Origin: Staphylospora marina
GTDB lineage: Bacteria; Bacillota; Bacilli; Thermoactinomycetales; Thermoactinomycetaceae
NCBI RefSeq assembly: GCF_003856495.1
Contig: NZ_CP034118.1
Span: 2,144,182-2,208,181 of the forward strand
Direction of reading: 5' to 3'
Length of the DNA stretch: 64,000 nucleotides
The translations under genes and the position numbers were made by a program. Positions within the stretch are counted from its first letter, which is position 1. The number at the start of each line of letters is the position of its first letter. This document shows positions 1 through 64,000 of this stretch, piece after piece. A model generated the notes under the pieces. It saw nothing but the letters and a program-made list of their open reading frames with translations, was not told the DNA's origin and ran no database searches.

Positions 1-853
1 GGCTGATGTGCAAACAGGTGATTCCTTTCCTCTCGGCCAGCATGCCGTCCGAACCTGCGGCACTTTCCAGCGCACGAACGACGGTGGTGCCCACCGCGAT
101 GACGCGACCTCCTTCATTCCGGGTGTGATGGATGCGTTCCGCCGCTTCCCGGGGAATGAAATAGGGTTCGCAATTTTGTCCGGGAGAAGGGGGCCCGGAA
201 ACGCCCGGCCAATCGCTGAGACCGGTGTGCAGGGTCACGAACGCGTACCCGATTCCTCGCCGCTTCAAGCCAAGCAACATCTCCCACGTAAACGGCCTTC
301 CGGCCGAAGCGGGTTCGACAGAGCCCGGCACGGTGGAAAACACGTTCTGATAATCATGAAGCGGCCACGGTTTTCCGACATATTCATAGCGCACCGGTTC
401 GCCCGCTTGGTGCAAGGCCGCAATGAGCTCCGGCCCCGACAGGGAAAAGCGGAGCTTCACAAGCGGAGGAGAAGCGGCTTTGTGCACCTCCGCCTCCAAC
501 TCCCGCAAGATGCGAATCCGGTCCCCCGGCCGGGGCTCCCCTCCGAGGATCAGCGCTTCCCAACGGCAGGAATCCAGCCGGTGTGCGAGGCGGATCTCCA
601 CTTTTTTGATCCGGTTCGGATGTCGAATCCATTCACCGGTCAATACGGCCGGAACCGTTCGGCTGTTGTTCAGGACAAGCAAATCTCCCGGTTTCAGAAA
701 ATCCCCCAACCGATCGAACCGGGTATGCACACAGTGACCGGTCACGCGGTCCGACACCATGAGCCGCACGCGATCGCGCCGGATCCCCCTCCGTTCGGGA
801 GGGGCCGCGGCATTCAGATGAGCCGGCAATTCGAAGGAAATGGGAGCGCCCAT
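1..853 (-). CDS. QueA-like S-adenosylmethionine:tRNA ribosyltransferase-isomerase (3' end missing)
   Basis: About 284 codons are visible before the left edge; the C-terminus lies outside the window. The reading has QueA hallmarks: LLVLNNSRTVPAVL near residue 65 (QueA has NNTRVIPARL), a DYQNVFS segment, and FTWEMLLGLKRRGIGYAFVT followed by LHTGLSDWPGV (QueA has FVTLHVGLGTFRPV). QueA transfers ribose from S-adenosylmethionine to preQ1-tRNA in queuosine synthesis. The N-terminus is longer and diverged, and GLSDW replaces the usual GLGTF, so this may be a paralog with another role rather than the housekeeping enzyme. The start overlaps the stop of the upstream SDR by one base (TGATG), which implies translational coupling. 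Family assignment is firm; substrate is not. Confidence 0.8.
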   Translation of the reverse strand, partial: MGAPISFELPAHLNAAAPPERRGIRRDRVRLMVSDRVTGHCVHTRFDRLGDFLKPGDLLVLNNSRTVPAVLTGEWIRHPNRIKKVEIRLAHRLDSCRWEALILGGEPRPGDRIRILRELEAEVHKAASPPLVKLRFSLSGPELIAALHQAGEPVRYEYVGKPWPLHDYQNVFSTVPGSVEPASAGRPFTWEMLLGLKRRGIGYAFVTLHTGLSDWPGVSGPPSPGQNCEPYFIPREAAERIHHTRNEGGRVIAVGTTVVRALESAAGSDGMLAERKGITCLHIS

Positions 854-1584
854 CAACGATCCCTCCGATCCAACGAAAATTCCTGTGCCTTGAACCGCTG
901 ACCGTTGACATGCGCGGACCCGTCCGAAGCCAGCCAGAGAAACACGTCCGTCACGTCCTCCGGATCGGCCAGCTCATAATCACAGTCCGGCACGGCCAGA
1001 GCATGCATCTCCGTGTCCATTTCCCCGGGATCCACCATGTTGACCCGGACACCGGTGCCGTCCACTTCATCCGCCCAGGTCTGTGTCATTCCCTCCAGCG
1101 CGAACTTGGAGATCCCGTAGGCCCCCCAGCCTGCGTAACCCACATGCCCCGCTTCCGAGGTGACATTGATCACCGAACCGCTCTCCCTGGCCAGCATGCC
1201 GGCCATGACCCGTTTGGTGACGAGAAACGGATTCATCGTGTTGATCCGCAGCACCTCCAGGAAATCGTCTTCCGGATAATCGATCAGGTTGGGCGACGGG
1301 CTCGGTCCGAACACGCCGGCATTGTTGATCAGCACGTCGATGCTGCCGAACGCCTCTTCCGCCGCGGACACGAAACGCTCCGCATCGCGGGGATCGGACA
1401 TATCTCCGGCCAAAGCGAACACTTCCGCACCGGCGGCCTCCAGCTCCCGTTTGACCTCAAGCAGCGCCTCCTCCCCCCGGGCCGTGATCGCCAGTTTGGC
1501 ACCCCGGTCGGCAAACGCCTTGGCAAGAGCCTTCCCCAACCCCCTCGATGCGCCGGTGATCATCACCACTTTGCCCTTGACCAT
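853..1584 (-). CDS. SDR family NAD(P)-dependent oxidoreductase
   Basis: A 243-residue classical short-chain dehydrogenase. The cofactor motif TGASRGLG is at residues 10-17, NNAG near 87, the catalytic Ser in NVTS, and the Tyr-Lys pair in YGISK near 155. An Arg after the Gly motif and no Asp at the end of beta-2 leave NAD versus NADP open. Length is typical of the family. The ATG follows a GGGAGGG ribosome-binding site. It is coupled to the QueA-like gene downstream by a one-base overlap, so the two proteins probably act in the same process, but the substrate cannot be read from the sequence. The 276 bases upstream are AT-rich near 1620-1690 and probably hold the promoter. Confidence 0.88.
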   Translation of the reverse strand: MVKGKVVMITGASRGLGKALAKAFADRGAKLAITARGEEALLEVKRELEAAGAEVFALAGDMSDPRDAERFVSAAEEAFGSIDVLINNAGVFGPSPSPNLIDYPEDDFLEVLRINTMNPFLVTKRVMAGMLARESGSVINVTSEAGHVGYAGWGAYGISKFALEGMTQTWADEVDGTGVRVNMVDPGEMDTEMHALAVPDCDYELADPEDVTDVFLWLASDGSAHVNGQRFKAQEFSLDRRDR

Positions 1585-1860
1585 GAAAGATCCCTCCCGA
1601 ATCTTTGAATCGTGATCGTCACTGTATCCTTACCCACTTACGATACTTAATAAACATATATGTATAAAAAGTATACAAAGAAACGGCACCCCCCCGTTTT
1701 TTTGTTTGATCCGCGCCCGTCCATTCCTGTTTACGGGCGAACGAGCCCTCATGTCGCCGAAGCGCGGTCGGGAGGATGTCGATCATGGCGGTTTGAACCG
1801 CATTTCGCGAACGTGTCCGGGCTTCGGCGGGCTTCTTCTCCCGACAGAACCGGAGAGCTT

Positions 1861-2703
1861 TCATTTCCGGAGGCCGTCTTGCTCCCATTGATCCGCAAGC
1901 ACCGATTGAACCAGATGCACCGGAGACATTTCTCCGCCGGACAAAAAGGAAATCCACCGGTCAGTCGGAAGAAGGCGGCGGGTGATTTCCCGGATCCCCA
2001 AACCTTGACGGGCGAGTTCATGTACGTCCGCCGAAAACCCGGCCAGCCACTCCCTTTTTCTTTTCAAAGCGGCTTTTCCGTCTTTCACCACGCCGGCGTG
2101 ACCGCAAAACACCGTATCAAACGGGAAATTCAGCACGACATCCAGGGACCGGATGATCGCCGGCACCGACTCGAAGCGGAACCCCGTGATCATCCTGTCC
2201 GACACGAACAAATCCCCGGCGAACAGCCAGCCCCGCTCCTCATCCAGATAACAGACGTGATCATCCGCATGGCCCGGAGTGGCGATGACGCGCAGCGTTC
2301 CGCCTCGGGGAGTGGCGAGCCGGTCTCCGGGAATCTCCGCCGTGGGAACCGGATCACGAATGTCCCCCCACACCAACCTCCGGTACAATGGCATGTCCAA
2401 CGTCTGCAACAGCTCCCGGGTCCGCTCCGGAAAATACAAAGGGATGTCCCATGTCTTTGCAAAGTATGCCGCATTTCCCGTGTGATCCTCGTGATGATGG
2501 GTGACGGTCACGGACTCCGGAGGTGTGCGGGAGAGGAGATTCATCAGCTCCTTCCTCGCATGGACCGGTCCCGCATCGATCAGCAAGCCGTCCACCAGAT
2601 AACAGAAAAAACGCATGTTCCGTCCCGGAAGACGAATCACCCCTCCGTACACCCGCACGCTTCCCCCGAAATTCCCGGGACGAACGCTCACTTTTCGAAA
2701 CAT
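1861..2703 (-). CDS. MBL-fold metallo-hydrolase
   Basis: A 280-residue metallo-beta-lactamase-fold hydrolase. Metal ligands are visible as THHHEDHTG near residue 80, GHADDH near 145, FAGDLF near 163 and FCGHAG near 205, the usual spacing of glyoxalase II/RNase Z-like hydrolases with two metal ions. The start at MFRKVS is chosen over an upstream ATG because AGGTGG lies ten bases before it. A C-terminal helical segment follows the fold, as in many MBL proteins that act on thioesters or phosphodiesters. It is a single gene between the SDR and the acyl-CoA operon. The substrate is unknown; a thioesterase-like role would fit the neighbouring catabolic genes but this is inference. Confidence 0.85.
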   Translation of the reverse strand: MFRKVSVRPGNFGGSVRVYGGVIRLPGRNMRFFCYLVDGLLIDAGPVHARKELMNLLSRTPPESVTVTHHHEDHTGNAAYFAKTWDIPLYFPERTRELLQTLDMPLYRRLVWGDIRDPVPTAEIPGDRLATPRGGTLRVIATPGHADDHVCYLDEERGWLFAGDLFVSDRMITGFRFESVPAIIRSLDVVLNFPFDTVFCGHAGVVKDGKAALKRKREWLAGFSADVHELARQGLGIREITRRLLPTDRWISFLSGGEMSPVHLVQSVLADQWEQDGLRK

Positions 2704-2841
2704 GATGATGGATCCACCTCGCCCATCTCTTTTCCCTGAATATTCATTCATATTGTATCAGGAACAGAGGTTGATGGACATGAATTTCTCCACAAGCGGG
2801 CACACATCCGCGCCGCCCCACGAACCATCCCGGGCAACGCC

Positions 2842-2890
2842 AAAAAGGGATTCAAGCGCCTCTTTTCAGAAGCATGCCTGAATCCCTTTG
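2842..2890 (-). terminator. rho-independent terminator of the E2-ending operon
   Basis: On the minus strand AAAGGGATTCA pairs with TGAATCCCTTT across a loop of about 25 bases and is followed by TTTTT. It lies 44 bases after the E2 stop codon. Confidence 0.8.
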
Positions 2891-2933
2891 GTCGTCATCG
2901 ATGTTCCGACCGCTGCGTGGCTTTGAATCCGTT

Positions 2934-4223
2934 TCAGATCATTTCCCGGAGCAGTCTTCCGGGATCGGCCGTGTAGCTTGCCAGCGTTTTGGTAAAGCGG
3001 ATGGCATCCGCCCCGTCGATCACGCTGTGGTCAAAGCTGAGCGAAACGTTCATGCGCCAGCCGACGGTCAGTTCTCCGTTCACCACCACCGGTTTCTGTT
3101 CGATCGGATGGATCGCCAGAATGGCCACTTCCGGCGGATTGATGATCGGGGTGGCCCATTTTCCGCCGAGCGAGCCGGCATTGCTGATGGTGAACGTGCT
3201 GCCCTTCAGGCGATCCGGTCCCAGCTTTCCTTCTCTCGCCAGCACGGTCAATTCGTTCAGCTCACAGGCAATCTGATCGATCGTCTTGCTCTCCGCCCGG
3301 TGGATGACCGGTACCAGCAGGCCCCGGGGGGTATCGGTGGCAATCCCGAGTGAAATGGACGGGAACGTGCGCACCACTTGTTTCTCTGCGTCATAATGCG
3401 CATTGAAGTGCGGATGATGCTTGATGGTGGCCGCCACCAGTTTGGCCAGGATCGCCATGTACGTCAGCTTCGGAGCCGACGGATCCTGTTTGCATTCCTG
3501 TACCCGCCGTTTTCGCCACTCGACCAGCCCTTCCACGGGGAGCTCGTCAAAGTGAGTGGCATGCGGCTTGCGGGTGACCGACCAGAGCAGGCGCTCCGCA
3601 ATCACCTTGCGGATCGGGGAAAGCGGCGTTTCCGTCACTTCACCCGTTCCGATCACCGGAACCTCGGCGGTGATGGGCGGTGCGGAAGAAACGGTCGGCA
3701 AGGATATTTCCGCAGGGTCGCCTCCCTTCATCCGTTCGGCATGACGGCGGACATCCTCATCCGTCACCCGGCCTCCGCTGCCGGTTCCCTGCACCTGCCG
3801 GATGTCCACGCCCAATTCCCGTGCCAATCGCCGGGTCGACGGAGCGGCGAGCACTCTTTTGCGGCCGGATGCCTGAGCGGCCGGAGCCGCGGCTTCCGGT
3901 TCCGGACCGGTTTGCACGGCGGTTTGTTCAGGCGCTTGTTCCCGGGGCCGGGGCTGCTCCGCGACGGGTGCGGCGGTTGCGGCACCCTCTCCTTCAATGA
4001 CAAACAAAATCTCCCCGACCGGAACGATGTCTCCTTCTTTCCACTTCATGCCGGCGATCCGCCCGGCGGCCGGAGTGGGCAACTCCACCACGGCCTTGTC
4101 CGTCTGCACCTCGATCACCGGTTGGTTTTCTTCCACTTGATCGCCCTCGGCGACGAGCCAACGAACCACTTCCGCCTCGTGAACACCCTCGCCGACATCG
4201 GGCAAACGAAATTCCACTGCCAT
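2934..4223 (-). CDS. 2-oxoacid dehydrogenase E2 (dihydrolipoamide acyltransferase)
   Basis: A 429-residue E2 core. The N-terminal lipoyl domain has the lipoylated Lys in [10 protein letters not shown] (about residue 44), followed by an Ala/Pro-rich linker, a peripheral subunit-binding domain (about residues 125-160, [13 protein letters not shown]) and a C-terminal CAT domain with the catalytic DHSVIDGAD. It transfers the acyl group from lipoamide to CoA. It ends a minus-strand operon with E1beta (18 bases upstream), E1alpha, phenylalanine dehydrogenase, paaG and paaF. That context suggests a branched-chain or arylpyruvate substrate rather than pyruvate, because a separate pdh-type operon lies at 44-49 kb. 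No E3 gene is present here. Confidence 0.9.
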
Positions 4224-4241
4224 GTTCCCGTCCTCCCTCCT

Positions 4242-5219
4242 CTAGAACGAAACCACCTGTTGAATCGCTTTGGACACACGTTTTGCGTCCGGACGGAACC
4301 AGTCTTCCAGCGCATACATCGGCACCGGAGCGTCATAGCCCGTCACGCGGGTGATCGGCGCCTCCAGATACAGGAACGCGTGTTCATTGATCAGCGCGGT
4401 CAGCTCACCGGCCAGACCTGCCGTTTTCGGCGCTTCGTGAACGATGACCACCCTCCCCGTTTTCTTCACCGATTCGATGATGGCTTCTTCGTCGAGCGGA
4501 TACAGGGAACGCAGATCCAGGACATCGCAGCTGACTCCTTTGGCCGCCCATTCGTTGGCCGCCGCTTCCGCCACCGGAACCATCGTGCCCCACGCGATCA
4601 GGGTCACGTCTTCCCCGTCGCGGACTTTGCGTGCCTTTCCGATCGGCACTTCGTACCAACCGTCGGGCACCTCCTGTTTGACGGACCGATAAAGCTTCAT
4701 GGGTTCGAGGAAAATGACCGGATCCGGATCCTTGATGGCCGCCAACAAGAGGCCTTTTGCATCATACGGCGTGGACGGCGTCACCACTTTCAGACCGGGA
4801 ATGTGAACAAACAGGCTCTCGGTCGAATCGCAATGAAGTTCGGGAGCCCGAATGCCGCCTCCGTACGGGGCGCGAATCGTGAGGGTGGCCGGAAAAGCTC
4901 CCTGTGTCCGCGTCCGGAGACGGGCCGCATGGGTCACGATTTGTTCGAATGCGGGATAGATGAAGCCCATGAACTGGATTTCCGGCACCGGCTTCAGTCC
5001 GTTGACCGCCATGCCGATCGAAGTGCCGATGATGCCGGCTTCCGCCAGCGGTGTATCGATCACCCGTTCATCCCCGAATTCCTGCCACAATCCTTCCGTC
5101 GCCCGGAACACGCCGCCGTTTTTGCCGACATCCTCTCCCAGTACAACCACGGTCGGATCAGTGGCCAGAGCGGTCCGGAGGGCGTCGGAGATTGCTTGCA
5201 CCATCGTCAACTTCTTCAT
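4242..5219 (-). CDS. 2-oxoacid dehydrogenase E1 beta subunit
   Basis: A 325-residue transketolase-type E1beta with the usual GEDVGKNGGVFR segment near residue 27, the TPLAEAGIIG loop and a C-terminal transketolase-C domain. With E1alpha it performs thiamine-diphosphate-dependent decarboxylation of a 2-oxoacid and reductive acylation of E2. The start ATG overlaps the E1alpha stop by four bases, as expected for an alpha2beta2 pair. It resembles the second E1beta at 46998-47978 throughout its length, so the two are paralogs. Substrate preference (branched-chain, aryl or pyruvate) cannot be read with confidence; the catabolic neighbours favour an amino-acid-derived 2-oxoacid. Confidence 0.9.
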   Translation of the reverse strand: MKKLTMVQAISDALRTALATDPTVVVLGEDVGKNGGVFRATEGLWQEFGDERVIDTPLAEAGIIGTSIGMAVNGLKPVPEIQFMGFIYPAFEQIVTHAARLRTRTQGAFPATLTIRAPYGGGIRAPELHCDSTESLFVHIPGLKVVTPSTPYDAKGLLLAAIKDPDPVIFLEPMKLYRSVKQEVPDGWYEVPIGKARKVRDGEDVTLIAWGTMVPVAEAAANEWAAKGVSCDVLDLRSLYPLDEEAIIESVKKTGRVVIVHEAPKTAGLAGELTALINEHAFLYLEAPITRVTGYDAPVPMYALEDWFRPDAKRVSKAIQQVVSF

Positions 5220-6304
5220 TTGCCGCTTCCCCCCATCTCTTCCAGCTCCTTGATTTGCCGCAGTTCATTGGCGCCCGGCTCGGCGTACACATGGGCGAAC
5301 AAATGCGGCGGCGGTGCGGGAACGGAGGCCTCGGCTTCCCGGATGCCCCGGTCGACGCGCTCTTTGCATTCTTCTTCCCATTCTGCCATTTCCTCATCCG
5401 TGAGGAGCCCTTCCGCTTTCATCAGCTTCACGTAACGCTCCAGCGGATCACGGCGCTCCACCCATTCCGTGACTTCTTGTTCCGGACGGTAGCGGGTGGC
5501 ATCATCCGCCGTGGTGTGGTTCCCTTTCCGGTACGTGACGGCTTCGATCAGCGTCGGACCTTGTCCTGCGCGCGCACGCTCCACCGCCTGCGTCATCACG
5601 TCATACACGGCGAGCACGTCATTCCCGTCCACCCGGATTCCGGGGAAATTGTACGCGGCGGCTTTTTGCGCCACGGTTTCGGAAGCGGACTGGCGCGAAA
5701 ACGGCACGCTGATCGCATATCCGTTGTTCTGGCAGAACAAAATGGCCGGCACCTTGAACACCCCGGCAAAGTTGCAGGCTTCATGAAAATCGCCTTCCGA
5801 GGTGGCGCCGTCACCGAAATAAGCCACGGCAACGGAACGTTCCTTCTTCAGTTTGGACGCCCACGCAGCCCCCACGGCATGCGGAATTTGCGTGGCGATC
5901 GGCACCGAAGGCGGCAACAACCGGACTCCTTCCGGAGGTTTGCAGCCTTCCACCCGTCCCATCCAGTACAGGAAAATCTGCGGAAGCGGCATGCCGGCGA
6001 TCATCGCGACGCCGTGCTCCCGGTAAGACGGGAAAATCCAGTCTTCCTTGCCGAGAGCGAGCGCGCTCCCCACCTGGGCCGCTTCCTGCCCTTCCAGCGG
6101 TGCGTACGTCCCGATGCGTCCCTGCCGCTGGAGAATGACGGAACGGCGATCAAACATCCGGATGTAGCTCATCCAGCGATAGAAATCTTTTTTTCTTTCC
6201 ACGGAGAGACTGTCCCAGAATTTCCGTCCTTGTTCCGTCAGTTCACCTTCCGGAGACAAGTGGCGGACCCAAGCGGTCTCTCTTTCCAATTGCTCCAACT
6301 TCAC
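5216..6304 (-). CDS. 2-oxoacid dehydrogenase E1 alpha subunit
   Basis: A 362-residue E1alpha. The thiamine-diphosphate motif runs from GDGATSEGDFHEA near residue 168 to CQNNGYAIS near 197, and the phosphorylation-loop region of the family is seen as TYRKGNHTTADDATRYR. The PSYREHGV segment is typical of bacterial pyruvate/branched-chain E1alpha. It decarboxylates a 2-oxoacid together with E1beta. It lies seven bases after the dehydrogenase gene upstream and overlaps E1beta, so all are one transcription unit. The pairing with an amino-acid dehydrogenase that makes a 2-oxoacid suggests direct substrate hand-over (inference). Confidence 0.9.
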   Translation of the reverse strand: MKLEQLERETAWVRHLSPEGELTEQGRKFWDSLSVERKKDFYRWMSYIRMFDRRSVILQRQGRIGTYAPLEGQEAAQVGSALALGKEDWIFPSYREHGVAMIAGMPLPQIFLYWMGRVEGCKPPEGVRLLPPSVPIATQIPHAVGAAWASKLKKERSVAVAYFGDGATSEGDFHEACNFAGVFKVPAILFCQNNGYAISVPFSRQSASETVAQKAAAYNFPGIRVDGNDVLAVYDVMTQAVERARAGQGPTLIEAVTYRKGNHTTADDATRYRPEQEVTEWVERRDPLERYVKLMKAEGLLTDEEMAEWEEECKERVDRGIREAEASVPAPPPHLFAHVYAEPGANELRQIKELEEMGGSGK

Positions 6305-6310
6305 TTCCGG

Positions 6311-7456
6311 TTACCTCCCATTCCACCCCAACATGATGCGGCGAATGTCCGCCACTTTTTCCAAGCGTTCCAACACCAGGCGGTCGGCCGCACGATGGGT
6401 TCCGATGTTTTCCTGTCTGGAACGCTCGTAGATTTGCAGCAACATCTCGTAGATGGCCCGGGTCTTGGCCAGCACCCGTTCCTCGTTGTAGCCTTCCAGT
6501 TCGTCGGCCACCTGAATGAGGCCACCGGCATTCACCAGATAGTCCGGTGCATACAAAATGCCCCGTTCATGCAGCTCGTCACCGTGACGGTCTTCCTGCA
6601 GCTGGTTGTTGGCGGACCCGACAATGGCCTGGCACCGCAATTCATCGATGGACGTGTCATTGACCACGCCGCCGCGGGCACACGGAGAGAAGATGTCCAC
6701 TTCCACCCGGTGAATGTCGGTCACCGTGGACAGCTCCACCCGATCGCCGTATTTCTCTTTCAGCTGGTGAACTCTCTCTTCATTGATGTCGGCGATGACG
6801 GCCCGGGCTCCTTCTTCCATCAGGAGATCCAACAGGCGCCCGCCCACTTTGCCCACTCCCTGGATGGACACCACACGCCCTTCCAGGCTTTCGGTGCCCC
6901 ACAGGAACTTGGCGGTTGCCCGCATGCCCTGCAACACGCCGAGTGCGGTCGGAATCGAGGTGTCACCGCTTCCGCCGTGTTCCTTCGGCAATCCGACGAA
7001 ATGGTTGGACTCCCGCTTGGCGTGCACGAAGTCTTCCGGCATCGTTCCCATGTCCGTCCCGGTGAAAAACCGGCCGCCGAGACCTCCCACGAACCGGCCG
7101 ATGGCCCGGAACATCTCCGGTGATTTGTCACTGACGGGATCTCCGATGATCACCATTTTTCCTCCGCCGAAATCGACATCGGCCACGCCGCATTTGAACG
7201 TCATGCCCCGCGAAAGCCGAAGCACGTCTTCCAGCGCTTCATCCGTCGATTCGTACGGAATCATCCGGCATCCGCCGAGCGCCGGTCCCATGGTGGTGTC
7301 ATGGATGCCGATGATGGCTTTCAGTCCGGTTCCCTCATGGCGGCAAAAGACCACCTGTTCATGTCCGTACTTCTCCATCAAGGCGAAAATGTCACGCATC
7401 ACCGGCATTTCCCGCTCTTTTTCATCCATCCGGCGTTGTTCTTTCACGCTTTCCAT
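6311..7456 (-). CDS. pdh: Phenylalanine dehydrogenase (Glu/Leu/Phe/Val dehydrogenase family)
   Basis: A 381-residue NAD-dependent amino-acid dehydrogenase. The glycine-rich loop with catalytic Lys is DFGGGKMVI; the second substrate loop reads FTGTDMGT, where leucine dehydrogenases have TAEDVGT. The Gly in place of Ala there is the known Phe-versus-Leu selector. GVGKVGGRLL is the Rossmann motif. The whole protein reads very like the Thermoactinomyces intermedius phenylalanine dehydrogenase as remembered. It deaminates L-phenylalanine to phenylpyruvate. The start is uncertain: four in-frame ATGs lie at 7456-7471 and the family usually starts near MRDIF (7399). 7456 follows a GGGG run. Substrate call is from the motif and memory, not an alignment. 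Confidence 0.8.
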   Translation of the reverse strand: MESVKEQRRMDEKEREMPVMRDIFALMEKYGHEQVVFCRHEGTGLKAIIGIHDTTMGPALGGCRMIPYESTDEALEDVLRLSRGMTFKCGVADVDFGGGKMVIIGDPVSDKSPEMFRAIGRFVGGLGGRFFTGTDMGTMPEDFVHAKRESNHFVGLPKEHGGSGDTSIPTALGVLQGMRATAKFLWGTESLEGRVVSIQGVGKVGGRLLDLLMEEGARAVIADINEERVHQLKEKYGDRVELSTVTDIHRVEVDIFSPCARGGVVNDTSIDELRCQAIVGSANNQLQEDRHGDELHERGILYAPDYLVNAGGLIQVADELEGYNEERVLAKTRAIYEMLLQIYERSRQENIGTHRAADRLVLERLEKVADIRRIMLGWNGR

Positions 7457-7620
7457 GAGCATCATCCCCATTACATAGTCAACTTGAATCCTTTCCGGTC
7501 CAGCCGGAAACATTCCCCCTGCACAGGGAAGGCGGGGAAACGGCTCCGGACGCGTCCCCCGCCACAGACGTCGACGATGCGAAATGCTTGATGCATTCTA
7601 TGACCGGGAACTTTCGCGCG

Positions 7621-8415
7621 TCATCTGCCCCGATAAACCGGTTTCCGTTTTTCCGTGAACGCACGGACGCCTTCCAGATAATCTTCCGTACGGCCCGCCT
7701 GTTCCTGGAACTCGGCTTCCATCTCCAGGATTTCTTCCAGGGACGCTTCGGCTCCCCGGTACATGGCTTTCTTGATCAAGCCAAGGGCCACGGTGGGGCC
7801 TTCCGCCAGCTTTTTGGCGAATTCCAGTGTTTCATCCATCAGTTGTTCCCCGGGAATCACCCGATTGGCCAAACCGATGGAGACGGCTTCTTCCGCACCG
7901 ACGTCCCGACCGGTCATGGCAATCTCGAGTGCCCGCCCGAGGCCGACCAATTTCGGGAGGAAATAACTGGATCCGCTGTCCGGCACCAGACCGATCCGCA
8001 CGAAAGCTTGAATGAACCGCGTTTCCGGAACGATGAACCGGAAGTCGCAGGCAAACGCCATGCTGGCTCCGGCCCCTGCGGCCACTCCGTTCACCGCGGC
8101 GATCACCGGTTTTTCCATTCCGGCGATTTCACGAATGATCGGGTTGTAACGATTCCGGACGCTTTCCCCGAGCGAAAAGGTTTCCCCTTTTTCGCGCACG
8201 GTGCTCCGGTCATTGAGGTCCTGTCCGGAGCAAAACGCCTTTCCTTCTCCCGTCAGGACCACGGCCCTGATTTCCGGATCCTGTCGCACTTGTCGCAACG
8301 TTTGGAGCAGTTCATGGCCCATTTGATCATTGACGGCATTGTACACGCGCGGGCGATTCAGCCGGATGATGCCGACACCGTCCACGCGTTCCAGAATCAC
8401 GGTCTTTTCGCTCAT
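7621..8415 (-). CDS. paaG: Enoyl-CoA hydratase/isomerase, PaaG-like (epoxyphenylacetyl-CoA isomerase)
   Basis: A 264-residue crotonase. PaaG-specific signatures are visible: GKAFCSGQDLNDR near residue 60, SVRNRYNPIIRE, NGVAAGAGASMA, GLIKKAM, and the C-terminal AGRTEDYLEGVRAF. These match the E. coli PaaG pattern as remembered. PaaG isomerises ring-1,2-epoxyphenylacetyl-CoA to the oxepin form. The start is set by GGAGGGG five bases before ATG; longer readings have no site. It lies 34 bases after paaF. No PaaABCE epoxygenase is in the window, so whether the pathway is complete in the genome is unknown; a general enoyl-CoA isomerase is the alternative. Confidence 0.82.
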   Translation of the reverse strand: MSEKTVILERVDGVGIIRLNRPRVYNAVNDQMGHELLQTLRQVRQDPEIRAVVLTGEGKAFCSGQDLNDRSTVREKGETFSLGESVRNRYNPIIREIAGMEKPVIAAVNGVAAGAGASMAFACDFRFIVPETRFIQAFVRIGLVPDSGSSYFLPKLVGLGRALEIAMTGRDVGAEEAVSIGLANRVIPGEQLMDETLEFAKKLAEGPTVALGLIKKAMYRGAEASLEEILEMEAEFQEQAGRTEDYLEGVRAFTEKRKPVYRGR

Positions 8416-8449
8416 TCGCTTCCCCTCCAGTACCGGGATCCCGTACGGG

Positions 8450-9223
8450 TTATTTTCCCTTGAATTCCGGTTTTCTCTTCTCAACGAACGCTTTCATGCC
8501 CTCGCGTTGATCTTCCGACGAGAACAGCATGAAAAAGGCATTTTGTTCGAAATGGAGACCGTGCTCGAGCGTCAAATCCAGCGCCTTCAGAACGGCCTGC
8601 TTGCCCAGTCGGACGGCGATCGGCGGTTTGGAGGCGATTTCCCCGGCGAGCGCCATGGTTTCTTCCTCCAGCTTGTCCTGCGGTACCACCCGGTTGACAA
8701 GCCCCAACTCGAAAGCTTCCTGAGCCGACATCATCCGGCCGGTCAGGATCAGTTCCATGGCTTTCATCTTTCCGACGGCTTTGGTGAGACGCTGGGTTCC
8801 TCCCGCTCCGGGGATCACGCCGAGATTGATTTCCGGTTGGCCGAAACGCGCCGTTTCCGAAGCGACGATCATGTCACAGCACATGGCCAGCTCATTGCCT
8901 CCGCCAAGAGCATACCCCGAAACCGAGGCAATGATCGGTTTGGCAATGCGGCGAATGCGCTCCCAATCCGCGAAGAATTGCTTGACGACAAACTGTACCG
9001 GCGTCGTTTCCGCCATTTCCTGAATGTCCGCACCGGCGGCGAAAGCCTTTTCATTCCCGGTCAGAACAATCACGCGAATCTCGTCATCCCTGTCCATCTC
9101 CTCCATCACGTCGGCCAGTTCACGGACAAGGGTGGTATTCAGCGCATTGAGAACACGCGGCCGGTTCAGCCGGATCAGGCCCACCGCTTCGCGTCTCTCC
9201 ACCAGCAGCAGCGGTTCACTCAT
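8450..9223 (-). CDS. paaF: Enoyl-CoA hydratase, PaaF-like
   Basis: A 257-residue crotonase, the usual length. It has the oxyanion-hole segment AFAAGADIQEMAE near residue 64, SGYALGGGNELAM near 104 with the first catalytic Glu after GGGNE, and EINLGVIPGAGGTQRL near 135 with the second Glu region. This matches true hydratases, and within the family PaaF (2,3-dehydroadipyl-CoA hydratase) is close. It adds water to an enoyl-CoA double bond. It is first in the operon that continues with paaG and phenylalanine dehydrogenase, and the promoter with an internal palindrome at 9304-9332 lies 80 bases upstream. A short-chain fatty acid hydratase is the alternative. Confidence 0.82.
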   Translation of the reverse strand: MSEPLLLVERREAVGLIRLNRPRVLNALNTTLVRELADVMEEMDRDDEIRVIVLTGNEKAFAAGADIQEMAETTPVQFVVKQFFADWERIRRIAKPIIASVSGYALGGGNELAMCCDMIVASETARFGQPEINLGVIPGAGGTQRLTKAVGKMKAMELILTGRMMSAQEAFELGLVNRVVPQDKLEEETMALAGEIASKPPIAVRLGKQAVLKALDLTLEHGLHFEQNAFFMLFSSEDQREGMKAFVEKRKPEFKGK

Positions 9224-9303
9224 TCCAACATCTCCTCCCCGGGAGAAAGCGTTTACATACCATACTTTAAAAAAAAATGAATTTATTCAGATGAACTGCC
9301 TTC

Positions 9304-9332
9304 ATTTTACCAAACAAGCGGTTGTTTGTCAG
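9304..9332 (-). promoter_or_regulatory. Sigma-A promoter with palindromic operator ahead of paaF operon
   Basis: On the minus strand CTGACA is followed after 17 bases by TAAAAT. The spacer is filled by an inverted repeat, CAAACAA and TTGTTTG separated by four bases (9311-9328). The palindrome size fits a TetR-type repressor such as PaaR or FadR (inference). Confidence 0.65.
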
Positions 9333-9372
9333 TTCTTTGCTTGAAAGCATCAAAGTGCGAAAGGGACAAAAC

Positions 9373-9427
9373 AAAAAAAGGATCCAGTCCCTCCCCTTTT
9401 TTCCGAACAAGGAAAGCGACTGAATCC
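9373..9427 (-). terminator. Terminator of the AbrB-like gene
   Basis: On the minus strand an imperfect 19-base stem opening with GGATTCAGTC and closing with GACTGGATCC is followed by seven T. It starts nine bases after the stop codon. Confidence 0.8.
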
Positions 9428-9435
9428 CTGCCGAT

Positions 9436-9720
9436 TCAACGATCCGAATACGGTTCCTGCCCTCTGCTCAGAACCACTCTCGCGGTGTCTTCCACACAGG
9501 TTTCGCAGATGATCTTGTTTTTGAAGGAATAGAGTTGGCGATCTTGACCGGCTTCGCAAATCACGCACCGGGGCAGGTATTTCTGCAGAATGATGGAATC
9601 GTTGTCCACGAGAATTTCCACGCCGTCGTGCGGATGAATCCGAAGTGCGTCCCTGAGTTCCTTGGGCAGGACAATCCGTCCCAAATGGTCCACTTTCCTG
9701 ACAATGCCGATGCCCTTCAT
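9436..9720 (-). CDS. AbrB/SpoVT-type transcriptional regulator with four-cysteine tail
   Basis: A 94-residue protein. Residues 1-50 are a SpoVT-AbrB swapped-hairpin DNA-binding domain (GIVRKVDHLGRIVLPKELR), as in Bacillus transition-state regulators AbrB and Abh. The C-terminal half differs from AbrB: it carries CVIC near residue 52 and CETC near 74, a spacing that suits a zinc ribbon, probably for dimer or tetramer formation. It is a single gene with its own GAGAGGAG ribosome-binding site and terminator. It is likely to control stationary-phase or sporulation genes (family knowledge). The target genes cannot be seen. Confidence 0.85.
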   Translation of the reverse strand: MKGIGIVRKVDHLGRIVLPKELRDALRIHPHDGVEILVDNDSIILQKYLPRCVICEAGQDRQLYSFKNKIICETCVEDTARVVLSRGQEPYSDR

Positions 9721-9805
9721 CCCACGACTCCTCTCTTTGACTGCTCGGGAGAGGTTTTTTTGCGGGCGGCGAACCGACCATGATCAGGACGGGATTCGGG
9801 TGCCC

Positions 9806-10867
9806 CTACTTTTCGGCGGGCGACGAAGATCCGGAACTTTCCGTGGCGGGTGCATTCGGTTGAGGTTCACCGGATTGGGTTCCCGGCTGTTCCACCGCCG
9901 GCTTTGGACCGGGATCCCCGTTCGGTACGCCCGCGGGAGGATGCGGTTGCTCGTTCGTCGGCGGACCGCTTGTACCGGAAGATTCTCCCGAAGCCGGCGT
10001 TGTCGCCGGTTCTGTTCCCGAACGACCTCCTCCGGTCACCCCGGGATCGGACCCCTCCGTCGTGACCGGCTTCGGTTCCGGCATCGTCTGGATCATCTCA
10101 TCCCATTCCGTCTCTGTCGGAGGCTGCTCCAGCAGTTTGGACACCGGCTGGATGGATTCGGCCAATTCGTTGATGGAGGCTTCCTCCAGCTTGTCGGGAG
10201 TCAGATCGTTGCCTTCCCTGTTCGCCACCAAAAGAGCGGCGTATTTCGCGGGGGAAAGACCGGTCTGTTCCACGTTTTTCCGAACCTTCTCCGGGATGGT
10301 CAACACCTTCAGTTCGACTTGCTCGGCTTGTTTCTTTTTGAGATCGTGGGAAACTTCTTCCTTGATTTCCTTAAGCGTCTTCTCCGCCTTGGGATCGGAG
10401 AAACCGGAAAGAACGATCCGGTCACGCTGTTGAACCATCCCTTTGTCGCGGGCCGCATCGATCATGTCCGCCACAAATTCACCGGCGTCTTCTCCTTGCC
10501 ATTTCGCGCTTTCAATCAAATCATTCGCCGATTTGTTGAGAGGCTTCACATCCACCACGTGACGTTTCCCGTCAATCCCGATGGCCAAACTGGGATTCAT
10601 GTCAAGGTATATATATGTTTCGGCCTCGGCCGGACTGGCGTCAAACAAGGGATAAACAAAAAAGATCCCCAGAACGGCGGCCGCAGCAGCGGAAAGTGAT
10701 GCCAGCCAGGAACGGCCCGCGAACCTTTTCCGCTCCTCATGGAAAAACACTTCTTCTCCCGCCTCCGCCTGGAGATTCGTTCGTCGTACTTTCACAAAGT
10801 CACCGTCCGGTGTCAACACGATCCAGTGCTTTTTCTGCACTTCCAAAATCAATCCGCGTTTCATCAT
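9806..10867 (-). CDS. rsgI: RsgI-type anti-sigma factor for SigI
   Basis: A 353-residue membrane anti-sigma factor. Residues 1-50 form the RsgI N-terminal domain that holds SigI in the cytoplasm. A single membrane helix is at about residues 56-75 (LSAAAAAVLGIFFVYPLF). The extracellular part starts with the conserved TYIYLDMNPSLAIGID region near 84 that is typical of the periplasmic domain, and ends with a Pro/Ser/Gly/Thr-rich low-complexity tail (about residues 255-353). The gene follows sigI by 39 bases on the same strand, the usual order. Family knowledge: RsgI is cut by proteolysis under heat or cell-wall/polysaccharide stress to release SigI. No carbohydrate-binding domain is visible here. 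Confidence 0.9.
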   Translation of the reverse strand: MMKRGLILEVQKKHWIVLTPDGDFVKVRRTNLQAEAGEEVFFHEERKRFAGRSWLASLSAAAAAVLGIFFVYPLFDASPAEAETYIYLDMNPSLAIGIDGKRHVVDVKPLNKSANDLIESAKWQGEDAGEFVADMIDAARDKGMVQQRDRIVLSGFSDPKAEKTLKEIKEEVSHDLKKKQAEQVELKVLTIPEKVRKNVEQTGLSPAKYAALLVANREGNDLTPDKLEEASINELAESIQPVSKLLEQPPTETEWDEMIQTMPEPKPVTTEGSDPGVTGGGRSGTEPATTPASGESSGTSGPPTNEQPHPPAGVPNGDPGPKPAVEQPGTQSGEPQPNAPATESSGSSSPAEK

Positions 10868-10906
10868 TTTTCCCTCCTCTCTGTCCGTGAAATCAGGGAA
10901 CCGCGG

Positions 10907-11623
10907 TCACAAACCGATGTAACCGCGGATCATGGTCAAATCTTCAATCACCACAATGGTGAGCGCAATCAGATAGGAGCGATGGCGACTCAAGGTTCTC
11001 CGATGCATTCCGAGTGCTTCCGCCACTTCCTTGTCCGGCTTTTTCTGAGTGTAAAACCTGCTCAGAAGCGTCCGATCGGAAACCAGAAAGCGCGCCGCAT
11101 TCAGCAGGTTCTCCCGCGTGTCCCGGTGCTTCGGTTTTTTCTTCACCAATTCTTCCAAAGAGATCCCGTACTGTGCCAACCTCTCCACAAAAACCTGGAT
11201 TTCATGCCGGCACATGGCGGTTTCTTCCTGTTTCCGATGTGTTTCAAAAGACATTTCCACGATTTCGGGACGGGTCATGTCTTCATTTTCCGAATGAGGG
11301 GAATGCCATGGAACCAGCCGGTGGTGTTTCTGTTCCTGACGGAAATAGTCCACCAGTCTTCCCCTGAGCACCTTTTCCGCAAAGGACCGAAAGGATACCC
11401 CGTGATCCTTGCTGAAACGGTCAATGGCTTCGTTCATTCCCCGGTATGCGACGGCATATTCATCATCCTGCGGTGAGATCACCCTCTTGCAGACTTTGGA
11501 AGCAATCCGTCTGACCTCAGGTTCCAAATCGCGCAACAGCGCGTCTCTCTCTTCAGGAGAGCCGGATTTCTGCACCGCGAGCACTCGTGCTTCCCATCCC
11601 GAAACGGTTCGCCGGAAAAACAT
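10907..11623 (-). CDS. sigI: RNA polymerase sigma factor SigI
   Basis: A 238-residue SigI-type sigma factor, close to the usual 240-250. The sigma-2-like region contains SPQDDEYAVAYRGMNEAIDR and GVSFRSFAEKVLRGRLVDYF, and the C-terminal helix-turn-helix is KEVAEALGMHRRTLSRHRSY. The start at MFFRRTV is chosen because GAGAGGTG stands ten bases before it; a reading extended upstream by 50 codons lacks such a site. In Bacillus SigI drives heat and envelope stress genes and its own operon. It sits directly ahead of rsgI. No clear SigI promoter could be identified by eye upstream. Confidence 0.9.
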   Translation of the reverse strand: MFFRRTVSGWEARVLAVQKSGSPEERDALLRDLEPEVRRIASKVCKRVISPQDDEYAVAYRGMNEAIDRFSKDHGVSFRSFAEKVLRGRLVDYFRQEQKHHRLVPWHSPHSENEDMTRPEIVEMSFETHRKQEETAMCRHEIQVFVERLAQYGISLEELVKKKPKHRDTRENLLNAARFLVSDRTLLSRFYTQKKPDKEVAEALGMHRRTLSRHRSYLIALTIVVIEDLTMIRGYIGL

Positions 11624-11811
11624 GCAATACCGACACCTCTCCCTATGTATGTATTCGCACCTTTCCTCCGTTTTTTGTCCCATCTCGAACAAAGACCATT
11701 TTATCACGTTTGGAAGCGAATGCACCGGTGAAATGCGTACTTCTTCCAAAAAAATTTCTTTTTCTGAACACAATCCGACCGGTATGGATCCAATTGAAAT
11801 GCCCGAAACAC

Positions 11812-11878
11812 AGCCGGGGCCGTCCCCCGCTTCGCAAGCACTTGCGCGCTTGAAGATGAACGGGAAACAGCCCCGGCT
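11812..11878. other. GC-rich inverted repeat between acyl-CoA synthetase and sigI
   Basis: AGCCGGGG and CCCCGGCT are 50 bases apart with an inner GCAAGCACTTGC hairpin. There is no T-tract on either strand, so it may be a weak terminator for the synthetase or a structural element. It lies in the gap between the synthetase stop and sigI. Confidence 0.4.
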
Positions 11879-11911
11879 TTCCGGTGGAGCGGTCCGGACG
11901 AACCGCCGGAC

Positions 11912-13858
11912 TCATTTGTTGTTTTTGCCCAACTCCCGGACTTTTTGCACCGCTTCGGGATTTTCCAGGGAGGAAAGATCCCCCTCCGCTTCCCCGAGAT
12001 AAGCGGCGCGGATCACCCGGCGCAAAATTTTCCCGTTTCGGGTTTTGGGAAGCTCCGGCACGGCGTGAACCCGTTTCGGTTTCAACGCTTTCCCCATTTT
12101 GGCGGCCACAAAGTTGATCAATTCCGCTTCGAGGGCGGCCGGATCGGAAACATCCCCTCTCAGGGTCACGAAGCAAACGGCGGCTTCTCCTTTGTCACGA
12201 TCCGGAATTCCGATGGTGGCCGCTTCCGTCACGGACGGATGATCCACCAACACCGATTCCATCTCCGCCGGTCCCAGTCGCTTGCCGGCGATTTTCAGGG
12301 TGTCATCGGAGCGCCCCGTGATGAACCAGTTTCCGTGATCATCGACCAGGACCCAGTCTCCGTGAACCCACACATCCTGAAAACGGCTCCAGTATGTGTC
12401 CAAATACCTGTCGGGGTCCTGCCAGAACCCGTTGGTCATTCCCACCCAGGGTTTTCTCAAAACGAGCTCGCCCACTTGCCCGCGTACCGGCGCTCCGGTT
12501 TCGTCCACCACGTCGGCATCCATTCCGGGAAGCGGGCCGCTGAATCCGCAAGGAACGGCCGGCTTCAGCAGATTGCCCCCCAAAATCCCGCCGGAAATTT
12601 CCGTTCCGCCCGAATAGTTGTAAATCGGAATCCGCTTTTGTCCGACATGTTCGAACAACCAGTGCCAAGGTTCGGGGTTCCACGGCTCGCCGGTGGAGCC
12701 GAACACGCGCAGGCTGGAAAGGTCATGTCCTTGGACCCAGGACTCTCCGTGCTTCATCAGCGCCCGGACCAACGTGGGGGAAATGCCGAGATGGCTCACC
12801 CCGTATGTCTCCACCAGTTTCCACAGGCGATCGGGAGCCGGCCAATCCGGGGTTCCTTCATACACCAGCATGGTGGCGCCGGAAAGAAGCGCGCCGAACA
12901 CCATCCACGGCCCCATCATCCAGCCCATGTCCGTCACCCAGAACAAAATGTCTCCGGGACCCACGTCAAATCCGTAAGCGGCGTCAAACACGGCTTTCAC
13001 CGGGAAACCGGCGTGAACGTGAACGGTTCCCTTCGGTTTGCCCGTCGTGCCGGAAGTGTAAATGAGCATGAACGGATCCGACGCATCCGTGTCATGAGGT
13101 TGAAGCGCTTTCATTTCCGTGGTCAGATCATTCCAGTCGACGTCCCGGCCGTCGTTCCACGGACAATCGCGGCCGAGTCTCCGCACGACCACGACCTTCT
13201 CCACCGAAGGAGACAAATCGGCCGCCCGATCGGCTTCCTCTTTCATGCGCACCACTTTGCCCCGGCGCAAAAATCCGTCCGCGGTGATCAGCAACCGGGC
13301 TTCGCATCCTTGAACCCTCGCCGCCACGGCCTCAGCTCCGTATCCCGAAAAACAAGGCGTGAAGATCGCTCCGATCCGGGCCACGGCAAGCATGGCAATC
13401 ACATTTTCCGGGATCATCGGCAAATAAATCGCCACCCGGTCTCCGGGACGAATGCCCAATTGGCGCAGACCGTTTGCCGCGGCATTCACTTGTCTCCACA
13501 AATCCCTGTACGTGTACGTTCTTGCCTCCCCGTCATCCCCTTCCCAAATCAGGGCGAGACGGTGCCTCGACGCGGGATCGTCGACAAAACGGTCCAAGGC
13601 GTTTTCCGTGAGGTTCATTCGCCCGTCCACGAACCAACGGGTCCAGGCGATTCCCTTGGAGTCATCCATCACCCGGGTGTACGGACGGGTCCACCGAAGC
13701 CCCAAATCCTTCACCACTTCATCCCAGAACCAGCCCACATCCCGGACGGATGCTTCATAAAATGCGTCGTAATCGTCAAAGCCCAATTTTTTCATGAACC
13801 GGTACATTCTCGTTTGCCGCATCTCTTCGGGACTGGGAAACCAGACGGGTTGGCTCAT
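11912..13858 (-). CDS. AMP-dependent acyl-CoA synthetase (acetyl-CoA synthetase-like)
   Basis: A 648-residue ANL-superfamily ligase, the length of acetyl-CoA synthetases. The AMP-binding P-loop is YTSGTTGKPKGTVH near residue 272, the acyl-pocket region is VTDMGWMMGPW near 315, YNYSGGTEISGG near 420 contacts AMP, and the C-terminal Lys is in KTRNGKILRRV near 610. It forms an acyl-adenylate and then the CoA thioester. The tryptophan that limits acetyl-CoA synthetase to acetate cannot be placed with certainty, so acetate, propionate or another short acid is possible. It is monocistronic, with its own promoter at 13898-13927. Confidence 0.88.
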   Translation of the reverse strand: MSQPVWFPSPEEMRQTRMYRFMKKLGFDDYDAFYEASVRDVGWFWDEVVKDLGLRWTRPYTRVMDDSKGIAWTRWFVDGRMNLTENALDRFVDDPASRHRLALIWEGDDGEARTYTYRDLWRQVNAAANGLRQLGIRPGDRVAIYLPMIPENVIAMLAVARIGAIFTPCFSGYGAEAVAARVQGCEARLLITADGFLRRGKVVRMKEEADRAADLSPSVEKVVVVRRLGRDCPWNDGRDVDWNDLTTEMKALQPHDTDASDPFMLIYTSGTTGKPKGTVHVHAGFPVKAVFDAAYGFDVGPGDILFWVTDMGWMMGPWMVFGALLSGATMLVYEGTPDWPAPDRLWKLVETYGVSHLGISPTLVRALMKHGESWVQGHDLSSLRVFGSTGEPWNPEPWHWLFEHVGQKRIPIYNYSGGTEISGGILGGNLLKPAVPCGFSGPLPGMDADVVDETGAPVRGQVGELVLRKPWVGMTNGFWQDPDRYLDTYWSRFQDVWVHGDWVLVDDHGNWFITGRSDDTLKIAGKRLGPAEMESVLVDHPSVTEAATIGIPDRDKGEAAVCFVTLRGDVSDPAALEAELINFVAAKMGKALKPKRVHAVPELPKTRNGKILRRVIRAAYLGEAEGDLSSLENPEAVQKVRELGKNNK

Positions 13859-13897
13859 GCACGATCACTCCATTTTTGAATATCATTACCTCTCACT

Positions 13898-13927
13898 ATA
13901 TTAAATCTATTATTAACATTGAGTCAA
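13898..13927 (-). promoter_or_regulatory. Promoter of the acyl-CoA synthetase gene
   Basis: On the minus strand TTGACT, an 18-base spacer and TAATAT lie about 40 bases before the start codon, in a clearly AT-rich stretch. Confidence 0.55.
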
Positions 13928-14069
13928 AATCTGTCCCGGGAGGATTTCATCCGCAATCCGGTGATTCCTCGTTCCTTTGCGGGCGACCAACCGGGGAAGC
14001 CGTCGGAGAATTTTTTCGGCAAAGCGGGGAAGTCTGGGGTATCATAATCAGGGAAAGGAGTGGCCGGTC

Positions 14070-14789
14070 ATGACGCAGCCCAAACGAATCATCAAAAAAG
14101 AACTCCTCCACAGCCGGTTCCTCGGAGAAACAAAGGAAATTCTCGTATTCCTGCCGGATGAACACCCCGAACGGGAACTCCCGCTTCTCTTGCTTCATGA
14201 CGGTCCCGATTACTTCAACCTGGGACGAATCGTCACGCAGGCGATGTCGCTGATCGCCGGGGGAGAAGTGATTCCCCTGGCCATGGCGGCCGTGCCCGTG
14301 ATCAAAGCGAAGCGCAGCGCTCAATATTCTCCGGCGGGTGCCGAACACGCCGGCCACGTGCAAATGGTCACGGAGGAACTTCTGCCTCTGCTCCGCAGCC
14401 GCTTCCCGGTCAGCCGAAGGCGGGAAGATCTGGTAATCGGCGGTTCTTCACTGGGCGGCACCGTTTCCCTGCACATCGCCCTGAGTCGCCCGGACATCTG
14501 TGACCGGGTTCTCTCCCAATCCGGGGCGTTCCTCCCGCAAACCGTCGAAGCCGTCTCCGGCGTCCCCGACCTGTCTCTCCTGACCGTCTACCAGTCGGTG
14601 GGCCTGAAGGAGACGGCGGTACAGACGCACATGGGCACCCTGGATCTGGTGGCCCGGAATCGCGAAGTGCACAACTTGTTGCGCAAGAAAAACGCCCGGG
14701 TCCGCTACGTGGAAGCGGCAGGGGATCACACCTGGGGATTTTGGCAGAGAGACATTCCCGACGCCCTCCGCTTCTTTTTCGGAGCCTGA
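14070..14789 (+). CDS. Esterase of the alpha/beta-hydrolase fold (enterochelin esterase-like)
   Basis: A 239-residue hydrolase. The nucleophile elbow is GGSSLGG near residue 127 and the catalytic His is in GDHTWGFWQRDIP near 220, a layout typical of the Fes/IroE/YbbA esterase family. LLLLHDGPDYF near residue 37 gives the oxyanion-hole region. The start is fixed by AAAGGAG nine bases upstream; a longer reading has no site. No signal peptide, so it is cytoplasmic. It is a single gene divergent from the acyl-CoA synthetase, closed by a bidirectional terminator. Substrate is unknown; siderophore or ester hydrolysis are both possible. Confidence 0.82.
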   Translation: MTQPKRIIKKELLHSRFLGETKEILVFLPDEHPERELPLLLLHDGPDYFNLGRIVTQAMSLIAGGEVIPLAMAAVPVIKAKRSAQYSPAGAEHAGHVQMVTEELLPLLRSRFPVSRRREDLVIGGSSLGGTVSLHIALSRPDICDRVLSQSGAFLPQTVEAVSGVPDLSLLTVYQSVGLKETAVQTHMGTLDLVARNREVHNLLRKKNARVRYVEAAGDHTWGFWQRDIPDALRFFFGA

Positions 14790-14795
14790 AACGGC

Positions 14796-14837
14796 AAAAG
14801 CGCCGCTCTTCCCTCGACGGAAGATCCGGCGCTTTTT
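14796..14837. terminator. Bidirectional terminator
   Basis: AAAAGCGCCG pairs with CGGCGCTTTTT around a GC-rich loop. It lies between two converging genes and has A and T runs on both sides. Confidence 0.85.
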
Positions 14838-14861
14838 CGATGTGACGGTTTGTCTCCCTTC

Positions 14862-15872
14862 TCAATTCCCGCCTCTGCCGGCGGAGGAATCCACGGTTCC
14901 TTCCGAAGCCAAAAATCCGATTTCCGGTTCGGCCAAAGCGAAATCCCTCAAAAAGTCCGACCGCGAAGTCTTCCCGAACAGCTCTTGATGTTTTTCGTCG
15001 AAGAAATGGTCGGAATGCCACGCGGACAGAAACAGGATGCCTTTCACCATCCACAGCGAGGGATGGGGCACATTCCACAGCGAACGGTTGGAACGAAACG
15101 AGGAGACGTCATTTCCCTGAGCGGCCACATGACTGCCGATTTCCCGAATCCATTCCTTCAGGGTGCGAACGATCCAATCGATCACCCCCGCCGCTCCCGG
15201 AACGTTCTCCACGGCATACGTGTTGAAGTATTTCTCCACCAGCTCTTTCTCCGGCAGGGTCCGGAAATCTTCCACGATCTGCTTCGGCAACCGGTGATAC
15301 AAAAACGGCCCCCAGGTCATTTCACTGTATCGCGTGGGACGGAACAACAACACATAGACCACGTCGAACCATGCCCTGGGCTGCGGGCTCCCTTTCACGC
15401 CCGGTCCGTGCGGAATATGGTGCAACATTTTCGACAGCCACTTGCGGGAAAATTGCTCGTATTCCCGGGTGTACATCAACATTTCATGCCAGATTTCGTC
15501 CACTTCGTCACTGAACATGGAAACGTACGGCAACACCGCGGTCATCAGCAAGTACCGTTTCCATTCAAACCAGCGATTCTCCCATTCCGTCATCGTCATC
15601 CGGTATTTCCGGATCACCCGTTCCTTGACCTGTTCCACATACGTTTCATCCAAGGCGGCTTCCAGGTGGGACAACATCTTTTCCATGTCTTCGCGCACCG
15701 CATCCCCGTGTTCCTGAAATCCGGCCCCCGGCAACACATACAGACGGTTTCTTTCGCTTTTCCTGCCCGACCGGACGAACACATTGACGACGATGGCCGT
15801 GCCGATAAACAGGATCAAGAGAATGAACGCCAAAATCTCCATGTCTCCCATCCTTTCCCGTGACACTTTCAT
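14862..15872 (-). CDS. Membrane-anchored protein resembling glycine-rich-domain (DUF1399-like) proteins
   Basis: A 336-residue protein of unknown function. One N-terminal membrane helix is at about residues 12-31 (ILAFILLILFIGTAIVVNVF); the rest is soluble. The stretch VDEIWHEMLMYTREYEQF near residue 122, with a later HHIPHGPG, resembles the D-WH-H/Y-F plus HxP pattern of glycine-rich-domain proteins, in which these residues may bind a metal; that is a resemblance seen by eye. The start is ambiguous: ATGs at 15872, 15851 and 15842 are all in frame and a GGAAGG precedes the first. It stands alone between terminators. Confidence 0.6.
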   Translation of the reverse strand: MKVSRERMGDMEILAFILLILFIGTAIVVNVFVRSGRKSERNRLYVLPGAGFQEHGDAVREDMEKMLSHLEAALDETYVEQVKERVIRKYRMTMTEWENRWFEWKRYLLMTAVLPYVSMFSDEVDEIWHEMLMYTREYEQFSRKWLSKMLHHIPHGPGVKGSPQPRAWFDVVYVLLFRPTRYSEMTWGPFLYHRLPKQIVEDFRTLPEKELVEKYFNTYAVENVPGAAGVIDWIVRTLKEWIREIGSHVAAQGNDVSSFRSNRSLWNVPHPSLWMVKGILFLSAWHSDHFFDEKHQELFGKTSRSDFLRDFALAEPEIGFLASEGTVDSSAGRGGN

Positions 15873-15901
15873 TCTACCTTCCGATCGCCAGATGAGAGAA
15901 C

Positions 15902-15926
15902 AAAAAACTCCCTGCCGTCAGGGAGT
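15902..15926 (-). terminator. Terminator downstream of bacilliredoxin gene
   Basis: On the minus strand ACTCCCTG pairs with CAGGGAGT over a four-base loop, then TTTTTT. It is about 130 bases after the bacilliredoxin stop codon. Confidence 0.7.
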
Positions 15927-16059
15927 GAAATTGACGAATGCGGGACTCATGAACCGCCGGTACCGTGCCCGACCGGGCGCATGCCGGGACGGAAAACGGC
16001 TCGGCGGGAGCGGCACCGGCTCCGTTCATGGAATACGGGTAATTCCCGGTCCCGCCTCT

Positions 16060-16497
16060 TCAGTCGCAATTCTTGTCGTAGGCGGAAGTGAGGTTGGCCA
16101 CGATTTCTTCAAGCGGCACGTTTTCGATCTCGTGCCGGTGGATCATGTGCACCAGTTTGCCGTCTTTCATCAGGGCGTAAGACGGGGAAGACGGCGGCTC
16201 CCCTTCAAAATATTCCCGGGCGCGGGCGGTCGCTTCGCGATCTTGGCCGGCAAACACGGTGTAAAGATGGTCCGGCTTTTTCGGATGTTTGAGCGACTCG
16301 ACCGCGGCGGGACGGGCCAGACCGGCGGCGCAACCGCATACGGAATTGACCACGACGAGCGCCGTTCCTTTCATTTCGCGGAACGCCTCATCCACTTCTT
16401 CCGGGGTGCGAAGTTCAACAAAACCGGCACGGGTCAACTCATCCCGCATCGGCTGGATCATCATTTGCAACTGTTGGATGTAAAAGTTTTGCGACAC
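16060..16497 (-). CDS. brxB: Bacilliredoxin (BrxA/BrxB, YphP/YqiW family)
   Basis: A 145-residue thioredoxin-fold protein with the characteristic CGC active site (residues 54-56, in NSVCGCAAG). Family members remove bacillithiol from S-bacillithiolated proteins and are found in Bacillota that make bacillithiol, so the host probably makes it. Length matches the 144-145 residues of the Bacillus proteins. The start is GTG with GGAGGG eight bases before it. It is followed upstream on the same strand by rtcB with a 36-base gap, so the two may be cotranscribed. BrxA and BrxB cannot be told apart by eye, so the symbol is provisional. Confidence 0.88.
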   Translation of the reverse strand: MSQNFYIQQLQMMIQPMRDELTRAGFVELRTPEEVDEAFREMKGTALVVVNSVCGCAAGLARPAAVESLKHPKKPDHLYTVFAGQDREATARAREYFEGEPPSSPSYALMKDGKLVHMIHRHEIENVPLEEIVANLTSAYDKNCD

Positions 16498-16533
16498 GGG
16501 TCGATCCCTCCTTCGGTCCTATTGTATCCCAAA

Positions 16534-17961
16534 TCAAACTCCCTTGACCACTGCCAGCGGCCGAAGCTCGGCAACGACGGAAGCCAGTCCCGCGCCCACC
16601 ACCGAGTCGATGATCTGGTCCACATCCTTGTAGGCCTGCGGACATTCGTCAAGGATGCTCTCCAGCGTCCGCTGGTTGACGAGGATTTCTTCCTCCGTCC
16701 CCACTTTGAGCGATTGCGCGAACTGGTCCACCGTCACGGTTTCCTTGGTGGCGCGGCGCGAACGAACCCGGCCCGCCCCGTGACAGATGGACCAGAAGTT
16801 TTTCGCCCCGCCCGGTTCGCCGACCATGATGTATGAGGACGTTCCCATCGACCCGGGGATCAGCGCCGGATGTCCGGTCTCCCGATACGCCTTGGGATTC
16901 AGGAAATGTCCCGGCGGCAACGCCCGCGTCGTTCCCTTCCGGTGCACCAGCATCGGTCGGTTCCGGTGAAATTCCTTGAGCGCATAGTTGTGCATCAAGT
17001 CATACAGGACGGGCATCTCGAACGAGGAGCCGAACACTTCACGCAAGCCTTCCCGCACCCCGAAGGCGATCATGTGCCGGTTGACCACGGCATAGTTGAG
17101 CGCCGAATACATGAGGTGAATGTATCTCTGCCCCTGTTCGCTGTCGATCGGGGCATACACCAGGTTGGGATCGGGGGTGCCCACGCCCCATTTCCGCATC
17201 GCTTCCCTGAAATCACGGGTGTACTTGGGTCCCAGCATCCCGCCCCAGGCTCTGGAACCGGAATGGATCATCACCACGATCTGTCCGTCGAAAAGTCCCC
17301 ATTTCTCCGCGACTTCCCGTTTTTCTTCCCGAACGGTGACCGCTTGGAGCTCAATGAAATGATTGCCGCCTCCGAGCGTCCCCACGGTCTGCCAGGCGCG
17401 GGACCAGATCTTGTCCGGCACATGGTCGAGGTGGGACGGGTCGAAATCAAATTTTGCATGCTCCACATGCGTGACCGAACGACGCTCTTTCGGCGTATGG
17501 TGATCCGGCACGTACTTGGACGGAAGGCCGTGGATCCCTTCGGTGACGATGTTTTCCACCCGGATGTCCCGGAAATGGGACGCGTCCCGTTCGTTGACGG
17601 GAACGTATTTTTCAATCATGCGGATCATTTCCCGCCTGAGGCTCTTGTCCCGGATGTCCTCCCGTTTCAGCGGGGTCAGGTGAACCCGCATCCCGCAGCC
17701 GATGTCGGAGCCGACGATCGACGGGGAGACAAACCCGTCGCTCATGTTCCAGACGGCGGTGGTTCCGATGCAAGTCCCCACGCCGACATGGGCATCCGGT
17801 GTATAGCTCATGTGGACGTTCCGGGGGATGCGCAGATTGTTGTCCGCCATCTCGTACACCTTGTGATCCAGAGAAGCAAACACTTCGTCGTTGGCAAACA
17901 CGTGCAATGTCCCGTGGGGAAGCGACACTTCCCGATGATTCTTCCGATGATCTTTGATCAT
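16534..17961 (-). CDS. rtcB: RtcB-family RNA-splicing ligase
   Basis: A 475-residue RtcB. Metal and nucleotide residues are visible: GSDIGCGMRV near residue 77 (metal-binding Cys), GGGNHFIE near 190, HSGSRAWG near 225 and the guanylylated His in CHGAGRVRSR near 400. It joins 2',3'-cyclic phosphate or 3'-phosphate RNA ends to 5'-OH ends with GTP and Mn. The usual HSGSRG motif has Ala here instead of the last Gly, a small deviation. The start at MIKDHRK is chosen over a 69-codon extension because a GAGAGAAAGAGAG purine run precedes it. In bacteria it repairs cleaved tRNA or rRNA. It lies upstream of the bacilliredoxin gene. Confidence 0.9.
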   Translation of the reverse strand: MIKDHRKNHREVSLPHGTLHVFANDEVFASLDHKVYEMADNNLRIPRNVHMSYTPDAHVGVGTCIGTTAVWNMSDGFVSPSIVGSDIGCGMRVHLTPLKREDIRDKSLRREMIRMIEKYVPVNERDASHFRDIRVENIVTEGIHGLPSKYVPDHHTPKERRSVTHVEHAKFDFDPSHLDHVPDKIWSRAWQTVGTLGGGNHFIELQAVTVREEKREVAEKWGLFDGQIVVMIHSGSRAWGGMLGPKYTRDFREAMRKWGVGTPDPNLVYAPIDSEQGQRYIHLMYSALNYAVVNRHMIAFGVREGLREVFGSSFEMPVLYDLMHNYALKEFHRNRPMLVHRKGTTRALPPGHFLNPKAYRETGHPALIPGSMGTSSYIMVGEPGGAKNFWSICHGAGRVRSRRATKETVTVDQFAQSLKVGTEEEILVNQRTLESILDECPQAYKDVDQIIDSVVGAGLASVVAELRPLAVVKGV

Positions 17962-18172
17962 GATCTCTCTTTCTCTCCTGTCTCCCGGTCCGGATTCGAA
18001 ACCGGCAAGCCGGTTCCGGTCGGAACGATCGGCCGGTTGATCTCGTTTCTCCGGAGGCTGCTTCCCGGACGGGGGAAGCGCCAACGTTCCCTTTCGGAAC
18101 CATCCTCCGGCACGTTTTTTCCCGCCCCGTGACAGATCAAAAACCACCATTTTCAAAAATCCCGGCAACTTC

Positions 18173-20275
18173 TCACTCTTTCACGCCCAGGAGTCGAAGG
18201 GCGTTCAGCGTGACCAGCAAGGTGGCGCCCATGTCGGCAAACACCGCCATCCACAAGGTCAACATCCCCGGAATGATCAGAAGAAGCGCCGCCAGCTTCA
18301 GCCCCAACGCCACGGCGATGTTTTGCCGGATGACCGCGACCGTTTTGCGACCGATTCGAATCAGCAGCGGCACTTTGCCCGGATCGTCTCCCATGATCAC
18401 CACATCCGCCGTTTCCAGTGCGGCGTCCGAACCGACACCTCCCATGGCGATGCCCACATCGGCCGCCGCCAAAGCCGGAGCGTCGTTCACCCCGTCCCCG
18501 ACCATGGCCACTTTCCCCGAACGTCCCAACCGGCGGATCCACGTCAGTTTCTCATCCGGAAGGAGTCCGGCATGCACCTCGGGGATGCCCGTCTCTTCTG
18601 CCACGGCCCTGGCGACCGTTTCACCGTCACCGGTGAGCATCACCGTTTGCCGGACGCCCAACCGGTTCAATCGCTGAACCATTTCCCCGGCCCCTTCCCT
18701 CACCCGGTCCGAAAGGCCGAACAGCGCCACCACTTCCCGGTCTGTCGCGAGCAAGACGACCGTCCGTCCAGCGGCTCCCGCGTCCGAAACCAGCCGCTCC
18801 GCTTCCGGCGGGAGGCCTCCTTGCACCTGTTTCCCGATCCAGTCCGGACGTCCGAGGAAACAAGAGGTTCCATCCACCAGCGCCCGAATGCCCTGACCGG
18901 ACACCGACCGGAACGATTCCACCACGGGCCGGTGAACGTCAACCCCCGCTTCCTCCGCGTGCCGCACCACGGCACGGGCCAACGGATGCCGGGAATGGCG
19001 TTCCATCGCCGCCGCCACGGCAAGCCAGCGTTCCGGTTCACCCGCCAAAGCCACAAACCGGGTAACCTCGGGATGGCCGGCGGTGAGCGTCCCCGTCTTG
19101 TCAAAAGCGATCACGGACAAAGACGCCGCCTGCTCCAGATGAATGCCTCCCTTGATCAACAATCCCCGGCGGGCCGCACTTCCGAGAGCGGTCACCACCG
19201 CCACCGGAGTGGAAATCACCAGCGCGCAGGGACATGCCACCACCAACAGAGCCAGCCCCCGGTACACCCATTCGCTCCACCCGCCGACGCCGAACCATGG
19301 CGGGACCGTGGCCGTCAGCAGGGCCACCACCAGGATGACCGGCGTGTATTTCCGGGCAAACCGCTCGATGAACGACTGGACGGGGGCCCGTGCGCTCCGG
19401 GCCTCTTCCACGAGCTGAACGATGCGGGAAATGGTCGACGCTTCCGCCGGTTTCGTCGCCCGCACTTTCAAAAATCCCTCTCCGTTGAGCGTCCCGGCAT
19501 ACACTTCATCTCCGACCGACTTGTCCACCGGAACCGACTCCCCGGTGATCGCCGCCTGATTGACGGAGCTGGCTCCCTCCGCGACAATTCCGTCAAGAGG
19601 CACTTTTTGCCCCGGTTTGACGATCAGAATGTCGCCCGGTTTCACCTCCCGGACATGCACCGTCCGTTCTTCGCCGCCTTCTTCCACCACCGCCCGTTCA
19701 GGCGACAGTTCCATCAACGACCGGATGGAACGGCGTGCCCGGTCCATCGACCAGGATTCGAGGGATTCACTCACGGCAAACAGGATGACCACGGTCGCGG
19801 CTTCGCTCCATTCCCCGATGGCCGCCGCACCGATGATCGCCACGGTCATCAAGGCATTCATGTCGAACCGCAATCGAAAGAGTTGCCGGCATCCCTTGCG
19901 AAACAATGCCAGCCCTCCGACCAACATCGCCGCGACATAGCCCAACATGGAGAAGACCGATCCTTCCCCCGCCGTCCAGGCGATGACGGCCAACAGGGCG
20001 GCCAACGTCGTCCGCACCACGCCTTGCCGTTTCCAAAAAGGGATCCGGGAAGGGACCGGCGCCGTTTCCGGCAAGACGCGAATGCCTTCCGCGTCGCCCG
20101 CTTTTTCCAACACTTCGGACGACACTTGGCCGACGACGGTCAATCTGGAGGATGCGAAATCAACCCGTGCTTCCTCCACGCCGGGAATCTCCCTCACGCT
20201 TCGCTCAAACTGCTCCGCACATCCCGCGCAAGTCAGCCCTTCCAGCCGAAAGTTCACGGATTTATTCCCGCTCAT
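18173..20275 (-). CDS. cadA: Heavy-metal P1B-type ATPase (CadA/ZntA-like)
   Basis: A 700-residue metal efflux ATPase. The N-terminal heavy-metal-associated domain has CAGC (about residues 16-19); the membrane metal site is CPCAL near 355; the phosphorylated Asp is in DKTGTLT near 393; GDGVNDAPA near 595 is the hinge. The CPC motif with a C-terminal membrane helix pair fits Zn/Cd/Pb exporters. The start at MSGNKSV has GAAGG eight bases before it and overlaps the end of the ArsR gene by 14 bases, so expression is coupled to the repressor. It pumps divalent metal out of the cytoplasm. Zn versus Cd or Pb cannot be told. Confidence 0.9.
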   Translation of the reverse strand: MSGNKSVNFRLEGLTCAGCAEQFERSVREIPGVEEARVDFASSRLTVVGQVSSEVLEKAGDAEGIRVLPETAPVPSRIPFWKRQGVVRTTLAALLAVIAWTAGEGSVFSMLGYVAAMLVGGLALFRKGCRQLFRLRFDMNALMTVAIIGAAAIGEWSEAATVVILFAVSESLESWSMDRARRSIRSLMELSPERAVVEEGGEERTVHVREVKPGDILIVKPGQKVPLDGIVAEGASSVNQAAITGESVPVDKSVGDEVYAGTLNGEGFLKVRATKPAEASTISRIVQLVEEARSARAPVQSFIERFARKYTPVILVVALLTATVPPWFGVGGWSEWVYRGLALLVVACPCALVISTPVAVVTALGSAARRGLLIKGGIHLEQAASLSVIAFDKTGTLTAGHPEVTRFVALAGEPERWLAVAAAMERHSRHPLARAVVRHAEEAGVDVHRPVVESFRSVSGQGIRALVDGTSCFLGRPDWIGKQVQGGLPPEAERLVSDAGAAGRTVVLLATDREVVALFGLSDRVREGAGEMVQRLNRLGVRQTVMLTGDGETVARAVAEETGIPEVHAGLLPDEKLTWIRRLGRSGKVAMVGDGVNDAPALAAADVGIAMGGVGSDAALETADVVIMGDDPGKVPLLIRIGRKTVAVIRQNIAVALGLKLAALLLIIPGMLTLWMAVFADMGATLLVTLNALRLLGVKE

Positions 20276-20636
20276 GTTCCCGACCTTCTTTCCGGTGTTC
20301 AAATGCGACTTCCACCCACCGGCGAATGGGCTCTTCATCCAGCGAATAATACACCATCTTGCCGTCCCGCCTCCGCTTTGCCACCCTGAGACGGGCGAGC
20401 GACCTCAGGTGATGGGAGGCCGTCGCCGTGGAGGAACCGATGATGCAGGCCACGTCACACACGCACAGCTCGCCCTCACGGGAGAGCGCATACGCGATTT
20501 TCAATCGCGTGGGATCGGACAATGCCTTGAACATCGCGGCCGTACCTTCAAAATCTTCATGCTCCATGTCCGCGCGAATCCGGTTTGTCCGCTCCTCATC
20601 AACCGCAAGCACTTCGCAGCAACGCTCGTTTTCCAT
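20262..20636 (-). CDS. cadC: ArsR/SmtB-family metal-sensing repressor (CadC-like)
   Basis: A 124-residue winged-helix repressor. The recognition helix contains ASHHLRSLARLRVAKR and the metal motif ELCVCDVA is near residue 55, as in CadC. An N-terminal Cys pair (residues 6-7, ERCC) supplies the further thiolates that CadC uses for Cd/Pb binding. It is expected to repress its own operon with the P-type ATPase and release DNA on metal binding. It overlaps the ATPase start by 14 bases. The operator and promoter at 20724-20768 lie about 90 bases upstream. CadC-like versus CmtR-like remains a call by motif. Confidence 0.9.
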   Translation of the reverse strand: MENERCCEVLAVDEERTNRIRADMEHEDFEGTAAMFKALSDPTRLKIAYALSREGELCVCDVACIIGSSTATASHHLRSLARLRVAKRRRDGKMVYYSLDEEPIRRWVEVAFEHRKEGREHERE

Positions 20637-20723
20637 CCATCCCGCCTCCGAATCTTCATGGTCAAACAGGCCCCTGGCCTTCCGCGTTCAAGGCACGAAT
20701 TCAGCCGAAACCTCTTCCGGAAC

Positions 20724-20768
20724 AGATTCACACATTCACTTCCAATTGTCAAATGCTCATTTGAATGT
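20724..20768 (-). promoter_or_regulatory. Promoter and ArsR-type operator of the cad operon
   Basis: On the minus strand TTGACA (20747-20752), a 17-base spacer and GAATCT form a promoter. The -35 is inside a perfect palindrome, TCAAATG-CT-CATTTGA (20749-20764). Outer arms ACATTCA and TGAATGT (20732-20738, 20762-20768) extend it. The rest of 20637-20923 shows no gene. Confidence 0.75.
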
Positions 20769-20881
20769 TGGCGGGTTCCACTCAACCATGATCTTGGTAT
20801 GCTCCCGCTCCTTTTTTGTTGCCGATCCGCAGCCGCCCGGCCCCGCTTTCCCCCTTCACGGTGTCTGTTCGTGAAAGGATG

Positions 20882-20919
20882 AAAAAACGGTTGCATCCAT
20901 TATCGGACGCAACCGTTTC
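20882..20919 (-). terminator. Terminator of the queE-queC-queD-queF operon
   Basis: On the minus strand GAAACGGTTGCGTCC pairs with GGATGCAACCGTTTT and runs into a T-tract, five bases after the queF stop. Confidence 0.85.
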
Positions 20920-20923
20920 GGGA

Positions 20924-21412
20924 TCACCGATTGTCCACGGTTTCCGGGTTCATGTCATGCATCGCCAGCCGCTGCTCGGCGATTTTTTCCCAGCGGGTGC
21001 CCGGTTTGCCCCAGTTGGCGTACGGGTCGATGCTGATGCCTCCGCGCGGCAGGAATTTGCCCCAGACTTCGATGTATTTGGGATCCATCTTGTCGATCAG
21101 GTCTTTCATGATGGTGACAATGCAATTTTCGTGAAAATCGCCGTGATTGCGATAGCTGAAGAGGTACAGTTTCAGCGACTTGCTCTCCACCAGCTTTTTG
21201 TCCGGCACGTAACTGATGTAAATCGTGGCGAAGTCCGGCTGATTGGTGATCGGACACAGGCTGGTGAATTCGGGACAATTGAATTTCACCCAGTAATCCG
21301 TGTCGGGATGCTTGTTGTCGAACGTTTCCAACACGTCGGGATTGTATTCAAAAACGTACTGCGTTTTGCCTCCGAGCAGTTTCAGGTTCAGCTCCTTGTC
21401 GTTTTGCGGCAC
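20924..21412 (-). CDS. queF: NADPH-dependent 7-cyano-7-deazaguanine reductase QueF
   Basis: A 162-residue single-domain (YkvM-type) QueF. The catalytic Cys is C53 in FTSLCPIT, the Asp is D60 in QPDFATI, and the QueF motif is ESKSLK (76-81), all in the expected order. It reduces the nitrile preQ0 to the amine preQ1 in queuosine synthesis. The start is GTG with AAAGGAGG seven bases before it. It is the last gene of the queE-queC-queD-queF operon and is followed by a strong terminator. Operon order is the same as in Bacillus (queC-queD-queE-queF variant). Confidence 0.92.
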
Positions 21413-21433
21413 GCTGTTTCCTCCTTTCCTGCA

Positions 21434-21823
21434 TCAGTCGATCCGCTCAAATCTCGCCAGGGCCTCGTCGGTTTCCTGCACCTCGACCCAGCGGAGCGTC
21501 GGCCGATTGCTTTTCTGCGCGCACAATTCATCGATGATGCGGAAAAACACTTCAGCCACTTTTTCCGTAGACGGGGCGGCACCTCCCCGTTCGGGGTCGA
21601 ATTCGGGAAAATCGTTCAGAAAATGATGGTCATACCGTTTTTCAATCGCGTGTTTCACGGTGCGAAAATCGATCAGCATTTGTTGCTCGTCCAGTTCCGT
21701 GCCCTCCACGCAGAAGGTGACTTTGTAATTGTGCCCGTGCACCCTCGCGCATTTCCCGGCCCCGGGAATCCGATGGGCCGCGGAGAGCCGGAAATGCTTG
21801 ATCAACGTGTATTTGCCCTTCAT
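21434..21823 (-). CDS. queD: 6-carboxytetrahydropterin synthase QueD
   Basis: A 129-residue PTPS-family protein. Zinc ligands are His in FRLSAAHRI (about residue 15) and the HGHNY pair near 31; the active-site His/Asp/Glu segment is YDHHFLND. It converts 7,8-dihydroneopterin triphosphate to 6-carboxytetrahydropterin, an early step to preQ0. The start at MKGKYTL lies five bases after the queC stop; an upstream ATG in the same frame would overlap queC by 100 bases and is not used. Weak GGTGAG ribosome-binding site, consistent with coupling to queC. Confidence 0.92.
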   Translation of the reverse strand: MKGKYTLIKHFRLSAAHRIPGAGKCARVHGHNYKVTFCVEGTELDEQQMLIDFRTVKHAIEKRYDHHFLNDFPEFDPERGGAAPSTEKVAEVFFRIIDELCAQKSNRPTLRWVEVQETDEALARFERID

Positions 21824-21828
21824 GTCAC

Positions 21829-22527
21829 TCACCCGGCCACATTCGGCCGTTTCCGGTAGGGAATGGGATCTTCCGTGCCGTTTTCTGCAAATCCTTTCAG
21901 CCTCAGCCGGCAGCTGTCGCATTCCCCGCATGCTTCCTCTTCCCCGTTGTAGCAGGAAGTGGTCAGCTCATACGGGACCCCCAGCTCCAGTCCGACGCGG
22001 ATGATCTCTCCTTTGGTCAGACGGATCAGCGGAGTTTCGATGCTTATCTTCTCCCCGGAGGTGACCCCCATCCGGGTGGCCAGATTCACCGTCTCCGTCA
22101 GGGATGCGATAAATTCCGGTCGGCAGTCGGGATAGCCGCTGTAATCGACGGCAGTGACACCGGTATAGATGCGCGTCGCGCCGATCACTTCGGCATACGC
22201 GGTGGCAAGCGAAAGAAAAATCAGGTTGCGCGCGGGCACGTACGTGTTCGGGATGCCTTCTTCCGATCCGCCGTCCGGCACGTCCATCGACAGATCGGTC
22301 AGTGAGCTGCCGCCGATTTGCCCCAGGAAAGACACGTCGACGATCTTGTGCCGGTCATGGACGCCGTAAAAACGGGCCACCCGTTTCGCATGTTCCACTT
22401 CGCGGTCATGACGCTGGTTGTAATGAAACGTGATGGGATACAGTTCATATCCGTCCCGTCGGGCGATTCCCATGCAGGTGGTGCTGTCGAGGCCGCCGCT
22501 CAGGACGATGACCGCTTTTCGGCTCAT
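21829..22527 (-). CDS. queC: 7-cyano-7-deazaguanine synthase QueC
   Basis: A 232-residue PP-loop ATPase. SGGLDSTTC at residues 10-18 is the pyrophosphate loop, and the four C-terminal zinc cysteines are in TSCYNGEEEACGECDSCR. It makes preQ0 from 7-carboxy-7-deazaguanine with ATP and ammonia. A GGAGG-type site precedes the ATG. It sits between queE (18 bases upstream) and queD. Length is normal for the family. Confidence 0.93.
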   Translation of the reverse strand: MSRKAVIVLSGGLDSTTCMGIARRDGYELYPITFHYNQRHDREVEHAKRVARFYGVHDRHKIVDVSFLGQIGGSSLTDLSMDVPDGGSEEGIPNTYVPARNLIFLSLATAYAEVIGATRIYTGVTAVDYSGYPDCRPEFIASLTETVNLATRMGVTSGEKISIETPLIRLTKGEIIRVGLELGVPYELTTSCYNGEEEACGECDSCRLRLKGFAENGTEDPIPYRKRPNVAG

Positions 22528-22545
22528 CCCCGTTTCCTCCTTCTG

Positions 22546-23256
22546 TCACACTCCCCGGGTTTCCGGGTGCCAGATGATCTTGTGCAGTTGCAGACTCAGT
22601 TTCACATCCGTCAGTTCGTGCGCCAGCATCAGCTCCACCAGCCGCGCCGGCGGCATCGTTTCCCAAACGGGACTGAACAGGGGCTGTCCCTCTTTCACCC
22701 GGGTGCGCAGGACCTCGACGGCTTCGCGAAAGTCCCGTTCATCCGCGATGACGAATTTGATCTCATCCCGGTCCGTGAGCAGATCGAGATTTTCCGGGAT
22801 CATCCGCTCCGTCTCCCCGCTGGCCGGCAATTTCCAATCGAGAATGAACCGCACCTTTCGGCCGTCCGGACCGCCCCGTCGCCAGGCATCGAAGGGATGC
22901 AGCGCGACCGCTCCGTTGGTCTCCACGTGCACGTCCCGCACATGGTCCAGCCGGGCCAGTTCCCTGAGCAGAAGCAGCGACTTGTCCCCGTGCATCAACG
23001 GCTCCCCGCCGGTCAGGCAGATATGCCTGGCGGGAAAGGTTCTCACCCGGTCAATGATCTCCCGGACCGAAGCCACGTATTCCGGCTTGGCAGGTGCGTA
23101 GCTGTACGGCGTATCGCACCAGGTGCAGCGCAGATTGCAGTTGTATACCCGAACAAACGTGGTGGGGAATCCGGCTCTCGTCCCTTCCCCTTCCACTGTC
23201 TGAAACACTTCCACCATCGGGAGCTTCACTTCATCCAAGCGTTCGCTGGCATCCAA
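22546..23256 (-). CDS. queE: 7-carboxy-7-deazaguanine synthase QueE
   Basis: A 236-residue radical SAM enzyme with the CX3CX2C cluster motif (NCNLRCTWCDT near residue 42) and the TGGEPL glycine motif near 85. It rearranges 6-carboxytetrahydropterin to 7-carboxy-7-deazaguanine. The start is taken as TTG at 23256, six bases after GAGGTG; a GTG three codons upstream falls inside that site. It is the first gene of the operon. I looked for a preQ1 riboswitch in the 60 bases upstream and could not recognise one. Confidence 0.9.
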   Translation of the reverse strand: MDASERLDEVKLPMVEVFQTVEGEGTRAGFPTTFVRVYNCNLRCTWCDTPYSYAPAKPEYVASVREIIDRVRTFPARHICLTGGEPLMHGDKSLLLLRELARLDHVRDVHVETNGAVALHPFDAWRRGGPDGRKVRFILDWKLPASGETERMIPENLDLLTDRDEIKFVIADERDFREAVEVLRTRVKEGQPLFSPVWETMPPARLVELMLAHELTDVKLSLQLHKIIWHPETRGV

Positions 23257-23475
23257 TTGTCGCACCTCTTTTCACCGTGGGAACGACCGGTTCACAGAAA
23301 CACTATTCTACTAGAGCCATGCTATCATTTGCAATCCTGAAAACGCAAGCCGGACACATTCATGGCAAAACTGTCTGAAAGAACGCAAAAAACCGTCGGC
23401 CGGGCGCGTGTCCCGCACGGTTCGAAACGGTGCGGGAACTTTCCGAATCCACTCATTCTTCCAACGCATCGACGA

Positions 23476-23731
23476 TCAGCGAAACCCAAACCGGTCTCCC
23501 GGCCGCATTGCGATGACCGAGGCCAAAATCCGTTCGACCTTCCGGATACCGTCGAGTCGTTCCGCATCCACATGACCGAATTTGATCTCAAAACCGGGCA
23601 CCGGCTCACCGAGGGATCCAACCCCGATCCCGGACGGTTCCCGCCGGGATCGCCTCGATCCAATGCTTGGCGTTCTGGTCGGACAGCATTTCATACGCCT
23701 TCCGGTTCAGCCGGATGAAAGGCATTGACAT
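23476..23731 (-). pseudogene. Small gene of unknown function with a +1 frameshift
   Basis: An ATG (23731) with AAGGAGGGG seven bases before it opens a 41-codon reading (MSMPFIRLNRKAYEMLSDQ and onward) that stops at 23606. The next frame continues it as VPGFEIKFGHVDAERLDGIR to a stop at 23476. Removing one G from the GGGG run at 23622-23625 (minus strand) fuses the two halves into one protein of about 84 residues. The strong ribosome-binding site and the protein-like composition of both halves suggest a real gene broken by one base, or a sequencing error in the homopolymer. Family not recognised. Confidence 0.55.
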
Positions 23732-23828
23732 CCGTGCTCCCCTCCTTTATTCTCTTGAAAATTCCCGATCTTTGTTCTGTTGATTCCCATATAACCGAAC
23801 ACGGGTCGGGCAAGACAGGAGGTTCCGC

Positions 23829-24440
23829 ATGAAACACTCCAATGATCCAACGCCGGTCCGTTCCGGATCCACCGCCCGGTTCCGGCCGCTTCGCCGGACC
23901 GCCAAAGAAGTGACCGATCCCGCGCGCATCGGGGAGTTTCTCCGAACAGCGCATGTCGGTGCGCTCGGACTTTCGGATGAAGAAGGAACCTACGTGGTCC
24001 CCCTCAACTTCGTCTGGCACAACGGGCGCATCTACTTCCACGGAAGCGACGAAGGGCGCAAGGCGGACGCCATCAAGCGCGGCGGAACGGTTTGTTTCTC
24101 CGTGTTTGAAGAGATCGCCGTCACCTGTGATCCGGTACCGGCGTTGACCGGTGCGGCCTATTTCAGTGTCATGGTGTTCGGGCACTGTGTGCCGGTCGAG
24201 AATTTGGATGAAAAGACGGAAGCTTTGCAGGCGATGCTGGACAAATACGTCCCCGGCTATTTTTCCGAACCTCTGTCGCGCACGCACGTGGACCGCTACC
24301 GCTCGGGCATGGGCAGCCCCACGGTGGTGTACCGGATCGATCCGGTCCGCATCACCGCGAAGGAAGACAACCCTCCCACAGACAAATATTTTGTTCCCGG
24401 GCGCACGAAAGAACAAGATCTGAAGCGTCGGAAAGCATGA
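23829..24440 (+). CDS. Pyridoxamine 5'-phosphate oxidase-family FMN-binding protein
   Basis: A 203-residue split-barrel flavin protein. After a basic N-terminal tail the fold starts at VTDPARIGEFLRTAHVGAL; YVVPLNFVWHNGRIYFHG near residue 56 is the hallmark of the NimA-like branch, with GRKADAIKRGGTVCFSV following it. Members bind FMN or haem and may reduce nitro compounds or act in stress response. A GACAGGAGGTT site lies five bases before the ATG. It is divergent from the frameshifted gene and ends at a strong bidirectional terminator. The actual substrate is unknown. Confidence 0.85.
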   Translation: MKHSNDPTPVRSGSTARFRPLRRTAKEVTDPARIGEFLRTAHVGALGLSDEEGTYVVPLNFVWHNGRIYFHGSDEGRKADAIKRGGTVCFSVFEEIAVTCDPVPALTGAAYFSVMVFGHCVPVENLDEKTEALQAMLDKYVPGYFSEPLSRTHVDRYRSGMGSPTVVYRIDPVRITAKEDNPPTDKYFVPGRTKEQDLKRRKA

Positions 24441-24441
24441 C

Positions 24442-24479
24442 AAAAACCGCCGGCGTTCCCGGTCGGAATGCCGGCGGTC
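24442..24479. terminator. Bidirectional terminator
   Basis: ACCGCCGGCGTT pairs with AATGCCGGCGGT. On the minus strand it is followed by TTTTT, serving the small gene at 24501; it also closes the plus-strand gene. Confidence 0.85.
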
Positions 24480-24500
24480 CATGTCTTGAGAGGTTTGCGT

Positions 24501-24734
24501 TCAGCACCAGCCGATGTCACAGTCATCGGCATAGTTTCCTTGCAGGCGATTGCGCTCGTCCGGGTAGGCGGCATACAATCGGCCGTTGTCCAGTTCAAAT
24601 CCTTCCGACATGTCGGTGCCCGCACTGTCCGGGACAAAACGGCCGATGGGCTTGTGATTGTAGTACAAAACCCATTCACCGTCTTGCAGTTTGGCCGTCA
24701 CCCGGTCAGTGATGTCGATCCGCCCCGCTTTCAT
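24501..24734 (-). CDS. Hypothetical small protein
   Basis: A 77-residue acidic protein with no recognised family. The start is firm: AGGAGG stands ten bases before ATG. The N-terminal half (ITDRVTAKLQDGEWVLYYN) looks like a small beta-sheet; the C-terminus is Asn/Asp-rich and ends with CDIGWC, giving two cysteines within six residues that could bind metal or form a disulfide. No membrane segment or signal peptide. It is single and followed by a strong terminator. Confidence 0.75.
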   Translation of the reverse strand: MKAGRIDITDRVTAKLQDGEWVLYYNHKPIGRFVPDSAGTDMSEGFELDNGRLYAAYPDERNRLQGNYADDCDIGWC

Positions 24735-25080
24735 GACAACAAACCTCCTTGCGTCGTTGGCAATGATGGATGTTGTTCTTACTTTTTCTCTGAATTCACG
24801 CATGTCAAACCCGTCGTTCCCGGTAAATTTTCCCTGATCGAATCAAGGATTCACTCTTGTCCGATCTCCCACCGGCGGTAGATCTGTCGGAGTGAATCGG
24901 AGAAAGCGAGAAGCACGGGGAACATTTTGTCTCGCAACCCTCTAGGGGGATCTGCTGTTTTCTCGGCCGGAAGTACAGAAAAACGCGGATTCCTTCAGGG
25001 GCGGGGGTATCCGGTCGCTCTGGGCCCAGCCGGATCGGATGGATTTTCGATGGATCATCGCACTCCCCTTTGGAAGATTC
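24735..25080. other. Region without a gene; composition drops toward the AT-richer exporter locus
   Basis: No reading with a ribosome-binding site and protein-like sequence was found on either strand. A 64-codon minus-strand reading at 24942-25136 looks random and crosses the exporter promoter. The right part passes into the AT-rich promoter area. Confidence 0.6.
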
Positions 25081-25109
25081 TGGTCAAACCCACATAAATC
25101 ATTTATAAT
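25081..25109 (+). promoter_or_regulatory. Promoter of the leader ORF and ABC exporter
   Basis: TGGTCA, a 17-base spacer and a perfect TATAAT. The element AAATCATT occurs twice, 15 bases apart, around the -10 (near 25096 and 25111), which might be an operator. Confidence 0.6.
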
Positions 25110-25140
25110 GAAATCATTACTGACCAAGGAGGGCATTCAA

Positions 25141-25197
25141 ATGAAAACCATGATGAATCAATCCGTACCAGCATATAAGGGGAAAACACGTTCTTAA
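25141..25197 (+). CDS. 18-residue leader peptide ahead of the ABC exporter
   Basis: An ATG with an excellent AAGGAGGG site seven bases upstream opens an 18-codon ORF, MKTMMNQSVPAYKGKTRS, ending in TAA 59 bases before the exporter start. Its ribosome-binding site is stronger than that of the exporter itself. Codons 11-14 contain the left arm of an 11-bp inverted repeat. The size, position and overlap with competing hairpins are those of a leader peptide in ribosome-mediated attenuation, as known for erm genes and for bmrB ahead of the bmrCD exporter in Bacillus subtilis. The function is inferred, not shown. Confidence 0.65.
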   Translation: MKTMMNQSVPAYKGKTRS

Positions 25198-25251
25198 ATG
25201 GTAATGATATACCCCTTATATGTGTGACCAAAAAAACACAATAAAGGGGTA
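25172..25251 (+). promoter_or_regulatory. Competing hairpins that can expose or mask the exporter ribosome-binding site
   Basis: Arm A CATATAAGGGG (25172-25182, inside the leader ORF) is perfectly complementary to arm B CCCCTTATATG (25212-25222). Arm B, as TACCCCTTAT (25210-25219), can instead pair with arm C ATAAAGGGGTA (25241-25251), which contains the exporter ribosome-binding site. A:B and B:C exclude each other. No T-tract follows, so control would be translational. Confidence 0.65.
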
Positions 25252-25256
25252 AAATC

Positions 25257-26855
25257 ATGCGATTTCCGGTAAAAAAGTTTTTCTCCTATTACAAACCGTA
25301 TTTCACGTTGTATCTGTCGGTACTGGCGTGCGACTTTTTCGTATCTGTCGTGTCTTTGGCGTTTCCGTTGCTCGTTCGGTACATTACGAAAGATGTGCTG
25401 GAAGGAGATTTGTCCACTGCACTGAGTGAAGTGTATTGGATCGGTGGGCTGATGCTCGTTTTGGTTGTGATTCAAAATATTGGAAATTACTATGTGGATT
25501 ACAAAGGTCATGAAATCGGTGCTCGAATGGAAAGTGATATGCGCAGTGAATTGTTTGCGCACATGCAAAAGCTTTCCTCGAGCTTTTATGATAAAGAAAA
25601 GACAGGTCAGCTCATGTCTCGAATAACGAACGACCTGTTGTTGCTTTCTGAACTGTACCATCACGGTCCGGAAGACTACGTCAAGTATCTCACCCGTTTT
25701 ATCGGAGCATTTGTCATTTTGTTCTTTATAAACGCACCATTAACAATCGCCGTTTCTTGTTTTTTGCCTTTCTTGGGCGTCTTTTTATTGTATTTCAACA
25801 AGAAGTTGAACAAAACACTAAGAAGCAACAAAGAACGGATCGGGGACATAAACGCACAGGTAGAGGACAGTCTATCGGGAATCCGTGTTGTCAAATCATT
25901 TGCCAATGAGCAGCTGGAGATCGAGAAGTTTAACCGTGAAAATGATCGTTTCCTCGAGAGCCGAAAGAAAACATACAAGGCTGAAGCGTATTTTTTCAAT
26001 GGGGTTGAGGCGTTTATCCAACTGATTACAATCACGGTGATCATCTTTGGTAGTGCAAGTATCGTCAACCACACTTTTGAGTTACCGGATTTGATCACTT
26101 TTTTGCTGTATATCAATTTTATGATTGAGCCCATTCGAAGGTTGACTCATATGAGCACACAGTTTCAAGAAGGAATCACCGGCTTCCAACGCTTTATGGA
26201 AATCATGAATCTGAAGCCGGCCATCAAAAACAAGCCAAATGCCATAACCCTGTCAGAAGTGCATGGTGAAATTGAATTCAAGCAAGTTTCCTTTCGCTAC
26301 GATGACCATTTGGGCAATGTTCTCGATAACCTGTCGTTTCGTGTACAACCGGGAGAATACGTTGCGTTAGTTGGTCCGTCCGGAGCGGGAAAAACGACAT
26401 TATGTTCGCTCATTCCCCGCTTTTATGATGTAACAGATGGAGAAGTGTTACTCGACGGGATCAACGTTCGTGACATCGACCTTATGTCATTAAGAAAAAA
26501 CATCGGTATTGTGCAGCAAGATATCTACCTTTTTGCGGGAACCGTGATGGAAAACATCCGTTACGGAAATCCGGCGGCCAGCGAAGAAGAAATTATCGAC
26601 GCTGCCAAGCGTGCCCATCCCATGATTTTATTATGAGCTTGCCAAACGGCTACCACTCCGAAATCGGACAACGAGGTGTCAAACTGTCAGGTGGTCAAAA
26701 GCAACGGCTGAGTATCGCTCGCGTATTCTTGAAGAATCCCCCCGTTCTCATTTTCGATGAGGCAACGAGCGCACTGGATAACGAGAGTGAAAGCATCATA
26801 CAAAAATCATTGGAATCGTTGGCAAAAGGAAGAACGACCCTCGTTATTGCCCATC
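25257..26855 (+). pseudogene. ABC multidrug/lipid exporter, 5' part (frameshifted and interrupted)
   Basis: Encodes the membrane domain (six helices, about residues 1-300) and most of the nucleotide-binding domain of an MsbA/BmrA-type half-transporter. Walker A is GPSGAGKTT near residue 378. The first frame stops at 26636. The rest continues in the next frame from [11 protein letters not shown] and has LSGGQKQR and VLIFDEATS. One G is missing where GCCCATGCCCATGAT is expected and GCCCATCCCATGAT is found (about 26613-26626). The second frame reaches the H-loop LVIAH at 26854 and is then cut by foreign DNA; the remainder of the protein resumes at 30628. The gene is visibly AT-richer than the chromosome around it, suggesting acquisition from elsewhere. 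Confidence 0.88.
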
Positions 26856-26899
26856 CGGGTTTGTTGCAGGGCCTCAGCGGCTTCTCTGGCATCATTCAT
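26856..26899 (-). pseudogene. Truncated ORF at the left end of the element
   Basis: ATG at 26899 overlaps the stop of the 88-residue ORF by one base (TGATG) and opens [15 protein letters not shown], a helical start, which is then cut by the left junction. Either a gene was truncated on insertion or its 3' part lies at the other end when the element is circular. Confidence 0.5.
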
Positions 26900-27165
26900 C
26901 ACTCCCCAGCGGCCCAATCCGCGGCAAGCATCTTGATTGCCGCCCGAACTGCGCTCTCCAAGTCCGCTTTTGGCGGCTCGTTGGCATCTTCTACCCAAGT
27001 TTGTCGCTCGATCTTCCAGTTGGTCCCGTCAAACGTCACGCGGGCCACCCGGTGAGTCTGGAAATTGGAGCCATCTCCAGGGTCCAGCTCAACCCACACC
27101 TGATTTACCTGCCCGGTTTGCGGATCCGGGGGTTGGTGGACGTTGAACTTTGGTGTGTTTTCCAT
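26899..27165 (-). CDS. Hypothetical protein of the element (88 residues)
   Basis: Firm start: GGAGGTG eight bases before ATG. The sequence is acidic and mostly beta-type ([33 protein letters not shown]) with a helical Ala-rich C-terminus. Family not recognised; size and context suggest a phage-like accessory protein. Its ribosome-binding site overlaps the stop of the 26-residue membrane ORF upstream and its own stop overlaps the next ATG, so three or four minus-strand ORFs form one compact operon with the 63-residue ORF. Confidence 0.7.
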
Positions 27166-27169
27166 GCTT

Positions 27170-27250
27170 TCACCTCCAAGTCTCTGATTCAGCCCGCGCC
27201 ACTTCGACCAGCCACGTAACCAGCAGAATGAAAAACAGCGCGGTAAACAC
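27170..27250 (-). CDS. 26-residue membrane micro-protein
   Basis: GTG at 27250 follows AAGG and opens MFTALFFILLVTWLVEVARA plus six residues, a single hydrophobic helix with a short charged tail. Its stop is inside the ribosome-binding site of the next gene, so it looks like a coupled member of the minus-strand operon. Whether it is translated is unproven; it resembles small toxic or holin-like peptides in size and layout only. Confidence 0.45.
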   Translation of the reverse strand: MFTALFFILLVTWLVEVARAESETWR

Positions 27251-27252
27251 CC

Positions 27253-27444
27253 TTACCCCGCCTTCTGCATGTAAAATATCGCGCTTCCTGGTGAGATCCG
27301 GACGCCCTGCTCCATTTCAGCCCGTTGCAGAATGTCCAGGATCTTGGCCATCTCTACTTGCGCCTCCTCCACCTCGCATCGGCCGAGCGCGATATATGCC
27401 CGGCTTACGGCCTCCAGCAGTTGTCCTCTGATGCGCTCGCTCAT
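27253..27444 (-). CDS. Hypothetical protein of the element (63 residues)
   Basis: Start at MSERIRG with a perfect GGAGGTACAGC before ATG; a much longer in-frame reading upstream would run through the divergent promoter and GIY-YIG gene and is rejected. The protein is helical (QLLEAVSRAYIALGRCEVEE) with a short C-terminal beta segment. No family recognised. First gene of the compact minus-strand operon and divergent from the GIY-YIG gene. Confidence 0.7.
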   Translation of the reverse strand: MSERIRGQLLEAVSRAYIALGRCEVEEAQVEMAKILDILQRAEMEQGVRISPGSAIFYMQKAG

Positions 27445-27531
27445 GCTGTACCTCCAAATTTCTTGTTGTGTTCCCGGTGGTTTCCAGGTAAATTCTTGGG
27501 TAACAGAAAATTTTACGGATGGAGGTTGCCG

Positions 27532-27984
27532 ATGCAACAGCCCCAGTATCACCAGCCTCGGCTGTCGCTTTGGGCGGATCGCCTCCGGTTGATTGACAAA
27601 GTATCGATCCCAAAGGGGATCCCCGCCATCTATGCGGTGGTGAACCTGATCAACCAGCGGATGTATATCGGCCGGACACGATGTGCCCGGAAACGGGCGA
27701 AGGAACATCTGAGCCATCTAAAAAACGGCACACATCACGTCGTTGATCTCCAGGTTGATTTTCGTCGATTCGGTCCGCAATGGTTCGAGTTCAGGGTGTT
27801 GGAGATTGTTTCTGATCCGGCCGATCTCGAAGCCAGGGAAGACGAATGGATCTTGCGGCACTCAAAAGCCCAATTGTACAACGCGCCTGCCGAATACGAC
27901 CGGGCTGGCCGTCGTCGCCGCCGGCGCATTAGTCGGTATGTGCAAGGCTCTCTGTTTGAGTTTGCGGATGATGTCGCCCCGTGA
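27532..27984 (+). CDS. GIY-YIG nuclease-domain protein
   Basis: A 150-residue protein. The GIY-YIG fold is seen as GIPAIYAVVNLINQRMYIGR near residues 29-48 followed by CARKRAKEHLSHL, with the Arg of the second helix and a downstream Glu in LEAREDEWI near 105 as expected for the catalytic set. GIY is replaced by AIY. The C-terminus is Arg-rich (GRRRRRRISR), probably for DNA binding. Firm start with GGAGG. Similar proteins occur in phages and mobile elements as homing or restriction-type nucleases. It lies directly upstream of the recombinase and has its own terminator. Confidence 0.75.
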   Translation: MQQPQYHQPRLSLWADRLRLIDKVSIPKGIPAIYAVVNLINQRMYIGRTRCARKRAKEHLSHLKNGTHHVVDLQVDFRRFGPQWFEFRVLEIVSDPADLEAREDEWILRHSKAQLYNAPAEYDRAGRRRRRRISRYVQGSLFEFADDVAP

Positions 27985-28000
27985 GGGGTTCTTTTTTTGT
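27971..28000 (+). terminator. Terminator of the first GIY-YIG gene
   Basis: CCCC-GTGA-GGGG followed by TTCTTTTTTT. The stop codon of the gene is in the hairpin loop. Confidence 0.75.
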
Positions 28001-28006
28001 CTTCAA

Positions 28007-28109
28007 ATACTTTACAGAATATGAATTCTGTCAATCTTTTTCCTTCCGAAGCCTTGAAAATACTTTACAGAATACGTTATAATCGAAGTGTCTGATGCTT
28101 TACAGAATA
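28007..28109. repeat. Three copies of ATACTTTACAGAATA upstream of the recombinase
   Basis: Copies at 28007-28021, 28060-28074 and 28095-28109 (the last with ATG for ATA at the start). Copy 1 continues as an inverted partner, giving ACTTTACAGAA-6 bases-TTCTGTCAATC (28009-28036), an 11-6-11 layout like a dif site. Copy 2 fills the spacer of the recombinase promoter. Confidence 0.8.
28054..28083 (+). promoter_or_regulatory. Promoter of the tyrosine recombinase gene
   Basis: TTGAAA, 18-base spacer, TATAAT. The spacer coincides with repeat copy 2, so a protein bound to the repeat would block it. Confidence 0.65.
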
Positions 28110-28131
28110 CGGTTCAATTGAGGTGACCAGG

Positions 28132-29019
28132 ATGAATTACCTCGACCGTTTTGAAACTTGGCTCAAGGAAGAAGGGAAAGGCGCTCTCACCATTGACGAA
28201 TACCTCCGATCCGTCCGGCTCTTCGAAAAGTGGTATACGGAGAGCGTGGACGATGATTTTGAACCCGCCAACGTCACCGCTCTCGACATCCAGGACTGGA
28301 AGAAGCACATGCAGATCCACGACAAGCTCCAACCGGCCACCATCAACAAGCGGATCTCCGCTTTGAAGGTGTATTGGTCGTTTCTCGTGGACCAAGAGCT
28401 CGTCAAAGTGGATGTCGCCCGGAAAGTCAAAGTCAAACGGGTTTCCAAACTGACCGAAGCTCCCCGTTGGCTGGATCGGAAAGAGGTCGCCAAAGTTCAG
28501 CACGCCATCGAATCCGAAGAGAACCCATGGAAACGAGCCAGGAATCTCGCCATGTTCATGTTCATGTTGAAAGCCGGCCTTCGGATCAGCGAGGTGCGTG
28601 ATCTCGATGTGGCGGCCGTGGATGAACGTTACTGGCGCGTCACCATCACCGCAGGGAAGGGTGGCAAGTGGCGTATGGTCCCGATGAACCCCGATCTCAT
28701 CAAGGCTTATCAGGAATGGATGAAGCACCGGAGCAATCCGGAAACGGACCGCCTATTTGTCACCCGTGACGGCAAACCAATGAGCCGCCAGAACATTCAC
28801 CAGCAACTTGAAAGATACTTCAAAGTCCTTGATGACAAGGAAGTGTCCGCCCACTGTCTCCGCCATACCTTTTGTAAAAGCCTCATCGACCAAAAAGTGG
28901 ACATCCAGAACGTGGCCGCGCTGGCCGGACATGAGTCCATCGAAACCACCCGGAGATATACGACACCATCAGAAAAAGAGCTCCGGAAAGCTGTGGAGCT
29001 CATCAGCGAAGAAAGGTGA
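28132..29019 (+). CDS. Tyrosine recombinase/integrase (XerC/XerD-like)
   Basis: A 295-residue site-specific recombinase. An N-terminal SAM-like core-binding domain (about residues 1-95) is followed by the catalytic domain with R151 (GLRISEV), Lys in AGKGGKW near 177, H241 and R244 (HCLRHTF), H267 (LAGHESIETT) and the nucleophile Y276, so the active site is complete. GAGGTG lies before the ATG at 28132; a GTG three codons upstream is possible. It is the likely motor of the element. Two GIY-YIG genes flank it. Direct repeats upstream suggest self-control. Typical Xer proteins are of the same length. Confidence 0.9.
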   Translation: MNYLDRFETWLKEEGKGALTIDEYLRSVRLFEKWYTESVDDDFEPANVTALDIQDWKKHMQIHDKLQPATINKRISALKVYWSFLVDQELVKVDVARKVKVKRVSKLTEAPRWLDRKEVAKVQHAIESEENPWKRARNLAMFMFMLKAGLRISEVRDLDVAAVDERYWRVTITAGKGGKWRMVPMNPDLIKAYQEWMKHRSNPETDRLFVTRDGKPMSRQNIHQQLERYFKVLDDKEVSAHCLRHTFCKSLIDQKVDIQNVAALAGHESIETTRRYTTPSEKELRKAVELISEER

Positions 29020-29023
29020 TTCG

Positions 29024-29401
29024 ATGAGTCAAGTGGTTGTTCAGTTCGACCGGATCATCCCCGTCGAAGATATTTTCCATCCTGGCTTTGCGTATTGGAT
29101 TCGGAAACATAATTTGCGTGGAAGTAGCGGTCTTTACTTCTTCTACAACGCTTCGGGCGAACTACTGTATTTGGGATGGTCACGCTATCTGACAGATCGA
29201 ATCCGTCAACATTTGAAAGGCAATTCCCGAAACACCAAACACTTCATTCATGAAGTCACTGAAGTTCGCATTCTTTGGGCTGAATCGTTTGATGAGTTCA
29301 GGAAACGTTACCCCGATTGCGTAGACATCGAATACTACCTGATCCATCACCTAAATCCCAAGTACAACGCATCCAGACCCAATCCTTTCACCGCCTCATG
29401 A
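29024..29401 (+). CDS. Second GIY-YIG domain protein
   Basis: A 125-residue protein, four bases after the recombinase, so cotranscribed. GLYFFYNASGELLYLGWS near residues 36-53 followed by RYLTDRIRQHLKG gives the GIY-YIG strand and helix; the Glu in VDIEYYLIHHLNPKYN near 103 matches the metal-binding position. GIY is GLY and YIG is YLG, both tolerated. It is only distantly like the first copy at 27532. The ribosome-binding site AAAGGTG is seven bases from the ATG. It may process DNA with the recombinase or be a selfish homing nuclease. Confidence 0.72.
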   Translation: MSQVVVQFDRIIPVEDIFHPGFAYWIRKHNLRGSSGLYFFYNASGELLYLGWSRYLTDRIRQHLKGNSRNTKHFIHEVTEVRILWAESFDEFRKRYPDCVDIEYYLIHHLNPKYNASRPNPFTAS

Positions 29402-29415
29402 GGGGCGGTTTTTTT
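29390..29415 (+). terminator. Terminator of recombinase operon
   Basis: CCGCC and GGCGG flank an eight-base loop, then seven T. The stop codon of the GIY-YIG gene is in the loop, as in the terminator at 27971. Confidence 0.8.
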
Positions 29416-29636
29416 CATGTAAACATCCGCTTCCTCCACGGCACCGGAGAGAACCGGACATCGCGGCCGGGAAACTCCTGCTCCCGGATCTGGTCCAGCT
29501 CGCACTCGCAAGCCCACCAGGGCATCAGTTCGTCGTCGATGGTGACGTAGTACCACCGCCGGAAATCAATCCGCCAGCGATTGAACAGCAGGATATAGCC
29601 GACACGCCGCTTCCAGTGTGGGACGATCCGGATCAT
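29415..29636 (-). CDS. Hypothetical protein of the element (73 residues)
   Basis: Firm start with GAGGTG six bases before ATG. The sequence is rich in Trp, Arg and aromatic residues (RRVGYILLFNRWRIDFRRWY) with an acidic middle containing CEC. No family recognised. It converges on the second GIY-YIG gene and is divergent from hicA. The composition is like small phage proteins. Confidence 0.65.
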   Translation of the reverse strand: MIRIVPHWKRRVGYILLFNRWRIDFRRWYYVTIDDELMPWWACECELDQIREQEFPGRDVRFSPVPWRKRMFT

Positions 29637-29707
29637 GAAATCACCTCAAAAGAAAACGTCCTGCCGAAAGACAGGACAAAAAACATAAGTATTTTTTATA
29701 CTTCCTA

Positions 29708-29737
29708 TTGACACGTATTATTTATACGTGTTATACT
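29708..29737 (+). promoter_or_regulatory. Promoter and palindromic operator of hicA
   Basis: TTGACA, an 18-base spacer and TATACT. ACACGTA and TACGTGT (29711-29717, 29725-29731) form a palindrome from the -35 to the -10, the expected place for autorepression by HicB. Confidence 0.7.
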
Positions 29738-29760
29738 GGTATCAGAAAGGAGGTGCGAGA

Positions 29761-29976
29761 TTGGGCAAGGTCTTCACTTGGCGCGAAGTGAAAAAAGCGC
29801 TTCGAAAAGCCGGGTTCCGCTTCGGGCGGCAAGGCAAGGGAAGTCACGAAATCTGGGTACATAAGGACGACCCGAGCCGACAAGTCACCCTCGCAATCCA
29901 CCGGGAAGGTGACACGGTGAAGAAAGGAACCTTGGCAAACATTGAGCGCCAAGCCGGGATGAAGCTCTTCAAGTAA
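29761..29976 (+). CDS. hicA: HicA-type mRNA interferase toxin
   Basis: A 71-residue HicA. The dsRBD-like fold starts with FTWREVKKALRKAGFRFGRQ and the catalytic His is H29 in GKGSHEIW, followed by the strand VTLAIH and the C-terminal TLANIERQAGM, all standard. It cuts mRNA and blocks translation when free of HicB. The start is TTG with AAAGGAGG seven bases before it, which may limit synthesis. The antitoxin gene follows after 88 bases, a longer gap than usual in such pairs, which holds a GC-rich hairpin. Confidence 0.88.
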   Translation: MGKVFTWREVKKALRKAGFRFGRQGKGSHEIWVHKDDPSRQVTLAIHREGDTVKKGTLANIERQAGMKLFK

Positions 29977-29984
29977 TCCCGGCG

Positions 29985-30013
29985 CCGCCGGGGAGGGATT
30001 CCCCTCCTCGGTG
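29985..30013 (+). other. GC-rich hairpin between hicA and hicB
   Basis: CCGCCGGGGAGGG pairs imperfectly with CCCTCCTCGGTGG around a short loop. There is no T-tract, so it is not a standard terminator; it may protect or separate the two messages. Confidence 0.5.
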
Positions 30014-30064
30014 GGTCTTCGCCCAATCTCAGCCCCTTCATTATACTGTACGGAGGGATGCAGC

Positions 30065-30475
30065 TTGAAGAACCACTATGTGTATCCGGTCGTGTTTGAG
30101 CAGGCGGAAAACAACGTCTCGTTCTACTTTCCGGACTTTCCAGGGACGGCCGGTTCGGACGAAAACGTCGTAAAAGGGATTGATCGTGCTCGTGATCTGC
30201 TGGGCCACGAGATCGCCCGCTATGAGCGTCAAGGCAAAGAGCTTCCGACTCCGTCCGATCCGAAGGACATCGAGCTTTACGATTCCACTGACCGGATCGT
30301 CTTCATCGACGTTTGGGTTCCGCCGTACCGCGACGCAGAAGCAAACAAAGCGGTCAAAAAGACCGTCACTCTTCCGAAATGGCTGAATGACGCCGGTGAT
30401 GCGGCCGGGCTGAACTTCTCCCAGCTTCTTCAGACGGCCGTCAAGCAAGCTCTCGGCATCCAGGATCATCGCTGA
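30065..30475 (+). CDS. hicB: HicB-type antitoxin
   Basis: A 136-residue antitoxin. Residues 1-70 form the partial RNase-H-like fold that binds HicA ([20 protein letters not shown], and [20 protein letters not shown]); residues 95-136 look like a ribbon-helix-helix DNA-binding domain ([20 protein letters not shown] then [13 protein letters not shown]). It neutralises HicA and probably represses the operon at the palindrome upstream. The start is TTG with GGAGG nine bases before it. A terminator follows directly. Confidence 0.85.
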
Positions 30476-30482
30476 ACCCTGG

Positions 30483-30513
30483 AAACCGTCTCCCGAACAG
30501 GAGGCGGTTTTTT
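30483..30513 (+). terminator. Terminator of hicAB
   Basis: AACCGTCTCC and GGAGGCGGTT flank a six-base loop, followed by TTTT, seven bases after the hicB stop. Confidence 0.8.
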
Positions 30514-30521
30514 GTGCAAAG

Positions 30522-30583
30522 AAAAACCCCCGAACCGGTGACAAACAGCAGGAGGGTTTTTTGGAGCCGGTCGGGGGATTTTT
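30522..30583 (+). terminator. Second terminator-like hairpin near the right end of the element
   Basis: AAAAACCCCCGAACCGG pairs with CCGGTCGGGGGATTTTT around a loop of about 30 bases that itself holds a T6 run. It would insulate the element from the host gene. Confidence 0.6.
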
Positions 30584-30627
30584 GATTTGTCCGAAATGGG
30601 TTGAATGGGTTGGATCCCAGGTGCCTC

Positions 30628-30791
30628 GCATTTCCACGATCCGCAACGCCCACCGAATTATCGTGCTAACAAAGGACGGTATTGTGGAACAAGGTACTCA
30701 CGATGCGTTACTTGCACGAAATGGAGTGTATGCAAACCTGTATTCCAAACAGTTTGGATTACAAGCAAAATTTCATGAAACCCAAAGGTGA
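30628..30791 (+). pseudogene. ABC exporter, 3' fragment
   Basis: Reads [20 protein letters not shown] and onward to a stop at 30791, about 54 codons, which is exactly the missing end of the ATPase domain cut at 26855 (D-loop to C-terminus, with the usual [17 protein letters not shown]). It has no start of its own. Base composition matches the 5' part rather than the element. Joining it to the 5' part, and restoring one base near 26620, gives a complete protein of about 585 residues. Confidence 0.88.
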
Positions 30792-30831
30792 TAAAACGAT
30801 GACATCCATGCGGTGTTGATGATCTGTTGAA

Positions 30832-30866
30832 CAAGCTCACTGTTCTCGCAGTGAGCTTGATTTTTA
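30832..30866 (+). terminator. Terminator of the ABC exporter gene
   Basis: CAAGCTCACTG and CAGTGAGCTTG form a perfect 11-bp stem with a six-base loop, followed by ATTTTTAT. Confidence 0.88.
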
Positions 30867-31111
30867 TACTGCTAAACACCAGCCCCACTCGATTCATTTG
30901 CATGATGTCCATTTCATCACATCGAACGAGTGCGCCGATTTGCGCCGTCTGACCCCGTTGTACTCTGTAGATGTCGTTGTACAACTGCTGATTGCCCTGC
31001 TGCTTCGGGGTGTCTGAGAACGCTTGAGCTGTGTGAGGCCCTTGGCACCTGAAGATGGACCGGATCCGCCGTTTGCCGGAGTTCCGGTTTGTACACCCGG
31101 ACCGAAAACAC
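30867..31111. other. Region without a clear gene
   Basis: A minus-strand frame (about 30890-31060) reads fairly protein-like (TPKQQGNQQLYNDIYRVQ) but has no start codon with a ribosome-binding site and runs through the exporter terminator. It may be a gene remnant. Nothing else is supported. Confidence 0.4.
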
Positions 31112-31152
31112 AAAACCGGCCACCCCTCATGTCCGGGTATGGCCGGTTTTTT
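31112..31152. terminator. Bidirectional terminator
   Basis: AAAACCGGCCA pairs with TGGCCGGTTTT and a T6 run follows on the plus strand. It closes the minus-strand gene at 31171. Confidence 0.8.
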
Positions 31153-31170
31153 CCCGCCCGTGCGGAACGC

Positions 31171-31527
31171 TCAATCATCATCGGCGTCTTGTCCGGAATC
31201 CTTGTCCCGGAACCATCCCTTCCCATTCTCTCCGCGGAAGAACTTCCTCAGCCCCGATTCGGAAGCCGGGTCTTCCGCATTTTGTTCCACGGCGCTCTGC
31301 GCGGGTGCCGCCGGAGATCCGGATGAATCATCCTGGGCGTTCCATGCTTTGACAAGAGTGAGAATGAACAGCGCCAGAAACACCCACGAACGTCGAAGCC
31401 GTTTGCGCACGGGACCGGGGAGCTCGGCACCGGCAAACCGCGCCCTGTGAAGAGCCGCCTTGTACGCGGCCGGCAGCGCCATGCCGATGAACAACAAAAA
31501 AAAGACGAAAGAAAACGCTTTGAGCAT
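31171..31527 (-). CDS. Hypothetical membrane protein (118 residues)
   Basis: Two predicted membrane helices: residues 1-22 (AFSFVFFLLFIGMALPAAY) and about 43-58 (SWVFLALFILTLVKAW), with a basic loop between and an acidic Asp/Ser/Gly-rich C-terminal tail ending in DADDD. The start at MLKAFSF has GGGGAGA seven bases upstream. No family recognised. It is single, between two terminator regions, and the strongly charged tail is probably cytoplasmic. Confidence 0.7.
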   Translation of the reverse strand: MLKAFSFVFFLLFIGMALPAAYKAALHRARFAGAELPGPVRKRLRRSWVFLALFILTLVKAWNAQDDSSGSPAAPAQSAVEQNAEDPASESGLRKFFRGENGKGWFRDKDSGQDADDD

Positions 31528-31672
31528 CAGGCCGTCTCCCCTGTTTGTCTTGAGCTTCTCTTCCATTCTACCGATTTCGGAAGCGGGGATGAACCCGTCA
31601 AAATGGCACGAAGCACGAGTTGCATCCCCTTCACCGCTCCCCCGACGACAAGCGTCTTCTCCCCGGATCCGT

Positions 31673-31936
31673 TCAGTGGATCAGCTTCCGCCGGATTCGC
31701 TCCATGGCTTCGGGAGCGTTTCCGTGAATATGACTTCGTTCCTCCGCGAGCAATGAAACCAGCCACTCTTGCTCGGCCGGTTCCAGTTCAGCCTGCAGAT
31801 CCCTGAACTTTCGCTGAAGACGACCGATCATTTGAAGGTTTCGTTCCCTGCCTTCCTCCGGCGTCTGATGCAGTCGTGCTTCTTCTTTTTCCAACCATTC
31901 CGAGAGCAAATTCATCTCTTCCAACGTGAATCTCAT
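31673..31936 (-). CDS. Hypothetical helical protein (87 residues)
   Basis: A small, charged, almost all-helical protein (LSEWLEKEEARLHQTPEEGR, LQRKFRDLQAELEPAEQEW) likely to form a coiled-coil or helical hairpin. The start at MRFTLEE has AAGGGGGA six bases upstream; a longer reading by 19 codons has no site. No family recognised. Single gene between the membrane protein and the IclR regulator. Confidence 0.7.
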   Translation of the reverse strand: MRFTLEEMNLLSEWLEKEEARLHQTPEEGRERNLQMIGRLQRKFRDLQAELEPAEQEWLVSLLAEERSHIHGNAPEAMERIRRKLIH

Positions 31937-32137
31937 GGACAATCCCCCTTGCGAGTGATCGTCCATAGTATGAAGCCGGCATTCCAAACCCATACGAAGA
32001 ACCGGATCGGGGGAAAAAGCAGGAACGGAACAGACAAAGAGAAAAGATGTCCCAAGGTCCGCTTCGGCCGCACGGAGATTCGAATCCCGGGACGGAATCT
32101 TCGCCGGTCTCTTTGGTCATCCTCCGAAAGGCATGAT

Positions 32138-32938
32138 TCATTCATCCCGAAGCATGCGCCCCATTCGTTCAGCCGTCAGTTTCATGGCTGGAACGAAGCT
32201 GATCATCGTCGGTTCATTCATCCGCAGAACGGGGCCGGACACGGTGAGAGCGGCAACCAGTTTGCCTCCGCGGGAAAACACGGGCACGGCGACCGCGGCG
32301 GTCCCTTCTTCCCGTTCCTCCACGCTGAGCGCAAAGCCGTCCTCCCGGATCTTCTCCAGTTGCGCACGAAACGCATCCTTGTCAACGGTTTCCGGCCAAT
32401 CCGGATCGGTCAACACGGCCCGGAGCAGTTCCCGATCGCCGTATGCGACCAACACTTTGCTGGACGCCCCCACGCTCAGTGGCATCCTGGCACCCACGGG
32501 CGCGACGCGCCGGATGGCCTGACGGCTTTCCACCGCCTGGATGCGCACGCGCTCCAATCCGTCCCGGACGTACAGACTCACCGTCTCATCCAGCTCGTCG
32601 CGAAGCCTTTCCATCTCCGGCAACAGAAGAACGGCCGGATCGTCGGATCGGTTGAGACTGGCGGAAAGTTCCCAGATGCGAAAACCCAGCTCGTACTTGT
32701 CCGTGCGCGGATCCCGCTTGACAAATCCCTTCGCCTCCAGCGTGGCGAGGAGGCGAAACACCGTGCTTTTGTTCAAGCCGGTCTTTGAAGCGATCTCCAT
32801 CATTCCCAGTTCGGACTGATCCACGAAACAGAGCAGGATGTCGAGGGCCCGCTCGGCCGCCCGGACCGTGGTTTTCTTTTCATCTCCCAACGGACAACAC
32901 CTTCCGTGTTTCATTCCGCGAAACATGTTTTCAATCAT
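32138..32938 (-). CDS. IclR-family transcriptional regulator
   Basis: About 266 residues. The N-terminal winged helix is [20 protein letters not shown] then [20 protein letters not shown], and the C-terminal effector domain has [20 protein letters not shown] and [20 protein letters not shown], both standard for IclR. The start is uncertain: ATG at 32938 follows GGGAGG, while TTG at 32890 (GGAAGGTG before it) would give the usual 250 residues. It is divergent from aconitase, so it may regulate that gene or itself. Effector unknown. A much longer in-frame reading upstream is antisense to aconitase and rejected. Confidence 0.88.
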
Positions 32939-33148
32939 TATACCTCCCAAAGGAGGAACAGAAAAGAAACGTCTGCAAAAAATATCAAGGGAATCCGGCG
33001 TCGCGCTTTCTCTCCCGCGACAAGGAAGGCTCTCCGTTCCGACCGGGTTTTCCGGGAAAAAACCGCAGGGAACGCCGGCGGACTTGCCGGTATGCCTTGC
33101 GGAAAAGAATTTCGCATCTCTCAACAGCCCGATTTTCGGAGAGAGGTC

Positions 33149-33177
33149 TGTACAAGGATTCAAAACCGTTGTATAAT
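33149..33177 (+). promoter_or_regulatory. Promoter of acnA
   Basis: TGTACA, 17-base spacer, perfect TATAAT, 83 bases before the start codon. The region 32939-33259 between the divergent genes shows nothing else. Confidence 0.6.
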
Positions 33178-33259
33178 GGTCTCGGAAAAAGAAACCGGGT
33201 TTCACAGAATGAAACAAAGAGAAGAAACCCCCCATCCCGAGCAAGAGGAGGCTGACGAC

Positions 33260-35980
33260 ATGGCGCAGGATCTGTACGGCGTTCGCTCCAAGCTGAATGT
33301 CGGCGGAAGAGAGTATGTCTACTATTCCCTGCCGAAACTCGAAGAAAAAGGAATCGGTCCGGTTTCCCGACTGCCCTTCTCCATCAAGGTGCTGCTGGAA
33401 GCCGCCGTCCGTCAATACGACGGCAAAGCCGTGACGGCGGAACACATCGAACAGCTGGCCAAATGGACGGAAAAGCGTTCGGACAAGGAAGTCGCTTTCA
33501 AACCGGCACGGATCGTGCTGCAGGACTTCACCGGCGTTCCGGCGGTTGTCGACCTGGCCGCGCTCCGTTCCGCCATGGCCCGCGTCGGCGGAAATCCCGA
33601 ACGGATCAATCCGCTCATTCCGGTGGACCTGGTCATCGACCACTCCGTGATGGTGGACAAAGCGGGCACCGAAGACGCACTGGAATACAACATGAACCTC
33701 GAATTCAAGCGGAATGAAGAGCGCTATCGCCTGCTGCGCTGGGCGGCCGAATCTCTGGACAACTTCCGCGCCGTACCGCCCGCGACGGGAATCGTGCACC
33801 AAGTGAACCTGGAATACCTGGCCACCGTGGCCGCCACCCGTCAAGAAGGCGATGAGACGGTCGTCTTCCCCGACTCCCTCGTCGGCACCGACTCCCACAC
33901 CACGATGATCAACGGTCTCGGCGTGGTCGGCTGGGGCGTCGGCGGCATTGAGGCGGAGGCCTGCATGCTGGGACAACCGCTTTACTTCGTGACCCCCGAA
34001 GTGGTCGGCTTCAAATTGACCGGCAAACTGGCCGAAGGTGCCACCGCCACCGACCTGGCCCTGACCGTCACCGAAATGCTCCGCAAAAAAGGTGTGGTCG
34101 GAAAATTCGTCGAGTTCTACGGTCCGGGCGTGAGCTCCCTCAGCCTGGCAGACCGCGCAACCGTGGCCAACATGGCTCCGGAATACGGCGCCACCGTCGG
34201 CTTCTTCCCGGTGGATGAAGAATCGCTGGAATATCTCCGCAGCACCGGCCGCGACGAAAGCCTCATCCAACTCATCAAGGAATACTACGTGGCCCAAGGC
34301 ATGTTCCGCACGAACGACACGCCGGATCCGGAGTTCAGCGACACGATCGAGCTCGACCTCGGCACCGTGGTTCCGTCCCTGGCCGGTCCGAAGCGTCCGC
34401 AAGACCGCGTCGAACTGAACCGCATGAAAGAAGCCTGGAACGAAACCTTGCGCAAACCGGTGGAAGAGCGCGGATTCGGTCTGAGTGAAGAGGATGTGAA
34501 AAAGTCCGTCACCGTCACCCGCGAAGACGGCACCAGCTTCGAGCTGAAAACCGGTTCCGTGGTGATCGCCGCCATCACGTCGTGCACCAACACTTCCAAC
34601 CCGTCCGTCATGGTGGGAGCCGGTTTGGTGGCCAAGAAAGCCGTGGAAAAAGGACTCAAAGTGCCCGCCTACGTGAAGAGCAGCCTGACCCCGGGCTCCC
34701 GCGTGGTGGCCGACTACCTGACCAAAGCCGGCCTGATCGAGCCGCTCGCCAAACTGGGCTTCACCATCGCCGGTTACGGCTGCGCCACCTGTATCGGCAA
34801 CAGCGGTCCGCTGGCCGACGACATCAGCAAGGCGATCGAAGACAACGATTTGACCGTCGCCTCCGTCCTGTCCGGCAACCGGAACTTCGAAGGCCGGATT
34901 CACGCGCTGGTGAAAGCGAACTACCTCGCTTCCCCGCCGCTGGTCGTGGCTTATGCTCTGGCCGGCACCGTGGACATCGACTTCGAAAAGGACCCGATCG
35001 GCATCGGTTCCGACAACCAGCCGGTATACCTGAAGGACATCTGGCCGTCTTCCCGTGAAGTCGCCGAAGTGATGCGCGAAGCGATCACGGCCGAACAATT
35101 CCGTGCGCAATACAGCAAGGTGTTTGAAGCCAACGAGCGGTGGAACCAACTGCCGACCCCGAAAGGCGTCCTGTACGAATGGGATGAAACTTCCACCTAC
35201 ATCCAGGAACCGCCGTTCTTCACGGATCTGTCTCCCGAAGTGGAACCGATCCAAGCCATCACCCATGCCCGGGTGCTCGCTCTGCTCGGCGACTCGGTCA
35301 CCACGGACCACATCTCTCCCGCCGGCAGCATCAAGAAAGACAGCCCGGCCGGCCGTTACCTGATCGAAAACGGCGTGAATCCGTCCGACTTCAACTCCTA
35401 CGGTTCCCGTCGCGGAAACGACCGGGTGATGACCCGCGGCACGTTCGCCAACATCCGCATCCGCAACCAGATGGTGCCCGGTTCCGAAGGAGGCGTCACC
35501 GAACACGTCCCGAGCGGCGAAGTGATGTCCATCTATGACGCCGCCATGAAGTACAAAGAAGCCGGCACTCCGCTGGTCGTGATCGCCGGCAAGGAATACG
35601 GAACCGGAAGCTCCCGCGACTGGGCAGCCAAAGGAACCAACCTGCTCGGCGTCAAAGCGGTCATCGCGGAAAGCTTCGAGCGGATCCACCGCAGCAACCT
35701 CGTCGGCATGGGCGTGCTCCCGCTGCAGTTCACCAACGGTCAAAGCTGGAAGTCGCTCGGCCTGACCGGCAAAGAGACGTTTGACATTCCGGTCGCCGAT
35801 GACGTCAAGCCGGGTCAAACCCTGACCGTCAAAGCAACCCGTCCCGACGGCTCGACGCTGGAATTCGACGTGCTGGTCCGTCTCGACAGCATCGTCGACG
35901 TCGAATACTACCGCAACGGCGGCATCCTGCAAACGGTGCTGCGTCAAATCCTTAACGACAAGGAGACGGTGACCGGCTGA
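33260..35980 (+). CDS. acnA: Aconitate hydratase
   Basis: A 906-residue AcnA/CitB-type aconitase. Cluster cysteines are in [12 protein letters not shown] (near residue 440) and [10 protein letters not shown] (near 505); [20 protein letters not shown] near 210 and [22 protein letters not shown]-type C-terminal swivel (here [13 protein letters not shown] near 780) are present. It interconverts citrate and isocitrate in the citric acid cycle; Bacillota homologues also bind RNA when the cluster is lost. AGAGGAGG precedes the ATG. A long in-frame extension upstream has no start site. Its stop overlaps the next start (TGATGA). Confidence 0.95.
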
Positions 35981-36347
35981 TGAACGTTCTGGGGCTCCAT
36001 CACGTCCAGATCACCATCCCCGTCGGCACGGAAGCCGAAGCACGCCGCTTCTATACCGGCGTGCTCGGTCTCCGGGAAATCGAAAAGCCGGATCCGCTCA
36101 AAAACCGGGGCGGATTTTGGCTGATGGCCGGAAACTCCGAAATCCACGTCGGCGTGGAAGACGGGTGGACCGGAACAAGACAAAAGCGCACCTCGCCTAT
36201 CTGGTGGATGATCTGGACGCGTTCAGAAAGAAACTGGAAGCCGAAGGCATCGAGGTCAAGGAATCGATTCCGATTCCGGGCGTCGACCGCTTCGAATTCC
36301 GCGACCCGTTCGGCAACCGGGTGGAACTTTTGCAACTGCTCAAGTGA
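35980..36347 (+). pseudogene. Glyoxalase/VOC-fold protein with a one-base frameshift
   Basis: The first frame gives [20 protein letters not shown] to NSEIHVGVEDG, the second frame gives DRNKTKAHLAYLVDDLDAFR to FRDPFGNRVELLQLLK, ending at 36347. Together they are one normal VOC protein of about 122 residues. A missing G in the run GACGGGTGGACC (36163-36165; GACGGGGTGGACC expected) explains the break. The starting ATG overlaps the aconitase stop. Either a real pseudogene or a homopolymer error. VOC proteins are metal-dependent lyases, dioxygenases or resistance proteins; the metal ligands H8 and E-type residues seem present but the function is unknown. Confidence 0.8.
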
Positions 36348-36364
36348 ACGGATGCCGTTTTTCG

Positions 36365-36395
36365 AGGCAGTGCCGGCCAGGCACTGCCTTCTTGA
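36365..36395 (+). terminator. Terminator after the VOC gene
   Basis: AGGCAGTGCC and GGCACTGCCT flank a five-base loop, then TTCTTGATCTT, a T-poor tail. Confidence 0.6.
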
Positions 36396-36418
36396 TCTTG
36401 TTCGGGTGGTGAAACGCT

Positions 36419-37099
36419 TTGGAGGACTTCTTTTCGTCGTTGTTCAAATATCAACTGAATCAACTTCCCTTTATCCTGATCGCTCTCCTGATTGCCTTCA
36501 CGGTTCATGAGTTTGCCCATGCCTGGACCGCTTGGCGGTTCGGAGACCCCACCGCCAAGAACGCGGGCCGATTGACGCTCAATCCGGCTCCCCACCTGGA
36601 TTTGGTGGGCACCCTGCTGATCCTGATCGTCGGTTTCGGTTGGGCCAAACCCGTTCCGGTCAATCCCGCCTACTTCCGCAATCCCCGCCTGGCCGGGACG
36701 CTGGTCACATTTGCCGGGCCGCTTGCCAATCTGGTCACGGCGTTTGTCACCATGTTCCTGCTGTTTCTCCTGCTCCTGACCGGAGCCATCCACGTGCTGC
36801 CCGATTTCTGGCAGGACTTCGTCCAGACGCTCTTGCAAGTCATCATTCACCTGAACGTCGTCCTGTTTTTCTTCAACCTGATCCCGCTCCCGTTTTTCGA
36901 CGGGTATTTCATCATCCGGTATCTGGCTCCCGACCGGATCGGCCGGCAACTGTCCGCCCTGGAACCGTATGCGCTGCTGATTTTCCTGGTCATTGTCCTC
37001 ACTCCGATCGGCAATTACTTTCTGGACCCCATCTTCAACATCCTGGTACCGGACACGATTGACTACATGTTCCGATTTTTCTTGCTGTTCGTCTCCTGA
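36419..37099 (+). CDS. Site-2 protease-family (M50) zinc metalloprotease
   Basis: A 226-residue integral membrane protease. The zinc motif is HEFAH at residues 30-34 and the third ligand is in NLIPLPFFDG near 153, with four or five membrane helices. This is the short M50B form (as in YwhC-like proteins) without PDZ domains. It cleaves membrane-spanning substrates. The start is uncertain: TTG at 36419 is not well placed, and TTG at 36440 lies 14 bases after GGAGG. It stands alone between two terminators. Substrates may include regulators of stress or sporulation, but nothing here shows which. Confidence 0.85.
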   Translation: MEDFFSSLFKYQLNQLPFILIALLIAFTVHEFAHAWTAWRFGDPTAKNAGRLTLNPAPHLDLVGTLLILIVGFGWAKPVPVNPAYFRNPRLAGTLVTFAGPLANLVTAFVTMFLLFLLLLTGAIHVLPDFWQDFVQTLLQVIIHLNVVLFFFNLIPLPFFDGYFIIRYLAPDRIGRQLSALEPYALLIFLVIVLTPIGNYFLDPIFNILVPDTIDYMFRFFLLFVS

Positions 37100-37226
37100 G
37101 GAACATTTCCGATGTCGCGGCCGGCGGTTTGCAGACGTTCGCGCATCCGGGGCGAACCCGCATTTCCTCCCGATGGTTCAATCTGAAGTGACGATGTCAG
37201 GGGGCGCTGTCGGGAGCTTCCCTTTT

Positions 37227-37266
37227 GACGGCCTGTCCGCAAAAAGTCCGGGACGGGCCGTTTTTT
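37227..37266 (+). terminator. Terminator downstream of M50 protease
   Basis: ACGGCCTGTCC pairs with GGGACGGGCCGT, followed by T6. Confidence 0.75.
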
Positions 37267-37466
37267 CCTGCGGGCAACTTCCCCGGGCTTCGAATTGATG
37301 CAGACGGCAAAGGATCCGGACGTGAAGCCGGCGGTTTGCGCGATGTCGATGGATGTGTTGGAATCCGCAAAAAGGAACTCGTCGACGACGGCCTGGAATT
37401 CGCCGGCGTGGCTTCCTGCCCGGCCGAAGCGGATGAAGCGAACATCAACCTGTTCATCTGAAACGA

Positions 37467-37519
37467 AAAGGGTTTCGGACAAGCTCCCCGGCATGACGAC
37501 GAAGGAGCGTCCGAAACCC
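37467..37519 (-). terminator. Terminator of tatC
   Basis: On the minus strand GGGTTTCGGAC is perfectly complementary to GTCCGAAACCC, with an inner GCTCC/GGAGC stem, followed by TTTTC. It lies about 120 bases after the tatC stop. Confidence 0.65.
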
Positions 37520-37636
37520 TGTTGCATTTCAAACCGGGGTGCTTCGCACATGTTCTTGCGCGGAAGCGGTGCCTGTTCTTTCCGAACGGATCGGGCAAAC
37601 AGAATCGACGAGGAAACATCGGCGAAAGACGGCGCG

Positions 37637-38380
37637 TCACCGGTCCTCCTCCCGCTCCTGTTCCTCTTCCAGAATCCGCCGGTACACGGCATTGGAAACG
37701 AGAATGCCGATTTCGTAAAGCACGATCATGGGCAATGTCACCATGATGTTGGAACCGAAATCCGGCGGGGAAATGATCGCCCCGAGAATCACCATCACCA
37801 GATAGGCTCCGCGGCGGATTTTCCGGAGAAATTCGGGCGTGACCAGACGGAGCCGGGTCAAAAACACGAATATGACCGGAATTTCGAAGAACAACGACAG
37901 CGGGAAGATGATCTGAAACATCAGCGTGAAGTACTGATACACGTTGTATTGAGGTGTCAGCCCCATTTGCTGGTTGATGGTCTCCAGGAAGTTGATCAAA
38001 TAGGGAAACACCAGAAAGTATCCGAACAAGATTCCGAGCAGAAACAGGATCAGGCTGACCGGGATATAGACAAACGCCGCCCGCCGTTCGTGAGGATACA
38101 GTCCCGGTGTGACAAACTTCCAGGCATGATACAGCATCACGGGAACCACCGTGATCCAGGCGATCAGAAAGGACAGCTGCATGTACAGCCGGAACGCGTC
38201 GACCGGGCTGAACACAAACAATTTCACGTGTTGCAAGGAATCTTGGCGAATCCAGTTGAAAATGTCGGGGGCATATATGAAGCCGACAATCAGCGCAAGC
38301 ATGAAGGTGACAACCACCCAGATGATTCGCGTGCGCAGCTCCGACAGATGTTCGGTCAAAGGTTTCAGATCCTCGTTCAA
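37637..38380 (-). CDS. tatC: Twin-arginine translocase subunit TatC
   Basis: A 247-residue six-helix membrane protein. The conserved N-terminal segment is LTEHLSELRTRI near residue 6 and FSPVDAFRLYMQLSFLIA near 60, and the periplasmic FFPYL-type motif is FLVFPYLINFLE near 130. It is the receptor for twin-arginine signal peptides. The start is taken as TTG (38380) nine bases after GGGAGGG; a longer ATG reading lacks a site. TatA is not in the neighbourhood. An acidic and basic tail (EEEQEREEDR) ends the protein. Single gene. Confidence 0.92.
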   Translation of the reverse strand: MNEDLKPLTEHLSELRTRIIWVVVTFMLALIVGFIYAPDIFNWIRQDSLQHVKLFVFSPVDAFRLYMQLSFLIAWITVVPVMLYHAWKFVTPGLYPHERRAAFVYIPVSLILFLLGILFGYFLVFPYLINFLETINQQMGLTPQYNVYQYFTLMFQIIFPLSLFFEIPVIFVFLTRLRLVTPEFLRKIRRGAYLVMVILGAIISPPDFGSNIMVTLPMIVLYEIGILVSNAVYRRILEEEQEREEDR

Positions 38381-38511
38381 GGCGGTTTCCCTCCCGATAG
38401 ATGAACCAGTCTCTATTATATTGCAAGATCCCCGCAAAACCCAGTCCCCGGGCCGGGAATGATCCGATGTTCACCGGTTTGTCCATTTTTCCCTCCGGAT
38501 CGCCGCGGCAC

Positions 38512-38548
38512 AAAAAAAAGAAGTCAACCGCTTCACGCCGACTTCTTT
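38512..38548 (-). terminator. Terminator of the orphan ABC ATPase
   Basis: On the minus strand AAGAAGTC pairs with GACTTCTT around a 14-base loop and is followed by eight T. Confidence 0.8.
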
Positions 38549-38581
38549 CCCATTCATCTGTCATTTCTCTCCATCCCCGGC

Positions 38582-39397
38582 TCACCGGAAGCCGCTTTGA
38601 ACGGAAAACGTCTGCATCACCCGGTACCAGGCGGCAACGGTCCCTTCCGGAACCCCGGCAGTCAACCATTTTTTCCGTCCCAGACGGCGACATGATCCTT
38701 TCTCCATCAACAACAGATCGTCCGCGCATTCCGCCAGCTCCAGGTCCGAGGTGGCCAGCAAAACAAGGCGATCCGCACTGCGATGGATCAATTCCTGCCA
38801 CAACAGCCGACGTCCCCAGTCATCCATGCCGCGGGAAGGCTCGTCCAGGATCCAGATCTTGGGGTCGGCCACCAGGCTTTGCGCCAGCAAATATCTCTTC
38901 AGAACCGGACCGGACAACTCCCGCAAGGCGATTTTCCGGTATCCGCCGAGTCCCCATCGGGCGATCATTTCCGCCACCCGTTTCTTCGGATGCGACACTC
39001 TGCGCAACTGGGCGAGATGAAGCAGGGAGAATTCCACGCTGACATCATGATCCAAGCGGGGAATGTCCGGTATGTAACTGATTCGTTCTCTCAAATTCCC
39101 CAAGCTGGACACCCCGGAGGTGATGACGCTGCCGCGGGACCAGACATGCGTTTCCCCGTCATCCAGGCGAAAGGTGATGCGTCCGTCATCCGGAACGAGA
39201 AGCGTGGCGGTGAGTCTCAGCAAGGTGGATTTTCCTGAACCCTCCGGTCCCAGCACGACGGTAATCCCTTCCCGTACGGCCGCGGAAAAATCGAGCAAGC
39301 CGAACCGCCGAGCCTTGCCGCGGTCAAACGATGTCGTGTCCCGGGTTTCCACCATCTTGCTCACATGCGACCATTCGATTTTCAATGCCAAGTCCAT
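38582..39397 (-). CDS. Orphan ABC-transporter-type ATPase with atypical signature
   Basis: A 271-residue ATPase. Walker A is GPEGSGKST near residue 50, Walker B is IWILDEPSRGMDD near 185, and the H-loop is weak (LLATSDLELAE). The signature reads LSGPVLKRYLLAQSL where LSGGQ is usual, so hydrolysis or dimer contacts may differ. It is closest to ATPases of ABC-2 exporters, but no permease gene is next to it. The start at 39397 is chosen because GGAGAGAG lies nine bases before it. Single gene with its own terminator. Its partner, if any, is outside the window. Confidence 0.75.
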   Translation of the reverse strand: MDLALKIEWSHVSKMVETRDTTSFDRGKARRFGLLDFSAAVREGITVVLGPEGSGKSTLLRLTATLLVPDDGRITFRLDDGETHVWSRGSVITSGVSSLGNLRERISYIPDIPRLDHDVSVEFSLLHLAQLRRVSHPKKRVAEMIARWGLGGYRKIALRELSGPVLKRYLLAQSLVADPKIWILDEPSRGMDDWGRRLLWQELIHRSADRLVLLATSDLELAECADDLLLMEKGSCRRLGRKKWLTAGVPEGTVAAWYRVMQTFSVQSGFR

Positions 39398-39517
39398 CCT
39401 TTCCATCTCTCTCCGACTGAAAAAACAAGGCCCTTTGATTTCGAGTATACCGCAAGATCCCGGCTTAACGGTCAGATTTTTTTCATCCAATTTTCAACAG
39501 TTGCACAAATCTCCGGA

Positions 39518-40105
39518 TCAAACGGGAAGCCGCTTGCCGGTTCCGAGCGCGAACCGCCCGACCACGCGGTACATGGGCCGTTCTCCCAGGCGTGTTTCCA
39601 TCAGCGCCAATTCATCGACCCGCCAACGCTTTTCGGCCTCTTCTCCCCACGATGGACCCGCGTTCAATGAAAAGGGAGTGTCCAAGCATTTTCTGGCCAC
39701 CGTCACATGCGGTCGGTAGGGACGTTGTTCCGGCGGAAATCCCACCGTTTCCAAATGACGGGCGACCGTGCTTTGGAGGGCACGAAGCTTGCCCAAGTCT
39801 CCGGTCAAGCCCGCCCACAGGATGCGGGGTTGCTCCGGGCGGCCGAATGTCCCGATGCCGGCCACGGCCAGTTCAAACGGTTGATGCTTCGCCGCCGCAC
39901 GGGCAAGCTCGCCGGCGAGCGGCCCCATCCGGTCTTGGTCCACGCTCCCGAGAAACTGCACGGTGACATGATAATCTTCTTGATGAACCCATTTGGAAAA
40001 CCGCCAGCGAGTCCCGAGCTCTTCACACCGAACCGCCAGCGCCCGCTTCACCTCCGGCGGCAACCTCACGGCGACAAACAATCTTTTTTCCGATGCTTTG
40101 TTCAT
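39518..40105 (-). CDS. thpR: RNA 2',3'-cyclic phosphodiesterase ThpR
   Basis: A 195-residue 2H-phosphoesterase. The two HxTx motifs are HVTVQFLG near residue 46 and HVTVARK near 133, as in bacterial LigT/ThpR. It opens 2',3'-cyclic phosphates of RNA to 2'-phosphate ends. The start at MNKASEK has AGGAGA eight bases upstream. It ends near a region with no gene and lies downstream of tpx. The RNA ligase RtcB at 16.5 kb acts on the same kind of end, but the two genes are not linked. Confidence 0.9.
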   Translation of the reverse strand: MNKASEKRLFVAVRLPPEVKRALAVRCEELGTRWRFSKWVHQEDYHVTVQFLGSVDQDRMGPLAGELARAAAKHQPFELAVAGIGTFGRPEQPRILWAGLTGDLGKLRALQSTVARHLETVGFPPEQRPYRPHVTVARKCLDTPFSLNAGPSWGEEAEKRWRVDELALMETRLGERPMYRVVGRFALGTGKRLPV

Positions 40106-40125
40106 CAGATCTTCTCCTTCCAAAG

Positions 40126-40160
40126 ACGAAGCCCGGCCGTCATGCCTGGCCGGACTTCCG
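40126..40160 (-). terminator. Possible terminator between tpx and thpR
   Basis: On the minus strand AGTCCGGCC pairs with GGCCGGGCTT across an eight-base loop; the tail TCGTCTTT is T-poor. Confidence 0.5.
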
Positions 40161-40182
40161 GTGTTTGCGCCGTTTCCTCCCG

Positions 40183-40704
40183 TCAGGCGTTCAGCGCTTC
40201 TTTGGCGGCCAGAATCGCCGCCTCGTAGTTCGGATGTTGGGTCACTTCCGGCACGTACTCCGCATAGGTGACCACGTCGTGCTTGTCAATCACGAAAACG
40301 GCCCGGGCCAGGAGGCGCAGCTCCTTGATGGCCACACCGTACGCCGTGCCGAACGAGAGATCGCGGTGATCGGACACGGTCTGAATGTTTTCCGCTCCGG
40401 CCGCCCCGCACCAACGCTTTTGGGCGAACGGCAAATCCACGCTGACGGTCAGCACTTTCACGCCCGGAAGGGAAGCGGCTTCCTGATTGAACCGGCGGGT
40501 TTGCAGGTCGCACACCGGCGTGTCGACGGACGGGACCACGCTGATGATGCGGACCGTTCCTTTGCCGTCCGCCAGGGTCACCGGGGACATGTCGTTGGCC
40601 AGCACGGTGAAATCGGGAGCCTTGTCCCCCGCTTTGATTTCCGGTCCGAGCAGGGTGACCGGGTTTCCTTTCATGGTGACGACACCTTTTCTTTCGATGG
40701 TCAT
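40183..40704 (-). CDS. tpx: Thiol peroxidase Tpx
   Basis: A 173-residue atypical 2-Cys peroxiredoxin. The peroxidatic Cys is in [12 protein letters not shown] near residue 66 and the resolving Cys in RWCGAAG near 100, both in Tpx positions. It reduces peroxides with thioredoxin. Length is slightly over the 165-168 of the family because of an N-terminal MTIERKG extension. The start is fixed by GGGAGGGG before ATG; longer readings are rejected. Upstream of thpR on the same strand, with a weak terminator between. Confidence 0.92.
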
Positions 40705-40940
40705 GGACAACCCCTCCCAGGGAATGTTGGCAATGCGAAAGTTGAGGAGGCATATCCGCCTCCATATCATCTTAACACCGGCAAACAGCGGAAACCAGAC
40801 CGGTAAGCCCGCTTGAAGCGGTTTCATCCCGACAACGGAGAATCAGGAAACAAAGGGCCGATCCGAACAAGTTGTCCCGCTCCGACGGGATCTGGTAAGG
40901 TGGAAGTCGGGGACCTGGCATTTGAAAGGATGAACACATC

Positions 40941-41321
40941 GTGGACATCGGACTGAGTGATCTGGCCGCCGCACGCCTGAAGCTCCTGCTGTGGCAGGAA
41001 CAGCAGGACGGAGAACGGTTGGCGGTGCAAGTGGTTCCGCTGACGTCGGGTTGCGGCATGCCCACCTTTGCACTGGAATTGACGGAAATCCGTCCCTCAT
41101 ACCGGACCGCGGACATCAAAGGGATCCCGTTTGCCTGGAAACCGGGGGAAGCCGACCGGCTCCACGGAATCCGGATCGACTGGAGCCCGGAGACCGGCAA
41201 ATTCTCCGTCTGGCATCCCGGACCGCCCCATTCCTTTGTGTGCGGAACTCATCCCGAAAAAGACGGTCCGAGATCCGCCTCCGAACCAATAACGGAAAAT
41301 CGACGAGCGGAACCGGAATGA
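40941..41321 (+). CDS. HesB/IscA-like protein
   Basis: A 126-residue protein. The fold of IscA/HesB is seen in LSDLAAARLKLLLWQEQQDG near residue 5, RLAVQVVPLTSGCGMPTF near 26 and FAWKPGEADRLHGIRIDWSP near 65. Canonical IscA has three Cys; here only C39 (SGCG) and a later CGTHP near residue 105 are visible, so Fe-S carrier activity is uncertain. The C-terminal tail is polar. The start is GTG with AAAGGATG before it. It resembles the YneR-type small HesB proteins of Bacillus. Confidence 0.75.
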   Translation: MDIGLSDLAAARLKLLLWQEQQDGERLAVQVVPLTSGCGMPTFALELTEIRPSYRTADIKGIPFAWKPGEADRLHGIRIDWSPETGKFSVWHPGPPHSFVCGTHPEKDGPRSASEPITENRRAEPE

Positions 41322-41382
41322 AACCGGCCCGATGATGGCCCCTGTTCCAACGCATGTACGGATCAACACGGGAGGGCTGCTT

Positions 41383-41964
41383 GTGAACGGGATCTTCAAA
41401 TGGTTGACGATTGTCGCCGTGATTTTGTCGTTGCTCGTCCTTCTCCCCGTCATCCGGTATTGGTCCTTGGTTTCCCGGTTTGACGGGGAAACTCCGCCCG
41501 ATCATCCCCACGAAGCCGGGATTGTGCTCGGAGCGGCACTGTGGGACGGAACTCCCAGTCCGGCCCTGGTGGAGCGGCTCAATCTGGCGGCGGACCTCTA
41601 TCACCGCGGGAAGGTCCAATCCCTGATCGTCTCCGGAGGGTTGGGCAATGACGGCATCACCGAAGCGGAAGCGATGAAACGGTTCCTCACCGACCGCGGA
41701 GTGCCGGCAGACCGGATCATCAAAGAAGACCGCTCCTCCAACACCAAAGAAAATCTCCTGTACTCCGCCCGGATCATCCAAGAGAAGAAATGGACCCGGA
41801 TCACCCTGATCACCCATGATTATCACATGCACCGGGCCCTGAATTACGCGCTTCAGGCCGGACTCTCCCCCACCCCGTCCCCGGCCCATTCGGAAGTGTT
41901 GTTCATGCCGTACCACAAGGCACGGGAATGCCTGGCTCTTGTCAAGCAGGAGCTGGGACGGTGA
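41383..41964 (+). CDS. YdcF/ElyC-like DUF218 membrane protein
   Basis: A 193-residue protein. One N-terminal membrane helix (about residues 5-24, LTIVAVILSLLVLLPVIRYW) is followed by the DUF218 fold: AGIVLGAALWDGTPSPALVE near 46, SLIVSGGLG near 85, DRSSNTKENLLYSARI near 120 and TLITHDYHMHRA near 147. E. coli ElyC/SanA-type proteins act in envelope maintenance. The start is GTG (41383), seven bases after GGGAGGG. It may be cotranscribed with the HesB-like gene, 61 bases upstream. Confidence 0.82.
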   Translation: MNGIFKWLTIVAVILSLLVLLPVIRYWSLVSRFDGETPPDHPHEAGIVLGAALWDGTPSPALVERLNLAADLYHRGKVQSLIVSGGLGNDGITEAEAMKRFLTDRGVPADRIIKEDRSSNTKENLLYSARIIQEKKWTRITLITHDYHMHRALNYALQAGLSPTPSPAHSEVLFMPYHKARECLALVKQELGR

Positions 41965-42000
41965 ACGGGGTCACACAAGAGTCCGGGAAACGATCCGGAA

Positions 42001-42426
42001 TCACTCTCCGTCGTGTTCTTCCGGCGGACGGGACTTCCTCTCCGTCACCAACCGGCGAAGCTCCTCGTCCAGAATGCGGATCTCAAACGGCTCATACGCC
42101 GGGGAAGAACCTTCGGTGGCGTGAAGCAATTCATCGAGACGCCGGGTCGATTCCCGTTTCACCTCCGCAAGGTCGATCCCGGCGCGGACCGCCTCCGGAA
42201 ACCGCCCCAGTTTGTCGAGGGCGGCGGCAAACAATTTGCGTGCCCCGTTGAGGTTGCCGTTGCGGTGATGGTGCAGCGCCACCGCCACCTGCAACAGCCC
42301 TTGCCAGAACGGGTCACGCCCTTCTTCGAGCCAAAGCTCCTCCAGAACTTCGTGGCATTCGTAATAATCACGTTCCACATTGAAATAATGCAAAAAGTCC
42401 ACATACAAACGGGGATACTCTTTCAA
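42001..42426 (-). CDS. DUF309 family protein
   Basis: A 141-residue helical protein. The family signature is FLHYFNVERDYYECHEVLEE near residue 11 and WLEEGRDPFWQGLLQVAVAL near 32, with HHHRNGNLNGARKLF after it; His and Glu residues are in the expected places. The function of DUF309 proteins is not known; the His/Glu-rich helical core suggests a metal site (inference). The start is TTG with GGAGGTG eight bases before it. It converges on the DUF218 gene. Confidence 0.85.
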   Translation of the reverse strand: MKEYPRLYVDFLHYFNVERDYYECHEVLEELWLEEGRDPFWQGLLQVAVALHHHRNGNLNGARKLFAAALDKLGRFPEAVRAGIDLAEVKRESTRRLDELLHATEGSSPAYEPFEIRILDEELRRLVTERKSRPPEEHDGE

Positions 42427-42608
42427 CCGGAATCACCTCCGTACCGCCTGCCCGTCCCGGAAGCCGTGAAGACACCCCTGCTTCCGCAGCCACAGGCATC
42501 ACAGGCCGTACCGCCATGGACGCATCGGCAGCGATTCACGCCATCCGGCAGGCACGTCCGCCCGATATCCTGTACAATGAAGAGAAAGAAAAAGAAAGGA
42601 TGAAGTTC

Positions 42609-42839
42609 GTGGATCTCAAAAACCCTTCCCGCGAAAACCTGGAATTTCTCATCCGGGAGATTCGGACACGGCTGAAAACGGTCAACAGCGCTCTTCTGAA
42701 TCCGGACGATTTTTCCCTTGACCGTTATGACGAATTGCTCGAAATCCATCAAATGATCGTCAAAAAGGACGGTCGGCTCAGCATGATGGAGATCGAAGGA
42801 GTCCTGGAGGAATTGAGGGAGCTCCGCACGTCCGGCTGA
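42609..42839 (+). CDS. DUF1128 family small protein
   Basis: A 76-residue helical protein that matches DUF1128 in length and layout (DLKNPSRENLEFLIREIRTR near the start, FSLDRYDELLEIHQMI near 33). The start is taken as GTG at 42609, eight bases after AAAGGA; ATG at 42600 would put the site on top of the start. Function unknown. It is divergent from the DUF309 gene and converges on the thioesterase. Confidence 0.8.
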   Translation: MDLKNPSRENLEFLIREIRTRLKTVNSALLNPDDFSLDRYDELLEIHQMIVKKDGRLSMMEIEGVLEELRELRTSG

Positions 42840-42864
42840 GCTCCCCGACTTTCGGGATGCGGCC

Positions 42865-42901
42865 TGCGGGAAAGGCTCGGCCGATCCGGGCCTTTCCCGC
42901 A
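42865..42901. other. Perfect 12-bp hairpin between converging genes
   Basis: TGCGGGAAAGGC and GCCTTTCCCGCA flank a 12-base loop. There is no T-tract, so it may end both converging genes weakly. Confidence 0.55.
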
Positions 42902-42912
42902 ACACCCCTCAC

Positions 42913-43308
42913 TCATTCCGGAAAACGGGCGGCCAACTCCGGCGGAATCGGAACCGCTTTCCGGGCTTTCAAGTCGATCGTCACGCTGGTCACATCGGCA
43001 TCCGCCACCAATTCCCCCGCTTCGTTGAAGATCTCGTGTTTCAGCACGAAGCTTGTCCGTCCCCGGCGAATCGGTTCGGTGAAAATCTCCAGCTTCTGTC
43101 CCAACCGGGCTTCCTTGCGATAATTGATGTTGATGTTCACCGTGACCGTGCCGATCCCCATTTCGGTAAACACGTCAAAAGGCAGACCGGACTTGTTGTA
43201 CCAGTCCTCGCGGCTCCACTCCATGTATTCGAGATACTTGGCGTTGTTCACGTGCCCCATGACGTCGATTTCCGTCGGACGCACCTCGATCCGGATCGAT
43301 GTCTTCAT
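42913..43308 (-). CDS. Acyl-CoA thioesterase, 4-hydroxybenzoyl-CoA thioesterase (4HBT) family
   Basis: A 131-residue hotdog-fold protein. The motif TEIDVMGHVNNAKYLEYMEW near residue 12 with the catalytic Asp is that of YbgC/4HBT thioesterases. It hydrolyses acyl-CoA thioesters. The start is fixed by GGAGGAG before ATG. Single gene. The natural substrate is not readable from the sequence. Confidence 0.9.
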   Translation of the reverse strand: MKTSIRIEVRPTEIDVMGHVNNAKYLEYMEWSREDWYNKSGLPFDVFTEMGIGTVTVNININYRKEARLGQKLEIFTEPIRRGRTSFVLKHEIFNEAGELVADADVTSVTIDLKARKAVPIPPELAARFPE

Positions 43309-43404
43309 CCGGTCTCCTCCCCCTCATCCGTGTGATGCCTCTTTCATCATACACCGGAATCCGGGCAAAAAAAACAGAACCGTCCGGCAAAACGGCCAAC
43401 GGCC

Positions 43405-43902
43405 TCAACGACCTTTCAGCACGTCTTCCGGCAGTTCTTCCAGCAGTTCAAGCATTTCGCGCCAACAGCGGCTTTCCGCTTGCAAGCCGAATCGCTTTGT
43501 GATGTATTCCTGGTTCCAAAGAAACACACTCACGGCAATCGGGGTGATCTCCGATTCTTTCAACGGGGACACGGTCCGGATGGCGGCCAACAACAGCGGT
43601 TTCAGCTCGGCCACCGCTTCCCGGATGACGGCTTCTTTCCGAAAAACATCCAAACAGGAAGCCGTCCGGATGCGGCCCCGCCATTTTTTCCAGGCAGCCA
43701 ACATCCTTTTCCTCAAAAAACAGGTACGGTATGAGTCCATTTCCCGTTGTTCCTCCGGAGTGACCGGCCGTGACTGTTCGAGAATCTCGCCCATCAGTTG
43801 AAAAACGAGCTTCAGCTGATGGCGGGTCAATTCCGGCCGTGTGTGCCTGATCTGCACGTTGATTTCGCGCAAGGCCGGAATCAAGTCACCCATGTTCACC
43901 AT
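43405..43902 (-). CDS. Hypothetical helical protein (165 residues)
   Basis: Almost all-helical and rich in Leu, Glu and Arg (LTRHQLKLVFQLMGEILEQS, EAVAELKPLLLAAIRTV). The start has GGAGG six bases upstream. No membrane segment, signal or known motif; family not recognised. Single gene in front of the plus-strand-empty region at 43.9 kb. Confidence 0.7.
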   Translation of the reverse strand: MVNMGDLIPALREINVQIRHTRPELTRHQLKLVFQLMGEILEQSRPVTPEEQREMDSYRTCFLRKRMLAAWKKWRGRIRTASCLDVFRKEAVIREAVAELKPLLLAAIRTVSPLKESEITPIAVSVFLWNQEYITKRFGLQAESRCWREMLELLEELPEDVLKGR

Positions 43903-44060
43903 CCATTGCCTCCTTGGTCAGTCGGACCTGTGACCTGTATACCCTGAGGTACGGGGGGATCGAAGTCCGGATTTCCCTGTTCGAATCAGGGAATGGTACA
44001 TTTCCATGGAACGGGTTCCGATTCCTGCTTGTTCACGGAAAATCTACAACTGAAAAACGG

Positions 44061-44090
44061 CGAAAACCCCGGATGTTTCCGGGGTTTTCG
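44061..44090 (-). terminator. Terminator of the pdh operon
   Basis: CGAAAACCCCGGA and TCCGGGGTTTTCG are perfectly complementary with a four-base loop; on the minus strand CCGTTTTT follows. It is 19 bases after the lpd stop. Confidence 0.88.
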
Positions 44091-44108
44091 GAGGGCGCCG
44101 CTTTGGCG

Positions 44109-45530
44109 TCACTTTTTGTTCACCATGTGGATGGCATGACCGAGGATGCCTTCCGCCGCTTCCATCAGCACCTCGGGCAAGGTCGGATGGGCATGGATGG
44201 TGAGAGCCAGATCTTCGGCATTCGCGCCCATTTCGACGGCGAACACCGCCTCGGCGATGAGCGACGAAGCCTCCGGTCCGACGATCTGCACCCCCAGCAC
44301 GCGTTTGGTTTCCCGATCCGCCACCACTTGGACGAAACCGTCCGCATGGTTCATCGACAGGGCGCGACCGTTGGCCTGGAAGGCAAAACGGCTGACCACC
44401 GGATCGTAGCCCTGCTCTTTCGCCTGTTCTTCGGTGAGACCGGTGTAGGCGATCTCCGGATCGCTGAAGATGACGAACGGCATGGCCTGCCAATCGATCA
44501 CGCTGTTTTGGCCGCACATGGCTTCCGCGGCCACTTTGGCTTCATAGCTGGCTTTGTGTGCCAGGAGAGCACCGCCTGCACAGTCGCCGATCGCGTAGAT
44601 GTGATCCACGTTGGTCTTGCACTGTGCGTCGATGTTGATGAATCCGCGTTCGTCGGTTTCCACGCCGGCAAACTGCAGACCCAGTTCATCGGTGTTGGGC
44701 TTGCGGCCGACGGCCACCAGCGCGTAATCGGCGGTGAATGCTTTCTCCCCGTCTTTGACGGTGGCGCGCACAACCACCTCGTCTCCGGTGTTTTCCCCGC
44801 CTTCAACCATCGCATTGGTGTACACTTCCACACCGAGCTTTTTCAGCTTGCGGGTCACCATCTTGGTCAGGGACGGATCGGTGCCCGGAAGCAGGGAGGA
44901 AGTTCCCTCCAGGATGGTCACTTTGGAGCCCAGCTTGGCAAATGCCGTCCCCAGCTCCAGACCGATGTAGCCGCCGCCGACGACGATCAGGCGTTCCGGC
45001 ACTTCCTGAAGGTTCAGGGCCTCGGTCGAGGACAGGATGCGTTTGCCGTCAAACGGCAGGACGCGGAGTTCCGCCGGACGGGAGCCGGTGGCGATGATCA
45101 CGTCGTTGAACGTGTAGGTTTGGGCCGAGTTTTCGGTGGTGACGCGAACGGAATTGGGACCGCTGAAATACGCTTCTCCCTGGATCACTTCGACGCCGTT
45201 GCCCTTGAGCAGGGTTTTCACGCCGCCGGTCAGCTTTTTCACCACGCCGTTTTTCCACTCGATCAGTTTGGGCATGTTGACGGTGACGTCTCCGGACACC
45301 TCGATGCCCATCTCACCGGCTTCGCGCACGGCAACCGCACGCTCCGCCGCGGAGATGATCGCTTTGGAAGGAATGCATCCGCGATTGAGACAGACGCCGC
45401 CCACATTGTCCTTGTCAACGAGGACCACGCTGCGGCCCAGCTGGGCGGCGCGGATGGCGGCCACATACCCTCCGGGGCCCGCACCGATGACGAGAACGTC
45501 GACTTCTTGCGCCAGATCTCCCACTACCAT
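44109..45530 (-). CDS. pdhD: Dihydrolipoamide dehydrogenase (E3)
   Basis: A 473-residue flavoprotein disulfide reductase. The FAD motif is GAGPGGYVAAIRAAQLG near residue 16, the redox pair is in GGVCLNRGCIPSK near 44, the NAD motif is GGGYIGLELG near 188, and the dimer His-Glu is in AHPTLPEVLMEA near 450. There is no N-terminal lipoyl domain. It re-oxidises dihydrolipoamide. Last gene of pdhA-pdhB-pdhC-lpd; the E2 stop is two bases upstream. Since the other 2-oxoacid complex at 3-6 kb lacks E3, this may serve both. Confidence 0.93.
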   Translation of the reverse strand: MVVGDLAQEVDVLVIGAGPGGYVAAIRAAQLGRSVVLVDKDNVGGVCLNRGCIPSKAIISAAERAVAVREAGEMGIEVSGDVTVNMPKLIEWKNGVVKKLTGGVKTLLKGNGVEVIQGEAYFSGPNSVRVTTENSAQTYTFNDVIIATGSRPAELRVLPFDGKRILSSTEALNLQEVPERLIVVGGGYIGLELGTAFAKLGSKVTILEGTSSLLPGTDPSLTKMVTRKLKKLGVEVYTNAMVEGGENTGDEVVVRATVKDGEKAFTADYALVAVGRKPNTDELGLQFAGVETDERGFINIDAQCKTNVDHIYAIGDCAGGALLAHKASYEAKVAAEAMCGQNSVIDWQAMPFVIFSDPEIAYTGLTEEQAKEQGYDPVVSRFAFQANGRALSMNHADGFVQVVADRETKRVLGVQIVGPEASSLIAEAVFAVEMGANAEDLALTIHAHPTLPEVLMEAAEGILGHAIHMVNKK

Positions 45531-45532
45531 GT

Positions 45533-46822
45533 TTACCTCATCTCCATCATCAACAGATTGGGCGTTTCAAGCAGCTGCTTGACACGCATCAGGAAGCGGG
45601 CCGCCACGTCGCCGTCGATCAGGCGATGGTCGAAGCTGAGCGAGACGAACATCTGCGGACGGATGGCGATTTCTCCATTGACCGCCACCGGTTTTTCCTT
45701 GATGGCGCCCACGCCGAGGATCGCCACTTCCGGATAATTGATGACCGGTGTGAAGAATTGACCGCCGTAACCGCCGATGTTGGAAATGGTGAAGGTGCTG
45801 CCTTTCAGCTCGGACGGCTCCAGTTTCATGGTTCTTGCCCGGGCCGCCTTGTCGCTGATTTCACCCGCCAGTTCGAAGATGGACTTTTTGTCGGCGTCGC
45901 GCAGGACCGGTACGAGCAGGCCTCCGTCCGTCGCCGCCGCCATGCCGATATGATAGTAATGCTTGATGACGATTTCTTCCTTTTCATCGTCGATGGACGC
46001 GTTCAGCGTCGGGAATTCGCGCAGTGCCGCAATGACTGCCTTGATGATGAACGGCATGTACGTGAGCTTGATGTTGCGCTGTTCGGCAACCGTTTTGCCC
46101 CAGTTGCGCAGGGCGATCAGTTCGGTGACGTCCACTTCGTCCATCAGAGTGACATGCGGAGCGGTGTGTTTGCTCTCCACCATCCGTTTGGCGATGGTGC
46201 GACGGATGCCGCGCAGCGGGATGCGCTCCTCGAGGCCCGCCGCCGCTTTTTCCGGAGCCGCTTCCGCAGCGGGTGCCTTCACTTCTTCATGCTGCACCGC
46301 TTCCACTTTTTCATTATCGGACACTTGCCCGCCTTGCGCAAATCGTTTCACGTCTTCCGCCAAAATCCGGCCGTGTTTGCCGCTTCCTTTCACCTTGGTG
46401 AGATCCACGCCCAATTCGCGGGCCAGTTTGCGCACGGACGGCATGGCCAGCACGGAAGCTCTGCCCTTTTCCGGCTGAGCGGTTGCGGTCGCTGCCGGTG
46501 TTTCCTCCGTCTTCGCCTCAACGGTTTCGACGGGCTTGCTTTCCGTTTGGGCCGGTGCGGCCGATTCGGCGGGAGCTTCCGAACCCTCTTCGTCGATCAC
46601 GGCGATCACCGAGTGAACCAAGGCGATTTCTCCCTCTTTCACCCGGAGCTCACGCACCCGACCGGTGACCGGGGACGGAATTTCCACGACGGCTTTGTCG
46701 GTTTGCACTTCGGCAAAGGTGTCAAACTCCTGGATGGTGTCCCCTTCTTTGACGTAAAGCTTGACGATTTCCCCTTCGTGAATGCCTTCGCCCACATCGG
46801 GGAGCTTGAATTCATACGCCAC
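45533..46822 (-). CDS. pdhC: Pyruvate dehydrogenase complex E2 (dihydrolipoamide acetyltransferase)
   Basis: A 429-residue E2. Lipoyl domain with Lys in [10 protein letters not shown] (about residue 43), Ala/Pro/Glu linker, E1/E3-binding domain ([16 protein letters not shown] near 130) and CAT domain with [11 protein letters not shown] near 400. The start is GTG with GGGAGGATG nine bases before it; the upstream reading has no site. It lies 175 bases after E1beta, an interval without a gene but with an AAGCCGC/GCGGCTT inverted repeat, perhaps adding control. Paralog of the E2 at 2934. Confidence 0.93.
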
Positions 46823-46997
46823 GAGCGCATCCTCCCATCTTGCTTCTCGTTTTGCCGATCCCTGTGTCTTGTGACCAATCTGTTGACAGCGTCCCGAAAC
46901 GATCGCGAACCTCGGGGGAAACGGAACGCCCGTAAGCCGCCTTCCGAAACGGTGCAAAGCGGCTTCGCGGACGTTCCGGTGCCTTTCCTTCGTGCAA

Positions 46998-47978
46998 TCA
47001 GAAGTCCAGCACTTGATAGATGCCTTTCAGCACACGGGCCGGATTCGGCATCCACTCATCTTCGATCATCTGATAGCCGAGCACGGTGTCGGGGGAAGCC
47101 ACGCGAAGCACCGGCGCCTCCAGTTTGAGGATGGCATGCTCGTTGATCTGGGCGATCACTTCGGCGGCCACGCCGGACGACTTTTGCGCTTCCTGAACCA
47201 CGATGGCCCGACCGGTTTTCTCCACGGATTGGATGATCGTCTCCGTATCGATCGGGCTGATCGTTCTGAGGTCGATCACTTCCACTTTGACGCCGCGCTC
47301 TTTTTCGGCGATTTCGGCCGCCTTGAGCGAAGTGTGAACCATGGCTCCGTAAGTGATGATCGTCACGTCGGATCCTTCACGCACCACGTTGGCTTTGCCG
47401 ATCGGCACGGTGTATTCGCCTTCCGGCACTTCTCCCTTGATGGAGAAATACAGTTTCAGATGCTCCAGGAAGAAGACCGGGTCATTGTCACGAATCGCGG
47501 AAATCAGGAGACCCTTGGCATCGTACGGGTTGGACGGAACCACCACTTTGAGGCCCGGGGTCTGGGTCAGATAGCCTTCCATCGGGTCGGAATGCAGCTC
47601 CGGAGCTTTCACGCCGGCGCCGAACGGAGCGCGGAACACGATCGGAGCGCTGTAACGACCGCCGCTGCGGTAACGCATGCGCGGAGCCTGCACGGCGATG
47701 GAATCCATCGCTTCAAAGATGAAACCGATGAACTGAATCTCCGCCACCGGCCGGAAGCCTTGGGTGGCCAGACCCACGGCCAGTCCGCCGATGCCCGATT
47801 CCGCCAGCGGGGTGTCGAACACGCGGTCTGCCCCGAACTCTTTCTGCAGTCCGTCCGTCACGCGGAACACGCCGCCGTTGGTACCCACGTCTTCCCCGAA
47901 CACCATCACGTTGGGGTCGCGTTTCAGTTCCACGCGCAGAGCGTCATTGATGGCTTTGACCATTGTCATTTGAGGCAT
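46998..47978 (-). CDS. pdhB: Pyruvate dehydrogenase E1 beta subunit
   Basis: A 326-residue E1beta with [16 protein letters not shown] near residue 29, [14 protein letters not shown] near 58 and the typical DFxxE-type C-terminus. It pairs with pdhA four bases upstream. The closest match by memory is the Bacillus PdhB subunit. The overall layout pdhA-pdhB-pdhC-pdhD is the Bacillus order, which supports pyruvate as substrate over branched-chain acids. Confidence 0.93.
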
Positions 47979-47981
47979 GGC

Positions 47982-49205
<1,224 letters not shown>

Positions 49206-49235
49206 TCACCCATTGAAACAACCTGTCTTCATTCA

Positions 49236-49263
49236 ATGATACAATTGTTCAACCATTTGTCAA
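49236..49263 (-). promoter_or_regulatory. Promoter of the pdh operon
   Basis: On the minus strand TTGACA, a 16-base spacer and TATCAT, about 150 bases before pdhA. The region 49089-49520 otherwise holds no gene. Confidence 0.65.
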
Positions 49264-49423
49264 TCAACCTCAAGTCCAAGCGTTTGCAAAATGAAAGTGT
49301 TTGATCACCATTTTTCCGCATTTTTCCCCTTTTTGTCCGTTCTTGAGACCATGCAATCTCCGAAAAAAGAAAATCACATCGGAAATATCATCAAAACATG
49401 GGAAGCGTCTTCCGGAACAAAAA

Positions 49424-49460
49424 AAGCCGGCACCTTTTCCCGTTTTGCCGTACCCGGCGA
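49424..49460 (-). terminator. Terminator of the lipoprotein gene at 49521
   Basis: On the minus strand a GCCGG/CCGGC-containing hairpin with a long loop is followed by seven T. Confidence 0.6.
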
Positions 49461-49520
49461 AACGTCGGAAAAGCGCCGACTTCAGCGACGTACACTCCTT
49501 CGCACCCCGAAACCGGGTGG

Positions 49521-50357
49521 TTACCGCGCCGATTGGATCACCGCTTCCGGAACCTGGATGGTGTCGCCGAAATCCCCTTTGACCGAGATCTCCTCTTCAT
49601 GCGTGTATTCCAGCCGCTTGCCGCCGTCTGCCGGGATGACCGCTTTCACCCGGGAACGGCCGGCCAAAAGGCGGAACGTCTCCGCGTCCACCTCCATCGT
49701 CTCGCTGAACTCCACAATCATCAACTCCCGGGGTTCGGGATGGATGCCGATCTCCGGAAATTCCCCAAGCGGCATATGCAGGGTCACAAACCGGATGAAA
49801 TACTGCCTCAGCTGCTCCGAATTCCAGGCTTTGAGATGATCAAATTCAAACACGTAGCGGTCCTGCTGCCGGGTCATCGTGATTCCTTCCGGCAACCGGT
49901 CTCCTTCCAAGTCCTTCACAAACTCGATCACGTGTTTCGGACCGCCAGGCCCGGAGTCCTGAGATTCGGAAAGAACGGTTTTCTCCCAGGCCTGATCGCC
50001 GATGCGCGAATATTCCACCCCGCCCGCGGTGTACATTTCCACGGGAAAGGACTGATCGTTCCCCCGGATGAACCCCTTCAGGTGAAAGCCGTCTTTTGCC
50101 GTTTCAATCTCAAACTCGCGCGTGATGTCCACATGGATCCGTGATCCGTCCGAGATCCGGTCGTTGCTCTCGAACGTGGAGACAAACCCGCCCCGCTCCA
50201 TCCTCTCCACCAGATGGTGCAGCACTTTCACCGGACCCGGCTCTTTGTTTTGCGGCGCGGGCTCCCGGGGCGAGTCGGCGGAAGGCTTGCTGCACCCGAC
50301 CACCATCCATGCCACCGCCAATCCCAGCCACGCCAACCGTTTGGCCGCTCTGATCAT
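49521..50357 (-). CDS. Predicted lipoprotein, DUF6612-like (first copy)
   Basis: A 278-residue lipoprotein. Signal peptide MIRAAKRLAWLGLAVAWM ends at the lipobox VVGC (about residue 22), followed by a Ser/Pro/Glu linker. The soluble part is beta-rich like LolA/LppX-type lipoprotein-sorting folds, with FEIETAKDGFHLKGFIRG and VEMYTAGGVEYSRIGDQAW. The next gene (50582) encodes a protein of the same length and order of motifs (E-MY-GG/VGQ-MY, K-I-G-L-E-PD-G), so the two are paralogs. The start has GGGGGG before ATG. Role unknown; probably envelope-associated. Confidence 0.75.
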   Translation of the reverse strand: MIRAAKRLAWLGLAVAWMVVGCSKPSADSPREPAPQNKEPGPVKVLHHLVERMERGGFVSTFESNDRISDGSRIHVDITREFEIETAKDGFHLKGFIRGNDQSFPVEMYTAGGVEYSRIGDQAWEKTVLSESQDSGPGGPKHVIEFVKDLEGDRLPEGITMTRQQDRYVFEFDHLKAWNSEQLRQYFIRFVTLHMPLGEFPEIGIHPEPRELMIVEFSETMEVDAETFRLLAGRSRVKAVIPADGGKRLEYTHEEEISVKGDFGDTIQVPEAVIQSAR

Positions 50358-50479
50358 CGGAATACCCCCCGTGTGGCAGAAACCATCCCCGGATTCCTGG
50401 ATGTTGGCTCCGCCAAGTCCGTGACGTTGCAAGATCTTCCACCCACTGCTGATTTTGTTTAATATTCAGAATTATAATT

Positions 50480-50532
50480 CCCTTAAAATACAAAATAAAA
50501 CCTCTCGTTTCCAATGACGGAAACAAGAGGTT
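50480..50532 (-). terminator. Terminator between the two lipoprotein genes
   Basis: On the minus strand AACCTCTTGTTTCC pairs with GGAAACGAGAGGTT, then TTATTTTGTATTTT. Confidence 0.75.
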
Positions 50533-50581
50533 CCTTGATCCCCATGCGAGATTCTCCCCGTCCGGGATTCCGGTTCATCTC

Positions 50582-51433
50582 TCATTCAGGCTTTGCCGTT
50601 TTCTTGACTTCTTCCGGAACTTCAATTTTGCCATTGTATTCGCCTTTGAGCGTCATTTCCATGACCTGTTCCATTTTGAGCTCTTCTTTGCCGGTCGGGA
50701 TGCCCACGATCATTTCCGATTTGTAGCTTTTGGTCTGATACGTGGTTCCGTCCACTATCATGGTTCCGGTGTATTTGGTGAAGTTCAGCTTCGACGAATC
50801 CATTGCCACGCCGAATTCTTTCAGGGTCTCGTCGTCGAGGGAATCCTTGATCATTTGCTGAATGTCGGACGCGAAAGCCTTGTTTTTCAGGAGCACCGCA
50901 TAGTCCGTCTCCACCAGCCAATCATTGCCCTGTTTGGTGACCTTGATGCCGTCGGGCAATTTGTCGCCACCCAGCGCGTTGATGAACTTCACGAGGACAT
51001 CCGCGATTTCATTGGGCTGCTGGCCGGCCGGAGAAGACGTGTCTTGCGATTTCATCCATCCGAGTCCGGCGACATTCATATACATGTCCTGACCGACTTG
51101 GTACATTTCCATCGGCATCGACTGGCCCATCATGTTCATGTCGCCCTTCATGTGCATGGCGAAGGGCTCACCGACCATTTCCATCGTGAATGACATTCCG
51201 AGGTCGATGTTCTGACCTCCGGCGTTCATCTTTTGCGTAATGTTGGCATCATAGACGAACGAACCTTTGTTGGTCACTTCATCCGCTTTGAGCAAAACCT
51301 CAAGCGGAGTCGGCTCTTTTTTCTCCTCAACGCCTGATTGTTCGCCGGGTTTGGCCGCTTCTTGGGAGCAACCTGCGAGGATCAACGCAACAGAAGCAAG
51401 CAAACCGAGACTCAAACGCCAGAAATTCTTCAT
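50582..51433 (-). CDS. Predicted lipoprotein, DUF6612-like (second copy)
   Basis: A 283-residue lipoprotein with the signal LSLGLLASVALILAGC (lipobox LAGC, about residue 21) and a linker rich in Glu and Lys. The core has SFTMEMVGEPFAMHMKGDMN and PMEMYQVGQDMYMNVAGLGW, Met-rich stretches that stand out. It is a paralog of the gene at 49521. The start at MKNFWRL has AAAGGTTG before it. The two genes are separated by a terminator and so are independent. Function unknown. Confidence 0.78.
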   Translation of the reverse strand: MKNFWRLSLGLLASVALILAGCSQEAAKPGEQSGVEEKKEPTPLEVLLKADEVTNKGSFVYDANITQKMNAGGQNIDLGMSFTMEMVGEPFAMHMKGDMNMMGQSMPMEMYQVGQDMYMNVAGLGWMKSQDTSSPAGQQPNEIADVLVKFINALGGDKLPDGIKVTKQGNDWLVETDYAVLLKNKAFASDIQQMIKDSLDDETLKEFGVAMDSSKLNFTKYTGTMIVDGTTYQTKSYKSEMIVGIPTGKEELKMEQVMEMTLKGEYNGKIEVPEEVKKTAKPE

Positions 51434-51725
51434 AGAGATACAACCTTTCATTTTATTGGTAAAGACGAATGGAGTATATCTCATTTTGAAAAAATCGGCA
51501 ATCCACTTTCATGAAGATTTTTTCTCTTTCACAATCCGTTCAAACTCCCACGAACCGTTTGCCAAGGGTGACTTCTTCCCGCGGGATGTCCCGGATCCGT
51601 TTCTTCCGTTTCGCAAAACGGTTCATGCCGGGTGTGCCGATCGTCCCGCGAAGTCGACGTGCCTCGGCAAGTTCCCGCGAAATCTTGTATAATGGAAAAC
51701 AGATTTTCGGAAAAGGATGATCGAC

Positions 51726-52697
51726 ATGCAAGCAGCGGTCGAAACTCCCCGTCTCTGGGGAGAAAAGCGTTACCATACATGGAACTGGCACCTGCGGCAA
51801 GTCTTCGGGGAAAAGGTGTTCAAGGTTCCGATCGACGGAGGATTCACCTGCCCGAACCGGGACGGCAAAGTGGCGATCGGGGGGTGCACGTTTTGCAGCG
51901 CCCGAGGGTCCGGCGACTTCGCCGGCAACCGGCGGGACGACGTGCTCAAGCAATTCCGGGAAGTCAAGGAGCGCATGCACAACAAATGGCCGAACGCCAA
52001 GTATCTCGGCTATTTCCAGGCGTTCAGCAACACGTATGCTCCCGTCTCCGTGTTGCGGGATCTGTATGAGCCGATCCTCGAGCAGGAAGGCGTGGTCGGC
52101 CTGTCCATCGCCACCCGCCCGGACTGCCTGCCGGACGACGTGGTGGAGTATCTCGCGGAACTGAACGAACGCACCTATCTGTGGGTGGAGATCGGCCTGC
52201 AAAGCATGCACGACGAAACCGGCCGGATCGTCAACCGTGGTCACGATTTCAACTGTTTCGTGGAGGCGGTGGACAAACTGCGCAAACACGGCATCCGCGT
52301 CTGCACCCACATCATTCACGGCTTGCCCGGAGAAACGCGGGAAATGATGCTGGAAACCGTGCAGGCTTGCGCGGACATGGACCTGCAGGGCATCAAGATC
52401 CATCTGCTCCATCTGCTCAAAAACACTCCGATGGTGAAACAGTACGAAGCCGGTCTCGTCCAATTCCTCGACAGGGACGAATACGTTTCCCTGGTGGTCG
52501 ACTCGCTGGAACTGTTGCCTCCGGACGTGATCATTCATCGGGTGACGGGTGACGGTCCGCCGGATCTGTTGATCGGTCCGATGTGGAGCCGCAAGAAGTG
52601 GGAAGTGCTGAACGCCATCGACGCGGAACTCGTCCGGCGCAATACCTGGCAAGGCAAAAAAGCAAGGCCTCGCCGCGGTGTGACGATCGGCACCTGA
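51726..52697 (+). CDS. mnmL: Radical SAM tRNA-modifying enzyme MnmL (YtqA)
   Basis: A 323-residue radical SAM protein. The cluster motif is in FTCPNRDGKVAIGGCTFCSA (near residue 40-60, CX14-CX2C form), and TRPDCLPDDVVEYLAEL and WVEIGLQSMHDETGRIVNRG are the TIGR01212 (YtqA) features. The pairing with the methyltransferase YtqB downstream is the Bacillus ytqA-ytqB arrangement. In Bacillus MnmL converts cmnm5s2U34 to nm5s2U34 in tRNA, and MnmM methylates it. The start is at 51726 with AAAAGG nine bases upstream; ATG at 51717 is in frame but abuts the site. Confidence 0.88.
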   Translation: MQAAVETPRLWGEKRYHTWNWHLRQVFGEKVFKVPIDGGFTCPNRDGKVAIGGCTFCSARGSGDFAGNRRDDVLKQFREVKERMHNKWPNAKYLGYFQAFSNTYAPVSVLRDLYEPILEQEGVVGLSIATRPDCLPDDVVEYLAELNERTYLWVEIGLQSMHDETGRIVNRGHDFNCFVEAVDKLRKHGIRVCTHIIHGLPGETREMMLETVQACADMDLQGIKIHLLHLLKNTPMVKQYEAGLVQFLDRDEYVSLVVDSLELLPPDVIIHRVTGDGPPDLLIGPMWSRKKWEVLNAIDAELVRRNTWQGKKARPRRGVTIGT

Positions 52698-52710
52698 GGA
52701 GGGAGAACGT

Positions 52711-53307
52711 ATGATTCTCCCCTCCATTCTGGAAAGCGCCCGTCATTGGGTCCGTCAGGCACTTTCTCCCGGCGGCATCGCCGTCGACGGCACGTGCGGA
52801 AACGGACATGACACCCTGTTTCTGGCGGAACGGGCCGGTCCCGACGGCATGGTGTACGGATTTGACATTCAGCAGGAAGCACTCTCAAAAACAAGGGAAC
52901 GACTTCACGCCCACGGCATGACCGAGCGGGTTCAACTCTTTCACGCCGGCCATGAACGGATGCATGAGCTGCTTCCGTCGGAGCTTCGCGGCCGGATCGA
53001 TGCCTTCATGTTCAATCTGGGGTACCTTCCGAAAGGAGACACCCGTGTCGTCACCCGTCCGGAAACCACGCTGGCCGCGCTGGAAACGGCAACCGAATGG
53101 CTGACTCCCGGCGGGATCATCTCCGTGTGCCTCTACACCGGTCATCCGGGCGGAAGGGAAGAAGCGGATGCCGTGTTGCACTTTGCTTCGCACCTTCCCC
53201 CCGGAGCGTTTCAGGTCATGCACCAACAACTTCCCAATCGCCGGGAAGCCCCCTCCTTGCTGGTGCTTGAAAAGCGAAACCGCCCCCGGTCATCTTCCCG
53301 TGATTGA
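52711..53307 (+). CDS. mnmM: tRNA methyltransferase MnmM (YtqB)
   Basis: A 198-residue class I SAM-dependent methyltransferase. VDGTCGNGHDTLFLAE near residue 25 is the SAM-binding loop and FNLGYLPKGD near 101 the YtqB motif with the catalytic region. It methylates the amine of nm5s2U34 to give mnm5s2U34. The start lies 13 bases after the mnmL stop with GGAGGGAG before it. It forms an operon with mnmL and is followed by a terminator. The match to YtqB is by the motif and gene order. Confidence 0.88.
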   Translation: MILPSILESARHWVRQALSPGGIAVDGTCGNGHDTLFLAERAGPDGMVYGFDIQQEALSKTRERLHAHGMTERVQLFHAGHERMHELLPSELRGRIDAFMFNLGYLPKGDTRVVTRPETTLAALETATEWLTPGGIISVCLYTGHPGGREEADAVLHFASHLPPGAFQVMHQQLPNRREAPSLLVLEKRNRPRSSSRD

Positions 53308-53334
53308 ACGTACAATGCCGACAAGCCGGCCATG

Positions 53335-53367
53335 CCGGAGCGAACAAATGTCCGCTCCGGTTTTTTT
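53335..53367 (+). terminator. Terminator of mnmL-mnmM
   Basis: CCGGAGCG and CGCTCCGG around a ten-base loop, then seven T. Confidence 0.85.
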
Positions 53368-53543
53368 CATGTCAAACAGATCTTTGCTCACGGTCATTCG
53401 CATTTTTCATTTTTTTGGATTCGCTTAAAATATTTTTTTCGAAAAAATAATCTAAATCTTGTCATTAAAAAAAGGATTTTCACACCTCTTCGTCAAATTT
53501 AAAGTTTGTCCGATTCATATACGTCTTTACAGGGGGTAAACAG

Positions 53544-55172
53544 ATGAAGAACAGCAGAATCACGTCCTTGCTGGCCCTGTTCCTCGCCTTGGCACTTGTA
53601 CTTACCGCATGCGTACCCGGCGGGGACGAGAAGGAAGCCGGCACGGCCGAACAGGTTCTGTCGTTGATCGAGTCGTCCGAACCGCCCAACTTGGACAGCG
53701 CCAAAGCCACGGACGCCGTCTCCTTCACCATCCTGAACAACGTGATGGAAGGTTTGTACCGGGTGGGTCTGAACGATGAACTTGAACCCGCCATGGCAGA
53801 CGGGGAGCCTCAGATCAGCGATGATCAGCTCACCTGGACCATCAAGTTGAAAGATGCCAAATGGAGTGACGGAAAACCGGTCACGGCCAAGGATTTCGAG
53901 TATGCGTGGAAACGCGCCCTCGATCCGGCGACCGCTTCCGAATACGCATACATCCTCTATCCGCTGAAGAACGCGGAGGAGTACAACACCCAAAAGGCCA
54001 AAGCGGAAGATGTCGGAGTGAAAGCGCTTGACGACAAGACGCTTGAAATCAAACTGAAAGCTCCGACCCCCTACTTCAAGGAGCTGCTCGCATTCCCGCT
54101 GTACCTGCCGCAACGTCAGGACATCGTGGAACAGTACGGCGAAAAGTATGCCCTGGAAGCCTCCAATCTGGTTTACAACGGTCCGTTCGTCCTCGCTTCC
54201 TGGCAACATGAAAAAGGCTTTACCTACAAGAAAAACGAAAATTACTGGGACAAAGACGCCGTCAAGCTGACCCAGGTGAACGTCAACATCGTGAGAGACG
54301 GAATGACCGGGATTAACCTGTACGACACCGGAAAAACCGATGTGTCAGGCATTCCGGCGGAAATGGTGGACAAATACAAAGACAGCCCCGAAGCCTTCCC
54401 CGTCAAGGAATCGGCCGTGTTCTACTTCGAAATCAACCAGACCAAACCGTTCCTGAAAAACAAGAAAGTCCGCCAGGCCATCATGATGGCGATCGACCGC
54501 AACACCTTGGTCAACAACCTGTTGAAAAACGGCTCGCTCCCGGCCGACAAGGGCCTGGTTCCGCCGGACATCAAAGGGCTCGGAGACAAGAAATACCGGG
54601 AGTCGGCCTCCGACATCCAAATCCCGTATGATCCGGCCAAAGCGAAACAGTTGCTGCAGGAAGGGCTGAAAGAGCTGGGCATGAGCGCGCCCCCCAGAGT
54701 GGAACTGCTGACCTATGACACCACCAGCGCCAAAAAGGACGCCGAGTTCTTCAAGGAACAGCTTCGCGTGAACCTCGGTCTGGATGTGGTCATCGCTTCC
54801 ATCCCGTTCAAGGAAAAACTGGAGCGCGCCAAAAACGGACAGTTTGAAATCAACTATGCGGGTTGGGGCGCCGACTACAACGATCCGATGACCTATCTGG
54901 ATCTGTTCCTGACCGACTCCACGCAAAACAGCGGCAAGTACAGCAATCCGGAATACGACAATCTGATCAAAAAATCGATCACCAACAACAACTTCGAAGA
55001 ACGGATCGCCGACCTGGCAAAAGCCGAAAAAATCCTGATGGATGACGCCGGCGTGATTCCGCTGTACTATCGCAGCCGTCTGTCCATCAAGAAGCCTTAC
55101 GTCAAAAACTGGAAAACGCACATCATCGGTCCGAACTACAGCCTGAAGTGGACCTACATCGAAGGCAAATGA
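53544..55172 (+). CDS. oppA: Oligopeptide ABC transporter substrate-binding lipoprotein OppA
   Basis: A 542-residue SBP_bac_5 family lipoprotein. The signal peptide ends at the lipobox LTAC (about residue 23). The family signature is SWTIKLKDAKWSDGKPVTAK-like near 100 (here LTWTIKLKDAKWSDGKPV), and NNVMEGLYRVG and FEYAWKRALDP follow. It binds peptides for import by the Opp permease. No oppB-oppC-oppD-oppF genes are next to it, so it is a solitary paralog. The start has AGGGGGT before ATG. A perfect terminator follows. Confidence 0.92.
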   Translation: MKNSRITSLLALFLALALVLTACVPGGDEKEAGTAEQVLSLIESSEPPNLDSAKATDAVSFTILNNVMEGLYRVGLNDELEPAMADGEPQISDDQLTWTIKLKDAKWSDGKPVTAKDFEYAWKRALDPATASEYAYILYPLKNAEEYNTQKAKAEDVGVKALDDKTLEIKLKAPTPYFKELLAFPLYLPQRQDIVEQYGEKYALEASNLVYNGPFVLASWQHEKGFTYKKNENYWDKDAVKLTQVNVNIVRDGMTGINLYDTGKTDVSGIPAEMVDKYKDSPEAFPVKESAVFYFEINQTKPFLKNKKVRQAIMMAIDRNTLVNNLLKNGSLPADKGLVPPDIKGLGDKKYRESASDIQIPYDPAKAKQLLQEGLKELGMSAPPRVELLTYDTTSAKKDAEFFKEQLRVNLGLDVVIASIPFKEKLERAKNGQFEINYAGWGADYNDPMTYLDLFLTDSTQNSGKYSNPEYDNLIKKSITNNNFEERIADLAKAEKILMDDAGVIPLYYRSRLSIKKPYVKNWKTHIIGPNYSLKWTYIEGK

Positions 55173-55192
55173 CCGTCGCCCGGACGGGCAAT

Positions 55193-55233
55193 AAAAAGCG
55201 GCTTCCCTCATTCCGAGGGAAGCCGCTTTTTTT
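55193..55233 (+). terminator. Terminator of oppA
   Basis: AAGCGGCTTCCCTC and GAGGGAAGCCGCTT with a four-base loop, then seven T. Confidence 0.9.
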
Positions 55234-55241
55234 CCGGCAAC

Positions 55242-55269
55242 AAAAAACATCTTCCGCAATTGGAAGATG
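55242..55269 (-). terminator. Terminator of the S1-domain gene
   Basis: On the minus strand CATCTTCC pairs with GGAAGATG, followed by TTTTTT, about 50 bases after the stop codon. Confidence 0.8.
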
Positions 55270-55317
55270 TCGGTTTCGGTCTTCGCATGAAATCCTTGAC
55301 AGGGCCACTTTTCGCCG

Positions 55318-55692
55318 TCAGCGATTTCTTCTCTGCTTGGCGCTCAAAGCGCTCAGCCGTTCTTCGCTGCTTTTTTGCCACTTCTTCAGCATCTCTTCGA
55401 ATTCCAGAGGAGCCTTGCGCGGACCACGACCACCCCGTCTTTCGCGGGGACGGTCATCGCTCAATGCCTTTATCGACAAGGAAATTTTTCCTGAAGGATC
55501 GATGGACAGCACTTTCGCTTGAACGACCGCACCAACTTGCAGCTCGTCTTCCACTTTTTCCACGTATCTGGTCGAGATCTGAGAGATGTGGATCAAACCG
55601 GTTTGACCGGACTCAAGTTTGACGAAGGCACCGAACGGCTTGATCGAAATCACTTCTCCCTGTACGACGGCCCCTTCTTTCAGCTCGCTCAT
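55318..55692 (-). CDS. S1-domain RNA-binding protein (general stress protein 13/YugI-like)
   Basis: A 124-residue protein. Residues 5-75 are an S1 domain (GAVVQGEVISIKPFGAFVKL, QTGLIHISQIS). The C-terminus is basic (RPRERRGGRGPRKAP) and ends with KRRNR, as in Bacillus GSP13/YugI and CvfD. It probably binds ribosomal or other RNA under stress. A GAAAGAAGG-type site lies before the ATG. Single gene with its own terminator. Confidence 0.88.
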   Translation of the reverse strand: MSELKEGAVVQGEVISIKPFGAFVKLESGQTGLIHISQISTRYVEKVEDELQVGAVVQAKVLSIDPSGKISLSIKALSDDRPRERRGGRGPRKAPLEFEEMLKKWQKSSEERLSALSAKQRRNR

Positions 55693-56041
55693 TCAAACAC
55701 TCCCGCAGTGGTATTAATTCTGTACAAAGGTACCACTTATTTTTGCAAAAGTCAATGGGTATTCTCCCACGGAGAACGATTTCATGCGCGGAAAATCAAC
55801 GAACCCCGATGATCGAACCGGGCGATGTGGAAATGGTTTCCTTTCAAGCCGCGCGCGTTCCCGTGATTTTTTCTTTGTTTTCATGTGAATCGATATGAAA
55901 GACAAGCCCTGATCCGGTGAAAACTAAGTGAACAATCTGTCCGTCAAGCGGCTTATATGTTATACTGTTTCTTGATTTGATATGTCACAATTCGATCGGA
56001 TTCATGCATGCAATCCTGAACAAAAAGGTGATGTTGAAACC
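55693..56041. other. Intergenic region between S1 gene and pckA
   Basis: Holds the two divergent promoters. A TATACT at 55961-55966 is a candidate -10 for pckA but its -35 is weak. A minus-strand ORF at 55714-55905 has no ribosome-binding site. Confidence 0.5.
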
Positions 56042-57622
56042 ATGAGTATGGTGTTACCTGCGGAAAACGAGGCTTCATTTCAACTCGGCGGTCAAAAGCA
56101 TTTCAATCTTTCCGTCGCCGAACTGATCGAGCATGCCATCAAGCGGGGAGAGGCCGTCCTGACCCGTGAAGGGGCTCTTCGCGCGACAACAGGGGCATTT
56201 ACGGGACGCTCTCCGAAAGATAAATACACCGTGGCTGACGCTTCCGTTCGTGACAACATTGACTGGGGTTCCGTGAACCAACCGATGGATCCGGAAACCT
56301 TCGACCGGATTCTGGAGCGCGTGAACACCTATTTGCGCGAAAAGGAAGTGTTCATCTTTGACGGTTTTGCCGGTGCCGATGAAAAATGGCGCCTGCCGAT
56401 TCGCGTGATCAACGAATATGCCTGGCACAATCTGTTTGTTCGTCAGCTGTTCATCCGTCCGACGGAAGATGAGCTGAAAACGCACAAGCCCGAATTCACC
56501 GTTGTCTGCATCCCCGGATTCAAAGTCGATCCGGAGACGGACGGAACGCGCTCCGAAACGCTGATCGCCGTCAGCTTCGAGCGAAAAACCGTGATCATCG
56601 CCGGAACCGAATATGCGGGCGAAATGAAGAAATCGATTTTCAGCGTCATGAACTATCTGCTGCCGGAATACGGCGTCATGCCGATGCATTGCTCGGCCAA
56701 CGTGGGCAAAGACGGTGACGTGGCTCTGTTCTTCGGCCTTTCCGGCACGGGCAAAACCACCTTGTCCGCCGATCCCGAACGGTTCCTGATCGGCGACGAC
56801 GAACACGGTTGGTCCGACAGCGGCGTGTTCAATTTCGAAGGCGGCTGCTACGCCAAATGCATCGGTCTGAGCCGCGAAAAGGAACCGCAGATCTGGGAAG
56901 CCGTCCGCTTCGGCACCGTGCTGGAAAACGTCGTGCTGGACGAACACAGGGTGCCCGATTTCCATGACGGCAGCCTGACCGAAAACACCCGTGCCGCCTA
57001 TCCGGTGGATTACATCCCGGGAGCCGTCATCCCCGGCATCGCCGGCCACCCCAACGTGATCCTGTTCCTGACGGCAGACGCGTTCGGCGTGCTTCCCCCG
57101 ATCTCCCGTCTCACTCCGGAACAGGCCATGTACCACTTCCTGTCCGGATACACCAGCAAACTGGCCGGCACCGAACGCGGCGTGACCGAACCGGAAGCCA
57201 CCTTCTCCGCCTGCTTCGGGGCTCCGTTCCTGCCGCGACCGGCGCGGGTTTACGCTGAAATGCTCGGTGAAAAAATCGCCAAACACAACGTGGACGTCTA
57301 TCTGGTCAACACCGGCTGGACCGGCGGCCCCTACGGCGTCGGCAAACGGATGAACCTGGCCTACACCCGTGCGATGGTGTCCGCCGCCATCAGCGGGGAA
57401 CTCAAGCAGGTCGAATACGTGAAAGATGACTTTTTCGGCCTTTCGATCCCGACCGGCTGCCCGGGAGTTCCGGCCGAGCTGCTGAACCCCCGCAACACGT
57501 GGGAAGACAAAAACGCTTATGATGAGAAAGCCAAAGAATTGGCCAAACGCTTCCATGACAACTTCTCCAAATTCAAAGGAGTCAGCGACGCCGTCAAAAA
57601 CGCCGGCCCGAAACTCGGCTGA
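56042..57622 (+). CDS. pckA: Phosphoenolpyruvate carboxykinase (ATP)
   Basis: A 526-residue PckA. The ATP P-loop is [11 protein letters not shown] near residue 240, the kinase-1a region is [20 protein letters not shown] near 261, and [12 protein letters not shown] near 53 and RATTGAFTG are the N-terminal hallmarks. It turns oxaloacetate into PEP, the first step of gluconeogenesis. The start at MSMVLPA follows AAAAGGTGATG by nine bases; a 20-codon extension upstream is possible. It is single and closed by a terminator. Confidence 0.93.
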
Positions 57623-57631
57623 CGGCCGTTT

Positions 57632-57669
57632 CCCCGCGTCCCTTTCTCTGGGGCGCGGGGTTCTTTTTC
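57632..57669 (+). terminator. Terminator of pckA
   Basis: CCCCGCGTCCC pairs with GGGGCGCGGGG, then TTCTTTTTC. Confidence 0.75.
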
Positions 57670-57750
57670 TTGAAAATGAGAGACAATCCTGCTAATATCA
57701 CCAAGGAACAAGGCTTGTTCCATGAACTCATTCAGAAGGGAAATGACTTT

Positions 57751-58386
57751 ATGATGAAACCCGTGGTGATCGGCGTCGCCGGCGGTACCGGCTCGGGCAA
57801 AACCACCGTGGCACGCAGGTTGGTGGAGCGCTTTTCGGATTCGGTGGTGTACCTGGAACAGGACTCCTATTACCGCGACCAGTCCCATTTGACCCTGGAG
57901 GAACGCGCCAAGACCAACTACGATCATCCCCTCGCCTTTGACAACGATCTGTTGCTGGAACACCTCCGCCGCTTGCTCCGGCATGAACCGGTGGACAAAC
58001 CCGTGTATGACTACAAACTTCACACCCGGTCCCGGGAAACGGTCCGGCTCCTCCCCAAGGACGTGATCATTCTCGAAGGAATCCTCGTCCTGGACGATTC
58101 CCGTCTGCGCGAGCTGATGGACATCAAGATCTACGTGGACACCGACGCGGATGTGCGCATCCTGAGAAGGATCGAGCGAGACATCAAGGAACGCGGACGC
58201 ACGTTGGATTCGGTCATGGAGCAGTACCTGAACGTGGTTCGGCCGATGCACCTGCAATTCGTTGAGCCCACCAAACGCTACGCCGACCTGATCATTCCGG
58301 AAGGCGGGCACAACGAAGTGGCCATCAATCTGTTGATCAACCAGATCGACACATGCCTTCGGAGAAACAACTCCCAACCGCAATAA
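57751..58386 (+). CDS. udk: Uridine kinase
   Basis: A 211-residue nucleoside kinase. Walker A is GGTGSGKTT near residue 10, [10 protein letters not shown] near 34 is the substrate-binding helix, NYDHPLAFD near 55, and the LID region [20 protein letters not shown] near 145 matches the Udk family. It phosphorylates uridine and cytidine with GTP or ATP in pyrimidine salvage. AGAAGGG precedes the ATG; the next codon is also ATG. Confidence 0.93.
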
Positions 58387-58416
58387 ATCCCCTTCCGGCA
58401 GGGAAGGGGATTTTTT
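58386..58416 (+). terminator. Terminator of udk
   Basis: AATCCCCTTCC pairs with GGAAGGGGATT, then T6, directly after the stop codon. Confidence 0.88.
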
Positions 58417-58424
58417 CCGTGCTG

Positions 58425-58456
58425 AAAAAGGCCCGCCCGGCAACGGGCGAGCCTTT
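58425..58456 (-). terminator. Terminator of the CxxC protein gene
   Basis: On the minus strand AAAGGCTCGCCCG pairs with CGGGCGGGCCTTT and runs into TT. Confidence 0.75.
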
Positions 58457-58480
58457 GGTATTTTCCGTCAGTCAAAGGTG

Positions 58481-58906
58481 TCACATGCTTCCTTCTTTTT
58501 GTTGCTCCATTTTTTGGAGTCGGTTGGTCAGCACTTTCAGCCGATGTTTGAGTTCTTCTCCCCATTCGGCGTCTCCCAGAATCTTGGACACCCGGAGAAG
58601 GTCCAGCGAATGGTCGATCTGCTCACGCAAGACCGGCTCGAGATCGTCATTTTCCTGGAAACTGATCCCGTACTCTTTCCACTCCTCGATCAGATCGGGG
58701 GTAATCGTTTCCCGGAGGGTGACTTCTCTGACACGATCTTCCCTGGCATACTCCACCACGAGCTCGAATTCTTCCCTGACAGCCGGGTGGACTTCCACCA
58801 CGTGACACACCGGACACCACAGAAGAGGGATCTGGTGCACCATGACGGAATGCTTGCGATAGGATCCGATAAACCCGATCGTCGAAGCGCCGCAACAGAA
58901 ACTCAT
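58481..58906 (-). CDS. Hypothetical protein with N-terminal cysteine motif
   Basis: A 141-residue protein. The N-terminus has CC at residues 4-5 and CPVC near 31 (LLWCPVCHVVEVHPAV), a likely zinc knuckle; the rest is a long helical, acidic domain (EEWKEYGISFQENDDLEPVL, RLKVLTNRLQKMEQQKEG). The layout is like YgiT-type zinc proteins or small regulators, but the family was not recognised. The start has GGGAG before ATG. It converges on udk. Confidence 0.7.
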   Translation of the reverse strand: MSFCCGASTIGFIGSYRKHSVMVHQIPLLWCPVCHVVEVHPAVREEFELVVEYAREDRVREVTLRETITPDLIEEWKEYGISFQENDDLEPVLREQIDHSLDLLRVSKILGDAEWGEELKHRLKVLTNRLQKMEQQKEGSM

Positions 58907-59074
58907 CTATCTCCCCTCCTCATCCCGATGGCCGAACCGAGCAAAAACAGATTGCCAGGATGTAATTTTATTTTACCACAAATCTGGCAAGTCGAAACCA
59001 TGGAGAGTTCTGGGAAGAGAAGGAATGGACAAAAAAGTTTTTCGGAAAGAGGAAGATGCCTTGGGGAAATCATC

Positions 59075-59108
59075 AAAAACAAAAGCGGACGGAACAAATT
59101 CCGCCCGC
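59075..59108 (-). terminator. Terminator of gcvH
   Basis: On the minus strand GCGGGCGGAA pairs with TTCCGTCCGC, followed by TTTTGTTTTTG. Confidence 0.8.
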
Positions 59109-59136
59109 CGTTCGATCCATGAATCCTGCGGCCAAA

Positions 59137-59520
59137 TCATTCGGTGACCAGTTTCTCATAGTCTTCCGCAGACAACAGCTGCTCCAGGTCGGAAGGATTG
59201 GACATTTCGACCACGATCATCCAACCGTCCCCGTAAGGAGATTCGTTCACATTCTCCGGAGACTCTTCCAGGGCGCCGTTGACTTCAACCACTTTCCCGC
59301 TGACCGGTGCGTAAAGCTCGGAAACCGTTTTCACCGACTCGACGCTTCCGAACGGTTCATTGGCCGTCAGTTCGGTTCCCGTTTCCGGCAGTTCGACGAA
59401 GACGATGTCGCCCAACTCGGATTGGGCAAAATCGGTGATGCCGATGCGGACGCGACCGTCTTCCAGTTTCAACACCCATTCGTGTTCCTTGGAATACAGA
59501 AGCTCTTTGGGAAATTGCAT
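59137..59520 (-). CDS. gcvH: Glycine cleavage system H protein
   Basis: A 127-residue lipoyl carrier with the lipoylated Lys at K64 in [14 protein letters not shown] and the typical YSKEHEWV start. It moves the aminomethyl group between GcvP, GcvT and Lpd; in Bacillota it also supplies lipoyl groups to E2 proteins (relay function), which would matter for the two complexes in this window. GcvP and GcvT are not here. It shares the strand with the redoxin (27 bases upstream) and the peroxiredoxin, so the three probably form one operon under the PerR-like site. Confidence 0.92.
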
Positions 59521-59547
59521 GTTCGGATTCCTCCACTCTCTCGGAGA

Positions 59548-60000
59548 TCAGCCCTGCTGGAATTCCGCGAGAACGCGTTCCAACGGGTTTTTCAACATGG
59601 ACAGGGCTTTTTCGCCGGCCGAACGGTGACGGAGCAAGCCGTTGGCGTCAAACAGGTAGAACGCCGGCACGTACTCGTTTTCAAACGCGTCGACCACGCT
59701 GTGCATGTTGTCAATTCCTTGGGGATGTTTCAGTTCGTATTTTACAATGTTTTCTTTCACCGCGTCCACATCGGTGTCTTTTTCGGAACGCGGCATGTGA
59801 ATGCCCACCACTTTGAGCTGGGGATGTTGCTCCCGCAGTTCATTGATTTGCGGCAGGCTTTCCTTGCACATGTGGCAGCTGATGGACCAGAAATGGACCA
59901 ATACGGGGCTGCCTTTCAGGGATTCGTTGGTCACTTCGCCGTTGACCCATTCGGTGATGCCCTTGATGGCGGGCATTTCGGTGCGAAGACGCAAAGCCAT
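59548..60000 (-). CDS. Thioredoxin-like redoxin (TlpA/ResA-type, soluble)
   Basis: A 150-residue thioredoxin-fold protein. The active site is CHMC in HFWSISCHMCKESLPQ near residue 40; the cis-Pro segment is YVPAFYLFD near 110. There is no signal peptide or membrane helix, so it acts in the cytoplasm, unlike ResA. TlpA-like proteins of this length in Bacillota accompany gcvH and peroxiredoxins. It may reduce the peroxiredoxin encoded upstream (inference). Confidence 0.85.
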   Translation of the reverse strand: MALRLRTEMPAIKGITEWVNGEVTNESLKGSPVLVHFWSISCHMCKESLPQINELREQHPQLKVVGIHMPRSEKDTDVDAVKENIVKYELKHPQGIDNMHSVVDAFENEYVPAFYLFDANGLLRHRSAGEKALSMLKNPLERVLAEFQQG

Positions 60001-60095
60001 GTCAGTGTCCCTCCCGGAGAGATTTCCCGTTTCGTGTCATATGGCAAGAAGGGACCCGAAGCGAGAGGCTCCAGGTCCCGACGGGTACAGTCACA

Positions 60096-60644
60096 TCAGG
60101 CGTTGAGCAGTTTTTCACCCGGTTTCCAGTTAGCCGGGCACAGCCCGCCCGCTTGCAGAGCTTGCAGCACGCGCAGGGTTTCGTCCACGCTGCGGCCCAC
60201 GTTCAGGTCGGTCACCACTTGATAACGGACGATGCCTTCCGGATCGATGATGAAGAGACCGCGCAGGGCGATGCCTTCCTCTTCGATCAGCACGCCGTAG
60301 TCACGGCTGACTTTGTGGGTGGTGTCAGCGCCGAGCGGGAATTTGATGTCGCCCAGGCCGTTTTCGCTCCGCGGGGTGCGGATCCATGCACGGTGGGAGT
60401 ATTTGCTGTCCGTGCTCACGCCGAGGATTTCGCAATCGAGATCGGCGAACTCTTCATAACGGTCGGACAGTGCGGTGATTTCGGTCGGGCAGACGAACGT
60501 GAAGTCCAGGGGATAGAAGAACAGAACCAACCATTTTCCGCGATAGTCGGAAAGCTTCACTTTTTCGTCGAGCGTTTCCAGGTTTTTCGTGCTTTCCATT
60601 TCAAAGTCCGGAGCCGGAAGTCCGACAAGACGTTTCACGAGCAT
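60096..60644 (-). CDS. 2-Cys peroxiredoxin (AhpC/TSA family)
   Basis: A 182-residue peroxiredoxin. The peroxidatic Cys is in DFTFVCPTE near residue 51 and the resolving Cys in [11 protein letters not shown] near 170. It reduces hydrogen and organic peroxides. GGGAGGGAATG-type site precedes the start. It is the first gene of the gcvH/redoxin group, and a near-perfect PerR-type box lies 230 bases upstream. No AhpF is next to it, so the redoxin or thioredoxin probably recycles it. Confidence 0.92.
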
Positions 60645-60876
60645 TCCCTCCCGAGAGTGATGATGGATAGTGGGTGCCAGACTTAACTTTCCCAGTATGT
60701 AGGCAGGTTAGTCGGGAAAGGTTGTCCGGCGCGAAAGAATCCGCCCCTCACGGTCCGCGCGCATGCCGGTTCGCTCGGAGCGAAGGCGGGCGAGATCCAT
60801 CCGTAAACCGGTGACCTCACTCCATTGCCTACCGATATAACCATACCATGACGTCAAGATTGTAGTCAATACTAAG
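60645..60876 (-). other. Long 5' leader of the peroxiredoxin gene
   Basis: Nothing coding was found in these 230 bases. A GC-rich inverted stretch (near 60745-60800) could fold. No riboswitch pattern could be recognised. Confidence 0.45.
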
Positions 60877-60891
60877 TTATATTAATTATAA
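60877..60891 (-). promoter_or_regulatory. PerR/Fur-type operator
   Basis: TTATATTAATTATAA matches the Bacillus PerR box TTATAATNATTATAA at 13 of 14 defined positions. Candidate -35 TTGACT/TTGACG elements follow on the minus strand. Confidence 0.7.
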
Positions 60892-60922
60892 TTTGATAAC
60901 CTTTGTCATTGAGAAAACCAAC

Positions 60923-60949
60923 GAAAGAAGGACCCTTCAAGAGGGTCCC
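60923..60949 (-). terminator. Terminator of the secreted-protein gene
   Basis: On the minus strand GGGACCCT pairs with AGGGTCC around a five-base loop, followed by TTCTTTC. Confidence 0.7.
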
Positions 60950-60968
60950 GGATGATTCCCGCTCGTTC

Positions 60969-61391
60969 TTACCACCATCCACTGCAGGTATACCTAGGAG
61001 TGATGTGCTCCCAAAGACAGATGCGGAAAGCCCGCTTCCGATCGGGAGAAGTGGGATACCCCCATGTATATCCATTCGACATCACAGCACTGATATCGTC
61101 GTAGTGCCGGTCCCCGTCCAGGTCCACTTCGAGATAGAGCTGCTTGAACTGCTGTGGATATCCGGCCCTCCAGCGGCCCCATCCATATTGTTTTCCGTTG
61201 TAATAGCCTATCCTGAGCTCCCCTTCCCAATATTCAAAGACGGTGGAATTGCCCGTTGCGCACCCGGGATCGATCCACCCATTCGCATACTCACATGCAG
61301 ACGCTCCGATTTCGGCGGCCCAAGACGTCGCCGGCACCCCCACCGTCCCCAATACCAGAACCAATGCGATTGTCAAAATTCGTTTGAACAA
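60969..61391 (-). CDS. Predicted secreted protein of unknown function (140 residues)
   Basis: Signal peptide MFKRILTIALVLVLGTVGVP to about residue 25 (cleavage at ATSWA-AEIG). The mature part is about 115 residues with four Cys in ACEYANGWIDPGCATG near residue 33 and ICLWEHITPRYTCSGWW at the end, which could form two disulfides, and it is rich in Trp, Tyr and Gly (YYNGKQYGWGRWRAGYPQQF). The size and Cys pairs are like small extracellular proteins or bacteriocin-like polypeptides, but no family was recognised. Single gene with its own terminator. Confidence 0.75.
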   Translation of the reverse strand: MFKRILTIALVLVLGTVGVPATSWAAEIGASACEYANGWIDPGCATGNSTVFEYWEGELRIGYYNGKQYGWGRWRAGYPQQFKQLYLEVDLDGDRHYDDISAVMSNGYTWGYPTSPDRKRAFRICLWEHITPRYTCSGWW

Positions 61392-61505
61392 CGCGCCATT
61401 TCCTCCTTCGCAACAGGAAAATTCAGGTTCACTATTATTCTATCTCAATAAAAACTGATATGTATAGTCTTTTTTGAATATTTCTTCCGGATGATCCGGA
61501 AGTTC

Positions 61506-61536
61506 TTCACCTTCCCCTTGCGTCAAGGTTTACAAT
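61506..61536 (+). promoter_or_regulatory. MerR-type promoter with long spacer
   Basis: TTCACC and TACAAT are separated by 19 bases, longer than usual, and the spacer holds an ACCTT/AAGGT dyad (ACCTTCCCC near 61509 and CAAGGT near 61524), as at MerR/CueR promoters. Confidence 0.65.
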
Positions 61537-61570
61537 GAGGAAAGAACTCGTGCACGGGAGGCGAACGCCC

Positions 61571-62575
61571 TTGCGAATCCGGGAAGCGGCCGAACGACTC
61601 AAAACCACGCCCCGAACTCTCCGCTTCTATGAAGAAAAAGGACTCCTCACCCCGGAGAAATGTCCGGAAAACGGCTACCGGATCTATTCGATGCGGGACC
61701 TTTATCGCCTGCAAACCATTTTGACGCTGAGAGAAACCGGGATGCCGCTCGAACGCATCCGGGAAGTGTTGCATGAACTGGATCGCGGCAACCGGGAAGA
61801 GCCCCTGTGGTTCCTGCAGCTGCAGCGCGCGGTGCTGTACGGGGAATGGCTGCGCCTCAAACGGGTGATCCAGACGTTGGACGACATGATCGAGCGGATG
61901 GAAACGGAGCAAGATCCGTGGAACGACCTGTGGCGGTTGGCGGAACAGTCCCGCCGGGCCGAACGGGAGCGGGAAAGCTGGCGCGACGTGTGGAACTTCG
62001 ACCGGCTCGCCGAACACTTCGACACCTGGACGGCCGAGTGGTCCGTTCCCTATGATGATGCGCTGGACCGCGTGGTGGAGACGGTGATGCCCCTGCCCGG
62101 CGAAACCGGTCTGGAAATCGGCACGGGCACCGGAAATCTGGCCGGGCGCTTTCTCGACCGGGGCATCCGGATGTGTGCCATTGATCAATCCCGGGAAATG
62201 CTGCGTGTCTGCCGGCGCAAATTCCCGGATCTGACCGCCCTGCCCGGCAACTTTCTGGCCATCCCGTGGCCGGACGGTGTCTTTGATTTCGCGGTCAGCA
62301 GCTTCACGCTGCATTGGCTGACCGACGACCAGAAAGAACTGGGCCTGGATGAAATCCGACGCGTATTGAAACCGGGAGGCCGGATCTGCCTGCTGGATGT
62401 GATGGAAACGGAGGAGACACCGTTTCCCGCGTTGTCGGGTGCCGTACGGTTCCCCGCACGCATCTCCCGGTTGACGGCTGCGTTGAAAAGGCGGGGATTT
62501 GAGGTGACGGCGTTCCGGCTGGTCAACGACTTGCACGTGGTCTTTGCCCGGGACGCATCCGTCCGCCGGCCATGA
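61571..62575 (+). CDS. MerR-family regulator fused to a SAM-dependent methyltransferase
   Basis: A 334-residue two-domain protein. Residues 1-70 are a MerR winged helix (LRIREAAERLKTTPRTLRFY and ENGYRIYSMRDLYRLQ), followed by a dimerisation helix to about 120. Residues about 140-330 are a class I methyltransferase with GLEIGTGTGNLAGRFLDRG near 190, and DGVFDFAVSSFTLHWLTD as the post-I motif. The start is TTG, nine bases after GGGAGG. An ATG 12 codons upstream lies inside the promoter. MerR-methyltransferase fusions are known in Bacillota. A ligand may be modified by the domain that it triggers (inference). Confidence 0.85.
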   Translation: MRIREAAERLKTTPRTLRFYEEKGLLTPEKCPENGYRIYSMRDLYRLQTILTLRETGMPLERIREVLHELDRGNREEPLWFLQLQRAVLYGEWLRLKRVIQTLDDMIERMETEQDPWNDLWRLAEQSRRAERERESWRDVWNFDRLAEHFDTWTAEWSVPYDDALDRVVETVMPLPGETGLEIGTGTGNLAGRFLDRGIRMCAIDQSREMLRVCRRKFPDLTALPGNFLAIPWPDGVFDFAVSSFTLHWLTDDQKELGLDEIRRVLKPGGRICLLDVMETEETPFPALSGAVRFPARISRLTAALKRRGFEVTAFRLVNDLHVVFARDASVRRP

Positions 62576-62643
62576 CCTTTTTCTGACGACAAAGGGACTT
62601 CGGTTCTGTCCCCATCTTTCTCATTCTCAAAATGCGCCCCAAC

Positions 62644-62686
62644 GGAAACAGGCCGCCCGACCGTAAAGGTTCGGCGGCCTGTTTCC
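62644..62686. terminator. Perfect hairpin between two converging genes
   Basis: GGAAACAGGCCGCC and GGCGGCCTGTTTCC are complementary over 14 bases with a 15-base loop. The T-tract is poor on both strands. It lies eight bases after the TetR stop. Confidence 0.7.
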
Positions 62687-62694
62687 TTCGGATT

Positions 62695-63402
62695 TCATCC
62701 CCGGCGATCCGGTTCCTTTTCAAGGCTTCGTCCCCCGATTCCGTTCACCAACACTTCAACGATCATGCGAAGTTCGTCCCGTTCGCTGTCTTTGACAAAC
62801 AGATCGGGAGCCAAACTGCGGGTGGCGACAAAGCCGAGCACGCTCGAAATCATGCCCCGAAGAAGCACGTACGGGGGCAGGTCATCCCGCAGTTTGCCTT
62901 CCGCCTGCAACTGCTGAATCATCTCGAGAGCAACCGGTGCGATGTTCCCCACCAGATGTTCACGAAGCGCCTCGCGAAGTTCCGGGTGAAACAGACTTTC
63001 CACCAGCACGATGCGAATCAGCTTCCAATTCTTCTCGACCAGGTGAACCCGGTCTCTCAACAATTCGTGAAGGACTTCGTCGAACGCCTTGTCCTGCCGA
63101 AAGATCTCCATCACCGGCCGGATGATCCAAGGGCTGGCCACCCTGGCAATGGCGGGGATCACCAGCCTCAGCAGCAATCCTTTTTTCGTGCGGTAATGCT
63201 TGAAAATGGTCGCTTCGGCCACGCCGGCCCTGCCGGCGATTTCGCTGGTGGAAGCGCCGCTGTATCCTTTTTCCGCAAAAACCTGAATCGCCGCCTCCAG
63301 AATCTGCTTTTGCTTCTTCGTCTGACGTTCTTCCGGGTTCAGACTGATGTCATATTCCTCGGCGATCGAGCGGATCCATTCATCCATTTGCTTCTTGTCC
63401 AT
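62695..63402 (-). CDS. TetR/AcrR-family transcriptional regulator
   Basis: A 235-residue regulator. The HTH is KQKQILEAAIQVFAEKGYSG then ASTSEIAGRAGVAEATIFKH, after an unusual 28-residue N-terminal extension (MDKKQMDEWIRSIAEEYDIS). The C-terminal ligand domain is all helical. The start at MDKKQMD has GGGGAGGGG before it; the longer reading is rejected. Target genes are unknown; its neighbours are a MerR fusion and a lipoprotein. The gap to the right (63403-63712) holds no other gene that I can support. Confidence 0.88.
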   Translation of the reverse strand: MDKKQMDEWIRSIAEEYDISLNPEERQTKKQKQILEAAIQVFAEKGYSGASTSEIAGRAGVAEATIFKHYRTKKGLLLRLVIPAIARVASPWIIRPVMEIFRQDKAFDEVLHELLRDRVHLVEKNWKLIRIVLVESLFHPELREALREHLVGNIAPVALEMIQQLQAEGKLRDDLPPYVLLRGMISSVLGFVATRSLAPDLFVKDSERDELRMIVEVLVNGIGGRSLEKEPDRRG

Positions 63403-63712
63403 GATCCCCTCCCCGGCGAATGACACCTCAACCAGTACCTGCCCCCCATCGGCCTTCCGGTCGGCAAATCGGCACGACATCCCTTCCCGACAGGTTGCAA
63501 ACCGCCACCGGAACGGGAGACGGGGGCGTCCGGGACTCACCGTCAATGATACCTCATCCACCTCCCGGAAGAAACCGAAACGCGGCAGGCTTGAATCGCC
63601 GGCGGCTCCCGCCACCCATCACTGATTCGCAAATCGAAAAAAAAGACCGGCGCAACTTCGCGGACCGACCGTACGTCTCTGGGAATAGAATTCACCAAAG
63701 GAGAGATGAACA

Positions 63713-64000
63713 GTGAATGCCCGGTTCAAACGAACGCTTCTCCGTTGGCTCTCCATGACATTGGTCCCCTTCGCCCTTTACGGATGCGGAATGGGCGGAT
63801 ACCAAGGTTCCTCCGGTTCTTCCGGAACGGCGGAAGAAACCGGTGCCGTCATTCGCCCCGACGTTGAATTCTCCCCTGATCTCGGCGATATGATCCGCAA
63901 AGCCGACCTGATCGTGATCGGCGCGTACAAGAAGCTGGAAAAGGCCGGAAACACCTTGAACCCGAAAGCTTCCTCCACGGAACATCTGGTGTACACCTTC
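63713..64000 (+). CDS. Predicted lipoprotein (3' end missing)
   Basis: The first 96 codons of a gene that runs off the right edge. GTG at 63713 with AAAGGAGAG before it opens a signal sequence ending in the lipobox ALYGC (Cys near residue 25), then a Gly/Ser-rich linker (GGYQGSSGSSGTAEET) and a soluble start (DLGDMIRKADLIVIGAYKKL). A nearby ATG at 63706 opens a different, random-looking frame and is rejected. Family not recognised. Confidence 0.7.
   Translation, partial: MNARFKRTLLRWLSMTLVPFALYGCGMGGYQGSSGSSGTAEETGAVIRPDVEFSPDLGDMIRKADLIVIGAYKKLEKAGNTLNPKASSTEHLVYTF

Follow-up and report, generated by a model that had tools for sequence, protein, structure and literature searches.

A Putative Operon Linking Phenylalanine to the paa Pathway via Phenylacetyl-CoA in Staphylospora marina

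Phenylacetyl-CoA Formation and paa Pathways in Described Systems

Conversion of phenylpyruvate to phenylacetyl-CoA is already known from phenylglycine biosynthesis: for Streptomyces pristinaespiralis, the pyruvate-dehydrogenase (PDH)-like E1α and E1β proteins PglB and PglC have been described as catalyzing this reaction in the formation of L-phenylglycine (PMC7089894). In the accessible part of that account, the pgl system belongs to secondary metabolism, lacks a phenylalanine dehydrogenase (PheDH), paaF, and paaG, and loses its product to the paa pathway. The paa catabolon with a TetR-type regulator, PaaR, comprises PaaABCD, G, F, H, J, and K in Thermus and Burkholderia; its entry, in the sections available, is described as phenylacetate via PaaK, and the consensus given for Thermus PaaR is AACnAACGTTnGTT (PMC6651687). 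PheDH of Thermoactinomyces intermedius was studied as a catalyst, no pathway being given for it in the available excerpt; its pocket contacts were obtained by docking into a homology-modeled structure (PMC8967036).

The Staphylospora marina operon described here, which lies in a window of 64,000 nucleotides (the whole stretch of DNA analyzed), shares with PglB/PglC a PDH-like E1α/E1β pair proposed for the same reaction, a likeness of described function. Unlike the pgl system as far as its account was accessible, it includes PheDH, paaF, and paaG, and the paa pathway is its apparent purpose rather than a drain. The genome likewise encodes PaaABCD, G, F, H, J, and K with a TetR regulator, but, in contrast to the PaaK entry in the available catabolon description, a proposed entry from phenylalanine shares a PaaR-like palindrome with the paa cluster here. 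In architecture, an amino acid dehydrogenase with E1α, E1β, and E2, the operon equals LeuDH-BCKDH (bkd) operons, but it differs from them in the residues of the pocket, the grouping of E1, and the accompanying genes. The literature searched, mostly outside subscription journals, yielded no account of PheDH acting together with a 2-oxoacid dehydrogenase complex as a paa entry, nor of the reaction as a catabolic module of Bacilli. Based on the sequence data presented below, we consider it highly probable that the operon channels phenylalanine into the aerobic paa pathway with neither phenylacetaldehyde nor phenylacetate as a free intermediate.

Organization of the Operon and Identity of the Encoded Proteins

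Open reading frames and matches to Pfam and NCBIfam domains showed a minus-strand row of paaF, paaG, PheDH, E1α, E1β, and E2. A strong terminator-like hairpin follows. All six reading frames were found where the original prediction had placed a single operon; its claim that gene order follows pathway order did not hold, paaF and paaG coming first. The paaF-like enoyl-CoA hydratase gene (8450..9223, minus strand) was identified from its reading frame, domain matches, and alignment. Its product scored 311.4 bits against the PaaF family NF007239 (cut-off 371) and 354.2 bits against the nearest family, PRK05862 (cut-off 396), and retained both Glu residues that we take to be catalytic, as did 41/41 PaaF-like rows, some loci being counted twice. 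The paaG-like epoxide isomerase gene (7621..8415, minus strand; ATG at 8415, stop at 7621, frame open to 8484) matched the PaaG family TIGR02280 best, at 270.7 bits against a cut-off of 345.15. The hydratase Glu pair was absent from its product, which carried the PaaG-type, presumably catalytic Asp; this replacement was found in all 59 PaaG-like rows, again with some loci counted twice.

The PheDH gene (6311..7399, minus strand) ends at a stop at 6311 in a frame open to 7513, and its likely ATG start at 7399 was placed from where homologues begin. Domain matches and alignment showed an ELFV fold with the Lys, Lys, and Asp residues that are presumably catalytic. The TGTDMG loop on which a Phe-type dehydrogenase had originally been predicted was confirmed and aligned with TAEDVG of LeuDH. 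Pocket residues were G113, T114, L291, and Q293, versus A, E, V, and N in LeuDH, and the organism's own, separate LeuDH has Ala/Glu/Val at the first three of these positions. Among 21 dehydrogenase rows with an adjoining E1α, Gly113 occurred in 21 and Leu291 in 19, with Met in one and Val in one of the others. Seah et al. 1995 reportedly gave weight to the LeuDH positions A113/V291, which agrees with the T. intermedius PheDH contacts. The pocket residues listed for the latter enzyme in the available excerpt recur here, with one differing contact, Ala135 there and Val here. The operon dehydrogenase has the pocket residues of a PheDH and not of a LeuDH, and a preference for phenylalanine is predicted. 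A plasmid search with the dehydrogenase returned 163 records, all below 60% identity.

The genes for E1α (5216..6304, identified from reading frame, domains, tree, and alignment) and E1β (4242..5219) overlap by 4 nt on the minus strand. E2 (2934..4223, minus strand) contains a lipoyl domain, an E3-binding domain, and an acyltransferase domain with HSVIDG. Directly after E2, a terminator-like hairpin of 46 nt (2844..2889, minus strand) probably marks the end of the operon: the 101-nt stretch at this site folded with z = -5.31, a value equaled by 0/200 shuffles. A simple terminator scan did not report the hairpin at 2889-2844.

The best-fitting NCBIfam name for E1α was pyruvate dehydrogenase (TIGR03181, 452.8 bits; cut-off 411.35). 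In the E1α tree, however, the PDH pair of the organism's own PDH and 1W85 split off with support of 100/100, while 60 rows including the operon E1α grouped together (99/97), and the operon E1α fell outside a five-row BKD group. Residues Phe66/Tyr94 of BKD were replaced by Thr and Ser/Thr in 42/42 E1α rows; the same change occurred in 11/15 E1 rows from other gene contexts. Co-occurrence and neighboring genes link the complex to enzymes that would supply phenylpyruvate and to others that would consume phenylacetyl-CoA, and its substrate is very probably phenylpyruvate.

Probable Relation to a Distant paa Cluster and Putative Control by PaaR

A separate cluster at C1:647-655 kb, approximately 1.5 Mb from the operon, contains paaR, A, B, C, D, K, H, J, and further genes; its TetR protein is encoded at C1:646.9 kb. 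Because neither paaF nor paaG was matched in this cluster, the two gene sets are complementary. Whether paa genes exist in the genome, a question raised with the original prediction, is answered by paaA, B, C, D, K, H, and J. The epoxygenase genes had originally been placed outside the window; PaaABCD are encoded in the distant cluster, and PF05138, the family searched across the 64-kb window, had no match there. No PaaE was seen among the paa-cluster reading frames scanned. PaaK may be bypassed, as originally proposed, but the bypass would not be the sole route in this genome, which also encodes PaaK. PaaK was absent from four relatives that keep the module (G001-G003 and G011). Matches to IOR, considered as another possible route from phenylpyruvate, occurred at E ≤ 1e-20 in 6/23 family genomes, none above cut-off and the strongest in G011 (9.4e-76), whereas G000-G003 had none at this threshold. 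The PaaK-less state of G011 is therefore less telling, since an IOR-like alternative is present.

Within the family, 16/23 genomes contained the PheDH-E1 pair, and precisely these 16 also had PaaA+PaaC; one genome (G022) keeps E1-E2 and paaF, with PheDH and paaG absent there. Outside the family, PF05138 (PaaA/C) was present in 66/72 genomes with a PheDH-like protein versus 72/306 without, and in 116/126 genomes with an E1α-like protein versus 22/252 without. Counted by genus, these figures were 31/35 versus 27/97 and 46/49 versus 12/83, respectively. Exceptions were six of the 72 PheDH-like genomes without PF05138 and seven without E1α at the threshold, ten of the 126 E1α genomes without PF05138, and 53 genomes with E1α and PF05138 without PheDH. 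In 20 outside loci, partly picked for nearness, PheDH, E1α, and PaaA occurred together in eight and some core paa gene in 19. At five loci (L164-L168), a HisC-type aminotransferase takes the place of PheDH ahead of E1-E2, near paaABCD. These aminotransferases exceeded the cut-off for histidinol-phosphate transaminase and could therefore serve histidine synthesis.

Upstream of paaF, a correctly placed sigma-A-like promoter was found (9304..9332, minus strand; CTGACA, 17 nt, TAAAAT), in a scan that was overall at chance (two found, mean 2.2 in shuffles). Between its -35 and -10 elements lies the palindrome CAAACAA-CCGC-TTGTTTG (9311..9328), a putative PaaR operator. It resembles the Thermus consensus in the available source, matching 10/12 of its specified bases, and a PaaR-like palindrome was found at the promoters of both the operon and the paa cluster. 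The palindrome was present in 9/25 paaF-led operons, this one included, and in 10/16 paa clusters, and missing in 16/25 and 6/16, respectively. A scan of the window allowing two mismatches was at chance (five found, mean 3.48), and the weight of the palindrome lies in the exact site and its conservation. No FadR-like site was found in the window or in locus L003.

Proposed Pathway and Alternative Interpretations

In the proposed pathway, PheDH would oxidatively deaminate L-phenylalanine to phenylpyruvate with NAD+. A dedicated PDH-like E1α2β2-E2 complex would then convert phenylpyruvate to phenylacetyl-CoA with CoA and NAD+, using an E3 from elsewhere, for which the E3-like protein encoded in the separate PDH operon (44109..45530, minus strand) is a candidate. 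PaaABC(D) from the distant cluster would epoxidize phenylacetyl-CoA, the operon PaaG would form oxepin-CoA from the epoxide, the paa-cluster aldehyde dehydrogenase would act once the ring is opened, and the operon PaaF with PaaH and PaaJ would complete β-oxidation. PaaR would repress both operons through the common palindrome and probably be released by phenylacetyl-CoA, so that the product of the complex would induce the pathway. The substrate of the complex, the sharing of E3, the binding of PaaR, and its effector are inferences. Gene content, the PheDH-type pocket, co-occurrence, linkage, and the common palindrome are direct observations; the paa genes found, this pocket, the co-occurrence with PaaA/C, the linkage, the aminotransferase loci, and the palindrome support the original prediction of a phenylalanine-to-phenylacetyl-CoA operon.

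The original prediction had named a branched-chain or general unit as the reading that would displace it. In the branched-chain case, the genes would form a Leu/Val/Ile dehydrogenase and BCKDH unit, with two crotonases for acyl-CoA breakdown. LeuDH-BCKDH operons, the organism's own included, share the architecture, and the best solved-structure matches of the dehydrogenase were leucine dehydrogenases (~390 bits). Because the PheDH chains listed were of a distant type (~182 bits), solved structures cannot distinguish PheDH from LeuDH here. Against such a unit, the separate LeuDH-E1a-E1b-E2 operon already covers the branched-chain role, and the association is with PaaA/C. It was rejected on the pocket residues, the separate bkd operon, and the E1 tree, and we regard it as extremely improbable.

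A general or second pyruvate dehydrogenase located beside PheDH, with phenylpyruvate reaching phenylacetyl-CoA via a decarboxylase, an aldehyde dehydrogenase, and PaaK, would fit the TIGR03181 score, the presence of PaaK, and the paa-cluster aldehyde dehydrogenase, which matched phenylacetaldehyde dehydrogenase models below their cut-offs. It would also fit E1 relatives that fall inside the same clade but come from genomes with neither PheDH nor PaaA/C (G005, G013-G016). This interpretation is nevertheless very improbable: the window already contains a PDH operon (E1a-E1b-E2-E3), the operon E1α groups apart from the organism's own PDH and differs at pocket positions, four module-keeping genomes lack PaaK, and in the named loci E1-E2 comes after PheDH or an aminotransferase, near paa genes. 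The same E1 relatives, and small pocket residues that could admit various bulky acids, would also suit a complex that accepts more than one aromatic 2-oxo acid (indolepyruvate, 4-hydroxyphenylpyruvate) or has a second role, with phenylalanine as one input among several. PaaABCD, PaaG, and PaaF act downstream of phenylacetyl-CoA, and linkage to these proteins, together with the PheDH-type pocket, makes this alternative very improbable.

If the phenylalanine entry proposed here is correct, a 2-oxoacid dehydrogenase complex that is widespread and contains an E1α named pyruvate dehydrogenase by NCBIfam would be assigned a substrate, the supply of phenylacetyl-CoA in relatives whose paa clusters are split or lack PaaK would be explained, and a PaaR-controlled regulon would be predicted. 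The putative shortcut recurs in many related bacteria. It is fairly likely that the paa pathway across Bacilli serves mainly to degrade phenylalanine and has an entry of its own, consisting of PheDH or a HisC-type aminotransferase and a dedicated, phenylacetyl-CoA-forming phenylpyruvate dehydrogenase complex with a distinct E1 group, PaaR-controlled and product-induced in many lineages. Such an entry would allow G001-G003 to dispense with PaaK and would give PheDH, an industrial enzyme, a physiological role.

The Phe operon and the paa cluster of the same genome

The phenylalanine (Phe) operon lies on the minus strand of the window (C1:2144182-2208181 of the 2.75-Mb genome). It starts at a promoter with an 18-bp palindrome (9304-9332), followed in order of transcription by genes for a paaF-like hydratase, a paaG-like isomerase, an ELFV-family dehydrogenase, E1alpha, E1beta (4-nt overlap with E1alpha) and E2, and by a terminator-like hairpin. 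The operon observed in the original prediction is real. Its gene order, claimed to be the pathway order, is not: the paaF-like and paaG-like genes are transcribed ahead of the dehydrogenase. An E3 gene is absent, and the complex would presumably be supplied with a shared E3 from elsewhere. The genome also carries a leucine dehydrogenase (LeuDH)-E1alpha-E1beta-E2 operon (1.134 Mb) and a pyruvate dehydrogenase (PDH) operon, E1alpha-E1beta-E2-E3 (window 44109-49199). Upstream of the Phe operon are an RsgI-like anti-sigma factor and a sigma-70 region 2 protein (a SigI-RsgI-like pair, 9436-11773) and a small AbrB-like gene (~9436-9719), named by eye.

A PF05138 profile search of the genome located PaaA and PaaC at C1:647.6-649.6 kb. 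They belong to a plus-strand paa cluster (locus L003) encoding a TetR regulator, PaaA, PaaB, PaaC, PaaD, PaaK, an EthD-domain protein, a PaaH-like dehydrogenase, a second 3-hydroxyacyl-CoA dehydrogenase-like protein, a PaaJ/PcaF-like thiolase, an aldehyde dehydrogenase and a FlK-family thioesterase. PaaB (75.2 bits) and PaaK (623 bits) scored below their cut-offs (85.45 and 646.3). Of the paa genes left to be checked for in the genome, PaaA, B, C and K were found; PaaE was not among the ORFs scanned in L003:8925-18760. In that stretch the EthD-domain protein, present in 15/16 family paa clusters, lies between paaK and paaH. Because tblastn gave no paaF or paaG match in this cluster, the Phe operon and the paa cluster are complementary. 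Across the 16 family paa clusters, paaG had no match and paaF a single weak one (41%, genome G018 only).

The closest named matches of the window dehydrogenase (69-74%) were from Melghirimyces (class Bacilli, family Thermoactinomycetaceae; NCBI), Paludifilum and Marininema. Alignment to LeuDH 1LEH showed that the catalytic lysines and aspartate are kept, with Gly113, Thr114, Leu291 and Gln293 in place of the Ala, Glu, Val and Asn of 1LEH and of the genome's own LeuDH. According to excerpts of PMC8967036, docking to a homology model of Thermoactinomyces intermedius phenylalanine dehydrogenase (PheDH) placed Gly114, Thr115, Leu294, Gln296, Val297 and Glu300 around the ligand; a further contact listed there, Ala135, is Val in the window enzyme. 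The claim of a Phe-type dehydrogenase is supported by the four pocket residues that differ from LeuDH and agree with contacts listed there. Among 21 dehydrogenase rows adjoining E1alpha (duplicate windows and loci fetched later left out), Gly113 and Thr114 occurred in all, and position 291 was Leu in 19, Met in one and Val in one. Engineering of Bacillus badius PheDH is the subject of PMC8543943. Six loci (L021, L022, L043, L044, L051, L155) have a pair of ELFV dehydrogenases no more than a few kb apart; in L021, L043, L044 and L051 the two members of the pair are not alike in their pocket residues.

Co-occurrence and linkage with paa genes

A PheDH ortholog beside E1alpha was found in 16/23 family genomes, and PaaA plus PaaC in the identical 16 (Fisher 4e-6, or 7e-5 counting the partial PaaA of G022; p-values are a guide only, because genomes and genera are not independent). 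Neither pair was found in G005 (68% complete), G010 or G013-G016. The order paaF-paaG-PheDH-E1alpha-E1beta-E2 was present in 14 of the 16, the exceptions being G012, without both crotonases there, and G018, without paaG. In G022, where PaaA is cut at a contig end, paaF and E1-E2 are kept, and locus L082 has neither paaG nor PheDH in the space from paaF to E1alpha. The complex may serve a purpose even where PheDH is absent.

TIGR02155 (PaaK; E ≤ 1e-60) matched in 13/23 family genomes; of the 16 module genomes, those without a match were G011 and, all from one genus, G001-G003. At the expected paaK place, paaD and EthD matches were 27 bases apart in loci L083 and L091. G001-G003 are the cleaner PaaK-less case because G011 has an IOR-like protein, with a score below cut-off. 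Another ligase may still stand in for PaaK.

Of 398 genomes searched in the class, presumably Bacilli judging from these named matches, the 378 outside the family were counted, with PheDH-like matches assigned by E-value (E ≤ 1e-124) and E1alpha at E ≤ 1e-105. PF05138 was present in 66/72 genomes with a PheDH-like match vs 72/306 without, and in 116/126 with E1alpha vs 22/252 without; by genus, the counts were 31/35 vs 27/97 and 46/49 vs 12/83. PheDH and E1alpha were at most 1.5 kb apart in 60/63 genomes with positions in both match lists and at most 3.1 kb apart in the other three; fetched loci confirmed adjacency in G243 and G361. Seven of the 72 PheDH-like genomes had no E1alpha at E ≤ 1e-105. 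In L143 and L145 (G262, G127), ~3 kb separates PheDH and E1alpha.

Twenty outside-family dehydrogenase loci were fetched, ten of them chosen since paaA was listed near by. The dehydrogenase was present in 20/20, E1alpha in 18/20, some core paa gene in 19/20 (none in L148), and PheDH, E1alpha and PaaA jointly in 8/20 (L139-L143, L145, L147, L151). In L015, L150, L152 and L158, the neighbouring genes are paaG and paaH.

E1alpha and PF05138 occurred without PheDH in 53 outside-family genomes. From such genomes 13 further loci were fetched, about half chosen for nearness to paaA: six (L163-L168) had PaaR-PaaABCD on the E1 stretch, in L171 paaG adjoins E1, L170 had PaaF and PaaK within ~10 kb, and no paa genes were found in five (L159-L162, L169). 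Immediately ahead of E1alpha-E1beta in L164-L168, the gene in the PheDH position encodes a HisC-type aminotransferase; in L170 one lies ~6 kb off, and L163 has none. HisC-type aminotransferases often accept phenylalanine. Another deaminating enzyme in the PheDH position fits phenylpyruvate as substrate of the complex, unless the aminotransferase serves histidine synthesis; the histidinol-phosphate transaminase cut-off was passed by 4/4 scanned of the five. An E3-like gene adjoins E2 in L160, which also has a sigma-54 activator.

The E1-E2 complex

The window E1alpha exceeded the NCBIfam pyruvate dehydrogenase cut-off. An E1alpha tree was built from 71 rows: the window, two PDB chains and the 69 loci offered, minus one branched-chain 2-oxoacid dehydrogenase (BKD) row dropped because of its length. 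The window E1alpha fell among 60 rows (support 99/97), separate from the PDH pair (100/100) and from five BKD rows (100/99). The PheDH-operon group was not one clade (6 changes vs 22.4 in shuffles). At the two positions that correspond to Phe66 and Tyr94 of Thermus BKD, which we take to line the side-chain pocket, Thr and Ser/Thr occurred in 42/42 rows of that group (window included, L082 counted despite lacking PheDH, L014 and L177 identical in sequence) and in 7/7 rows beside paa genes, vs Phe/Gly in 2/2 PDH and Phe/Tyr in 5/5 BKD rows. Thr was also present in 11/15 other rows, which counts against specificity. E1alpha-E1beta relatives occur in L102-L104, from genomes without PaaA/C or PheDH (G014-G016); no E2 match was found in these loci. 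In G014 their neighbours are cytochrome bd genes on one side and an acetyl-CoA-synthetase-like gene on the other.

A putative PaaR operator and the proposed pathway

The window palindrome (CAAACAACCGCTTGTTTG) lies between -35 and -10 of the Phe operon promoter, and another (AAGCAAACGCTTGCTT) 33 bases ahead of paaR in the genome's own paa cluster. Their joint pattern, built from these two sites and by construction matched exactly there alone in the genome, had no further site at one mismatch and two more at two mismatches (reversed control pattern, four). Independently of that pattern, exact copies of the symmetric core lay within 300 bases of paaF in 9/25 paaF-led operons (the window among them). 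Ahead of the first gene, allowing one mismatch, the core was found in 10/16 paa clusters: 10/11 with a tblastn-found PaaR vs 0/5 without. The background rate, from 300-base stretches drawn at random from these loci without removing true sites, was 38/4000. The Phe operon of G018 carries the site, and tblastn found no PaaR in the paa cluster of that genome. The core occurred within 1.7 kb ahead of E1 in 6/6 (L163-L168) vs 1/9 others tested (L170; L171 left out; random stretches positive in 200/2000), and in L164-L168 the palindrome is immediately upstream of the aminotransferase. The window core matched 10/12 specified bases of the Thermus PaaR consensus and the site before the own paaR 9/12. 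Phenylacetyl-CoA is the effector of Thermus PaaR, according to the title of a paper cited in PMC9493321.

Conversion of phenylpyruvate to phenylacetyl-CoA is already known elsewhere: excerpts of PMC7089894 describe it for the PDH-like complex PglB/C in phenylglycine biosynthesis. A catabolic module of PheDH and a 2-oxoacid dehydrogenase complex was not found described in the literature searched. The main text of a 2026 paa survey (PMC13186573) nowhere mentions phenylpyruvate and assigns Bacillota almost exclusively to its PM configuration. PMC9007349 is the source of the scheme followed here for the pathway, which includes a PacL-like dehydrogenase.

Judged from sequence, control common to the Phe operon and the paa cluster through the putative PaaR site is likely, though not universal. 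Phenylpyruvate would be the putative substrate of the E1-E2 complex, and the predicted role of the operon, from Phe to phenylacetyl-CoA, is well supported by comparative evidence.
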